Shown here: in pieces, positions 1-64,000 of the stretch
Position numbering within the stretch: the first letter of the stretch is position 1
How the letters are laid out: the number at the start of each line of letters is the position of its first letter
Origin: Deuterostichococcus epilithicus
Lineage: Eukaryota; Chlorophyta; Trebouxiophyceae; Prasiolales; Stichococcaceae
DNA: 64,000 nt
Assembly: GCA_033439295.1 (NCBI GenBank)
Contig: JAVTLE010000003.1
Coordinates: 1,116,001-1,180,000 of the forward strand
Reading direction: 5' to 3'
The notes under the pieces: generated by a model
Databases searched by the model: none
Told to the model about the DNA's origin: nothing
What the model saw: the letters and a program-made list of their open reading frames with translations, nothing else
Translations under genes and position numbers: made by a program

Positions 1-601
1 AGTGCCAGCAGGGACTCCACGATGGGCGCAGCGCACAGTTCGCCCTCTAAAGCCCTCATCGCCGGTGGCGCCTGTGCCATAAAAACATCACCCTTGCAAT
101 ACAATGGCCTCGCCTTGATGCTGCTGGTGTGTCTTTCGCGGTCAGTCGCTTCATGGTTCAGGCACACAGCTTTGTGGGCAATTCATCACCTCCGACAGCA
201 GGAAGCGGCTCGGCAGCGCCACGCGCTGCAGCGCTGGCAGGCGGCGCGAGACCCACTTCAGCAGCGTTGCTGCCCCGCCCGGCGTGAGTACCATGCCCTT
301 TCCCTCGGGATCTTCTGAGTGCGTCCAGAACAACTTCTGTCTCAGGCGCACACCTGCCCATAGCTGGCCACCTGATGCAGCGGCCAGCGCAGCGAACCGG
401 CTGGAAATGCTGGCAGCTCGCGCCCTGTGAGGACCCGAGACGGTGAGCTTCGCGTCAGACACGCAGTGCCACACGAAAGGCGTCGGCATGTGCGTTCTCA
501 TATGGAAACCGTGAGGATGCAGGATGTTTATACCTGTGATGCGTGTCGAGGCGCTGGAGAATCTCAAAAATGAGCTCGTCTGGAAGTTGCAGCAGAGACA
601 T
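1..601 (-). CDS. F-box protein, partial at left edge
   Basis: The ATG at 601 opens an F-box: MSLLQLPDELIFEILQRLD. Exon 1 is 534-601 and ends in a GT donor (CATCACAG|gtataa). The acceptor at 424/425 (cctcacag) continues in frame to R-ARAASISSRFAALAAASGG, then a QLWAGVRL stretch. That is the usual second half of an F-box (SxxSRxFxxLxxxxxLWxxVxL). Exon 2 runs down to a likely donor near 200 (CTGTCGGAG|gtgatg), and a plausible further exon (APPAMRALEGELCAAP..) lies near 1-70, so the gene leaves the window. F-box proteins are substrate receptors of SCF ubiquitin ligases. The substrate-binding C-terminus is outside the window, so its type cannot be given. The F-box call is firm; the exons below about 200 are tentative. 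Confidence 0.7.
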
Positions 602-1534
602 GGCCGGCTTGTGGACAGCGGGGTGTTTGAATTTGCGGACATCTCTCGCAATGTCTTGAAGCTTGGTTTGGGTGCGGTTCCAAAGATGCCAGCGCCTACG
701 CTTTTTCAAGGCTCCAATGTCTTTGACGCAGTAGCTCTGGAGTCTTGACGGGACCCTGTGGGCAAGAGATTTACCTAGGCGCGTGTTGTTACATTGGCTC
801 TTGGAGTTTCCGATATGCCGCCGAGGATTTATCATTACGATCAGTGGTACGTAACGGCTCCCCCTGACCCCACGATTTACTGTCCCACCTCAAGCGCAGG
901 CGGGTGGGATTCACTCGAGCAAGGTCGGGCAGACATGCACAAATCAGCAAAAGCACCTGTCTGGAGGGGCTGGGCTGGATCCGTCGGAAGGGCGTGATGT
1001 GCGAACACAGTCCGCTGTATCCCTCGCAATCGCCTGCTGTCAGTGCCCCGATATGCCTCTGGCCTGCTGACACTGCCCCTGCAGCAGCCGCCGCTTTTCG
1101 CGCACCTGGTGCTCTTTCCGTCAGCCTGACCTTCGAAACAGGTGCCTTTTTCTGTTTTGTGCATGTTGTTTAGCCGACCCCGCTTGAGTGCATCTTACCC
1201 GCTTGCGCGTTGGAGACACTCTCCGTCGTTGCGAGGACACTGTGCTGTCAGTGCCCTCCGGCAGCCGCCGCCTTTCACGCACCTGGCGCCCTTCCCGTCA
1301 GCCCCGCCCTCACATCAGGTGCCTCTTCTGATTGTGCATGCTGTCTGACTCTTCATGCAATCCATAAATTTCCAGCAGGCTGCTTCCACCTCCCAATACC
1401 TTGACAGGCACATTGGCAAATCACAAAATCAACAGAGATACAGCCAGCGACACTGTCCCTGTGTGACCGTTGAGCCACTCTCTGTACAAATGAACCAACG
1501 ACACAGAGACGTGAGGAAGGCCAACACGATGTGC
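602..1534. other. Intergenic region between F-box start and VMA12-like stop
   Basis: I see no supported gene here. It holds the upstream region of the F-box gene and the 3' flank of the VMA12-like gene. It also contains an imperfect direct repeat of about 110-150 bp (about 1042-1180 and 1245-1350), listed separately. Confidence 0.5.
1042..1350. repeat. Imperfect tandem duplication, two units about 180 bp apart
   Basis: Unit 1 (about 1042-1180) and unit 2 (about 1245-1350) share an ordered series of near-identical blocks: CAGTGCCC, GCAGCCGCCGC, TTTCRCGCACCTGG, CTTYCCGTCAGCC, CAGGTGCC, TTTTGTGCATG/ATTGTGCATG and TGTYTRRC. Length differs by small indels, so this is an old direct duplication. 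Neither copy has a recognisable reading frame. Confidence 0.6.
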
Positions 1535-1586
1535 TCATTGCCGCTTCTTCTCTGCGGCGCCTGGCGCTTTATGCTCTGTGGCGATG

Positions 1587-1637
<51 letters not shown>

Positions 1638-3318
1638 GGCCGTTGCGCCTCAGGATGCCGCTGCTGCGACTTCTGAGCACCCAGCTCTGGCGGGAAGCTT
1701 GTCCGCAGGATGAGCAGCAGCGTCTCCAGCAGCATGGCAATACTGAGCCCGATCATGCCGCCCACCATTTTCTGCGGGGATGTCACAGCATGCGATCAGG
1801 CCGGCGACATACCACTTGAATTGCATGCTCTGGCCGCAAAACCAGACTCGAGAAGGGCCTGAAGTGCCCCTAAGCGACTGCGTTTGAGTGGGACATCTAG
1901 GGTGCAGGATCCTCACGTAGGCGGGTCGGGAGGACAGCGCGCCGCCGGCGACGTGGCCCATGGCATAAAAGGCGCCCATCATGGCCAGCACGTGCACACC
2001 GAACGACATCTGCTGTCTGAAGGTGCCGAAGCCGCCCTCCGCCTGCGCCCGCGCCTGCCGCTCCTGGAAACAGGGTGGTAGGGATTTAAAGGGGGCGCCA
2101 TGGGTCTACAGTCTAGGAGGTATTTTTCCGCCTGCGCCCGTGCCTGCTGCTCCTGGACAGAGGGAGGTCACGTTCGGTAGAGCGTCGGTTGGGGGGTGGG
2201 GGGGTCGGGCCTCGAGATCCCACCGCGCCATGCTGATGTGTGATGTTGGCTGCGCAGAGCCAGCTTCTAACGTGATGGGTTCAGGCACACAGGTGTGCTG
2301 AGGCAGGCACTGGAGACTCTCTGCGTCGTCGTTTTCAGGACATTCGCGCCGCTCGCGATACGACAGGCCATGCCGGACATGGCAAGGCCCAAAGCGGCGG
2401 CGGTGGCGGCGCACCTCCACGGTGACGTCGGCAACCATTTCAGAATACTGCTTTTCGTCTAAGTTTCGCTGCAGCTGCGCCAGATGGGCCTGTACTTCCG
2501 GGGGCCGCTGCCGCGGCGGCGGCGGCGCGAGCGCCAGCCTGCCGCCAGCTGTGACCTTGTGCAGCCACGGGCCGCCGTCTGCCTGAGGCTTCCTGCTCCT
2601 GCGCACGTGCCCGCCATGGGAGTTGCCTTGCGGCACAGTCCTGTGTGCGGGAAGGCAGCACCGCGAGGAGACAGGGCACACAGGCAGCACCCGTGCGCGA
2701 CGGGCTGCATGCCCTCCAAGTACGGCGAGCTGTCGACAAGCAATGCCAACTGACCTTTTTCTGCGACACAGCTGCTCCAGCAGCTGCCAGGGGATGGCCT
2801 CTCTGTTGGCCCATTCTGCGGCTTCTGCCCGCAGGTCCTGCCGCAAGCACAGCATGCACAAAGTCGTCTTCCAATCCCTGCAGACGGTCTCGGTTGTCTG
2901 GTTCGTTGGGTGCATGCAAAATCAGTGGCACGCGTGCAGCATACAGATGCATGGGGCGCCACCAATGAACCCCTGCTGCGCGCCTTATCGAGGTCGCTGT
3001 CGTAGCCGGTCTCTTGCAGCAGCTTGCGCGAGGCTGGAGTCTGCCGAAGTTTCAGGAGCATTCTTGTTGCTTCACAGTCACAGAGCTGGTTGAGCTCGGC
3101 AGCAACGTGACATGCGCGGCGGCGCGGCCATTGAGAATGGTGGCCAGATCAGATGCAGAAGGAATAGGGGACGCTTGTCTTCGTAGGTGCAAGCGAACGA
3201 TACGACGACCCGTGACCTTTTTATAAACATCTGTCGCTGCTTCCCTGCAAGTCTGGCGAAAATTGGCCGATGCATGTTTTGAATCTGAGATCTCCTTCAT
3301 CAGCCATGGTTCCCACAT
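1535..3318 (-). CDS. VMA12/TMEM199-like V-ATPase assembly factor
   Basis: VMA12-family proteins are ER membrane proteins that help assemble the V-ATPase V0 sector. The diagnostic segment at about 2415-2560 (minus) reads GGRLALAPPPPRQRPPEVQA then HLAQLQRNLDEKQYSEMVAD. This is the family's PPPP-x-PPE-x-Ax-LxxL-(K/R)-xxLxExxYxxMV motif. The next exon (1917-2063, ERQARAQAEGGFGTF..) carries transmembrane segment 1 (MSFGVHVLAMMGAFYAMGHV). The last exon (1535-1771) carries segment 2 (MVGGMIGLSIAMLLETLLLI) and a cytosolic tail with about 15 Gln encoded by a CTG/CAG tract. Junctions GAG|gtgcgc..ccag|GAG and TAC|gtgagg..gcag|AAA keep frame. N-terminal exons are uncertain; an ATG in good context lies at about 3315 (ACCATGGCTG). 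It diverges from the ASH2 gene. Confidence 0.75.
1588..1635. repeat. (CTG)n microsatellite, about 16 units, coding poly-Gln
   Basis: An uninterrupted CTG run on the + strand reads as CAG on the minus strand. It encodes a poly-Gln stretch in the cytosolic tail of the VMA12-like protein. Confidence 0.95.
2033..2163 (-). repeat. Partial exon duplication in a VMA12-like intron
   Basis: The acceptor and first 26 bases of the 1917-2063 exon (tttccag|GAGCGGCAGGCGCGG...) recur upstream at 2127-2163 as tgtccag|GAGCAGCAGGCACGG.... The real exon gives ERQARAQAEGG and the copy gives EQQARAQAEKY, then diverges. The copy retains a usable acceptor. Confidence 0.8.
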
Positions 3319-3665
3319 TGGGCAAGTTCACGATTGCGCGCCGCCCGGTTTCTGTGCTTGCCGCCCGCGAAAGCACTGCCAGCCACTCGAGCTCCTCGTG
3401 ACGCTCCTGGCAGTCTGCAACTGATCTGCCAAGCGCTTGGTCGAGTTTGCCCTCCTGGCTTTGCTTCTTCATCGTCCGTGGAGGTTGATATCTTTGGGCC
3501 ACCAGTTTCTGAGCTGCCATTCTTAGGAGATCCCCAGCCACCCGCGGCCGTCTGCAGCGCACAGCATGTGCATTACAGTACCCTGACCACTGCCCTCATC
3601 TTCAGGGATCTGGAGCGCAAGGTGTAGAGGATCTGGTGTGCTAGGGGTAGGATAGCGACCGCAGC
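3319..3665. promoter_or_regulatory. Divergent intergenic region, VMA12-like / ASH2
   Basis: About 350 bp separate the probable ATGs of two divergently oriented genes, so it should hold both promoters. I recognise no specific element. Reverse-strand frames cross it and could add N-terminal sequence to the VMA12-like gene. Confidence 0.4.
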
Positions 3666-6357
3666 ATGGCAGGCCCAGGGCAGGGGTCAGAGACGCCATC
3701 GGCACCAGCGTCAGGTGAGCTTCCCGCTTCGCCACAAACTCGCCGGTCCATCCGCCCAGGACCTGCATGGCCGCCCAATCTACAGCCTGTTTGTATTCGG
3801 ATGCAAAATCCGCCAATCGCCACCGCAGCCGCCACGGAGGTGACAGAGTTGCAAAAGCGGAAGGCTCCGGCAGACGCCGCGGCGGATGGCGGGCCGCCGC
3901 GGAGGACCAAGAAGGGGAAGAAGGGGCGGCGCGGCGGCAACAGCAGCGCTAGCGGCAGCGTCGCGGCGGAGGCGGCGCCGCAGGACCTCGTAGCGGTCTC
4001 GCCGCTGGCGCCAAACTCCGAGGTCCTGCAGGTATTTTGGATCATGTGCCACGATCGCTTGACCTCTGATCCCGGAAGGGGAACCCCCCGCGAACATCAG
4101 CGAGGCTCTGGTGCTTCACGAGGCAGATGGAGGGCTCGATTCACCCTGTTGGAACGCGGAACGCGACAGCCAGAGACCTGGTTCCTTGGAAGCCATCGCC
4201 CATCGCCGCAACACGGTGCTCCAAATGGCCCCGCAGGAGGGCTGGCGGCCTGTGATGCTGAGCAAGGTGGACAGGGCGCCGCAGATGACGCTGGGCGAGG
4301 ACCGCCTGTCCGTCACTTCCGCGAAAGGCTACCGCATGGTGCGCCTGCTGCACGGCGCTGCGCCTGAGAGCTGTGTCGCAGATACGGTGGCTGGAAACTC
4401 CGTGTTTCTATTGACGGCCCGCGTGACGCCGCGGCATCGTGCCGGAGCACACGCGCCCTTCAACAGCAGCATGGATACGAGTGCATGTGCCGGCACGCGC
4501 CCGGGAGCATGCCAACACAGTGCTGGTTGCTGCCGGGCGTGCTGGCCGCCCTGTGCAGGCGACACCCGCTTTGACGCTCACGCCCCCCCGCCGCCCGGCC
4601 GCCAATGCAGGTGAGGGCGACGCACGGCGCGCACGAGGGGACATGGTACTTCGAGGTGCGGGTGGCGCGGCTGGGCGCTACAGGGCATGCTCGTCTCGGC
4701 TGGGCCACCCGCAAGGCGGAGCTCCAGGCGCCGGTGGGTTTGGCTGCGCCGCTCGCTGCCCGCCTGCGGCGGCGGGCCCGAGCCACTGCCTGCCACGCTG
4801 TTCCGCTGCTGCGGCAGACGCCCTGTCAGCCGCCAAGTGCGCTGTCCGAGTGTTGTGCGGGTGCACGCAGCAGCGGCGCTGGCCGCATCGCCTTCAGGCA
4901 CTGCACATGCTCCGAATTGCGCAGACCCTGCGGTTCCGTTCCGCCTGCAGGTGGGATACGACCAGCACGGCTACGGCTACAGGGACCTCGAGGGCTCCAA
5001 GGTGCTTCGTGTGTGTCAATTTCAAATGACGCAATGGCAGCAACCAACACACGAGTTTATGACTTGCCACTCAGTGCGTCCCACCAGTTTGAAGGCGCGG
5101 GGAATTCGGATCACAGTGTGGGCTGCAGCGCAGGTGCACAAGGGGCTGCGGGAGGAGTACGGTGAGCCCTACCGGGAGGGCGACGTCATCGGCTGCCTGC
5201 TGCACCTGCCGCCCGGCGGCCGGCCCCTGCAGAGCAGCCGCGCGGTGCGCCCGCGCCTTCAGGACAGCTCGAGATTCTGTTTTGCTGGACAATGGGCCGG
5301 GGGACTGCAGTGGCGCGCTCGCTGCTCGCAAAGCTCCCCAGCCCTGTTCACGCATGCGCAGCATTCCTTGAGGTGTTGAGCTGCCGCTCTTTAATTGCTG
5401 GGTCCAATCATGCTGCCAGACGATAAGGCCAATGCAGCTGCGAGACGGTACAGCACTGTGATCTGCTGTGCAAAGACTGCAGGACGTGCGTGCGTACAAG
5501 GGCGGCCTGTATGTCGTGGACGAGCCGGTGGAGGCGGCGCCGGTGGCCCTAGCGGGCGCGCTCATCGCCTTCAGCCGCAATGGCGTCTCACAGGGCGTCG
5601 CCTACAGGTGCCGTCCACATTCGGGCCCTGCTACGCGGCACTTGCTACGGCAGCTCCACCCGGCGCTGCCGAGTGCTGCCGGTCCTGCAAGTAGCCAAGA
5701 ACACTTGGAAACATTGCTGCACACCACCACCGCTCCGCTCCTCCCAGTGCGGGGCAGCATGGGAGGCACTGCTGCTCGGATTGGGGCGCCCCCCGCATGC
5801 AGCCCTCCGAACGGGTGCAAGCATCCCATACCGAGCACATGCCCGGGACAACTGTTGAGACCACCAACTGTTGTCCGCAGGGATGTGCTGGAGGGGACGC
5901 ACTACCCGGCGGTGTCGCTGTACACGCTGCCAGAGCAGGCGGAGGGAGCCTCAGTATCGCTCAACTTCGGTGCGGGCCACCCTGTATCGGCAGGGCCCGA
6001 CATCCTCAAGAGACGGACGTGCTGCTGCTGCCACGACTGCGCCTGTCGCGCACGCCAGGCGCAGCATGGCTCGTGTGCCGCGCCTGAGAAGCAAGCCTCC
6101 CGCCAGACGGTCGCGGCAGACACGATGGCCGGAGCTCGGCACGTGCAAACGCGCACGCCCACGCAGACAGGGCTCGACCTGTGCGAGCCTAGCGACCGCA
6201 GTAAATTTGACGTTCTAAGTGGCTGCTGTGCCGCAGGCCCAGAGTTTGAGCATGCGCCACTGGAGGTGGAGGGCCTTCCCCGCCCGCGCCCCGTCAGCGA
6301 CCTTGCCAACATCGCGGGGGACCTCGACGGAGCGGCGCCCAGTGGCGAGGCCGCCTC

Positions 6358-6390
<33 letters not shown>

Positions 6391-6559
6391 GGGTGGCACA
6401 GCGGCAGCGCCACCCGGCAGCGACTCAGCAGGTCATCGCAGGGACTGTTGGCCCGGTGCTTGCCATCAATCGCTGCCATCATGCTGCACTCGTGCACCAG
6501 GCGCACTGCGCTCCTTCAGTCCTCAAGGTGCTGGCTTTCATGTGGCCACTTGTGTCTGA
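3666..6559 (+). CDS. ASH2/TRAUCO-like SPRY subunit of the H3K4 methyltransferase (COMPASS) complex
   Basis: ASH2 is a core subunit of SET1/MLL complexes and works in the nucleus. Exons: 3666-4031 (N-terminus with a basic [15 protein letters not shown] stretch), a second ending at 4338, 4611-4733, 4951-5001, 5134-5244, 5476-5608, 5881-5969, and 6237 onward. Joined, they give the ASH2 SPRY domain: [59 protein letters not shown], the [19 protein letters not shown] segment, [28 protein letters not shown] and [12 protein letters not shown]. All junctions from 4338 on fit GT-AG with phase conserved. The C-terminus has ten Gln (CAG tract 6359-6388). The start of exon 2 and the final stop (6559, after a possible extra intron at about 6430) are uncertain. 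I see no PHD or winged-helix N-terminal module. It converges on the glycoprotein gene at 7257. Confidence 0.85.
6359..6388. repeat. (CAG)10 microsatellite, coding poly-Gln
   Basis: Ten perfect CAG codons encode ten Gln near the C-terminus of the ASH2-like protein. Confidence 0.95.
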
Positions 6560-7256
6560 CTACAGGCGCACGGCAGGCGGGACAACTGCCGCAGACGCAG
6601 CCGGAGACGGTAATAGCCGCGACTGGCGAACGTGTGGATGCCGTGGACATTCCGGAGGGAGGCTGACTCCGCGGCAGGGATCCAGAGGCGCTCGCGATGG
6701 TGGCATGATGCGGCAAGCTGCAAACGACGGCAGCACTGTCTGTACTGGCGCCGGACAAGAGCGGCAAGTCTGGTGCACTCGAATCGCTGGCGCGACAGGC
6801 AGCAAGCGCCTGAAAGCAGGTTCTCGCTTTGTGTCCTTGAGTGAGCCTGTTGCGGCAAGCGAGGTCCTTACACGGGTGTGACTGCGACACGGTGGCGACT
6901 GCGACTTTTAAAATGGCACTGCAACCTAAGGTCTGAAGGAGCAGTTTTGTGCCGAGATAAGAAAGGAACTGTGTTGCAGTATCTGATGGCCCCAACACAG
7001 CAGCACTCTGAATTTGCAAACTCGCTGCAAACTGCATTGCCGGTCACCCACCGCAGCGACTGAAGATGTCACTGCCTAGTTGATGCTACTGTCTCTTCGC
7101 CCGACATACCCCGCAGTAATTATGAGCGCTCTCATGCCGACACCCCTCTTGCTTTCAGTGGGTACTCACCGATGCCTCCCGTGCCCATTGGCGCTGCCAG
7201 TGAACCTTGACTATTATGCAGGCGGCATCTTTGGTAGTTATTCAGATCGGTCACTT
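6560..7256. other. Convergent intergenic region, no gene seen
   Basis: It lies between the ASH2 stop and the stop of the wall-glycoprotein gene. Open frames on both strands have no recognisable domain or coherent splice structure. It presumably contains both 3' UTRs. Confidence 0.5.
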
Positions 7257-8668
7257 CTACAAAAGCAGCACCAACAGGCACGGTGCCGCCATGCCAAGCG
7301 CCACCAACAACTTGCCCTCAGGCCTGCCGCCCGCAGCTGCTGCATTGTCGAAAGTGAAGCCGATGCTGCCGAAGGGAGGAGCAGGCGGCGTTGGTAGACT
7401 CGGCGGCGGGTTTGGCGGATGGGGGGGTCTCGGCGGCGGCCTGCTCAGGGGAGACCAGCTCGCTTAGTTGACATAGATTCGGCAAGTGCCAGTGACCCCG
7501 CCAGTTCTTGGGCTGTGGAAATAGAACTCTTGCAAAAATTTTGTGTGCAATTTCGGTTGTGGGCAGGGGTTTAGCAGTTGGTTTCCTATAGAACGTGTTG
7601 CAGCCGCCACACTATTCAGGCAACCTGCAGATCTGATGAGATCCACGGGAGTTTGACCAACAATGATAAGCAGCTTGACCAGATGCGCAAGCTGGAAAAG
7701 CACCTGGGCGGTGGAGGCGATGGAGGTGGCCTGGGTGGGGGTGGCGACGGCGGCGGGGGCCGCGGCGGCGGTGGCGGGTGGGGCGGAGGCGGGGGCGGCG
7801 AGGGTGGTGGTGGCGATGGCGCAGGCAGGCACTATACTCGTACACAACGGAGAGCTTGCTTGTATTGCATGATCACTCTTGAGACACGCATGCAACCAGA
7901 TTTTATGCAACACAACTGACACAACTGACACCACACCCGACGGATGACAATGAGACACTTCATCTATGCGACCAAACTGGTGCAAAACTATTAGGTGAAG
8001 TCGCACCTGGAAATAATAAAAAGACTTCTGCACACACGCACACAGCAGCAGGCACGCTGAGCGCAAGAGCTTCGGTGCATTCAGTGCATCATATGATGCG
8101 GCATGCATGCCGCGCCGCGCTATTTGCGCAAGTGCTTGCCTACGCAAGGCGCAATACTGGACGACACATGCGATTTCACCTTAGTGCACACTTGTCCAGA
8201 AGGGCAGATAAAATCTTCGTAGCCCTGGTAGGCCTTCGCAGGGCACGATGGGCGATTCTGCTGCAAACACTTCACATCCTGTGTGCCGCAGCCACCAAAT
8301 TCAGCCAGCTCCTCAGGCGGCGCTGCAGCCGCCGCTGCTGTACTGAAACCTCCCAGGAGCTGGCGATGGGTTTTGATTTCAACAGCGACTGCTGAGCGGC
8401 CGGCGTGCTGTGACGTGGACTGCCATTGCAGTGCCGCTGCAGTGCCTTTAATACCACCTGCGTCCACTTTCAGCTGACGCACTGTGCTCTCGTTCGCAGC
8501 AGACTGTGACGCCTCTAGTACAGGATCTAAGGTTCTAAAATTCAATTTGGCCGTGCGCACGCCGACGTCAGAGTCGCTTAACAGGGCTGCATCGCTTGGT
8601 ACTGAGCCAGCGCTACTACTGAAGCAAATGAAGAAGGCGCACACCAGCCCGAACGCTAACAGCCACAT
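7257..8668 (-). CDS. Secreted Ser-Pro-rich wall-type glycoprotein, probable GPI anchor
   Basis: Three exons join cleanly: 8668-8180, 7831-7704 and 7440-7257 (801 nt, 266 aa). Exon 1 starts with a signal peptide (MWLLAFGLVCAFFICFSSSA) and ends in a Cys-rich block (GGCGTQDVKC, RPSCPAKAY, FICPSGQVCTK|). Exon 2, entered at gtatag|TGC, reads CLPAPSPPPPSPPPPPPHPP and continues as Pro with interspersed Ser and Arg. This is the SP(n) hydroxyproline-rich module of algal wall glycoproteins such as pherophorins. Exon 3 continues RPPPRPPHPPNPPPSLPTPP, then GSIGFTFDNAAAAGG and a hydrophobic tail (LLVALGMAAPCLLVLLL) directly before the stop, which looks like a GPI-attachment signal. Read on the opposite strand the repeat would be Gly-rich; the signal peptide, phase-consistent introns and tail favour this strand. 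The Cys-rich domain is not assigned to a family. Confidence 0.7.
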
Positions 8669-9398
8669 GGCTGGAGGTTTTGGATGCGCATTCGTCGTCC
8701 GACTGTGATCGCAGGATCCGCGTGGCGCGATCTATGAGGGAAAAGAATAGTCATTTCCCAGAATTCGAAGGGTCTGCAGCTTCGATCAGGTGATGATTGC
8801 CGCCTTTTTAGGTTGCACTCCCCCTGCGATTGCGTGCTGCAATCGGGTGTGCGTGGATGTTCCCTGATCACCGGCCCGTCTGGACGTACGTGTTGGCACA
8901 TCACAGCCTTTTCGAGATTGCCTGCCTACGGAAGTTGCGCTGCCGCGCCAGGGAGCATGTTGCACTCGTGAGCATTGCTTTGTAAGACCGCCCATTGCCG
9001 AGAATACATTCGAGAATGCTACTTCGTTCCACCACGACAGTCCATCAGCGTGCTGTGGACGGCCTTGAAAATCAAACCCCCAATATGCCACTGACCCGCC
9101 GCGCGAATAAAGCTGCCGCTAAGTGAAACTGCTAGGTAAAATGGGTATTTCAAGTCATCAGCACTGCTGACGGTCGACCGCTTCGTAGAGGGCCGCCGCT
9201 AGGTTATCCAGAATGTCACTGCTCTCGATCGCTTATGCTTGAGCTGAGGTCTGTGCATAAAATATGTGAGTTTCAACAGACGACTTGCGGCGGTGTGCGC
9301 CCCCCGTCCCTTCCCGTCATTACCTGGAAGCTGTCTTGTGCCCTGCTGTTCGCGACCATACACCTTTCTGCTCCGCCCTTCAGATGTCGGCGCCTCCT
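8669..9398. other. Intergenic region, no gene seen
   Basis: It is the upstream region of the wall-glycoprotein gene and the 3' flank of the USP gene, both on the minus strand. I see no conserved frame or RNA. Confidence 0.5.
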
Positions 9399-12106
9399 TC
9401 AGATGTCGCGCCGCACATAGAACAGGATGTAGGCGTTGGAAGTCGCGACCGCTGCTGCCGGCGTCTTGACCACCACCTGCAGAGAGTTTTTGCAGTGAAG
9501 CGTCCATTGTGTCTGCCCAGCGCGATTGCTGTACAAGAGGCGCTCGTGGCATGATGTACAGGATGAGCAAGCAGCTCGCAAGAGCATGGGAGTTTGCAAG
9601 CCGGAAATCCTGTCGATGTTTCAGCTGCCATACATTGGGCTCAAAGGGATGCAATAACAGAACCCGAACCACAGATCCCGATCCATAGAATCATTGTGAA
9701 CTGTACTGCCGCACCTCATCATTGAAGGTGTGCCACTGGTCCTTGCTGCCTGCACAGTCAACGACAGCATCGTTTCAGCGGGAGACGGGAGTAGGATACA
9801 AGTCGACGCGCAGGTGCTGTGGCTTGCAGCAGAAACACACGTAAGTCAGGACTCGACAACAGTGACAACTGCGGCGCCAGTGACAGCCTTGGAACAGGGG
9901 CATCGCTCCAGGCACAAAGCACCCCAAGGCTCCTGCAACAAGGAGGTGCAGGCGACCTCCCAGCCAGGAAGCCCGTCGGAACGCGCACCCGCGACGCGGC
10001 AGGTGGCGACGTAGTGGCCGGCGGCCATGGTGCCGGAGTGGTTGATGACGGCATACAGATCGTACTCGGGTCCTCCGCCGCCGTCTTTAGAGTCCTTGGG
10101 ATCCCCGCCGCCGCCGATGCCCGCTTCTTCCGATGCAAAGGCGCCCAGCCGTAGCCCCTTCAGCGGGAAGGCCACGTTGGTCGTCAGCTTCTCCCGCGTC
10201 GTGCCTGCATGTGCAGCCAGCCCAAAGGGTCGTCAGGACAGAGTCTTGTGAAGATTCCGCAGCCGAGGTGGCCTCTGCAATTTGGTGTTGGCAAAGCACC
10301 AAAACGGACCGCCAGGCGTCAGCGCCTCTCATGAAGGCACTGCAGCCTGCTGCGCAACTACGCCCATCACATTGCATGAGCACAGTCACATTGAATGAGA
10401 CTTCACCTGGCGAACTTGGAGCCCTGCAAACGCACCTGCGTATCTGAAGCGCTTGATGTGGAGCATGAGGATGCGGGGGAAACGGTGGATGCGCATGTTG
10501 ATGGTCGCTGCCGTCTTGGCCTTGCACTCGTCGCACGAGTAGTACTCGCTCTCATTGCCCTGTGCGCCCCGCAGGCTGGCTGTCAGCATCCCTCACCAGA
10601 CCGCTGCCAAGCAAGCAGCGTCCACACTGCGGTTGCACTGGGAGGGCGGCATGTACCATGCGGCTCAGCACCAATCTCGCCTCGGCGGAGCTCAAAGATG
10701 CTCCATGCAGCTGGCCGCGGCAGACGTCCTCCTCCCTTGCTGACTGTCAGCCTGCCTCCAGCAGCGCTCGCTTTAAGCCCTTGCACAGCGTCGCACCTGC
10801 AGCGTCTCGTCGGCGGTGAAGGCGGCAAGGCAGTCGGTGATGGAGGAGGGCGGCGGCCGCGAGGAGAACCAGCTGGACAGTCCGCCGCGCGCCTCCCGGA
10901 CCAGCGGCAGGCTCAGCCCCTGCGACCCGGAACAGCCGACACCTCAGAACCGGGACGCCTGCAAGAGCGCATACAGGCTCTTCGAGGAGAACCGCCTGGA
11001 CGGCCCGCCCCACGCCTCCCGCACCAGCGGCAGGCTCAGGCCCGGTGCAACGGTTGGCACATGTCTTCAGTCAGGAATGATGTCTCTGGCAGCCACACGC
11101 GGTCAGTGCTACTGGGACTAGCGGTTGCATGGCCAGCCACTTGAAACTCGCAGGGCACACCCTCTGAGGGCAGCCTGTTGTGCAGACAGCAGACGGCAGG
11201 CTACCTTGAAGAACTCGTAGCGGGTGAAGCGGCCCTTGCAGCCGTGACAGATGATGTTGCCCTGCAGCTGACCGCCAAAGAGGTCCGTCACCGGCGAGTC
11301 GTCCTGCTGCAGGTGTTGCCGCCACATGCGCTCCGCCTGCACAGGTAGGGTGCAGAGTCAGATGCCTGGAAGGGAAACGGATACCTGTGGCTGGTCTGCA
11401 TGCTAGGAAGGCTGCAATGTCGACTGGATGCGGGTGTGCTGCTGTGGTTCGAGAGGCACTCTCAACTCTGCCCCTCGTGCGCATCCACAGCGCACCAGCA
11501 CCCCCCGCTGGCGCCAAAGGCCGGCGGCAGAGACACTTTGCGCCCTCGCCGCGGAGAAGCCTGGCCCAGAGCATCATGTGCAAGCTGCTGGGTCGATGGG
11601 CATGTCGTTTAGTCGCGAACAAGTGGGTTTCGCTCTGTGCGATGGGGCCATCCAAAGACCCCCACTCAAGAGCCCCCGGCGCAGGAGTGCTGACCAGCTG
11701 CTTGGACGCCCGTGCTAACCAACCTTCATTTCCTGCGGCTCGTTGGGGTCGTCCGCCGGCTCCGGCTTCTCCGTCGGGCCGGGCGCCTCTGCCGCTATGG
11801 CCGCCGCGTCCTCGGCGCTCATGCTGACGGAGCGCAGCCCGAAGCTGACGCTCTCGCGCCCCAGGCCGCCGGCCATCTGCAGGCCCGACATCATCGAGAC
11901 TGTTGCAGGGTGCGCAGAAGTGGTCTCCGCAGGACGTTCCGCAGGACATTCCGGAGCTGGACGCTCGAGTGCGCGAGCTGGACGCTGAAGTACACAGTAC
12001 AGCGGCTTGGCCCGGCCCAGAAAATGCGTCCGGCTGCCGCAGAGAGACAGATCGGCCCATGGACGGTGCACGGACAAGTGAACACAGACTGGCTGCAAAA
12101 ATGTGT

Positions 12107-12147
<41 letters not shown>

Positions 12148-15100
12148 CGAACCGCGAGGCGGTGGCTGGGGCGCGAGAGCGACGGCGTCAGCGGCGTGGC
12201 GGGCATGCCTGGCGTCGCCGGCGGCTCGTTTCCAGCCTCGCCGCCGCTGGGCTGCCGCTGCGCTGTTTCCGCCGGCGCCGCTGACAGCTCCGGAGGCGGC
12301 TCCGCGCGGTTCTGGTGGCAACACGAGGTGTCGTCACGGGGCTGAATCATTCGCAGGTCAGCGGGTCAGAGGGCAGCCAGCAAATCATGCCGCAGCCTAC
12401 TTCATGTCGTGAAATCAAACAAATGCTGCAACATCACGCGGCGGCGCTTGTGGCCGCCAGCCCTGCAGAGCATGTGTTGTCAGCGCAGAGCGTGCGTGTG
12501 GGGCACACTGGCCGGTCAGCATTGGGCTCAGCATGCCCACCAGCGGCAAGTGTCAATATCAGGCGAACGCACGGTGTCCAGCAGAGGGCGCAAGGTCTAA
12601 CCAGGTCCTCGTGCAGGCAGTCGACGATGGCTGACAACACCTCCTCGCAGTCATGCTGGCCTTCAGTACTGCCGTTCAGCGTTCAGAGTGACGTTCATTC
12701 CGTGTTCAGTGCGTTGCTTTGCGGAAGGATGAGGCTGATGGTACTCGCCAGGTCCTCGTGCAGGCGGTCGATGATGGCCGACAGCACCTCCTCGCAGTCG
12801 TGCTGCCCGCCGTCCGTGAAGTCCTCACCCAGCGCCGCGCCAAGGGCCCCCAGCCGCCGCACCAGGTACGCCGGGTCCACCGAGCCGCGCTTCCTGCCGT
12901 ACAGCTCCCGCACCAGGCGCCTGCCGGGCAAGAATGCGGTGGCGTTCGGCATGGGAGGCTGCGGTGCATGGTCGTGGCAGACGCTATGGGCCGCAGCCTC
13001 GGCGAGGAATTCACGGCAAGGCCCAGAGCAGGAGTCAGCCCGAACCAACAGCAGCAATGCCTGATGAAGGGAGCAAAATTCCTGCACCATCAAGGCGGGG
13101 ACCAGGCCACTCACTTGAAGGCGTCAAGCAGCTCGCCGCGCTCCAGCGGCGTCGGCGGCGGCTTCGGCGCCGGCGTCACCGCGACCGGCGGCGGCGGCGG
13201 CGCCGGCAGAGGCGCAGTCGGCGCACCGCCCGCGTCTGTGCCCGCTGGCCCTGCTGCCGGAGCGCCCGCGTCTGCGGCTGCGCTGCCTCCGTCACCTGCT
13301 GCTGCGTCTGCAGGCGGCCCTGCACCTGCACCGCCGGCTGGAGAAAGTGCCGCGAAAGAGCCGGTGGGCGCGCCAGCCGTGCCGCTGGCGCCGGCAGCAG
13401 GAACCGCCGGCGGCGACGGCGCGACCAAGTGCGATCGCAGGCCGTCGGCCGGCGCGGCGGCCAGTGCCGCCCGCACCGCCTGCAGGTCTGCAGCTGAGGC
13501 GACCGGCTGGGACGGCAGCTCCTGGGAGCCCTCCGGCACGGCGGCCGTCGCGGCCGCGGCGGCGTCGCCAAAGACGGTCCCCGAGCCGGTGCCCGAGCTC
13601 ACCGGCGGCGACTGCTGCAGGTCCGCCATCAGCGGCGCGTGCTCCGGCGTTGCCTCGAGCGGCGTATCGGACGCGATCGTCGCCACGTGGCTCTCTGTCG
13701 CCTGCACCACGCCGATGACGCGCGGGCTAGGCCCCAGGGCGGCCTCGCCGGCCTTGGGGCTGTCGCCGCTGACGGACTCCGGCGCCGAGGACGGCGCACT
13801 GCAAAGGTTCACAGGGTGCGGCGGTCAAGGCCAGCGCAGGAGTGGTCGCCAGCCGAGTTCGTGTGTTGTTCACCAGGAACGCTCGCGGCCTCCGCAAGGG
13901 GAGACGGTACCCTGCAATGATACCGGTGTGTGCCTCGTGCACTTAAAGGAGAACCAAGCGGAAGCGACAGCAGTTTCGGACGAAACGACGAAAACCCGGC
14001 ACACCTGGCGGCGTCCAGGAGACCGGACTTCGGGGTGGGCGGCCCCGAGTCCAGGGCGGGCGGCAAGGACATCAGGTCGGGCAACAGCGTCAGCGGCAGC
14101 CCGGGCGTGTGCCGCAGGCACTGCATCGCCGCGTTGATGAAGCACGTGTTCCCTGGATTGCGCGGAGAGGGTCAAGTCGCGTCGGCACGACAGCAACAGA
14201 CGCTATCGGGACGATCATGCTGTGTACATGTGACGAAGGCATCATCTGCACAGTGCAGGAACCATGCCTTAGCCGTCTCCCACACAGAAATGCCGGTCCC
14301 TGCTCTACCTCGTCCTCCTATGCGTGGTGTCTCCGCCGCCAGCGTCTGAGGAGCAACAACAAGCAGGTGCCGCACCGAGGTTCTTCATGCCAATGAGACC
14401 GGGCGGCAGCGCCGGCTCCCGCTCGTCGTCTGAGGCGCCGGCCCCCGCGTTCAGCCGCACGACGGCGGGCCTGTCGTCGTCCGCAGTGCGGGGCCCAACG
14501 CCGAAGCAGCCCAGCGCGCCGCTGGAGGCGCGCTTGCCGAAGTCAGGCGTCTTGGGGCGCAGCGGCGCATCGGCGTTTGGGGCGCGGAACGACTTCTCCT
14601 CCAGGTCCAGCTTGCCCAGCTGCAGGCGCTGCAGCCCAAGGACGTCAGTCCAGAAGATGGTGGCAGGCTCGATGGTACAGCACTTGCGCATGCCTCATGC
14701 AAATGCCCACACCAGTTCCAGGACTTGTGTCCTGACGCGGGAGCCGCACCGGAGCGACAGCAACGGGCAGTAGCTCCCGCAGCCGAGCGCCCCCCGCAGC
14801 GCCGCCGCATCACCATAGCGACGAGAGAGTTGCTGCACGGGAGCATGTCAGAAGGCGAAATCGCCTCACGTCCAGCTCGTCGGCGGCGGTGGAGCCGCGC
14901 CGCCCCTTGAGCTTCAGCGGGTTGAGCATGGCGGACAACGAGCGCCCGCGGCGGTGCCCCCTCCTGCCGTCGTCGCCGCCCGCCACGGCCTCGTCTGCGG
15001 TGCTGGCTGCGGGCTCCGCTGTCAGTGCGCCTTGCGCAAAGGGCGAGACAGAGCCGCCGGAGGTGGGCTTGGTGGGTTCGCGGGGGCCACCTACATGCGG

Positions 15101-16253
15101 CATCTGCCCCTTGTCGGATGGGGTCCCTGTCGACCTCCTTCTCAAGAGTGCCCAGCATGTCCGCTGCAGTGCATTCCAGACTCGTTGCTCCACCGTCGAC
15201 AGCATGCGGCTGCGCATCAGGCGCTGCGATTACCTGCCATAGCTACTTGCCGCACGTCCGGGTCGTTAAGCGAGCTCCGCCTCGAGGCGTCGCTGCTGCT
15301 GGGCTCCTCTGCTGCTGCGGTTGTGGTTCCGCTGCTGTCTGCAGCACAACAAACAAGAAACCATCAGAACCCCCGACATGTGGACTAAGGAACGTCGAAA
15401 CGTTTGACGCACCTTCAGATTGCATCAGGCATGGAGGACGGAAGCCACGGCACAGACAGAAGACAATTCCCCACAATGTGCTGATCTCTGGATGCACACC
15501 TGCGGCTGCCGACAGGGGCTCTGCAGGCGCCGGCGATTTTCCCGAGCTGCGGCTGAAGGGGTTCCAGCGGGAGCTGCCCTCGGTGCTGCTTTTGCTGCTG
15601 CGCTCCACGGGGTCTGGCGCCGCCGCTGCTGCGGGCGCTGCGGCAGCATTCACCCTGGTGGCCAGCGCGGCGGCCGCAGCTCCGCCAGGTTGGTCCTTCG
15701 CCACGGTGTCGCTGCTGCGTGTGAAGAAACGGCGGCCGCTGCCGGAGGGAGCGGCGCCGCTCGTGGCCACATCCAACTCCGCAGCGGCGTCGCCATTGGT
15801 GGTCGGCGCTGTCCTCCTGGAGGCCTGGGCGGGCAACCCCGCGCTGGCGGCGCGCTGCAGCTGCGCCGGGGTGTACGTTGTACGACTGCCGGTGGAGTTT
15901 TCTGCTGAGGTCGCAGCCTCTTCCGCCTTGGCCCGCCTTCTCCGGCTGAACGGCTTGATCCAGCTGCGCGCTGGTGCCTCTGCCGGCGCCGGTGCCGCCA
16001 GCCGCGCGCGCTCGGCGTCCGTGAACGACGGCTGGACCTCCGTGAGCGTCAGCGACTTGGAACGCCGCGTCAGAGTGGACTCGCCCCAGTCCTCGTCCAG
16101 GAGTGAGCCCGACTGCTGCCGCCCCGCTGTTGCGGGCCGCGGTCGCCGAACAGCAGCCGGCTGCACAGCCCACGGGTCCTCCAGGCCGTGCATGAGCTGC
16201 TCTCGGCCGCCATTTGCGGCCTTCGTCGCGCCCGATATACCGTTGGCGGCCAT
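9399..16253 (-). CDS. Ubiquitin-specific protease (USP, peptidase C19)
   Basis: It removes ubiquitin through a Cys-His catalytic site. The ATG at 16253 starts a disordered basic/Ser-rich N-terminus. The Cys box [21 protein letters not shown] is split between exons near 14380 and 14155. Then come a long Ala/Pro-rich insert (13116-13812), [20 protein letters not shown] (about 12752-12900), [14 protein letters not shown] (12153-12311), [20 protein letters not shown] (about 11200-11340), [12 protein letters not shown] (about 10812-10930) and [20 protein letters not shown] (about 10440-10563). The His box [20 protein letters not shown] is in 9996-10209. A 27-nt exon, DQWHTFNDE (9715-9741), and the last exon (9399-9476, [13 protein letters not shown]) finish it. 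CxxC pairs of the fingers region are present. The splice after HEDL appears to use a GC donor (CTG|gcgagt). N-terminal exon borders (14400-15450) are approximate. Confidence 0.88.
10860..11043 (-). repeat. Partial exon duplication in USP (LSLPLVREA exon)
   Basis: About 60 bp of the exon at 10812-10930 recur about 124 bp upstream at 10983-11043. The real copy encodes [19 protein letters not shown] and the second copy [19 protein letters not shown]. The second copy lacks an AG acceptor before LSLPL, so it is probably a dead fragment inside the intron. Confidence 0.8.
12108..12146. repeat. (CAG)13 microsatellite in a USP intron
   Basis: A perfect trinucleotide run (CTG on the coding strand) starts a few bases after the splice donor that follows the NRAEPP exon (exon end 12153, gttcgtctgctg...). 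If the intron were retained it would read as poly-Leu. Confidence 0.85.
12602..12660 (-). repeat. Duplicated USP exon segment, intact frame and splice sites
   Basis: The 59 nt encode (G)[19 protein letters not shown], almost the same as [19 protein letters not shown] in the conserved exon about 150 bp upstream on the minus strand (12750-12808). It is preceded by AG (actgaag|GCC) and followed by GT (CTG|gttaga). Of six codon differences before the end, four changes are silent or conservative (CAC/CAT, CTG/TTG, TCG/TCA, ATC/GTC). It may be an alternative exon or a young fragment. Confidence 0.75.
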
Positions 16254-17180
16254 GGCTGCAGCCTCTCGGCTTTTGCAGTCACCTCTGCATCCCGCGCGCG
16301 CACTGCTGTCCGAGCAGTGTCTCTGCGAGAAGGGGGCAAGCAGGAGCTTTCATTTCAATCACTCGATAACGAAGCATCTCTATCGTCTCTCGGGCACAGC
16401 CTGCGCTCTTCGGCTGAGCTCACCTCAGTGTAACACTGCAGCAGATCAAGGTAACTAAAGCTTTGCAATGCGCGCAAGGCCGCAAGCAAGCAAGTCTGGG
16501 AGTTGACTTCGATGCATCCGGCCTGGCAAGGGCAATGCAGGGTCCCTGCGCAGCAGTGGGTGTGCGTACCAGTCTCTGAGTGTGCCCTACTCTGGTGAGG
16601 CAGCGAAACGAACTTCGCCGCGGCTACGCGGCGCCGTCAGGATTCGAATCAACGCCATCGCATAACAGCAGCTTTGAGCGGGCGCACGAACGGTTGGCCG
16701 CTTTGCACCGTCCAGCTCTTTACTCACGTTTTACGTCCAGGCTGCACGGTGTCATCTGCGCCGACCAGCGAATGCCGTTGAGGACCACAATCTCGAACTA
16801 CAAGACGAATTTGTCGATGAGTGACAACCTCTCCTCGGACTGGCAGATGGCAGCCCGGCGTGTGGGACTGCACGTGCATGTGCATAATGAGATGCCAGAG
16901 TCGGACTTGCGACTTGCATGATGGATGATGGCATTTGATGATGCCACTGCCCAGCTTCAAACAACGCAGGCTGAACACAACAGCATTCTGCAACAACTTC
17001 GGCACCGTGCGTGTCCCGCCAGAGCAGCCTTGCGAAGGCTGCGCGCAGCGACGTGGGCGCTGGGCCCTGACTAATTTCTCGATCAAGGTGGTCAACTTGG
17101 TGTACTTCAGGCACGGCACGCCTGTGGACGCTGTAGGACCTTTCTCATGCTCCTGAAGGCCCGCTCGAACCAGGTGGTAG
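16254..17180. other. Divergent intergenic region, USP / Nudix
   Basis: About 0.9 kb between two divergent ATGs. Unassigned open frames exist on both strands at 16580-17150, but none has a recognisable domain. It presumably includes both promoters and 5' UTRs. Confidence 0.45.
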
Positions 17181-18373
17181 ATGCTCCGTGCCCTGAGAGG
17201 GCCGCACGCTCTGCTGCGCCGAACGCTGCACCCGCCGAGTGCCTCTGGGACTGTTCACATGCCAGACGCAGCAATCTGCAGCAGTGCTACCAGTTCGGAT
17301 GCAAGAATATGTGTTAGCCGAGTGTCGAAGCCGTCGCGGTGCGTCGCCGCTGCTGGCGGCAGTATGGCAGCGCTCAAGCACGCTGTGCAAAAGCCGGCTG
17401 AGTTAGTGGCCATTGTGGATGAGGAAAACAACGTAGTGGGCAGCGCTACCAGAGAGGAGATGCGGGATCAGAACCTCATCCACAGGGCATCCTTCACGAT
17501 CGTATTTGACAAGCAGGTGGGGCTTGCAAACCCAGACAAGCCTATCCAGCCGAATTGCCGTGTGTGGCATGGCCCGACTAAACCAAAGTCAGGCCATGAT
17601 GGGAGCAGCGCGTGCCGTTGACTTCATGTGGATCGACTAGGTGAAGAAATCACGTCCTATCGCTCTAGCTGAGATGCACAACGTGCCTCTTTGGCGCCCT
17701 GCAGGGCAACATCTTCGTGCAGAAGCGCGTCGCATTCAAAGAAACCTTTCCTTCACACTACGACCCAGCACCCGGCGGCGTGGTAGGTGCGCTGTTTCAC
17801 TGCTGACCTCAGCAATGATGAACGATGAGGGCCGTCCTTGGCGGAACCTTCGCTCTGCTCACAATGCATGCGGGATTTCACCGTCTTGACTTGCAAAGCT
17901 TCATCGCCGCATGAGCAGAGCAGCTGACACATATGTTGCAGGGGCGGGCGAGTCATATGAGCAAAATGCAGTGACAGAGCTGCGGGAGGAGATGGGTGTG
18001 GTGGGGGTGTCGCTGCGACACCACTTCAACTTTTACTTTGAGGAAGAGGGCCTGCGCATGTGGGGGGCGCTGTTCTCCTGCACCTACCACGGCAACATGG
18101 TGCTGCAGCCGGAGGAGGTGGAGAGCGGCGAGTTCATGCCCGTGGAGGTGCGCGCCCATCACTGGGCTGTGGAAATGCACACATGTGCAGATGGAGCTTG
18201 TGTCCTGTAGGGTTGTGAGATTACGCGCTGCATCCGTGATCTCTGCCATCTGGGGCCAGCAGAGCTGACATCTCCATGTGCCGCTGACACAGGACGTCAA
18301 GCGCCTGCTGGAATGCAGGCCCGTGTGTCCTGACAGTAAAGCGGCAGTGTTGAGGTATTTTGATGAGCAGTAG
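17181..18373 (+). CDS. Nudix hydrolase, isopentenyl-diphosphate-isomerase-like branch
   Basis: Nudix enzymes hydrolyse nucleoside diphosphates linked to another moiety; the substrate here is unknown. Exons 17181-17516, 17705-17786, 17942-18147 and 18293-18373 join with conserved phase. The core begins PAELVAIVDEENNVVGSATR, then RASFTIVFDKQ|GNIFVQKR, ETFPSHYDPAPGGVV|GAGE and the Nudix box GVVGAGESYEQNAVTELREEMGV. In the consensus GX5EX7REUXEEXGU the Arg is Thr here (TELREEMGV); the metal-binding ELREE glutamates are kept. The C-terminus is PEEVESGEFMPVE|DVKRLLE..RYFDEQ. About 70 residues precede the domain, rich in Arg, Ser and Ala, and look like an organelle targeting peptide. A second in-frame Met (GGSMAALKH) could give a cytosolic form. 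It is transcribed away from USP and toward the JmjC gene. Confidence 0.85.
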
Positions 18374-19099
18374 TCCGAGCCAATTGCTGAAGAGATGATA
18401 GGGAGGAGAGGCAGGAAGCGGAACGCCTCAGGGGCGGGGCAAACCCCTGCCGCAGGCATAGCCCCCTCCGCTGAGCGCAGCAGAGGCCATTGATCAAGTG
18501 CGTCCAGAGGCCAATGAGTATACGCAAGCAAGTTATATTTATTTATATATACAACCATCAAAACCTCTTGTATCTGCCCCATTTGTATAATCAGACACGA
18601 TGGGCGAGGTGCTGCAACCTTATTTCTCATGGGAGAAGGGGGAAGAACGAAAGGGTCCTTCAAAACAAGTTTACGGGGGTTCCTCTCCTGGAGACCCTAG
18701 GTTTCAAGGCACTCTAGAGTCGTATTCTGCCGCCGATATCACCGCATCGCCAAATCGCCGCACATCCATCTTGCAACCACATCAGGCGTGATTGCTCCCT
18801 GCTCTCCACGCCATTGCGCACAAGCGGCAGCACAGACCGGAGGGGCGCCTGGGCGGGCCCGCAACACGCAGGACGCCTGCACCGGGCGTTGTTTGAGCCA
18901 GGCTCCAGTTTCGATAGGTGAGGGCGCTTGACTTTCGGAGCGCCAGCTGCTACGTTTTGTTCATCCGCCAGCATGGCCTGCATGTGGCCGTCGGGCGCCA
19001 CGCTGCCTTCGCTCGCGCGCAGGCAGGGGCTTGAGGTGTAAGACGTTTGACAAACGTGCTCCCGGGCCTCCAGGTGCAAGACGGCCAGTGGGCGGCACT
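18374..19099. other. Intergenic region, Nudix 3' flank and JmjC promoter
   Basis: A short A/T-rich patch lies at about 18530-18600 (ttatatttatttatatat), probably in the Nudix 3' UTR or just beyond. No gene is supported. Confidence 0.45.
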
Positions 19100-25294
<6,195 letters not shown>

Positions 25295-25907
25295 TTGCCA
25301 GACAGGGCGCTGTGGCAGGTTGGAAGCACCTGGCGAGTGGTCAAGTCGGAGGGTGAGGAGAAGAGGGTGAAAGATATAGAGTCAGGCGGCTTGTTGCCAT
25401 TGCTCAGCTGCTGTACCTTAGGACTGCCAATTCATCAGAGGCGCCAGATACTTGGCGATGTGGTTGTTGCACTGCCGCACTCCCGTTGCCGCCACTGCAT
25501 ATCTATGCTGAATCAGCAATCTCCTGTGTTTGACTCACTGCGGCACTGCTCTCGCTTGTGGATACGGATTGAGGACGTAGCTTCACCTCTTGGAAAAGAA
25601 GCCGAGTGCTCTCTCTTGGCTTGGCCAGTAGGTTGTTGGTTGTTGTTGCTGAGGTTGTTGCTTTTTCCCCCGTGACAGAACGATCGCCTAACCCCTCCAG
25701 CGTAGTTTCTCTACGCTCTCCTTGCGTGTCGATCATGCCGCAGGTATCACATCAATCAGGAAATACAGCCAGAATCAGCCAAAGTGCTGCACGTAGAGTA
25801 AGCTGCGTTGGAATTTGAAGGAAAAATTCCAACCTGCCCTGACACAATTCTGTTCCAACCTCGCTGTGATCCTGCTCCCTCGAGGCTCGGCACTGTATTG
25901 TCTCTCC
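25295..25907. other. Intergenic region, JmjC 3' flank and kinase upstream region
   Basis: No conserved frame is visible. A T/G-rich stretch (ggttgttggttgttgttgctgaggttgttg) lies at about 25630-25660. Confidence 0.45.
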
Positions 25908-28039
25908 ATGGTCTTTCTGTACACATCTGTCAGCGGACTACAAACTGCTCTCAGCCAGTTGCATGTGCCATGTGGACAATTGTCGCCGTCATGCCGCAGA
26001 GCATGTAGGCATGCGTCGAGTCAGCTCTGCAATCGGAGAACTAAGCATGAGCTGAGAAACAATGTCGCGCTTGGAATCACACGGAGGTCAAGATCCCGAT
26101 CATGCGGCAGCGGCAGCGGCAGCGGCAGCGACAGTGGCATCGTCTGTTCATTGGCGCAGCAGGTCACTCTACAGGCCAGCTTTCAGGAGGATGCCTACGA
26201 CCTGCTGGCTGACCGCGTCCTTAGCTCAGCACAGCCACCCACAAGGTAAGGAGCTGGTGCAGCAAACTTTCTTGTTGGGTGCATCAAGGACTGGCATTTT
26301 TCAGGGAGCGTGGTTGGACACTGCGCCCTCAGCCTACATGCCTGAATGCCTCGCCGGCCAACGATTGCGAGTCCTGCCGCTGCAGCCAGTTACTTAGCGA
26401 GGCTCAGGCACGGCGGCGGGTCAAATAGCAGGCCAAATCCTTCACGTGCAGTCCCAGCGGCGCACCGGGCGCCTGGTGCCTGTGCAGGCACATCGTGGGG
26501 ATTGCCGGCGTGCCGGGCAGCGGCAAGACCACCGCTGCGGCGGAGGTGGCCCGCCGCCTGAACGAGAGGCGCGCCGCGGCCGGCGAGGCCACGCCCAGCG
26601 CCATTGCGGTGCCCATGGACGGTGCTGCCTCCCTGCGCTCCGACGTGCCCTTGCATGAGCAGCCAGTGTGGCTGCGGCCGTGGCCCTGATCGTCTTGCAG
26701 CCCTGATGACACACTATAGTTCAGTGCCCTGCGGCTTGGAGGCCAGATGCCAGGGGAGATGAAGGGCACCTGCACACCAGGGACTCTTGCCTACAGCCAG
26801 TTTGCACCGGAGCTCCAGGAAAGAACCTGAAATCACGTTGTGTACCTGGCGTGCGCCGCAGGGTTCCACTACTACAGGCGGGAGCTGGATGCAATGCCGG
26901 ACCCGGCGGCAATGCATGCGCGGCGCGGCGCTCACTGGACCTTCAACGCTCCCGCCTTCTTGGCGGCCATGCGTCGGGTGCGGCGCTTTTCTGCTGCTGA
27001 TGCACGCGCAAATGCATTCAGGATGACTTCGCTGTCTCACGCTATTCGTTCTCGGCAGCACTTGGCGCGCCTGCGTTCGGGCGGGTGCCCCATGAGAAGG
27101 AGATGGATCGCGGTCACGAACAACCTCAGCCGAGTTCGATGCCGCGATGCAGGGACTTTATGCAATATCTCAGAGGTTTTGAAGTCCGTGTGCGTCTGCC
27201 GCAGGTGCGGACGGAGGGCGAGGTGGTCCTGCCATCGTTTCAGCACGGGGTTGGCGATCCCGTCGAGAAAGACATCCGGGTGGCGCCGCACCACACCCTC
27301 GTCATGGTGGAGGGCAACTACCTGCTGCTGGGTGGGGGTGTATATATACTATACCTCGCATTGTGTTTCTTTTATTGGCGGGAAAACTTGGTGGCGGGGA
27401 GCTCAATCTGCAGCATCAGCACATGAGAGAGTGGGCTTTGGTACCTTCACCGTTCAGCTGTGTACCCAGCGTATCGGGGCTTGCTGCTGAGGTTGCAGAC
27501 TGCTGAGTTGCAGACGAGGCGCCGTGGGACGAGCTGGCGGCGCTGTTCGACGACAGCTGGTATGTGGACTGCGACATCGACACCGCCATGCAACGGGTGT
27601 ACGAGCGCCAGGTGCCCCCGCCGCACCACATTCCAGCATGTGCTGTTGCCTTTCTCTCGCCAGCAGGATGCAGACATGTGGCAGCTCTGGCGCGCAGTCT
27701 TGCTGCTGCTGCTGCCGCCGCCGCCGCGCTCTTTCTGTCAAACTCATCGATGAAGGAGCCAGGATTCGGCGCGGGTATTCCGAAGGCCTAGCCTCGAGGG
27801 CGTCCCAAGCGGCAAGGGGCAGAGAGCAGTAACGATGCCATGCAGAAAGCGTCAGCTGTGTTCTGGCGCAGGTGGGTGACGGCAGGGACCCAGACACTGT
27901 GCGGCGCCGCGTCAACAGCAACGATCGCCCCAATGCGGAGCTCATTCGGGCCTCGTCCCGGCACCGCGCGGCGGTCATCGTGCTGTCCGCGCCATTCAAG
28001 TCTGGTACACTGGTGGGAAAGGCGGCGTCGGCACGATGA
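25908..28039 (+). CDS. Phosphoribulokinase/uridine-kinase-like P-loop kinase
   Basis: Exons: about 25908-26245 (EDAYDLLADRVLSSAQPPTR at the end), 26488-26621, 26862-26977, 27205-27331, 27514-27611 and 27872-28039. Joined: HIVGIAGVPGSGKTTAAAEV (Walker A GVPGSGKT), AIAVPMDG|FHYYRRELDAMP, GAHWTFNAPAFLAAMRR, VVLPSFQHGVGDPVEKDI, TLVMVEGNYLLL|DEAPWDEL, FDDSWYVDCDIDTAMQRVYE, then VGDGRDPDTVRRRVNSNDRP and NAELI. This is the layout of the PRK/uridine-kinase-like family of small-molecule kinases. MDGFHYY supplies the acidic residue after strand 2, and ERQ..RRRVNSND resembles the lid and adenine-binding tail. The phosphate acceptor is unknown. The N-terminus before QVTLQASF is uncertain; the in-frame ATG at 25908 would give a Ser/Arg-rich leader with a short GS repeat. 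It converges on the MIOX-like gene. Confidence 0.8.
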
Positions 28040-29103
28040 CGGGGAGGAAATGGGGAGGAGGTGTAGCATCTGTAAGAAGCCAAGAAGGTCTGCGCATACA
28101 TGACAGATGGTCCTGATGGAAGTACAGGTGAGATTCACATCGTTACAATCCATGTCAGGGGAACACGCAAGGCAATTCAAATGCAGACAATTGGCATCCT
28201 TTGCCACCGAAATAGTCTCCCCCTGAATACTGGTCCTCATCAAAATCAGTGCAGCTCAGCCCCCTGAGCGCTGCAAGTGCCTCAGGCGCAGCACGGCGTC
28301 ACAATCGCCGCCTCAGCCTGGACAAAAGGGATGTCAGGCCTGTCACCAGACCAGAGACCCACACCCTCATCAAAACAAATCCGCAGACCGATTGGCAAAC
28401 CATCCTCAGGCTCGCAAATCGGAAGGCAAGATGGATACGCCGACTCGACCTGCAGCTTTTCGTGTACGATCGCCCCAAGATGGTTCCGCTCGTCCGACCG
28501 GCACACATGCCAGTCGCCATTGCCGCAGAAGCAGAACCCTACCCGAATTCGTTCATTGCGTGTGGTCTGAACACCGCCTTCCCTGTGCGGCAAGTCCCAG
28601 TCACCCGCAAAGCCCCCCGCGAATCAAGCTGCATCATGAACCAGGCGCCACAAAGCCCAGTGTAAGATATTCTCTCTCGAAGCTCCTCCACTTTCGCACT
28701 TCCACATTGTCCCAAAAAAGACATCCGCTCCTCTCTTCCCGCCAAGCCCAGCAGATGTGTGGGCGACGTCCGCCAGCAGGAGCACATGACCGCGGGGCAC
28801 CGCTGCACATCGTGCGCACACGGGCAGTGCCGCGTGGCATGTGGCCATGCTGGCGGCTGCTCAGTACTTCTGCGCCGGTCTGAAGTGATATCTCTCTCTC
28901 GTTGCCTTCGTGTTCTGCGACGCCACGCAGCCCCGCGCCGCTGCCGCCCGCATGCCAGCCGCCCTCGTCGTGACCGGGCAGGCGCAGCCACGGACGCATC
29001 CGAGCAAGACGTGACCCGCCCGCCCGCCGGCAGCGGCCTGCCAGCCCCCATTGGCACAGCGCCTGCCGGCGCCTGCGCCGGCTGGTTCAGGATTTACCGG
29101 CGC
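28040..29103. other. Convergent intergenic region with unassigned frames
   Basis: About 1 kb between two convergent genes. A reverse-strand frame at 28282-28593 (GFCFCGNGDWHVCRSDERNH..) and others at 28540-29050 are open, but they lack ATG starts in frame, recognisable domains or a consistent intron pattern. I cannot support a gene. Confidence 0.4.
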
Positions 29104-32100
29104 CTACCAGCGCAGCGGCCCTGCCGGCAGGTATTTGGCGAGCAGCGCAGCGTAGTGACACTGCAGGGCCTCCCCGTCCAGCCGCCCCGGCAGCTCCACC
29201 TTCCTGTACGCCAGCAGCTCCTGCACCCACCAAAGACAGGGCCAGGTCACAGGCGCTGCAGGGTGGTCTGCAGCCGCCGCACTTCAGGGGGGCTGCCAAG
29301 CCGCGTTTGTGGACGCCCCAGCTCACGACCCGGCACACACAGGAGACCACCGCTATGCCCCGACAAGCAAGATGGCCAACAATGCTCCGACACTTGCACC
29401 AAGCCAAGGGGGCTACAGGGGTGCTTGGCGTACCTGGAACTGCACGAGCCATGGCAGCATGGAGCGGTCGAAGTCGTCCAGCAGCTGGCTGTACTCGCCG
29501 TCTGCCAGAGTGCGGAACTTGGCGTGCCGCAGCAGCCACAGCGTCGGCGCCGGCAGGCTCTCGCCTGCATTGGCGGACAGCACCATGTGCAGGTACTCTG
29601 GGCCTGCGGACACAGGTCGAGGGGTTGTCAGTGTTCGGTCTGGGACCAGGCATTTGGTCTGGGAGCAAGCAACCATCCCATACGCTGAGGTTGCTAGGTG
29701 CAGGGGCCTGCGGCACACCCGACAGCCCTGCCGCCGGCAGTCACCCAGCAGCAGATGCGCACCATGCACAACGGGCCTCCCAGTTCGCGCGACTGCCAGA
29801 GCCAGGCGAGCCATGCGACTGTGACGAGCGCGCACCTCCCCAGGACATGAGCACGTTGCTCAGGCCGCAGCCGCGGGCGTACATCCCGGTGGGCGTGTTG
29901 TACATGCGCCGCCGGCGGTCCGGGTTGACGCAGAAGTACTCGCTGGCGGTGATGCCCTGCGAGTGCTGGCAGCCCACCGGGAAGCTCTCGCCGCACACCG
30001 CCCACTGCGCCTCGCTGCCAAACCTGCAGGACGGGTGTGGTGGGTCGCTGGGTCAGCCCGGAGCACTCCACAGGCAGACTGCGGAACCCAGTTTGGCAGC
30101 GGCAACGTTGCAAGGCTGTTGCCTTGCAAAGCTCAGGCCGGCCGTGGCCTTGGGGGCTGCGGGCGGAAGGAGGGCAAGGAGGCAGGGGGAGGGCGGGCTC
30201 ACGTTGGGTGGGCCAGCAGCTTGCCGAGGCCATGCATGAGGCCCGCAAGGTGTAGCCACTCTGCGTGCGGGTGCGCCAGTCGGCACGCCTGCGCGAACGT
30301 GGTGTGGCCTCTCAGCAGCAGCTGCGCACTGCAGCAACACTGGCAAGTCGGCGGGTGCCACCACAGCAGTGTGGAGAGGCGGGCAGGAGCAGGCGTTGTT
30401 GCCAGCGGCCAGGGGCTGCTTGGATGGGTGATGGACAGGGGACCCACCATTTGCTGGGTGCAGTAAGGGGACACGTCTGCTGGTCACAGCATGAAACATC
30501 ACCAACCCACCTCGGCGGTCTGGAACGCATGCTCCATGAGGCCGAGGCCGCCTGCGGCGGCGCCGTCGCCGTCGAGCAACGGCGTCTCAAACTCCCGCAG
30601 GGTGTCCAGTGCCGCGAGCGCCTGCGCATGGCACAGCAGATCAAGATGAGGGAACGCTATTACATCAGGTGTATACAATTACACAAGTCTCCGGCACCTG
30701 GCAGCACGTTGCCAACTGGTGGCCAGGGCATGTGTCTGCACTGCCAACACTGTGTGTCAAGGCAGCCACAGATGTGCGTCGGACAGCCGAATATGCGTGG
30801 GAGGTGAAGGGGGCACCTCTGGGATAGTCATGAGTGCCTTGTCCAGCTGCGCATACGAATTTGCCTGGCGCCGCACAAAGTCGACCGTCTGCCGGGCGTG
30901 GTTAAGCCGCCAGAACAGCTGCAACGCCGCCTGCCCCTCGCTCAGGCACGCCCACTTGCGCAGGCCGGCTGCCGGAGCGCTGCCCTGTCACAGGGCAACA
31001 CAGGCAGCGTCAGAGCACTGCTGACATGAAAGTGGCCTGCACGACCGCTAGATGGTGATCTTGACCGGTGCTCTTTCTCAATTCTCGTCCACAAGCCCCA
31101 GCCTGGTGACAAGTTGCGTCAGCGCGAGAAGCAGTGGGACGGCGTAAGGGATTAGGGCCTGGCAGATGCGCCCGATGGCCAAACGATGTTTGAACGATGT
31201 ATTGTCTTAGGCCTAACAAATTCCCGCACCTGCTTGCGCAGCAGGGAGCCAAGGGCGTCGCCGTCCACAGCGGACGTCACCGCGGCCGTTGTGGTGGGGG
31301 ACAGCGGCGGCGGGTAGCGTTCCACAGGCATGGACGCCGCCTTCATGGGGCCACCGGATGGCAGCGGCCGCACCAGCAGCATCGGGCAGCCGCTGTCGCC
31401 GCAGCAGTCGGCATCCATCAGTGCCGCATCCCGTCGGCTCAGGCTGCCGTCATGGCTGACAAAGCTGCCATTGCCGCTGGCAACGCTGCCGCCAGCAACG
31501 CTGCCGCCGCCGGCGCTGCTGCCACCGGCGCTGTCGCCCGTGCGCACAGAGTCGAAGCTGCAGTGCGTGTGCGGGGCGCTGTCCGAGCGCGGCAGCTGCG
31601 AGGCCGACACCCGAGAGCGGTCCGAGGCGCTGCTGTCGGCTGCGGCGCCATCCAGGGATGAGCGCCCCCGACTGCCGGGACCCCCATGGTCCATGGAGCT
31701 GCGGCCCTGGCTGCTGCTGGAGTGGTCCAGGGACGAGCGGTTGGAGGAGGTTCCCCCGCCGCCGGACACCGACATGCTGACGCCGGAGGTGCTGCGCGCG
31801 GTCACCGGCGCTGTGGCGCCAAAGGCGCTGAACGCGGAGCGGCGGCTGCCAGGCCAGGCGCTGGACAGTGCGGCTTCGGCGGCGGTGGCGGCCGCGGCGA
31901 CAGCGCCGCTACAAGGGCGCTGGGGCAGGGGCTCGGTAGCCGCGTCCGGTGTCGGCGGCTGCTGCGGGCCGGGCTTGCTGCAGGCGAAAGCGCCTGAGGA
32001 GCCGGCCTTGAGATGGTCAACAACAGACGTGCGGCCGCAGATTGACGCCGGCAGGACGCACGACTGCGTCGTGGGGAATGAGCGGTTCAGCGCCGCCCGC

Positions 32101-32284
32101 ACAGGGTTGTCTGCCTCAAGTGGCGTGCTGCTGGCGGCCGGCCTGCCGCCGCTGCCGATGGTGGCGCGGCGGAAGCGCCCGGCGAGCAGAACTTCTGACT
32201 GAAAGCTGTTTGCCGACGGCTGCTGCGGCTGCTGCTGCTCCTGCTTCTGACCACAGCTGCCGGGCTCGCGCGCCTCGTGCACCA
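29104..32284 (-). CDS. Myo-inositol oxygenase homologue with lost metal ligands and a Ser-rich N-terminus
   Basis: Exons (5' to 3'): 32286-31230, 30984-30817, 30621-30511, 30321-30203, 30023-29836, 29603-29434, 29220-29104. The fold is clear: LNHARQTVDFVRRQANSYAQ, ALAALDTLREFETPLL, LMEHAFQTAE|LLLRG, WLHLAGLMHGLGKLLAHPT|F, QWAVCGESFPVGC, CGLSNVLMSWG|GPEYLHMV, LLDDFDRSMLPWLVQFQ| and a C-terminal HYAALLAKYLPAGPLRW. Active enzymes use six di-iron ligands. Here the HAFQTAE His, the first His of the HD pair and the His of LLRHAKF remain. The Asp of HD is Gly (MHGLG), the His of WGHDEY is Gly (WGGPEY) and the C-terminal Asp (FDLYTK) is Leu (LLAYRK). An oxygenase reaction is therefore doubtful. The first exon encodes about 350 residues rich in Ser/Gly, with RSSLDH, RSSMDH and RSSLDG repeats. 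Its start (MVHEAREPG) is tentative. Confidence 0.8.
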
Positions 32285-34002
32285 TCCTGTAGGTGATGCG
32301 GCAGTGAGTAGGCAGAAAAGATAGACCAGTGCGTTCGTGGTGCAGAGAGACACACAAACGGATGAAAAACGTCGCAGAGCATACTCGTCGTAGAGCAGGA
32401 TAAGAACGGCTGCCGAGGAGCTCGAAGAAACGTCATCTCAGCACTGTCGCCAGGTTGTGCGAAACGGCTCCTCGACGTGGGGCACTCGACCGGAAAGGCA
32501 ACATCAACAGTTTTTTGGGCGCTGTGGCAGAGCGCCAGCCTGCCGAGCGCCATTTCGGAACGCGCTAAGGTGCCAGAATGGGCCTCGTTGTGGCTGCTCA
32601 CCTGAGCTCCTCTGCTCCGGCGCTGGCGAGGGCCAGGCGGAGGGCGGCCGCCGAAAGGCCTTGCGCGCCACTGGTCTCCTTCCGGAAACGCTGGCTGCCC
32701 GCCCTGCTGCACGCATCGAACACCGCTCCCACCGGCCCTACAAGACGACGGACGAACAGCTCGCATCAGGATGGGGCTGCTCGCCTGCACCAGCCCCTGC
32801 AGGGCCGCGCGACGGGTACGACGGGTACGGCGAAGCGATCGAGTGGTCTTCGCCTGGCGCGGCTTGCGCCCGTCGGGGTTGCAGGGGAGTACCGCTTTGA
32901 GTGCCTCCTCAAGCAAGAAAAGCCAGGCCGCTTCCAGACTGCCGCCGTGCTACAGTGGCGGACCGGCCCGCACGGTGCTGCATGATAATGCTCCGTATCG
33001 CCGTGTAGGCCGCGCTGCGGAAAGTATACAGGCGCTTATTGGGCGTCCATGACATCACTTTGCCGTGGTGCAAATTTCTCGCACCTGTGTTGGCGGGCAG
33101 CCAGCACGGCGTCAGCGCGTGCGCAGGGCTGTGCAGGTCCGTCGTCGAGCAGGAACGCCGCATGACTGTGCGCACTGTACAGCCTGCACGTCACAGTGTG
33201 ACGGCAGGCGTAGGCCCCACAATGTGGAGCGACTCGCAGCGACGTTGCAGCGGCGGCTGCTTAGCTGCACTGGGGTACACCAAGGCACTACGAGTGGAAG
33301 CTTGCGTCCACGGAGTTCAAGGAACGAGCAGCACGCGGAAAGGTCGCTGCGGCAAATCGGGTCTGGATGAAAAGTGCAATGCAGAGAGTCCCTGTTCGGT
33401 CTGGTTTGAACAGGACTAGAATTCCGGGACTACTGATTGGCATCAGAGTACAGAAGACGCACATTCTCAGATGAGGAATCTTTAGTCATGGGGCGTATCC
33501 AATTCCAGCCACTGGACGGCTGACCATGACTTCTGTGGCTACCTTTCTTCTCTTCTGTGGCTGCGCAATCCTCCCATACAACCTCCGGCGTACTTCCAGC
33601 CCATCACAAGACCATGCCAGTATTCATGAAGCGCAGCTTGCCCGACCATGCAGAAATGCAATGTGATGTCCCTAAAAATCCCCTGGCCTCCGTGTGGTCG
33701 CCGATGCAACATCGCGCCGCAGCCAGCCATGTGCGGCTGTAGCACTGCCAGCGACACTCGCTCATGGGGGGCAGCCATCCGATCCGGTGCTGCTGGCGGC
33801 AGCCACGGCCGCTTACACGAGCGGCGGCTGGCAGTGTGCTGCGCTATTGCAGCGCCTGCGGCATCACGAGGAGGAGGCACTCATGCCGGTGGCACTGGGC
33901 AGGTGGCTCAAAGCCCCACATCGCAAGAGGACAGGCACCATCAATACACCGCACAATAAGGACAAGCTGACAGGGGGAGCGCACCTGGCAAAAAGCAGCA
34001 GT
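32285..34002. other. Intergenic region, MIOX-like upstream / H+-PPase 3' flank
   Basis: It contains unassigned frames on both strands (e.g. 32116-32916 minus, 32578-32985 plus, 33539-33880 minus). None has a recognisable domain. Part of it could be 5' exons of the MIOX-like gene. Confidence 0.35.
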
Positions 34003-34896
34003 CTAGAAGTGGTTGAGCAGGCGGAACACCAGGCCGTCCGCAGTGTGCGCCTGAACACACAGCAGCATGCCAGAGTCAATCCATCTTGGCTATACACAGC
34101 AGCACCATGCTTTGCAAATGGCTTCCCTAAGAATCGGGAATCGGAACGCAGTAAACTCAGAGTTTGAGTGATGCAATCGAAGGCCGAGGGGTGATTGAGG
34201 AGCAATGTCCTGAGGTTTCGCACCAGGAAGAAGGGCGCCAGCACCAGGGACTCCACTGCCATCAGCTTGATCAAAATGTTGTTGCTGCAGGCGTCAAAAG
34301 GGCACACATTGGCCTCTGATTGTCTTTGCAGTTAACTACGACTAAGCTTCTACAGAGTGGGTTGGCTGATTGCAAACCGCACAGGCAAGCACACAGAACA
34401 GAGCGGATGACGGAGGCGGCAGGTGAAGGGACGCACGAGGGGCCGCTGGTGTCCTTAAGGGGGTCACCGACCTGCAGCATCGACAGATATGCACGGTCAA
34501 CCAGCGGATCAGAACGTCTGATCCGATGAGGAAGTAACATGCGGCAGTATACGAGCATGTTAAGTCGGCTGCTTGGACAGCTGCGACGGCGCTGTCTGTG
34601 GCAGGACGCACCGTGTCACCGATGACGGCGGCGTGGTGGCAGTCGGAGCCCTTACCGCCCAGGGTGCGGGCGTGCTCGCTGGCGCCGGCCTGCGGGTGGC
34701 GAGGTCACACATCAGCACAGTGTGTACGTACTGGAACAGAACAAAGGATGTGCTGCGCCACATGCACTACATGCACGACCACCAAGCATCTCTGTGTCTC
34801 AAGCCAATGGTCGAGCAGAGCGCCTAGGCGTGGCACGAACCAGGAGCAGATCTGTCAGCGCCTGCAGGCCAGATTCGAAGGTTACGCACCTCGACA

Positions 34897-34927
<31 letters not shown>

Positions 34928-37900
34928 TGTTGGACATGGACACGGCCATCTGCACACCGGAGACCAGGGCGCCGGACAGCACGCCGGCCAGGGCGCGGGT
35001 GCCGAACAGGGTGCCGACCACGATGGGGGTCAGGATGACCAGCGCGCCAGGGGCGATCATCTCCTCCAGGGACGCCTACGGATGGACGTTGGGATTCTGT
35101 TTCAGCACACTGAGCCGTGCCTTCCGAGAGAAGAACTGGTCTTTTCAGTATGAGTTGCATTGGACTTCACAGCTGCGGTGCACGTTGTTCGTAAACCATG
35201 TGAGGACGGTCAGTGCAGAAACGGTCGATGTTCAGAGCTGTTGCGGAGCGGACGGATCCTTGCTTGGCAGGCCCCCATGGCACAGGCGATTGCAGCAAGT
35301 CGCAGAGTGCAGCAGCGGCACACCTTGGTGGAGATCTCGACGCAGCGCTTGTAGTCGGGGCGGGCGGTGCCCTCCATGAGGCCGGCGATGGTGTTGAACT
35401 GCTGGCGGACCTCCTCCACCATGGCCAGCGCCGCCTTGCCCACGCTCTTCATTGTCATGCTGCTGAACCAGTACGGCAGCATGGCGCCGATCAGCAGGCC
35501 AGCGAACACCTGCGCGCATCATGCCCGCGGCCAGTCAGAGGAGCCGTATATCCCGACGTGCAGGCTCCTGTACCGGTGACCCTGCAGCATGGCACCTCAT
35601 GAAGATGTTGTGGGGTGTCACCTCCTGAAGACGTTGTGGGATGGCACCCACTGCAGGATGTGACCCACGACATGAGTTCAACAGGGGAGGTGGAGTCACA
35701 GAGGCCATATGACAGTGACAAGGCAGCACCTCAGGGTCCAGAATGGAGGAGTCGGCGATGGTGATCTTGGCGCGGGTCACGTAGGCGCCGAACAGGGCCA
35801 GGGACACAAGGGCGGCGGAGCCAATGGCGAAACCCTGCACGGAGCAAGAAGCACGATGAGCCACGGATCTGGACCTCAGTCTTCCGTCCTGCCTTGAGTC
35901 CGCTGACACCAGCTGGACCCGTCAGCATGCATGCACAACCTGCTGCAACCCTGCGCAGTCACAGGCTGCATCTGTTCCAGGACACTGACCTTGCCAATGG
36001 CGGCGGTGGTGTTGCCGGCAGCATCCAGGGCGTCGGTGCGGGCGCGGATGTCCTCACCCATGGCGGCCATCTCGGCAATGCCGCCGGCGTTGTCAGAGAT
36101 GGGGCCGTACGCATCGATGGCCAGGCCTGCATGGTGCCACTGACATGTGAGCCAGATGCCCTCCACAGCTGCAATGGGGCCGACCTAACTCGAGAGCATG
36201 TCGGGTCTGAGGACTCAGTAAAACGACTAGCATCATGATTATAATCATGTTTGCTCGGCTGGCGCCTGGTGATGAGCACCGACGTCTCATGGTTGCATCC
36301 TCGCCTTGGAGACAGGCGTGTGAGAACTACGACGGCTGCAGAGGCACGATCAGGTGGGGGTGCGTGTGGGCTCACCGGTGGCGAGTGTGCCCAGCATGCC
36401 GATGGCGGCGCAGGCAACGCCGTACATGTTGGCCAGGGAGAAGGAGACGTAGATGATGATGGCCAGAATGATGGAGGGCACAATGCACGACTGGTAGCCG
36501 AGTGCCAGGCCAAAGATGATGTTGGTGGACGCGCCCGTGCGGCAGGCCTCCGCCACGGTCTGCGCGCATGATGCTGATGTATGAGCTGTGTTGAGTGTCG
36601 GAGGCCTTGCTCGCGATTCGGCAGACACTGCAGGACGTGAGCCCATGGTGATGGACTCTGCTCGAGGCTTCCTGCTGGTCCTGGGCACCCTTGGGGTCGA
36701 GTGTTGTCAAGGGGCACCTTCACAGGCTGGTAGCGGTTGGAGGTGTAGTACTCTGTAGCGATGCCAATGATGAGGCCGCCCCACAGGCCGGACGCGACGG
36801 CGATGAACAGGTGCCAGTTCTTGACGACGCGGTCGGGGTCGTTGGTGAAGATGCCGGTGAACTCGTGCGGCAGCGCAAAGTAGGACACGACAAACACGAC
36901 CTGCGGCAGAGTATGGAAGTTGTTGAGTTACAGTGCATCTTGACAAGGAAAGCGCAGCAGCACAGCAGCATCAAGGCCTAGCGCCGCTTGATCCTGAGCT
37001 GCAGGCATTTACATGTGATTGCCGCCTGACAAGCCAAGCCGTGCAGCTGAACTTCCTCAGCAGACTGTGGTTGGCTGACATCGTAGTAGGCCTTGCTGCA
37101 TGCACAGACAGCGCACCGGGGTCATGATGGCTGTGGACACGATGAGCTGGTTCTTGAGCGTGCTCTCAATCTCGTCGACGACACGGGCAGGACGGAGGTC
37201 GGTGGCCAGCAGCGTGGTCAGCAGGCACACGACGATGCCAGCGGCCGTCAGCAGCAGAGGGTAGGACATGGCGGTCCAAGAGTGGCTGGCGCCCAGCGAC
37301 GAGACAGACGACACCTAGAGACGACATTCGAGACTGTTTAGATTGAGCTTCAAAAGGCTCGTCTGATGCATTGCCATGGGCTGCTCCGCAAATTGCGTGT
37401 CTGCGGCGCCACTCGAGATCAGCTGTGCTGTGCAGCCACATGCAGGCATAACAGAGCCATGCTGTGCAGACAGATGCAGGCATAACAGAAAATTTCTGCG
37501 CCAGCAAGGGTATCTCACCACGAGGGCGGCGCAGGTGGACTCGGCAAAAGAGCCGAACAAGTCAGAGCCCATGCCGGCAATGTCACCGACATTGTCGCCG
37601 ACGTTGTCTGCAGCGACATACCCAAGGCGCGTTGGGATGGCTTCAGTGTTGATGGGACAGACAACGTAGTGCAGCAAGATGCAACGAAAGCACATGCCAG
37701 CTGGATGAGGCTGCGCGCACCGGCAATGACGGCGGGGTTGCGGGGGTCGTCCTCGGGGATGTCCTGAGAGAGTAGAAGATCATTTTAACCCATGAGGTTC
37801 TGAATCCTGAAGCTGAGGCAGCTTGCACAACCTGGTCATGTAGGACCACCGACTCGCAGACAGTCAGCGCAAAGTAGAAGAGAACACCTTCTCAATCTTG

Positions 37901-39788
37901 CCGACCAGGTCAGCACCGACGTCAGCGGCCTTGGTGTAGATGCCGCCGCCGACGCGTCCAAACAGGGCGATGGCAGAGCCGCCGAGACCGAAGCCAGTGA
38001 TAGCCTCGTACAGGCCGGTCCAGTCGCCGCGGTAGAAGTGGCGGAAGATGAGCAGCGTGCCGAACAGGGCGGCCAGGCCGAAGGAGGCCAGCAGGAAGCC
38101 CATGACGGCGCCGGCGCGGAACGCTGCAGCAGCATGGGCACGAGACATCAGATGCGGGGCCATGGAGTAACAGCATGCCATGGGAGAGGGGAAGTAGGGT
38201 CTAGGTCATTGCATGCCGCATGTGGGTCATGCGTGCCAGCAGCTGGTGCAGCATGCATGCATGCATGCAGGTGTCGAGACTGCTCACCGCACATGAAGGC
38301 GGAGGCGACGCCCTTGCGGGCCTCCAGCGCCGTGCGGGCATTGGCGTAGGTAGCGATCTTCATGCCTGTGGTGTCAACGAGGAGGTTTGTGAGGCGCTAG
38401 TGCATTCCGCAGCATCTTCACAGCCCACAATGTCAGTGTGGACGTGAGGTCTGACCATAAGTTGCACACGCATGCACGCCCACGTGGACCGCACAGTGAC
38501 GGTGAAAGATCCGCATCAAGGGTCAAAACAAGAAGACACAGACGCAGCGCACCCAGGAAGCCAGACACGATGGACGTGACGGCGCCCAGCAGGAAGGCGA
38601 TGGTGGAGAAGAGGGCGTTGTACAGCGCCGGGGCGCGCAGGTCGCCGTGCACATCGTGCTTCCACTCCGTGCTGAAGCCGTCCTCAGAGCCCAGCAGGAC
38701 GAAGATGACGGCGGAGAAGCCGACCTGGTAGCGGAGAGTGCAGCGCTATCGGGCGCAAGGTCAGCGGGGCGACCAGCAACGCTGTGGTGCCTGCTGGAAC
38801 GAATTAGTGCGAAGGACGCAGCGCATGCGACGCGGCACCGCACGGCATGGATTTGAATGTGCAGGTACAGGTGGCAGGGACCCTCCGCTACCACGACGGG
38901 CCAGTACGCCAAGTTGAAGTCATGGGCAAGGGTGCAGCTGACTGCAGGTGGCAGCAGCGGCAACCGGATGCATTGCACTGCGATGCCACACATGATCAAT
39001 CCTGTGATGGCCAGCAAGCTCCCGCACCATGAAGACGGCCATGTACTTGTACTCAGTCATCAGGAAAGACACGGCACCCTCGGCGATGGCCTCCTGGATG
39101 TCTGCTGCCTTCTGCATGATCTGTGGTTGCAGTCGGAGACGAACAAACGTTCAGCAGCGTCACAGGCACGCGCTGCCTCACAGGCGAATGCTTTTGGAGT
39201 TCCATGATCGCATGATTGGAGCAGAAGGCTCGCGGGCAGCGCTCGCCGCACGGCAGTCGACAAAAGGTGGCGGCTCACTTCGGCCTCGCCCCGCGACTCC
39301 TCCTCCAGCAGGTACTCCCGGCCGTTCTCAGAGCGCGTCGGCGCATCGCCCGGCAGCACCTTAATGGCCGAGACGCGGACCCACAGCCTGCGGGGCAGCT
39401 AGAGCAAGGCGTCAACCGTGTGCTTTTTGGCAAGGCATCAGCAGTTGTAACCGACTGCCTCCAGCAGGAGCAGTGCCTGGCTGGTGCAGCCGTGTGACGC
39501 AGGGACGTCGCCGAGCACAGACCGACGACGCAGTGCATGAGCAGTGATCGTTGCTGCCGCGTGCGTGTCTGCGAAGCCGACTGAGGTGTGATTGCAAGAT
39601 CAGCTGCTTGCGCCAGGACCAAGATCGCGGCCCCATACAGCAGAGGATGAGCTGGTGTCTGAAGCTCACCAGATGGCAAACACCAGGCCCAGAGCCGCCG
39701 ACAGCGGGATGAAGATGTTCACAAACAGCGGGCTGAGCGACGCCATCTCGGGCTGGACTTTCTTGGTCAGCTCCAGAACTGCCTCCAT
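34003..39788 (-). CDS. Vacuolar H+-translocating pyrophosphatase, K+-dependent type
   Basis: It pumps protons into the vacuole using pyrophosphate. It is split into about 19 exons. Key pieces: start [20 protein letters not shown] (39788), [11 protein letters not shown] (39055), [20 protein letters not shown] (38300-38360), [20 protein letters not shown] (37890-37980), [13 protein letters not shown] (37700-37760) and [20 protein letters not shown] (37530-37612). Next come the [20 protein letters not shown] and [15 protein letters not shown] segments (36060-36120). [15 protein letters not shown] (35830-36030) has Ala, not Lys, after GNTTA, which marks the K+-dependent class. Further on are [26 protein letters not shown] (about 34612-34666), [12 protein letters not shown] (a 35-nt exon, 34437-34471), [20 protein letters not shown] (34224-34284) and the last exon [15 protein letters not shown]-stop (34003-34050). 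The [14 protein letters not shown] and GSDCHHA substrate/Mg motifs are intact. It diverges from the HPt gene. Confidence 0.95.
35593..35650. repeat. Short tandem repeat of about 26 bp in an H+-PPase intron
   Basis: The unit tggcacctcatgaagatgttgtgggg is followed by tgtcacctcctgaagacgttgtggga and then tggcaccc, so about 2.3 imperfect copies. It lies between coding exons. Confidence 0.75.
38256..38270. repeat. GCAT microsatellite in an H+-PPase intron
   Basis: Tandem GCAT units (gcatgcatgcatgca). Confidence 0.85.
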
Positions 39789-40259
39789 GTCGGCCACAGC
39801 TGGTCGGCCCGTCTGTAGGCCGTCACTTCTTGTGACGAAAGGTAAGTAAGGCCTGTGCGCGGGCTGCGAGCATCGCTTCCATCAGTCAGCATCTCGGGGA
39901 GGACTACAAAGCAGCATGCCCAGAACGGACTTCCGATCAGCACTAGATCCTTTCCAAAGTCAGACCAACACTCCACCTTCGATGAGGCCGTTCCAGTAGG
40001 TGTGGTGTGTCTCAGCCTCCTGCACTCGTCCGGACGGCATCACCGCCCCGCCGACCCGCCCCGCTCTCGCGCTGCAGCACCCAGATCCCTTTGCGTCAGC
40101 AGCTCCCGCCCTGCACGAAAGCCTAGGCCACCAGACGCCCAGCGATCGCCGCCGGCCGGTCGCGTCGCCAGCAAACTTTCCCCAAGTATGTGAGCAGCGG
40201 GCCACCGCCGCCGTAAGCCCGCCACCTGCAGAAGCAGTGGCGCCGCGTCGCGCCACAGG
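39789..40259. promoter_or_regulatory. Divergent intergenic region, H+-PPase / HPt
   Basis: About 470 bp between the two ATGs, so it should contain both promoters. I recognise no specific motif. Confidence 0.4.
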
Positions 40260-40981
40260 ATGGCGCAGCTGCAGCAGACGCAGGCGGCGCTGGACCAGCT
40301 GCTGAACCAGCTCATTGTGGAGCAGTACCTGGACGAGCAATTCATGCAGCTGCTGCAGCTGCAGGACGAGAGCAACCCAGACTTTGTCACCGAAGTCGTG
40401 GAGCTGTACTTTGAGGACAGCGGCAGCAAGCTCGAAAAGCTGGGCGGCAAGCTGGCGGCGCCGCCGGTGGACTTCAACGACGTCGACCAGCTGGTGCACC
40501 AGTTCAAGGGCAGCTCCGCGTCCTTCGGCGCCCAGTCCATCGCCCAGGGCTGCGTCAAGCTGCGGGAGGCATGCCTCGCGGCCGATCTGGCGGCCTGCCA
40601 GTCGCTGCTGCAACACATCCAGCAGCAGTTCCAGGTGGGCGGCCCTGATCAATTCCACGGAACTTGCATGGTCCGCACGCACAAACCGTCATTTGTGTGG
40701 CGGGAGGCGATTGAGCAGGGCGTAGCGTCTGTTGTGGCAAGTGGGTGCTGGGCTGTGATCCCACCCGGCCGTGCCCTGTCCTTCAAGTGATCTCCCCTGC
40801 TCTGCTTAGGCTCAAACGAGGGGCGAAGGAACCTATTGTGCACCTGCAGTTCCTTGTTGACCGCGGAATTCGTCACGGATATCCACTCCTCGCCTCTGGT
40901 GCGCAGGTCCTGCGGAGCAAGCTAGAAGTATTTATGCAGCTGGAGACGCAGCGAAAGCAGCTGTCCGGCGGCGGGCAGTAG
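40260..40981 (+). CDS. Histidine-containing phosphotransfer (HPt/AHP) protein
   Basis: HPt proteins carry phosphate from hybrid histidine kinases to response regulators. Two exons, 40260-40634 and 40907-40981, give 149 aa, the usual length of plant AHPs. The phospho-acceptor His is residue 80 (codon 40497-40499), in LVHQFKGSSASFGAQ, matching the HQxKGSSxSxGA motif of plant AHPs. Other family landmarks are the LNQLIVEQYLDEQFMQLLQL N-terminal helix, NPDFVTEVVELYFEDS, and a C-terminal helix continued by exon 2 (QQFQ|VLRSKLEVFMQLETQR). The junction CAG|gtgggc..gcgcag|GTC is in phase 0. It is probably cytoplasmic/nuclear. It converges on CTU2. Confidence 0.93.
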
Positions 40982-41559
40982 CCGCACGGGCGAACATGAG
41001 AAAATCGAATCCAGTTTCAGCCAGCGTCATGTACGCTGAATATATGCCGAATTGCATTTCGGGCATTCCTTTGACGGCGTCCCGCAAACAAGCCGCGGGC
41101 GAGAAGCCAATTTCACCATTGCAGCGGTCTGCAATCTAGACCGCCACTTCACCAGCGGCGGTCTAATGATTGCGGACCGGTCCTGGAGGCATTGAGACCT
41201 CAGACACCGGCAGACTACCGTCTGCTCAGGCGTGGTCATGGTCACTACTACGCGTGCAAGTTTGAGCGCTATCCATCTGCCATCGATGCATGGCCAGCCA
41301 TGTGATGGACATGTACAAAAATACCTATGAAAATTGTAGCAGATGCTGCTCGAGACAATTGAGACCCGGTGTCCAGCCTTGCCGAGTTGATGCCAATGAC
41401 AGTGGTGTTTTAGAATGAAACGTTGTTGTTGCATCAGATTGTGCAAAGATTTGACATTGGCTTGCAGCCTTCTCGTTGGGCATACCGACCTCGTGTGTGC
41501 ATAAACCCACTTTGAACCAGCGCTGCCTAAGATGCCGCCGCAATACAGCTATCTGCGAG
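40982..41559. other. Convergent intergenic region, no gene seen
   Basis: It holds the 3' flanks of the HPt and CTU2 genes. It is more A/T-rich than its surroundings. Confidence 0.5.
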
Positions 41560-44500
41560 TCATGTACTGCGAGGATCTGAGTCAGACCCGTCATCATCAT
41601 CGTCCAGCAGCAATTCGGCTATTGAAGCCCGCATACGCTGCCGCAGCTGCTTCATTGTCAGCCCACTGCTGCCTGCCGCGCCGCCGCCGGCCGGCCGCAG
41701 TGCATGCAGCGCCGCCTCGCGCAGCGCGTCACTGTCCGACTGCATGCTGGCCGGCAGTGCGGGGGATTTAGCGCCCTCGTCGTCGGGCGACTGTGGATGC
41801 AGGAAGCGAACCACTTGCTGGCGGCAGCTCCTGCAGCACGTGCTGTCCAAGTCCGCCTGCACATCACACGAGCTGTGCTCAACAACTGTTTCCCATGTAT
41901 GCTCGAGAAAGGCAGCATAATGTCCTGGAGGATGAGCTTGCGGCAAACTGCTGGCCAATTTCGCCAGCAGGCCACACGAAAAGATTTCCATCCAAGACAA
42001 GCCTCTGCACCAGCAGAGGGGTGGCCAGGTATGAGCTGCGCAGTACCGAACCGCTTTTGAAAAGGCTTACCTCGCCAGAGGCTGAGGTCGCAGATGCCGC
42101 CAGGTGCGCCAGCTCAGCGTCCGCCAGCGGCGCACTGCAGATGCAGCACAGCGCCTCGCCCGCATTTGCATTTGCCGTGCACGGCGCCTCTGCCTCGTTC
42201 CAGGAAAACGCCTGCAGGACAGGCCATAATCGCGGTTATCACCGTGGAGCAGGCAGCATCAAGGCAGCCAGCCACAGCATTGTTGGTGTACTATGCATGG
42301 CGTCAGGCCATGAGCGCCCACATGTGTTTACATCAAGCGTGGGAGATGCAGGCTTCTGTTGTTAGGACGGCAGCGCGCCTGCAGCTTTGCCATTGTACGA
42401 GTGATGGTAGAGATGGCAGCTGGCATGCCCGCCTGCAAACAGCATTTGGGATCTTTCAGTCAGCATGTGCGGTCACTGAATGCGGTCACAATTGACAAGG
42501 AACAAGCAGAAGCCAAGCCAGGCGCCAGCACAGAATGCCTGCCACATGCTGCCAGGTGCCGACTTGCCGTCACACATAAGCCGGATGCGGCTTAGGTCCA
42601 CATGCGGGCAGGCTCAGCACGGCTTGCATCAGATACACAACGACACAAAACAAGGACAGGAGTTATATTGCCGGAAGCAGGAAGTACCTGCATGGCGTCC
42701 ACGAACTCCGCCGCGAGCGTGTTAACGGACGGCTTGCACAGCTGGGGCAGCACCGGCAGGGGGGTCAGCGGCAGGCGCCGGAAGTGGCACACAAGCGCCA
42801 GGTCGCGACCCGCCACCTCCTTCACTGGCAGCACCACCGTCGGCCGGCGAGCGCCGTGCCTGGGCGCAGCAGCCAAAGCGCAATGGTAGCAGTCCGAATA
42901 ACGACAGTCGATTGCAGCCGCGGTGCATGCCGACACAACAGCAGGCTAGCGCTGTCGCTCCTCTTAATGCGAGCAGGGGCTAGGTGCAGCAGTCTGCTCT
43001 GAATGCAGCACGACACCAGCCAGAGCCCGAAGGTATCCCCACACGACCCTGCAGGCTGCCGGACGGAGCTCTGACACCTCGAATGCTCACAGGCCGCTGC
43101 AGCCGTGCTTGCCTGGCGTCAACGAACTGCAGGTCGCCTGGCAGCGCATAGCCCCTGCCCTTGGAGATGGACGCCACGATGTGCGCCGCCAGGCGTGTTG
43201 CAGAGCACCCCAGCGCCAGCTTGTTGCAGCCCAGGTGGCCCGCGGCCCATAGCAGCAGGGACCGCCGCAGGTGCGCAATCAGGTCCTCCCGACCCGTCTT
43301 GTCCTTGACCGCCTGTTTTGAAGGAAAATTAAAGTGCTGCAAGGTCTGCAATCGAGGTGGCGATGCTGACAGGGGAGGGTCAGCTGATGGCGAGTGCGAA
43401 TGCCCCTGCTCAAGCCTTGCATGGCACTGGCCATCGTGCTCGCCCTGCATAGGCTGGCTGATGTCTACTGCGGTCCATCTCACGCAAGGCAGAGCGACAC
43501 TGCGACAGCGCCGCAGCTACTGCCCTGGAACCCCGCTCGCACTCTCACCTGCAAGAGGTCAATCAGGAGCTGCCGCCGCCGGCCGCCGCCGCCGGCGCCG
43601 GCCGCCTCGCCTCCCGCAGCAGCCTCTTCGCTGGCCGTCTCCCCTCCCGCAGCGGCTGCGCCGCAAAAGATGTCCTCCAGCGCCGCGCTGTGGAAGGTCA
43701 GGTTGTGGCCCTCGCTGCCGTGCGCCGCTGATGCCCGCGCACCATCCACGGCCGCCGCGCTCGCTTCGGGCGGCAGGCCCCAGGCTGCACCCTCGTCCAC
43801 AAACATGACGTGCAGGTCGAAGGTGGTGGTGCCGCGCGCCAGGCGCCCTTTCGAAGGGTTGTGCAGCTCCAAGAGGTACGCCAGCAGCGCGCGGGAGCAG
43901 GGGCCTGTGCGGGCATGTCGATGCACTTGGTAGCGGGTGACGGCGTCGAGCAGGAGCCACGGTGCAGGGGGCAGTCACCTGCAGGCAGGATGCTCGTCTA
44001 CCACCCCCTCCTGAATGTGAAAAGGATGGTGCGACATGCACCAACGCTGGCAATTCACCTCCTGAAAGCGCGACCAGCACGCTGTCGCCGTGCCTGATGA
44101 TGCTGCCGCCGCGCACCGCCTGCCTCACCTGCACAACATCCGTCAAGCCGTTGCAGAGGAGGAAGTCCTCGTGTGGTAGCCGCCAAGGCAACAATCAAGA
44201 ACGGAAAGAACTATGCGTGCAGAACGAACATGCTCACCCGTGTGAAGGTGACCTTCCAGAGGCAGTCGGAGCACAACGCCTCACCCTGCCGTGAGGACAC
44301 CTGTGTGCAGCATGAAGCAATCTCAGTGCTGCACCCTCATATTCTGTGTGTCCATCTATGTCCATCTATGTTGATGGATACATTTCAAAAGACACAACAA
44401 GGCAGGGGAACCAGACACTCGACGGTTCGTCTGACTTGAGCCAGGTGCATGTGCGGCGCTGACCTGAGGAGGCGCCGTGCGGCATTTGATGCATGTCTGC

Positions 44501-44721
44501 GGCGCTGCCGCATGTGCGGCCGCGCCGCCGCCGCACTGCTGCTTGCAGGCGCCACTGCCGCAGCCCTCCTTGGCGGCTCGCCAGCTCAGCGGCAGCCCGT
44601 CCTGAGACCTGCTGCCGGCGGCACAGTCGGAAGCGCACGCCGCGCCGGAGCTAGCCTGCCTCTCTCCCTCAGCCTCGATGTCCTCCAGCTCGGTGTCGTC
44701 CAGGCTGCATCCTTTGCTCAT
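41560..44721 (-). CDS. CTU2: Cytoplasmic tRNA 2-thiolation protein 2 (CTU2/NCS2)
   Basis: CTU2 is the partner of CTU1 in 2-thiolation of the wobble uridine of cytosolic tRNAs. The ATG at 44721 starts MSKGCSLDDTELEDIEAEGE, followed by CIKCRTAPPQ and GEALCSDCLWKVTFTR, the paired CxxC elements. Next come HGDSVLVALSGG (PP-loop-like, without the SGGxDS of active thiolases, as is normal for CTU2), FDLHVMFVDEGAAWGLPPEA, and HNLTFHSAALEDIF. Then REDLIAHLRRSLLLWAAGHL and NKLALGCSATRLAAHIVASI are followed by SKGRGYALPGDLQFVDAR, RRPTVVLPVKEVAGRDLALV and LCKPSVNTLAAEFVDAMQ. The C-terminal part has CCICSAPL and SCRQQ, and ends in an acidic DDDDDGSDSD. About 9-10 exons. It shares a 250-bp divergent region with COX11. 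Exon ends in the Ala/Gly-rich middle are approximate. Confidence 0.85.
44337..44370. repeat. Short tandem repeat (TGTCCATCTA units)
   Basis: tgtccatctatgtccatctatgttgatgg: two perfect copies of an 11-bp unit, probably in a CTU2 intron. Confidence 0.7.
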
Positions 44722-44973
44722 GTTGATGGAGTGTGTCTAGCATTTGCGGCCGTGCACTTGCGAGCTTCGCATTGCACAGGGCACGTGGCTCTTTCAGCAA
44801 AGACCTGCAATGACGTGCACCAATTTGGTTGTGCATTGCACAGTTTAGCAGAGTTGGAACTTCGTGAAATTGAACAAGAGAACTGTGCTTTGTGTTGCAA
44901 CACGCATCTGGGATGTAGCGGCAGAATACGATATAGTGCCATCGCAGGAACTTGGCAGGTGCAGCTGGGCAAG
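44722..44973. promoter_or_regulatory. Short divergent promoter region, CTU2 / COX11
   Basis: Only about 250 bp separate the ATGs of two divergent genes, so both promoters and 5' UTRs must overlap or lie within it. Confidence 0.5.
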
Positions 44974-47332
44974 ATGCTGCGAGCCGAGGTGCAGAGCCTG
45001 TGTTCTGCCATCTCTCATACGATCTGTCAGCACCAGGGTCCGCAGCCCCCGCAGCTGGTGTCGCTGGCCGAATTTTCAGTGCGCCAGCTGAGGGCGGCCA
45101 GTGGTGCGGCAAGCAGCGTGGCTAGGTCCTATCACCTGTCGCCTGCCGACGCACGCAAGCATGCTGCAGCGCTGGGCTCAGTGGGCCGCAGCTTCGCCTC
45201 CCAGCACACCATGGGCAGCACTGCAAGGGCGGCGCAATCTCTGCGGCGCATCGGCTGCAGTGACGGTTTTGCAGCATCCCAGATGGCGCAGCATCCGTCT
45301 CCGATTGCCTCGATGGCCCAGCAGCATACATGGACCGCTGCCAGTCGCGGCTTCGCAGTCACGGCCGCCAACCCAGCCACGCGAAAGCTGACCCCATCGC
45401 CGCCACAAGGCACTGCCGGCATGGCAGGCAGCCAGCTTCCACTCGGCCAGGCTAAAGCTCGCGGCTTCGCAACTCGAGCAGTGCATGGGCGGCAGGCGGG
45501 AAGCAGCGTCGGCTGGCGGGACAGCCCGACCCAGCAGGCACTGTACCTGGTAAGCATTTGCGCATGATGCGCCCGTTCTGCAGGCGGCATAACTAAGGCG
45601 CGTACTGCCACTTCAAATAACAGGCTGCAACTGGGTGCAGCATGTTGCAAGATAATTTTACAACTTCACGCGTTTTGTGAGGCTGCGACATGCAAACGTC
45701 CAGGTGGCTTTCACCGTGGCCATGGTGGGCGTGACGTACGCCGCAGTTCCGCTCTACCGCATGTTCTGCCAGGTGAGCTGGCTGTGTTTCTTCTTGATAG
45801 CGCTCTGCTTCGGATGCTGCGCTCGGTTGTTTGTGCGCTTGCGTGCTTCGTTTTATGCACGAAACGAGGCGACGTGAGCAATTATGCACTGCCATTATTT
45901 TGCAGGCGACCGGGTATGGCGGCACCGTTGCCGAGGGCAAGGTGTGGCGCTCCTCTGTCCCCAATTCTGTGTCCGCAATGTTTCAATGCGTGCTCCCGTG
46001 CAGCTGCCTCAGCATTCCGTGATGGGATTCATGGCCGAAGCCTGCCTGGCGCATGCTGGTTGGCGATGCGACTGCAGCACCCCGCAAGGCATGCGGGCGC
46101 GTCGAGGACGTCCAGAAGGCAGCCCAGATGGCGGGGCCTGGAGTTTGCGGTGTCTGGTATTTGATTGTCCTGTCACACGTGCAAACCCCCGCGCTGCACC
46201 GCGCTGCAAACCCCCGCGGAACCTTGCCATTGCAGACTGTGGAGGCCAAGCTGCGGGCGCGGGCGGAGAACCCCGATGCGGAGGTGGAGGCGGCGGCGGC
46301 GGCACGAGAGCTGACGGTGACCTTCAATGCTGACGTGAACGACAGCATGCCCTGGCGTTTCCTGCCGTCGCAGGCCAGCGTCAAGGTAGGGTCCAGCCGC
46401 GCATTGCATGCTCAAAGGGACTTGAGAAGCTGCTGTACGAGCTGCTGGACTTCCGGCGCCGTACTTTGTCTGAATGTTGATGACTGCATGCATCCTGTCC
46501 CCACCAGTGCTCCGTGATGCCATTACACCGTGGGCTTTCGACTGACAGCCACATGCTGGTCTACCCCAAGGTGCGGCCCGGGCAGAGCACGCTGGCATTC
46601 TACACGGCGGAGAACGTCAGCGATAAGGTCATCACGGGGGTGTCCACCTACAACGTCACGCCGCCGCAGGCCGGCACCTACTTCAACAAGATCCAGTGCT
46701 TCTGCTTCGAGGCACGACCCGAGCAGATGGCTGCTGTCAGCTTGACCAGGGGCGCGCATGGTCTATCACCTCGTCACCGATCATTTATGCCTGCTTCATG
46801 CATCTGGACGAGATGCAAGAGCAGGACCAATCAGGCTCCCGGCCATTGCTGTCGAGGACCATGCTGACAGGCTGTGTGCAAAGGCTGTGTCGAAGGGGCT
46901 GTGCTGCAGAAATCACTGTGCATTTGGCGCAGGAGCAGAAGCTGCGGCCTGGGGAGAAGATTGACATGCCAGTCTTCTTCTACGTGGACCCCGAGTTCGC
47001 AACAGACCCACGCATGAAGCGCGTCAACCACCTCACCCTCTCCTATACCTTCTTCAAGGTGCACCTCTGGCCGGCATTGCCCGCGGCTTGACTTTGAGGT
47101 GTTTTTGCAACACCGCCCCGCACCCCGTACAGCATGCAGCAGCAACTGTGTTTGAGCCACTGTGGAAAGCGCTAGTATGTCTAGCGACCTGCCTCACGCT
47201 GGAAGATGCCCTCGAGACTCGGAGCTGCATGATTGTCCGCAGGTGTCTGAGGAGGCGCCGGAGGATGTTCCTTACACCGGGCCGGCAGTGGCAAACCTGT
47301 GTGAGCCGGAGCCTGCACCGGCCATGGGTTAG
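44974..47332 (+). CDS. COX11: Cytochrome c oxidase assembly protein COX11 (mitochondrial)
   Basis: COX11 delivers copper to the CuB site of cytochrome oxidase from the inner mitochondrial membrane. Exons: 44974-45549, 45704-45772, 45905-45941, 46235-46385, 46571-46711, 46933-47058, 47243-47332. After a roughly 190-residue presequence come [23 protein letters not shown] (transmembrane segment), [73 protein letters not shown] and the Cu-binding CFCFE (46697-46711). Then [20 protein letters not shown] and [11 protein letters not shown]| lead to a short tail ending at TAG 47330-47332. The intron after CFCFE has a GC donor (GAG|gcacga) because the next exon resumes exactly at EQKLRPGE. The presequence is Arg/Ser/Ala-rich and contains four similar R-x-F/Y motifs. 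Confidence 0.93.
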
Positions 47333-47699
47333 GCAGCTGGACGAAGCCATTGTAGGTAGCAGGGGTGGTCGGAGCATCTAGAGGTAGACAGGGGTTCTTG
47401 TGACCAGCACAATCAGGAGGCCTCCTCAAAAGGGGGGCACAACTGGCTTTAAATACGTAGGTAAACAGTCACAGCCCGACTGCAAGTTTGCCCAGAATTA
47501 TAGCAACTCGATGCCTGCAGCTCGAGTTCGTTCCTGCCAAATTTGGTTGTCGTAAGCATCGGTTCTTCGTTCGACCTGTGGCGCAATCAGCCATAGGTAG
47601 GTAAAAGGCAGCTGGCCTCGTTGGCACAAAGCGCCTTCCTACATATTATGAGAAGAACCTGCTCCCGCTGCGGATCCACCTTGGAAACTGCGCCACTAT
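47333..47699. other. Convergent intergenic region, COX11 / V-ATPase H
   Basis: About 370 bp containing both 3' ends. No gene is seen. Confidence 0.5.
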
Positions 47700-50600
47700 T
47701 CAACGTCCATTCGCACTTGAAGCCAGGCCGCCGTCCTGCAGACAGCAGCGCGGGGTGGGTTGTGCAGGCGCGGCGACGCCGTTATCACATGCTCCCGCCC
47801 TTTGTCCAGCCAGATGTGGAACAGGGTCCACAACATGCGCATTCGCCAGCCCTTCGGCGCGCTGACGCAGCAGTACTTCCACCACTTGCAACAAGAGATG
47901 CACATGCTTACGCGTGCGGGTCGCAAGCAAGCGCATGCAGGAAGCGGCCAGGGGCGCACCAGGTTGGCGAGGTAGTCGGCCTTGCCGCGCGACAGCAGCA
48001 CCTTCTGGCTGGCCAGCAGTGCCTGCTTCTGCACGTCTGGGTCCGCGTGCCCCACCAGCCGCAGCACCGCGTCCTTGCCGTGCAGGTCTGCGCATGCAGC
48101 GGGCATGTACTGATTAGCGCGCAGACAGGAGGCATGAGAGTGGGCCGCCAGCCGCAGCATGGCGTCCTTGTCGGGTGGGGCTGTGTCCCCAGCGCGGCCG
48201 CAATGGCTCTTGCAAGGGATGAAGAATGGTATAAACCGGCAAGGTATTGACACGCATCTCGTCCATGCATTGCTTGTCGTGGCAGACACACGTGCTGGCA
48301 GGCGCCCTGTTTGTTGACAGCCCATGTAAGCATGTGTAAGCTGTCACGAGGTGTGGAGGGTTCCCAAGATTGGTTTGCATGCAAGGCCGGACTCTGGATG
48401 GGAAGGCAGCACATGGGGAGATTGATCCTCCACTCATCAACAAGCTGACTCGTAGGGGACACAGGCGTCCACCGCACCGGTGACGATGCCCTTGCCGGCG
48501 GGGTAGTGCGTGATGAACTGACCCAGGTCGTGGCAGGCAACGGCCAGGGTTTTGGGCTCCCGCCCCGTCTCCAGCAGCTTGAGCAGCACGCGCAGGATCT
48601 GAAAGTCCTTCTCCTCGAACTTGCCGATGTTCTCCCGCCAGAACTGGTCCTGCGAGTCCCGGCACGGCAGCGAATCAGACGTCAAGGTACAGCTCCCGAC
48701 AAGCAGCATGCACCGGGGCGATTTCGCAGCTCGGTACCCGATGGCGGTGCTGGGACAGCACGACACTTGGCGGGCAGCTCGCCGCGAGCGTGTGTCGCGG
48801 AAACAGCAGTCGCCTAGAGTGTGTGCCACGGTGTGCGCCACATCATAATTGCCAATCTCGTGTGATTCGTGGGGTTTTCATAACAATGGCCAACGGTGAG
48901 CACGCACCGACGTGTGCATGGGCGTCCAGTCGAGGGCGCCGGACAGCACCTCCTTCTTGTACACCTCGAAGCTGGACAGCACCTGGATACGGCCCCGCAG
49001 CTCCTCCCCTATCTCCGTCAGCAGCGCGGGCACGTCCTCGTCCTCCCAGTTCTGCGGCGCAGTGGGCACAGCGCCGGGCGTCAGCGCTGAGGTGCAGGGC
49101 GCGCAGCCGGCGACACACTGCTGCCATGCTGCTGGTATGAACAAATCTCGGGGTTCGCCGCCGGCAAGGGGCGTAGCAGGGTGTGATCCACTTTCGAGAC
49201 GCCAAGTTGCAAAGGTTCATGCTGGAGTTCATGTCGGGGAGCTCGTCATGTCCCAGCGGCCTCGCGGGGGCTGACCCCAAACCCTCACCTGCAGCGAGCG
49301 CACGGCGACGAGCTTGTGCAGGCCCAGCTCCACGAGGTCAGGCGCCACGTCCAGGCCCTGGGTGTGCAGCAGCACCGCCAGCGCCAGCAGCCCGACGCGC
49401 ACGACCTTCTCCTTGGCGCCGCCGCGCACCAGCGCCACCAGGCCCGGCAGCACGCCTGCGGCGCACCAGGGTTGCGAGCGGCATCACATCGCGCGGCCAT
49501 TTTCGACCAGGAGCACGGAGCGTCTGTGGCGCCGCGCCAGCGCCACCGGCCCCGGAGCAAGCCTGCCACAGCAGAGATCAGCTGGTGCTTCGCCATTCGT
49601 TTCGGTCGGACTATGTCTCGTGTGCCGGAGCCCTATCGAGATGCAACCTGCAGCTTGCAAGGGAGGCGTTTTGGAGGAATGGTCCGGCGCCGCACCGGAG
49701 GAGGGCATGAGCTGCGCCGCGGGCTGGTGAAAGGTTAGTTGCCATGTCGCGAGCCCCGCGTCGTACAGCAGCTGCTGGTTGGGCGGCTGGCTTCCGGAGC
49801 CGGAGCCCGCCGCGGCGCCCCGCAGTATCGGTGCCAGCAGCTGCACGCCACCTGCGCAGCAGCGGGTCGCCTGCTCTTGACACAGGGCCTGGGCTGTGAG
49901 GCTGCGCGCCCCCTGTTTCATTTCCATCATTGCAGCAACCCGCAGAGCCGCAACACACAGCTAGATGCCGATGTCTTAGCGTGCTGCCACGACCGGGCGG
50001 CAGCGTGCTTCCTAGATTGGCGCGCGGCAGCAGCAGGCAAGCTGCGCCGCAGGCCACCGCACACGACTTGCGGTCGCCGCAGCGCACCTGCGCGCGTGAA
50101 CAGTTGGCGCGTGGTGCCCTCACGCAGCAGCGTCCCCAGTGCGTTTACCGCCGCCAGGGCGCTGCGGGTCGGGTGCGACGGCCGCCGCAGCTGTGCGCAC
50201 AGCCACTCCACGAATGCCACCTGCATCGCAGAGCTGAAACGATGAGAAGCCGTCCACCTTGAACGCGTGCAGCTTGGCGACTGCAGCGGCTCACAGTGGC
50301 TTACAGCATCGGGTCGTGATCACCAGAAAGCTTGGATGAAGCTGTCAGGCGTGGTCGAGATGAGCGAGATAATGTTGGACAATAGAACGTCTTGGATAAT
50401 GGCAATGATGTGCATCGCAGGTCGAGGACATTATTCCACCAGCAGCCGCTCGCAAACGTAGAGAGCAGTGTCTTGCGTGTGATCAAGAAGCTTTCCGAGG
50501 TCATGGTGCTCCTGCAAATTTCCTCCCCGGCACTGCTGCCGACTGACTGCTGCCGGCTGCCTGTGTGAAGTCAGCAGCCCACCTGCGTCGCGTGCACGCC

Positions 50601-51694
50601 CTCGCTGGCCGCCGACACCGTGCCGCCAGAGCTGGGCCCGGCGCCGCTGTCGCTGCCGCCCTCATTGGGACGCGCCGCCAGGATGGCCGCCAGCAGCCGG
50701 CAGGCCTTCTCTTGCGTGAACCAGTCGGTCCGCTGCAGCAGCCTGTGTCGCAGTCGGTGCTCTGGTTGCCAAGTGGCAGTGTTCTCTGCCCCAAACCCCA
50801 TAGTGTCAAGATGACAACGAGGCTTGTGTGCTTATCACAGTACATCTGTGGGCATGACGCCACGACAGGGATGTGCAGCCATATTTGACACACCTGAGGA
50901 AGATGGTGTATGGGTCTGGCACGCCAGCCAAGCCTTTTTGCTGGTGAAAGAACCGAGCCCGAGATGGGTCCCCTGTGAGTCCCAAGCCCAGATAGTTGAT
51001 CACACCGTTCGCGCTGGTACTTCATGTCGTACGAGCCAACTTGTGCCAACTTGTGCACGCATTGCAAGACGCCGGCTGTAACAGCATGGTCATGCCCGCA
51101 TCAGTTTTGATGCCGCCGCGGACCCTCAAAGCCTGCTGAGTCAGAGAGGCTTCCCACCTGTGACGATCTCGTCCAGCAGCGCCAGCACATACTGCACCGT
51201 CTCCTCCTTGGTGACGTTCCGCAGCACCGTCAGCAGCGTCTCCACATATGCTGGGCCATCCTGCATTGTTGCCAGTGCCTCTGGTCACCATCATCAAAGC
51301 ACTTCTACATGCTGCTTCGTGGCACAGCTGGTGGCTGCAACGATCGAGGGCTTGGCTTTGTGCTTGCAAACTGGTGGGGAAAGATATGCGGGAGTTCCCA
51401 ATGCGGCGGACAGCACACCTCTTCCAGGAGTGAGTCTTGCGTGTCACTGGGACGCTTGTCAAACTTGCGGATCAGCTGCAAATCCTTGTCGCTCAGCAAC
51501 CGCGCCGTCATGTACCTGTGCACGCAAATAGCAGCGTCACGCACAACACACGACGGACGTTGGATAAGTTGGAGAGCTGACCGCACGGCAAGCGCGCAGA
51601 CGTAGTGTAGTCGGAGGCGCATCCAAGCTTACGTGGACCATGGGATGTCCCTGCGCAGCACCGCCTGCGTGCTGGGCACTGTCGGCCCGCTCAT
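47700..51694 (-). CDS. V-type H+-ATPase subunit H (VMA13)
   Basis: Subunit H is the regulatory V1 subunit that bridges V1 and V0 and blocks ATP hydrolysis by free V1. The ATG at 51694 starts MSGPTVPSTQAVLRRDIPWST, then YMTARLLSDKDLQLIRKFDK, AYVETLLTVLRNVTKEETVQ (51160-51250), TDWFTQEKACRLLAAILAAR (50650-50750), AFVEWLCAQLRRPSHPTRSA (50080-50210) and QLLYDAGLATWQLTF (about 49750). The later exons are LPGLVALVRGGAKEKVVRVG (49260-49450), NWEDEDVPALLTEIGEELRG (48900-49050), DQFWRENIGKFEEKDFQILR with HDLGQFITHYPAGKGIV (48470-48660), KDAVLRLVGHADPDVQKQAL (about 47970-48085) and a probable final exon DGGLASSANGR-stop at 47700-47735. HEAT/armadillo-type repeats are implied by the family. The order and nearly every conserved block match the subunit; short exons between 49800 and 50500 are approximate. 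Confidence 0.88.
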
Positions 51695-52278
51695 GACAGC
51701 AGCTCAGTCGTTATCGAGCCAAGGTCCACACAGGTTGTGGAAGGAGGGGATGTCCTGTCCACTTCAAATGTCACAATGTGAGCACGGAACCAAGCTCACA
51801 CCATGTATCCCGATCGATCCTATCTTACTGGTATCACCAGCTGACAAGAAAAGCTGGCCAATATCGCTTGCGCAACAGTGTTGCGACCTATTTAGGTTTG
51901 GATGGGCACACACACCAAGCCTCACAACACTTCAACGTAGGGTTACGAGACCAGCGTTGAAGTAGCTCAAGCTCATGCTGCTGCTGATACAAGTGAAGTA
52001 TGATCGCTGCACCGCGAGCAGCTCCCCGGCGTGGGACGCCCCGTCGCAAGCATCCACTCTGTAGTCCCGTGCACACTCTGGACTTTCCCAGACTTTCCGA
52101 GCCGCTGCATGGCGCACTCAGCGCTTGCATAGACCACCAGTCACTACACTACGATGTGTTTCAGTCCTGCTGACTGATGCTGATAGCCGCGCCCAAAGAT
52201 GCCACAGTCGTGACTGCACAGTAAGGTGCTCGCCGCACACGGCGGCGTCACCGCAGCGTTGAGCTGCCCAGCGGAGCA
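51695..52278. promoter_or_regulatory. Divergent intergenic region, V-ATPase H / DHHA1
   Basis: About 580 bp between divergent ATGs. No distinctive regulatory motif is recognised. Confidence 0.4.
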
Positions 52279-53917
52279 ATGCAGGTTGGCACACAGCGCC
52301 TCGCAGCTGCGGCTCCAGCTGTGCAGTCTGCAGTGGCTCTGTACCACCACTACTGCCATGATGGCATCTTTGCGGCGCTTGCGGCCCAGTTACATTTCCA
52401 GCAAGCATGTGCGCCCGTGCGATTCGTGCCGCACCACGTGTACGAAGCTCTCGATGCAGACGCCCTGGGCCTCCGGATCGACGACACGGTGTTTTTGCTA
52501 GATTATGTTGGTCCGCCCGGCTTCGCGGCGCAGCTGTGTAGTTTGGTCAACAGGTGCGCCACATGCCTCTGACACTTCACGGGGCTCACGTACACCATGC
52601 GGCCATGAACCTCCTCGCCCCTGCTGGTCAGGGTCGTCGTCATCGACCATCATAGGACGGCCGCCGAGCAATTTGGGGGCGCTGCCGCTGCCGTGCTGCC
52701 GCCCAACCTGGAGCTGACCTTGGACATGGATCGCAGCGGCGCGACGCTGGCGCTTGACTACTTCCGCCCCACGGTACAGCCCGATCAACCCAGCCTGCTG
52801 TGGTGCGCACAGTGGGCCTGCTATCATGCTGGAAAAGTCAAGACGACGCAGTAGATGTCTGTGACTGGTGTAGCTGATAGGTGCGACCCGTGAGGCATAG
52901 TTCTGACATTGGTGACACCTATTGCAGGGTCTGACAGAGTCACAGCAGCAGCTTTTTCAGTTTGTGGAAGACGCCGACCTGTGGCGATGGAAGCTTGGCG
53001 ACAGCAAGCAGTTCCATGCAGGTGCGGCAACTTGCACACTGGTCATGCTTTTGCACAATGTCAACTCCTACGGATGCACCAAATCTACCACTGTGGTCGG
53101 TCTGTGCACCAAAGTCCTTTAAACATTCCTGTCCCGTCTTCTGCGCTAACTGATGGGTTTCTGGTCCTTCCTGACAGGCCTCGTGGAGCTAAAATTGGAT
53201 TACGATGTCTGGAGAAACCCTGATGTCTTTGATCAGCTCCTACAGCTGACGCCGGACGGCGTCATTGCCAGGGTGAGCCGCACAGCTCCATCACACTTCT
53301 GCAGATGCTTCTGGCGTCCCGAATCATGACGTACGGCATATTCGGCAGTCGAACAGCTGCCGGACGATGTGCATTAGTCTGCGACTAGCCGGACCAGAGT
53401 TGTTTCATGTCTCAGGGGCGGCAGGCGATTGCGCATCAGGACAGTGCGGTGGCCGCCATTGTCGCAGAGTCCTTTCGGATGCAGCTGGGTGGCGCCGGTG
53501 GCGCGGCAAAGGGCTGGGGCGCCTGCCTCGCGGCGCGCGGTGACGCGGCTCCCGACCTGCGCAGCCAGATCGGCAATGCACTCGCCCTCAAGTCGAAGGC
53601 GGCCGGGCTGCGGCCCCTGGGTGCCGTCATCTACATAGAGGTGCACCTGCATACTGTTGTGCGATATGTTTCAGTTCAGACATCTTACCTGCACATGGCG
53701 CCTTGCCTGCCGCTTGTGTGCGTCTTGGACCAAACTGCCGTGCCGCTGCCTGCAGCCAGCAGCCAACAACAAGAGTCAGTACAAGGTCAGTCTGCGGAGC
53801 CTCGGTGGCGAGGACACCACGGTCGTGTCATCCGCGCTGGGCGGCGGCGGCCACCGCAACGCGAGCAGCTTCCTTGCAGATATGCAAGAGGTGGACAGCT
53901 GGAGGATGCAAGGCTAG
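52279..53917 (+). CDS. DHH/DHHA1-family phosphoesterase-like protein
   Basis: DHH phosphoesterases include nano-RNases and pAp phosphatases; the substrate here is unknown. Exons: 52279-52553, 52632-52773, 52928-53021, 53178-53272, 53416-53640, 53756-53917. The N-terminal block is YHHYCHDGIFAALAAQLHFQ, then DDTVFLLDYVGPPGF, VVVIDHHRTAAEQFGG (the DHH motif), LDMDRSGATLALDYFRP and QFVEDADLWRWKLGDSKQFH. Next come LVELKLDYDVWRNPDVFDQL, GRQAIAHQDSAVAAIVAESF and the DHHA1 part NNKSQYKVSLRSLGGEDTTV, ending in SSALGGGGHRNASSFLAD, where GGGGH is the DHHA1 substrate loop. All introns keep phase. The classical first motif HxxPDGDAxGS is reduced to HDG, which I believe is normal for this plant/algal branch. 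It converges on the SENP8-like gene 145 bp away. Confidence 0.82.
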
Positions 53918-54062
53918 CTGGGCAGCGCAGACGAACGGGACACACCATCAACTCATTGGACCAACGTTTGTGCAGAGACATGGCACTTTGAGATACCTTT
54001 GAAGCGCTCAGCAGCTTGGACGGACAGCGGCAATAGTGAGCCCCACTCAGGGGTTGGCAGCA

Positions 54063-55302
54063 TCAGTAAAACATCGCCAGGATGTCCGCTCTTAGCTTTG
54101 CAGCCGCCTCTGGTTTCCCCCGCATTTGCAGCTGCGCCTGCGTTTTGCTGTCACTGATAGTGCCGCGCTGGCACATGGCCTCGCACAGCACGGTAGCGGT
54201 TGCTGCATTGCAATACAAGGACAAGCTTGTCGAGCAACTAAGTTTTCAAAGCATGTGATGTGTCTACGCGTCTGTGGGTTCTTCTAGCAAAGTCGCTCCT
54301 TCAAGGAGCCCTGCAATGCATGAGGCAGGTGTGTCACCCAACATGTGCATGCCGCAGTCGTAGCCATTCGTCTGCTGTGGCACAGACACCGACTCGAAGG
54401 TACAATCGTCCCTGCAGAAAAGTGATGGAAACCATGCATTCGATATCAACGGTGTGCAAATCATCTCTTCAGCATTGAGACGCAGTTCCTCCCTCGCAAA
54501 TGCTCCGGTTGCAATGCTGCAGCATGTTGCGGAGCCGCACCCAAGGAGCGGCTGCAGCTTCTTGCCGATCGTTCGTGCTGCAGCTTGATTGCTGCTGCCG
54601 CTGCTACCGCCTGCCGAGTCATAGTGACGGTATATTTTGTCGGCACATGTGAAGCTAAGCAGCGTCCAGTGAGAGCCGCCATTGGCTTCGTCGATGAAGG
54701 GGTTGTCATTGATGGCAAACAGGATGAGCGCCTTGCTTTTTGCCTGCAGGCGAACTCATTTCGTCAGTCACCGTTGCAAGGAGAGCAGAGCGCAGCACGG
54801 GTTGAGCATTTAAGTCCCAAGCATGCACGAGACAGAGCCTTGCCTGCAGCGATTTGGCCTGCTGCACTGCATCCTCAGCGCCTGCGTCCAGCACCCACAA
54901 ATTTGCAACGTGTTGCTCGAGTGTCGTGTTTTGACTACTGCATCATGTCAATCAAACCTGATTTGCAGCATGAGAAACACAGCGGGACATGACACGGCGC
55001 GCACTGCCGTGGAGGAGAAGGAATGTCGTCGACCCGGGCAGCAGCAGCACATCGGCCGAAGGCTGACCATCCCGAGCCAGCCATTCGAAGTAGAAGCTGA
55101 TGATCTGCGTGATCAGGGCTAGGTGACGAGCATGCATGACATACCAATGACACTTACTAGGATCATTTAGCGGCAGCAGCAACGTCCACGACCCCCTGCC
55201 CACCTGGTCATTCAGCCACAAAGGTCCGGTCAGCAGGTCCACATCCGCCCTTCTGATGAGTACGTCGCCGTAAGACAGGACCTTCTCGTCTGCTCTGTTC
55301 AT
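54063..55302 (-). CDS. SENP8/DEN1-like NEDD8-specific protease (Ulp1 family, C48)
   Basis: This family removes NEDD8 from cullins and other targets. The ATG at 55302 starts MNRADEKVLSYGDVLIRRAD and VDLLTGPLWLNDQ| (exon to 55204). Next is the exon 55104-55005, IISFYFEWLARDGQPSADVL with TTFLLLHG. LSYGDxLxxxxDxxLLxGPxxLNDxxIxFYFEyL is typical of SENP8. A third exon (about 54590-54730) reads ALILFAINDNPFIDEANGGS followed by HWTLLSF with the catalytic His, and DKIYRHYD with the Asp. The exon ending near 54340 has VPQQTNGYDCGMHML with the catalytic Cys (about 54345-54360). The last exon, ending at 54063, reads MCQRGTISDSKTQAQLQMRG and then KPEAAAKLRADILAMFY. The catalytic triad is complete. An exon between about 54400 and 54590 is not firmly placed. 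Confidence 0.85.
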
Positions 55303-56617
55303 GGCTGGCAAACTTGCGCCGCGAGGTGTTAGAATGTCGTCAAGCAAGCTCACAAGCTTGGATCACAGTCCTGGGCCGCACAGCGTGCGTGGTACAGCGA
55401 GACTCGATGATGTCGCTTACGGCAAATCAGAGTATGATGGCAACTCGAGCTCGCAACAATGTTGGGGCGGTCCCCCGAGAAGTCAACTTGCGAGTCCCTC
55501 TTGGAACGGCCAACTGGCTCGGGACAAGCTCAGCATGAAGCTTGCGCATATTTCTGCAGATTTGGAAAAGCAAAGGGTCTCGTCACCGTTGTGCCATGCC
55601 TAACAGCTGGTCTGGCACTCCTGCCCTTCGTCACAACTTCAAATTGCTCGGAGACTTCGTCGATACAAGCGGGAGATTTGCTCTGACAGTGCTTCATGCG
55701 CTTGAAATTTTTTCTGTTCACCCTGCATGCCGCAGCTCTGAGTGACAACAGCCATGGCGGCATCCAGCAGCGGTATGCCGCCCACAGCGGCCCATCACCA
55801 GCGCTTTTCAGTTTCGAAGCCTCTTCCCGATCAACAGCTCGGCAGTAGAGGTATAATTCGTTATACACGTAGCCTGACGCAGGCACACAGCATGCCTTCG
55901 CATCAGCATCCCAACATTGCAGTAGCACATGCCCTTGCAATCTACACCATGGCACAAAGAACCCCTGATGCCCTGCGTGCAGGCATGCAGCCTGTGGGTC
56001 TTTGGACGGAAGGCAAACGGAGAACTGGAGAGAAGTACCGGCAGATTTTGGGTGAACTGACCGCCCAGATGCATGCGGTGGACACAATCGTAGCCGGCGC
56101 TGTCAACAGCGTTTCAAACCCCCCAGAGTGGCTGCCAAAAGGAATGACCGCCAGGCCGCTTGTTGCAGCACTGCGACTGAACAGATTCAGAAAAGCCACG
56201 TAGTTCTGCAGCATCCCGCCCGGCTGGCTTTTCCAAGAGCGCCGAACACCAGAGTGGGGCCATGGCGCCACACCCCTTGCATGTCATTGGCGGCCCAGAT
56301 TGGGGTGCGACAGAGGTACGACCAGGCACCATGCCTGACAGAACATTTCGAAGATGCATGTCGCGAGTCGAATTTGACCTGGCAAGCTGACTGTGAATTA
56401 TCATGGTGGCGCGGCAGGGCGGTTGTGACACACTGGGGTGGGTTCGTGAGGTACACGGAAACGCATCCCATCTTTGTGCCGGGGCCAGACGGATCGACAT
56501 CGCCGCCATCATGCATTATTGCGGAGACTGTGGACGCCGAAGGTGGCATTGCTGCCGTCCCAACAACGGTGATTTGCGCAGCCTGCATCGAAAACTGATG
56601 ACGGCACCTCGTGTCCA
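55303..56617. other. Region with unassigned frames between SENP8-like and axonemal-like genes
   Basis: Open frames on the plus strand (55301-55603; 55754-56203, about 150 aa from an ATG in good context; 56262 onward, MAPHPLHVIGGPDWGATE| with a GT donor) may be 5' exons of the downstream coiled-coil gene. A long minus-strand frame overlaps (55530-56087). None has a domain I recognise, so no gene is called. Confidence 0.35.
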
Positions 56618-59500
56618 ATGCAACTTTGTTACGCAGCTGTGCATGGCATGAGGCAGTCGCACACAGGCACGATCAACAAACTCGCTGAGGCAATTTGTTT
56701 CATGGTCGCACATGGAACTGTCGTACCCACTCCTGTGCAGGTGTTCCCCAACCTCAACCCCAGCCGGCGTGAGGACATGGTGCTGCTGCAGTCTTGGCTG
56801 CGCGACACGATGGCGCAGCTGACCACAGACGTCATGGACCGGGACACAAGCAGCCCTCAGGTGTGTTGTGACCTGCATTTCCTGGATCCCTGGTGCAGAC
56901 GAACTGCTTTGCACCTGTCCCAAGCGTCGTGATGAACAAATACAAAGTCGAGCCTGTCCACTGCAACTATGCGGCAGTCACCGAGCTCGAGCTCGATATG
57001 CCAGACCGGGTGGGTGCAGTGTGTTTCCCCAGTGGTCCTCAAAAACTGCCGCAGCTGAGCACCCCTTCGGATCGTCGAACACAGGTAGCCGCAGAGATGG
57101 CGGAAGCAGTGCTGTGGCTGTACGGCACGACGCTGGAGGAGTTGCAGCGGCAGGTGTCGAGCGAGTGCTGCCAGCGCGGCGAGCTCCTGGCTGCCTGCTG
57201 GTGCGCCCCACTGCCGCGTCTGGAGCAAGAAGATGGTACATGTGTGCTGTATCCCCACCTCCTCTGAGTAGAGCTGGCCTCAATGTCCAACCTTGGCCGG
57301 GCAAGCAAGCGCCGCCGCAGCTGAAGCATCAATCCACGATACGACTTGCTCGCTTTCCGCCGCTTGCTGGCGCCGCATCCCGCACAATGACTAATTGTCG
57401 AAGGTGTAGTGCAGTCGGCGATATTCGCTGCCGAGCGAGACGCGGCGCAGGCGCAGCTGCAGGCCGCCAATGACTCTGTCGCAGCCCAGGTGTTCATGAC
57501 GACCACACTGCTGCCATGGCTGTCAACGACCTCCGAATGGCTGTTGTTGTCGTCCTTGAGCGCACGACTACACAGGCGCGCATCAGCGTCAATGGTTGCA
57601 TCGTTCTGCCCTGCTTCAGCCTCTCAATGCTCCGCTGACGCACACCTTGAGGACATTTGGGTGTGGATTCCGCGCACATGCAGGCTTCAGAGCTGACAGC
57701 AACCAAAGCCGAGGCCGTCCAGACCGCGGGGAAGCTGGCTGGCCTGAGGGCGGCGAATATCGAGATGCTGGCCGAACTGGATGCACTGCGCATGTGGCCC
57801 GCCCTCAGGTTGGTACTTCAACCTGTGATGCTTGATGTGCCTGCGGTTGCTGCTGCCGCTGTGCGCGCACCACTCGATGCTTCAGCGCGTATTGACGTCG
57901 GGTGCTGTTTGCGAACCAGAACGTCAGGACTGTCCCATCCTGGGAAGTCGAGCCCTGCTGTCTCGTCGGACGCTTAAAGTGTGTTCCTCGCAGCCTCAAG
58001 CCTGCGGACAGCCACACCCTGGAAGCGCTCCAAAGCGAGGCACAGGGGACGCAGACAGCGCTGCCGTCGCCGGTGCCCAGCGTCAGCGGCTGGCCGCCGG
58101 CGGCCAGCAGCGAGCCCATGATGAGCATCCAGCGGCCGACCATCTTCCGTCGACAGACCGGGGCAACCCAGAAGACGACCAGCAGCAGCCGCTCGACGCG
58201 CATGGGCAGCATCATGTCAAACGAATACCTTGTTAGCCTGCCGCATTCCAGACCGCACACGGCGCAATTTGTTGTGCTGCAGGTAGGGGCGTAAAAGGTT
58301 AGGCGCTATCTGTGGAAATGGCATGGTTGGGCACGTACGCTGGAACAGGGAGACTACTGGCTGGACCTTGCGATCGGAAGGCTCGTGGTTCGAGCAGTAC
58401 TTCTGGGCGTTTGTGATCAGCTGTCACCAACATTGTGCTGATGGCGCACGGCTCGCAATGCTGCGCAGGCAGAAGCAGAGGCAGCAAGGCAAGAGACCGC
58501 CATGGCTCGCATGGCGTCTGCGACTGCAGCAGCATGCAGATGGGCTGCAAGCAAAGCTCGACGCGACTGAACACCAGCTCAGGTGCGGCGGGTTCAGAGG
58601 ATTGCCAACAGCTGCAGACACATTGCTTTCCCACCGAAGATGACTGACCAGCAAAGCATAAAGATTCCGCAGAAGGCAGACATCACCGTGTTTTGATGCA
58701 GCCGCCGCTTTCCGCTCGGAGAATTGGAGGTACGGTGCATCCCAACAGTCTATTCGCCAAAACTGATCCACCAGAGCAGGCTCAATGTTTTGAGCTCACG
58801 AGGAATACATGTGATGTTGCACGGTCCTGGTGCGGTCTTGCGCAGGCTCAGCTGCGCATTTTGGAAGGCAGGCACACCGCCATGGAAGATGCAGCACGGA
58901 TGGCTGTCTCCAACGGCGATGCGAATGCGCCCTCAAGCGGCACAGATCAGCTGCAAACTGCACAAGAGGTCAGCTGGCTGCGCATCAAGGTTTGCATCCT
59001 GTCGAGTTTTTGTGCATCCTTGCGGCGCCAAAAGGACCTGCTAGGCAGCCATACCTCCGCCGTGACTGGGGCTCAGCAGATAGTTTGACGTATTTTGAGA
59101 GGCAGATGGTTGTCGTTGGGTCTTGGGTACATTGTCTGCTTCCAATTGGCATTGCACAATACAATTTGGTTTGTGAAGAATCATCTGCCTGATGGCCGCT
59201 GAATCTATTGCGGCCACATGCCCGCCTGTGTGGGAAATACTGCACCTGCCTACCCACATATGATCAGAAACACTGAACCCACCTGCACTAGTCCGATTGC
59301 GCTCTATCTATGCCCTTATCAGATATGCTTCCCCGCATGCAGCACCCCACACGCGGGCAGCTAGATGGTGTACAGCAGCAGCAGATTGAAACGGTGCAAA
59401 ACGCTATCCGGCCTGGTCAGGTGCCAGCACCAACCAAACGACCCTCCTTCGCGCAGGTTCCTGGTCCTCTCAATGCGATGTGCTGCATGTGCACACCAGA
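56618..59500 (+). CDS. Coiled-coil protein resembling axonemal dynein light chain domain proteins (AXDND1/p28-like)
   Basis: Exons that join in phase: 56618-about 56860 (MRQSHTGTINKLAEAICFMV.. VFPNLNPSRREDMVLLQSWL.. DRDTSSPQ|), 57085-57235 (VAAEMAEAVLWLYGTTLEEL then QRQVSSECCQRGELLAACW), 57410-57489 (VQSAIFAAERDAAQAQLQAA), 57684-57808 (ASELTATKAEAVQTAGKLAG..), 57994-58282 (LKPADSHTLEALQSEAQGTQ.. RRQTGATQKTTSSSRSTRMG) and 58530-58582 (QHADGLQAKLDATEHQL). Later plausible pieces are RILEGRHTAMEDAARMAVSN (about 58850-58970) and VQQQQIETVQNAIRPGQ (about 59370). LQRQVSSECCQRGELL resembles the FDELIRQV-x-CxERGLLL signature of axonemal dynein light-chain-domain proteins, and the FPxLxPS-R block matches AXDND1. 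The rest is coiled coil. Both ends are unresolved; it may start in the preceding region. Confidence 0.5.
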
Positions 59501-59539
59501 GGCATCTGCCTCCGCAGCCAAATCCTGCCGGCGTGCAAA

Positions 59540-59540
59540 N
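59540..59540. other. Ambiguous base (N) in sequence
   Basis: A single n in tgcaaanctcccccctt, next to a C-run just downstream of the amylase stop. It is an assembly or base-calling ambiguity. Confidence 0.9.
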
Positions 59541-59574
59541 CTCCCCCCTTCCCCCACATCCAAGGAAAGGTCCA

Positions 59575-62500
59575 TCAGGACCGCAGCCAGATGGCCCAGG
59601 CGTCGCCTTTGTCGGCCGGCTGCCACTCGTCACCATCGGGCTTGAAGTCCGCAGCGCCGACCTTGACCAGCAGCTTGCTGTCGATCTCCGCCACGTACAG
59701 CTCCTTCTGTGCCCTGCGCAGCGACGATCCAAGCAGCGCTCAGCGTTGTCAACTTGATGACCCGTCCACAGCCGGCCGCCGCCGCCTCCTTGAGCCGGCA
59801 TGCTGCAGCTGCATCCAACGACCAGGGTCGCTTGGAAAGGGAGCCGAGTCGCTGTGCATGGTTCCCCACGTGTAGCAGCTCATCGAGAGCGCCTCCGCGA
59901 GCTTGAGCAGTGGCGGCAGGGCGCACTTGAGGATGTCGACGCTTGAGCGGCAGTTGATGCCCTGCTCCCGGCGCAGCGCGACGAGCCGCTCGATGGTGGG
60001 CCGCAGCTTGGCGTCGCGCCAGTGGTCCCAGAAGACAGCGGGGGTGCCCGGGTGCGTCAGGATGTAGGCGTGCCCCGCCTCCACCCGCTTGCTGGGGAAC
60101 CGCCAGTGCCCCTGCGTTGAGCCCTGCGGCGCGAATAATGCGAGTTGTTTGCAAGAGGTAAAAACGCACGAGACAGTCCCCATAACGAGCAGCGGTCTCA
60201 TGAAAGTGCCACTTTGCAGCCGATTGCAGCTGCTTTGCAGACATCCTTCCTCAGCCGTCAGCCTGGCAAGGTGCTGACTGCAACCTTGCTGCCCGCAGTC
60301 GTGCATTAGCAGACCAGACACGCGAAATGCCCCGCATGGGTTTGATGCCAATTCGAAAAGCGGCGCACCGTGTCGTGGTTCTCCAGGAAGGTGACCTGCT
60401 CCATCAGCAAAAGCATGTGTCATCGTCACTGTAGAGCGAGAAGTGGACGGGCAGGCCACAGATGGAAAAGCGATGCTGCAGAAGCACCTCGATTCTCTCG
60501 CAAACGTCAGCTGAGACGGGAGCATTGAGCATGCAGCGCAGGGATCCCTGGCGGATTGAGGGTTTCTGGCCGGACGCACCGCATGCGAGGGCCACCAGCC
60601 CATGACGCCGGGTGGCTTCCCCGCCGCGTCCTTCAGTCGGCTCAGGTCCCCCCGCTGCACATTTGCAGTTTGACGGAGCAGATGAGGCGGTTGCGGGAGT
60701 CGGCCCGGGCTTGACAATCGTGTCTGAAGCGTCTGACGCGGGAGTTTTCAGCAGTGGTGCCGTGTGGGACGAGCGACTGTGAAGCCGATCACGACCCTGA
60801 TGCTGCTCTGCCAGGGCAACATCATGTTGTTCAGGGACCACCATGCAGCGACGCACCTCAAAGGCCTGGTGCAGGATGCCCTTGGTGGTCATGTCGAAGG
60901 CGGTGGCTGTGCCGCCGGCGGCCTTCATCCACGCCACCGTCCGCCCCCTGTGCGCGTCCTGCATGAGAAGGAAGCACCGGCTATTTTTCTGGTGTCAGGG
61001 CCCTCGCAACCAAGCGAGCCAGGACCATGACCCAGGTCGGCCCCCCGCGGCCGCTCAGTTTTGCACGGCAATGACACTGCACGCGCACAGACGCTTCAGT
61101 CTGGTGCGCCTTGACGCGGGGTGTTGCACGCCTGCACAGCGTGGCACCATGTCGGCAGGCGGGGCCGTTGCAGACGACTCGTAGCTGTCGGCCAACGAAG
61201 CTCTTGCTAAGTCACACACCGCAGCCTGGGGCAGTCTGCAGAAATGCCCACCTGGTTGCGCAGCGCGACGCCACGTCGGTAGGCAAGGCTGTCCCAGAAC
61301 TCGCCAACGGCGAACTCGGGGCTCGTTGCCTCGCAGTAGTCAGCGATATGCTCGCCGCTGTAGCCGCGCGCAAAGTCGAAGCTGCGGCACGGGCGGCAGG
61401 GCTGTCAGCATCGGCGTCATGTCACCACACCGACAGGAGCACCGACTGAGATGGGGCGACGTGCTCCTCACTGGAACTACATCCTAGCCGGCCATGATCC
61501 CATCGGCAGTTCCTGCCTTGTGCTCTTGTATAGAGCTGCGCATGTGCTGGCGCAACAGCCGCATCCATCTGTGGAAGCTTTTGGTGCAGGCGCAAGAGAA
61601 GCAGCCAGATCAAGCTTTGCACGACTGGAGCAGCAGGCACAAGGGCAGCCAGCGGGGCAGAGCGCCCACCGCCAGCCGTCAAAGCCGAACTCGGCGCGCA
61701 GCCAGCGCAGCCACTCGGACAGGTCCCGCTTGACGAAGTCCGCGGAGTGGTCGATGTTGGGCGCCGCGGGAAAGGGGTCACCGCTGCTCTCGGCGCCGCG
61801 CCCCCGGAACTCGTAGTGGTCCCCTACCACCTGCGGCGCGGCGGAACAAGAATTTTGAGGAGATGAGACTCCATGATGGTTAGCCGAAAATTTGCATGAC
61901 GGTAGCCAGAGATGTTGCACAGCACGCAAGTAGAATGCGCATCTGTTGCGGCCGCGCGGCAAGCTGCCTGGCGGCACAAGCGGCGCCCAGCGCCCGACAA
62001 GGGAGGAGGAAGCAGAAAGGCGCAGCGGCCCACCGCGTCGGCGTCCCAGGCGAGCTTGCCGCCAAACACGTTCCAGACGCCATTCTCGTCCTGCTTCGCG
62101 GCGCAGCGGTGGTTGATGACGATGTCGGCCAGCACCTTCACGCCCGCGCCCTGCAGCCCCCGCACGCACCTGCAGCAAGTTTGAAGATGAGCGTTGGGTC
62201 GAGAAGTCTTCAAGTGAGTTGCTCTTCAAACGAGTTGCAATGCGAAGGTGGCCGGCACGTTCAGGCGCTGTGGCGTATGATGTCGGATCTACGCTGCGGA
62301 GTTCCAGCGTTGCACTGGGTCCATCGCCGGGCACCTCAGGAACAGCTGCGTATGCATTCTAAACCCTCCGCCAGACGGCCGTGTCATGTTGCTGTGCCAT
62401 CATTCGCTGGCCAACCTCAGCCATGGACGCTGGCCAGTTTGTTGTGCAGGCTGTGCAGCACAGTGCCTCTTCAATTGAGACTGAGGATGGCCGCACTGCT

Positions 62501-63900
62501 TTGGGCCGTCCGCCGAGCTGCAGCCGCTGTTCGGATTGTGCAGGTCCGTCAACATGTCATTTACTACTCAGCAAAGGAGTTGAACGAAGATTGCACCGCT
62601 TCAGGCTGTCCGCGGAGCCGTAGCCGCTGTTCAGGTTGTACAGGTCCGTTGGCATGTAGCCCTGCCGGCTGACGGAGGCTGTCGGCGGCGGCAGCCACGC
62701 GAGGCTGAAGCCCGCGTCCGCGATCTCGCCTGCTGCGTGCTCCACCTGGCCCCACCAGTTGCCGCCGCTGGCCGATTCCCAGTTGAAGGCCTGCAGAGCC
62801 GAAGGGCTTGTTGGCGACAGGTTCGTGCCATGCTCGGACACACAGGATTCCTGGCTGAAGCGGCCGTTTGAGGGACAGCCGGCCCCCTGGCTCATTGTTG
62901 CATGCTGCCGCATGCCTCACCAGCCAGCGAGTGCAGCCTCTGCACAGCGACCCGTTCGACTGCGCGACGCTTCTGCCACCAACACAGCGCGGTGCAGTCC
63001 ACGACGGTGCCGGGCAGCTCCCCGACGATCAAGTTGATGCCAAGAGGCCTTCTGAGTGCGTGCATCAGCAGCAACCTGTGTGCGATCTCAGGGCGCCCAG
63101 GCCAGGCGCGGCACGACAGTGACAAACAAACCTGCAGCAGGATCTCGTGGCCAGAGCCCTCTGCACGGACGTCGCCGGCGCCGCCTGGCAGCTCGTCCAG
63201 GGCAGGAGCCGCGGGCGGCGTCCACTCCGACTTCTGCTCGCCGACAATCGGGTCTGGTGCCGGCCGCGCCTGCTGCGCCTGCTGCTCTGGCGGCGCCACT
63301 GCCGGCGCCGCTGCCTCCTGCCGCTGCTGCGGCTGCTGCTGCCGCTGCGGGCGGGGTGGCGACGGCGACGGCGGCGCCTGCTGCGCCTGCCGTAGCGCCG
63401 CGGGCANCTCGGCCAGCGGCACCGGCGTGTCGGGCTGCACGCCCGCACCGGCCGCCTCCTCGTCTGCGGCCCGGAGCTCAGCCTCCAGAGCGTCCAGCAG
63501 CTTCCGCGCGTCCTCCAGGCTGGAATCCTGCGGGATGTGCATTCGAAGCCCATCCAATCGGCAGATGGTGATTGCAATGCATGTGCTTATGCTCAAGCAT
63601 ATACTCGGAGTGGCAGGGGAGGCTGCATGCGCACCGCTTTTCTGGAGGGCATGCAGCCTGCTCGTCACGATCAGACCACGATGACGGAGACTCACCGGCT
63701 GTACTGATGCTGACGCTTCACGCGACGCCTCCTCCGCCGCTTGGCGTAGCCGCTCGACAGCCGCCTGCGCACTCTGCGACGAGCCCTGTTTCCGCGGCTG
63801 CGTGGCCGTGGCTGCCATTCGCCTGCCGCTGCGACGCCGGGGGCGAGCCGCGAGGGGCGCAGCTGCCGGCGGAAATGCTTGCCTCGAAACGGGCCTGCAG
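59575..63900 (-). CDS. Alpha-amylase (GH13), probable plastid form; start unresolved
   Basis: Endo-hydrolysis of alpha-1,4-glucans. N-terminal exons (about 63900-63140) hold a basic leader (AARPRRRSGRRMAATATQPR), a short helix (SSLEDARKLLDALEAELRAA) and a Gln/Pro linker. The barrel follows: AFNWESASGGNWWGQVEHAA, FSLAWLPPPTASVSRQGYMP with TDLYNLNSGYGSADSLK| (62600-62800), GVKVLADIVINHRCAAKQDE (about 62080-62160), NIDHSADFVKRDLSEWLRWL and FGFDGWR|FDFARGYSGE with the nucleophile Asp (about 61375), and FAVGEFWDSLAYRRG with the acid/base Glu (about 61300). Then come TVAWMKAAGGTATAFDMTTK (60840-60960), VTFLENHDT|GSTQGHWRFP with the stabilising Asp (about 60372), and GTPAVFWDHWRDAKLRPTIE (60000-60070). 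The C-terminal domain ends VAEIDSKLLVKVGAADFKPD..AIWLRS-stop (59575-59577). All three catalytic acids are present. ATG 63818 is in frame, but open sequence upstream and an acceptor near 63900 suggest exon 1 lies further right. One N lies in the coding region (63407). Confidence 0.88.
62505..62662 (-). repeat. Partial exon duplication in the alpha-amylase gene
   Basis: The 3' end of the exon encoding YMPTDLYNLNSGYGSADSLK|gtgcaa (62607-62662) recurs about 102 bp downstream on the minus strand at 62505-62560. The copy still reads DMLTDLHNPNSGCSSADGPK followed by gcagtgcgg, so frame and donor survive. Identity is roughly 75-80% by eye. Confidence 0.8.
63407..63407. other. Ambiguous base (N) inside an alpha-amylase exon
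   Basis: A single n in gcgggcanctcggcc gives one unknown residue in the Pro/Gln-rich linker. The frame is unaffected. Confidence 0.9.
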
Positions 63901-64000
63901 CACAACAGGATTGCTTGTTTACAAGGCGTGGTCTTTCTGTGCTGTTGCGAGCGAGTGGTTGAGGCTGTCACATATTCACCCGTGCGCGCTGTGACTGGCG

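Follow-up and report, generated by a model that had tools for sequence, protein, structure and literature searches.

The window analysed here (the whole stretch of 64,000 nucleotides, on contig C3 of the Deuterostichococcus epilithicus genome, which spans 46.8 Mb in 21 contigs) contains what is probably a maintained nuclear gene for a pseudoenzyme with the fold of myo-inositol oxygenase (MIOX) and a serine-rich N-terminal extension. MIOX converts myo-inositol to D-glucuronate at a mixed-valent Fe(II)/Fe(III) centre, and the substitutions of metal ligands described below make it highly likely that this chemistry has been lost while the gene itself has been kept. The six ligands are invariant across the 77 other full-length homologues examined. 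According to PMC8177086, few HD-domain di-iron oxygenases are known, and MIOX was the first of them to be discovered.

Gene model and family identity

The gene model runs on the minus strand from the ATG at 32285 to the end of the TAG at 29104 and comprises seven exons and six introns of 179-245 bases, all introns being GT-AG; the coding sequence of 1896 bases is open and encodes 631 amino acids. Exon borders were picked on the GT-AG rule from the sequence of one genome. In the first-pass annotation, which gave no strand, the gene spanned 29104..32284: the end at 29104 stands, while the start is off by one. The same annotation had followed the MIOX fold from exon to exon, with splice junctions that preserve it, and this observation is confirmed. 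The exons and the sites of interest are as follows.

31230..32285, minus strand: exon 1; start codon and a 352-residue Ser/Ala/Gly-rich extension that matches no Pfam family and carries RSS[LM]D three times
30817..30984, minus strand: exon 2; beginning of the MIOX domain (NHARQTVDF)
30511..30621, minus strand: exon 3; HAFQTAE, ligand H98 retained
30203..30288, minus strand: exon 4; LMHGLGK, H123 retained, D124 replaced by Gly
30229..30231, minus strand: codon of the D124 site; GGC (Gly) in place of the bridging ligand (coordinates calculated manually from the exon borders)
29836..30023, minus strand: exon 5; FPVGC core, the last base being the first base of the position-194 codon
29434..29603, minus strand: exon 6; GPEY, with Gly for H194 and Pro for D195, and LLRHAKF
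29526-29521, minus strand: H220 region in exon 6; two codons, with His or Ala at the ligand position (ambiguous)
29104..29220, minus strand: exon 7; ELLAYRK, with Leu for D253, then the C-terminal LRW and the stop codon TAG
29212..29214, minus strand: codon of the D253 site; CTG (Leu) (coordinates derived by hand from the exon table)

Exon 4 has a second in-frame acceptor, at 30321, which adds 11 residues to the protein. Since this insert has no counterpart in mouse or human MIOX, the start at 30288 is preferred, and it gives a MIOX domain of family length.

Regarding family identity, residues 374-631 match the Pfam MIOX family (PF05153) over profile positions 5-249 of 249 with 193.6 bits, against a curated cut-off of 25, which places the whole domain in this family. 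The best solved relatives are mouse MIOX (2HUO/3BXD, E 1.1e-49) and human MIOX (2IBN, E 1.9e-46; phmmer), and a three-way alignment, of the kind called for in the first-pass annotation, aligns the full domain with 44% of residues identical to the mouse chain and 43% to the human one. The algal protein shares with both the full-length domain, the TVDF, HAFQTAE, FPVGC and VLMSWG motifs, K127, K257 and the C-terminal W, but differs from them in D124G, H194G and D253L, in the uncertain H220, in other altered positions (see below) and in its N-terminal extension of 352 residues. Bacterial MIOX proteins have the same domain, the top identity being 43% over 257 columns (27-row tree); unlike the algal protein, they have all six ligands in 75/75 cases.

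Substitutions at the di-iron site

The six di-iron ligands of MIOX, H98, H123, D124, H194, H220 and D253, are only partly conserved in the algal protein: two (H98 and H123) are surely kept, three are replaced and one is ambiguous. D124 is replaced by Gly (HG for HD, codon GGC), H194 by Gly (WGGPEY for WGHDEY, codons GGC and CCA, the Gly codon being split by intron 5) and D253 by Leu (LLAYRK for FDLYTK, codon CTG). The same three substitutions had been read in the first-pass annotation, and both exon translation and codons agree with them. The annotation also had the other three His ligands remaining, which holds for H98 and H123; at H220 the alignments disagree over a one-residue deletion. On sequence grounds, the loss of three ligands is certain and that of a fourth, H220, possible. 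The codons GGC, GGC and CTG differ by one, two and three bases from the ligand codons GAC, CAC and GAC, so a single read error fails as an explanation. Further family-invariant positions are altered, namely D85E, D88T, D142E, D195P and S221 (Ala under MAFFT), while K127, K257 and G141 are retained in the old pocket.

At position 220, phmmer gives Ala against human MIOX and His against mouse MIOX, the cause being the one-residue deletion; MAFFT puts His at 220 with a gap preceding it, and in the family HMM alignment the ligand position falls into the gap. In a structure prediction of moderate quality for bacterial MIOX (8 sequences, mean pLDDT 60.5), the confident helix ends at residue 230 and the ligand His is residue 231, just past the helix end and followed by a less confident stretch. 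In distant MIOX relatives, deletions sit after the ligand His. Considering the helix end just before His and these deletions after it, Ala at 220 is mildly favoured by the predicted structure, which would bring the losses to four of six ligands.

Ligand conservation among relatives

The comparison set consists entirely of homologues from bacteria and mammals. The bacterial set was drawn from eight records found via DNA patterns, their eight genomes, and 392 + 396 genomes from two phyla, its sources being Planctomycetota, Acidobacteriota, Akkermansia, Comamonas and others. Among the loci retrieved first, 52 different frames hit mouse MIOX with an E-value of 1e-5 or lower, of which the weak L029 and L042 were set aside. 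All six ligands are present in the remaining 50 bacterial proteins and in the mouse and human enzymes. Because these 50 were the best-scoring loci, the 25 remaining full-length matches in the set of 396 genomes were added later, and all six ligands are present in 25/25. Altogether, 77/77 full-length relatives (75/75 bacterial, mouse and human) keep what the algal protein has lost, and the absence of conserved catalytic residues by which pseudoenzymes are recognized is thus found here.

No divergent member with a readable motif was seen to lack a ligand: L029, L042 and L109, highly divergent bacterial MIOX-like HD proteins scoring 37 to 44 bits against Pfam, have the series H, HD, H, H, D intact (read by eye in HMM alignments), and are possibly a separate oxygenase subfamily. 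L110, L044 and L045 match chiefly around H...HD, the whole motif being unreadable, and L043 has no match to the family HMM. Among viral_contigs, no relative was confirmed (0/15 pattern matches from the family alignment and 0/16 from the query alone).

The motif order H...HD...H...H...D is common to MIOX and the HD-domain di-iron oxygenases PhnZ and TmpB (PMC8177086). In the algal protein this motif is broken, and neither PhnZ nor TmpB is among the 3 PDB sequences obtained at E up to 1.

Exon borders and sequence errors

That an ordinary active MIOX only looks broken, through wrong exon borders, an assembly error or changes at the RNA level, would be most improbable. The exon borders do come from the sequence of one genome, and the first-pass annotation had itself named other exon borders that restore the ligands as the finding to overturn its reading. 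GT or GC donors and AG acceptors were enumerated in stretches around the 5/6 and 6/7 junctions: a WGHDEY-like motif appeared in none of the 231 open splice combinations at the former, and a D-L-Y-like motif in none of the 147 at the latter, so that neither the H194 nor the D253 motif was restored by any choice tested. A few GC-donor choices at the 5/6 junction bring a His near the PEY/EY of exon 6, several extra residues past the conserved W-G. Against an active enzyme there is also the location of D124 inside exon 4 and of position 220 inside exon 6, together with the fact that three separate sites are concerned, with multi-base codon changes.

Copy number and pathway

A second canonical MIOX, the search for which had been suggested in the first-pass annotation, was not detected in the genome with any of four queries (Pfam model, mouse MIOX, the algal protein and a bacterial MIOX); the search runs exon by exon, scores best candidates only and may miss short exons. 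A weak hit on C19 (E 0.38), found with one query only and recovered neither with the Pfam model nor with the algal query or the bacterial protein, was rejected: a MIOX HMM does not match it at E 10, and its frames of 20 amino acids or more contain none of the seven MIOX motifs looked for. By the same search method, a UDP-glucose dehydrogenase gene was found at one place on C5 (two matches) and an inositol-phosphate synthase gene at one place on C12 (two matches). If the gene is the sole MIOX, the organism probably forms no glucuronate from inositol. UDP-glucuronate can be obtained through UDP-glucose dehydrogenase instead of the MIOX route, and from this pathway knowledge it would then come via the dehydrogenase.

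Constraint and decay

In the first-pass annotation the exons were all open and the gene was not a dead copy, a reading with which the open frame over seven exons, the high GC3 and the lack of any disruption agree. GC3 ranges from 0.79 to 0.97 across the seven exons, against a GC content of 0.56-0.69 in the introns. In exon 1, GC3 is 0.84 against 0.66 for GC1 and 0.67 for GC2, and the exon is stop-free in only one of six frames; an open frame of 426 amino acids is not very rare alone, since frames as long occurred in 8/300 simulated 3.5-kb strands of the same composition. The 52 relatives share 50 invariant columns, 33 of which the algal protein still keeps. When the domain was simulated under neutral drift to 34% replaced, which is the fraction of family-invariant columns lost, a mean of 3.0 stops arose and 4.75% of 400 runs were stop-free, indels not being counted; at an assumed 0.05 indels per substitution, the probability of no indel under neutral drift is about 6e-4. 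Taken from the sequence, these features support a gene under constraint, whether altered or relaxed.

Ligands are not significantly enriched among the lost positions: 3/6 ligands are lost against 14/44 other invariant positions (Fisher p 0.33), and the enrichment stays non-significant if H220 is counted as lost (p 0.11) or if substrate contacts are added to the ligands (6/12 against 11/38, p 0.16). In a 27-row tree, where its placement is unsure, the query ends a very long branch (length 5.69; mammals about 1.8). The fast evolution of the whole domain would also fit relaxed constraint.

This scatter of losses and this branch length, along with the lone MIOX copy detected and the presence of UDP-glucose dehydrogenase as another source of UDP-glucuronate (pathway knowledge), are what would be expected of a decaying gene, i.e., of a lone copy drifting after the inositol-oxygenase route was abandoned and not yet struck by a stop or frameshift. 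Such decay is nevertheless rather unlikely in view of the open seven-exon frame and its GT-AG introns, the strong GC3 in every exon, the 33/50 invariant columns retained and the rarity with which simulated drift leaves the domain free of stops and indels.

Possible function of the MIOX-fold protein

Where the first-pass annotation had proposed either a pseudoenzyme or a protein with changed chemistry, the former agrees with the 77/77 relatives that keep the lost residues, while the loss of both metal-binding Asp residues makes a new reaction at that metal site unlikely. An enzyme with altered chemistry or another metal would have to use the remaining His residues and new pocket residues. H98, H123, K127, K257 and possibly H220 are indeed kept, two acidic pocket positions have changed conservatively to Glu, and the HD superfamily is varied in metals and reactions (PMC8177086). 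Against this, both motif Asp residues are lost (D124G and D253L), and two or three His alone would probably make a poor metal site. HD-domain metal hydrolases, whose site is H...HD...D, generally rely on such Asp residues too, and with D124G and D253L the algal sequence departs from this site as well. We consider a new enzymatic activity of this kind unlikely.

In the proposed maintained pseudoenzyme, the MIOX domain is, by sequence conservation, kept as a module. Its di-iron centre should no longer assemble, as the bridging D124, the ligands H194 and D253 and perhaps H220 are gone; loss of iron and of activity would follow from these substitutions. Binding would then be the likeliest mode of action, the target being a partner protein or else a polyol or sugar held in the old pocket, which retains K127, K257 and G141 and has Glu in place of D85 and D142; the long serine-rich tail might be a regulated or partner-facing part. 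These are guesses, and any particular binding role is put forward only tentatively. It can further be speculated, with lower probability, that the MIOX fold has become a non-catalytic binding module in a green-algal lineage that gave up the oxygenase, e.g., a sensor of myo-inositol or an inositol derivative, or a scaffold whose serine-rich tail is regulated, which would make it the first pseudoenzyme of the HD-oxygenase group.

A fold that is kept while catalytic residues are gone is a trait shared with pseudoenzymes of other families, as described in two reviews (PMC5106787, PMC10211241). No MIOX pseudoenzyme was found in the literature searched, where subscription journals are scantily covered, nor among the matches listed in a broad search, and no mention of H194 or D253 came up there. 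Among reports on green algae, PMC12537018 has MIOX homologues first appearing in chlorophytes, functional divergence not being evidenced there. An inositol oxygenase is among the expanded, transcribed genes of one Chlorella (PMC12902096), and the MIOX of one Dunaliella is taken as active from transcript level (PMC4660794).

N-terminal extension and genomic surroundings

The first 352 residues, with 64 Ser, 49 Ala and 41 Gly, have no Pfam match at E 1. They contain three RSS[LM]D repeats, a count reached in 0/5000 shuffles, the pattern having been picked after it was sighted. The four R..S motifs of exon 1 are not above shuffles (mean 4.5). One RSDSAP, presumably the pattern of a 14-3-3 mode-1 site, also lies in this exon (shuffle P 0.066).

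The next recognisable gene upstream, on the same strand, encodes an H+-pyrophosphatase (PF03030; 34345-37779, minus strand), which five frames match, two of them above the Pfam cut-off. No Pfam family was found at E 0.01 in 10 frames at 20.5-27.2 kb, in the other 9/10 frames of one neighbouring set or in another 10 long frames taken from the rest of the window.

A 28-base pattern of the TTTAGGG type, TTTAGGG being the plant-type telomere repeat, has 157 forward and 161 reverse matches genome-wide; among the matches listed, arrays occur at the starts of C1 and C5, near 2.618 Mb on C3 and near 1.950 Mb on C4. From these arrays at or near such contig positions, the assembly looks long-range. The GC-rich composition, the intron-rich genes and the plant-type telomere repeats are all consistent with a green alga.
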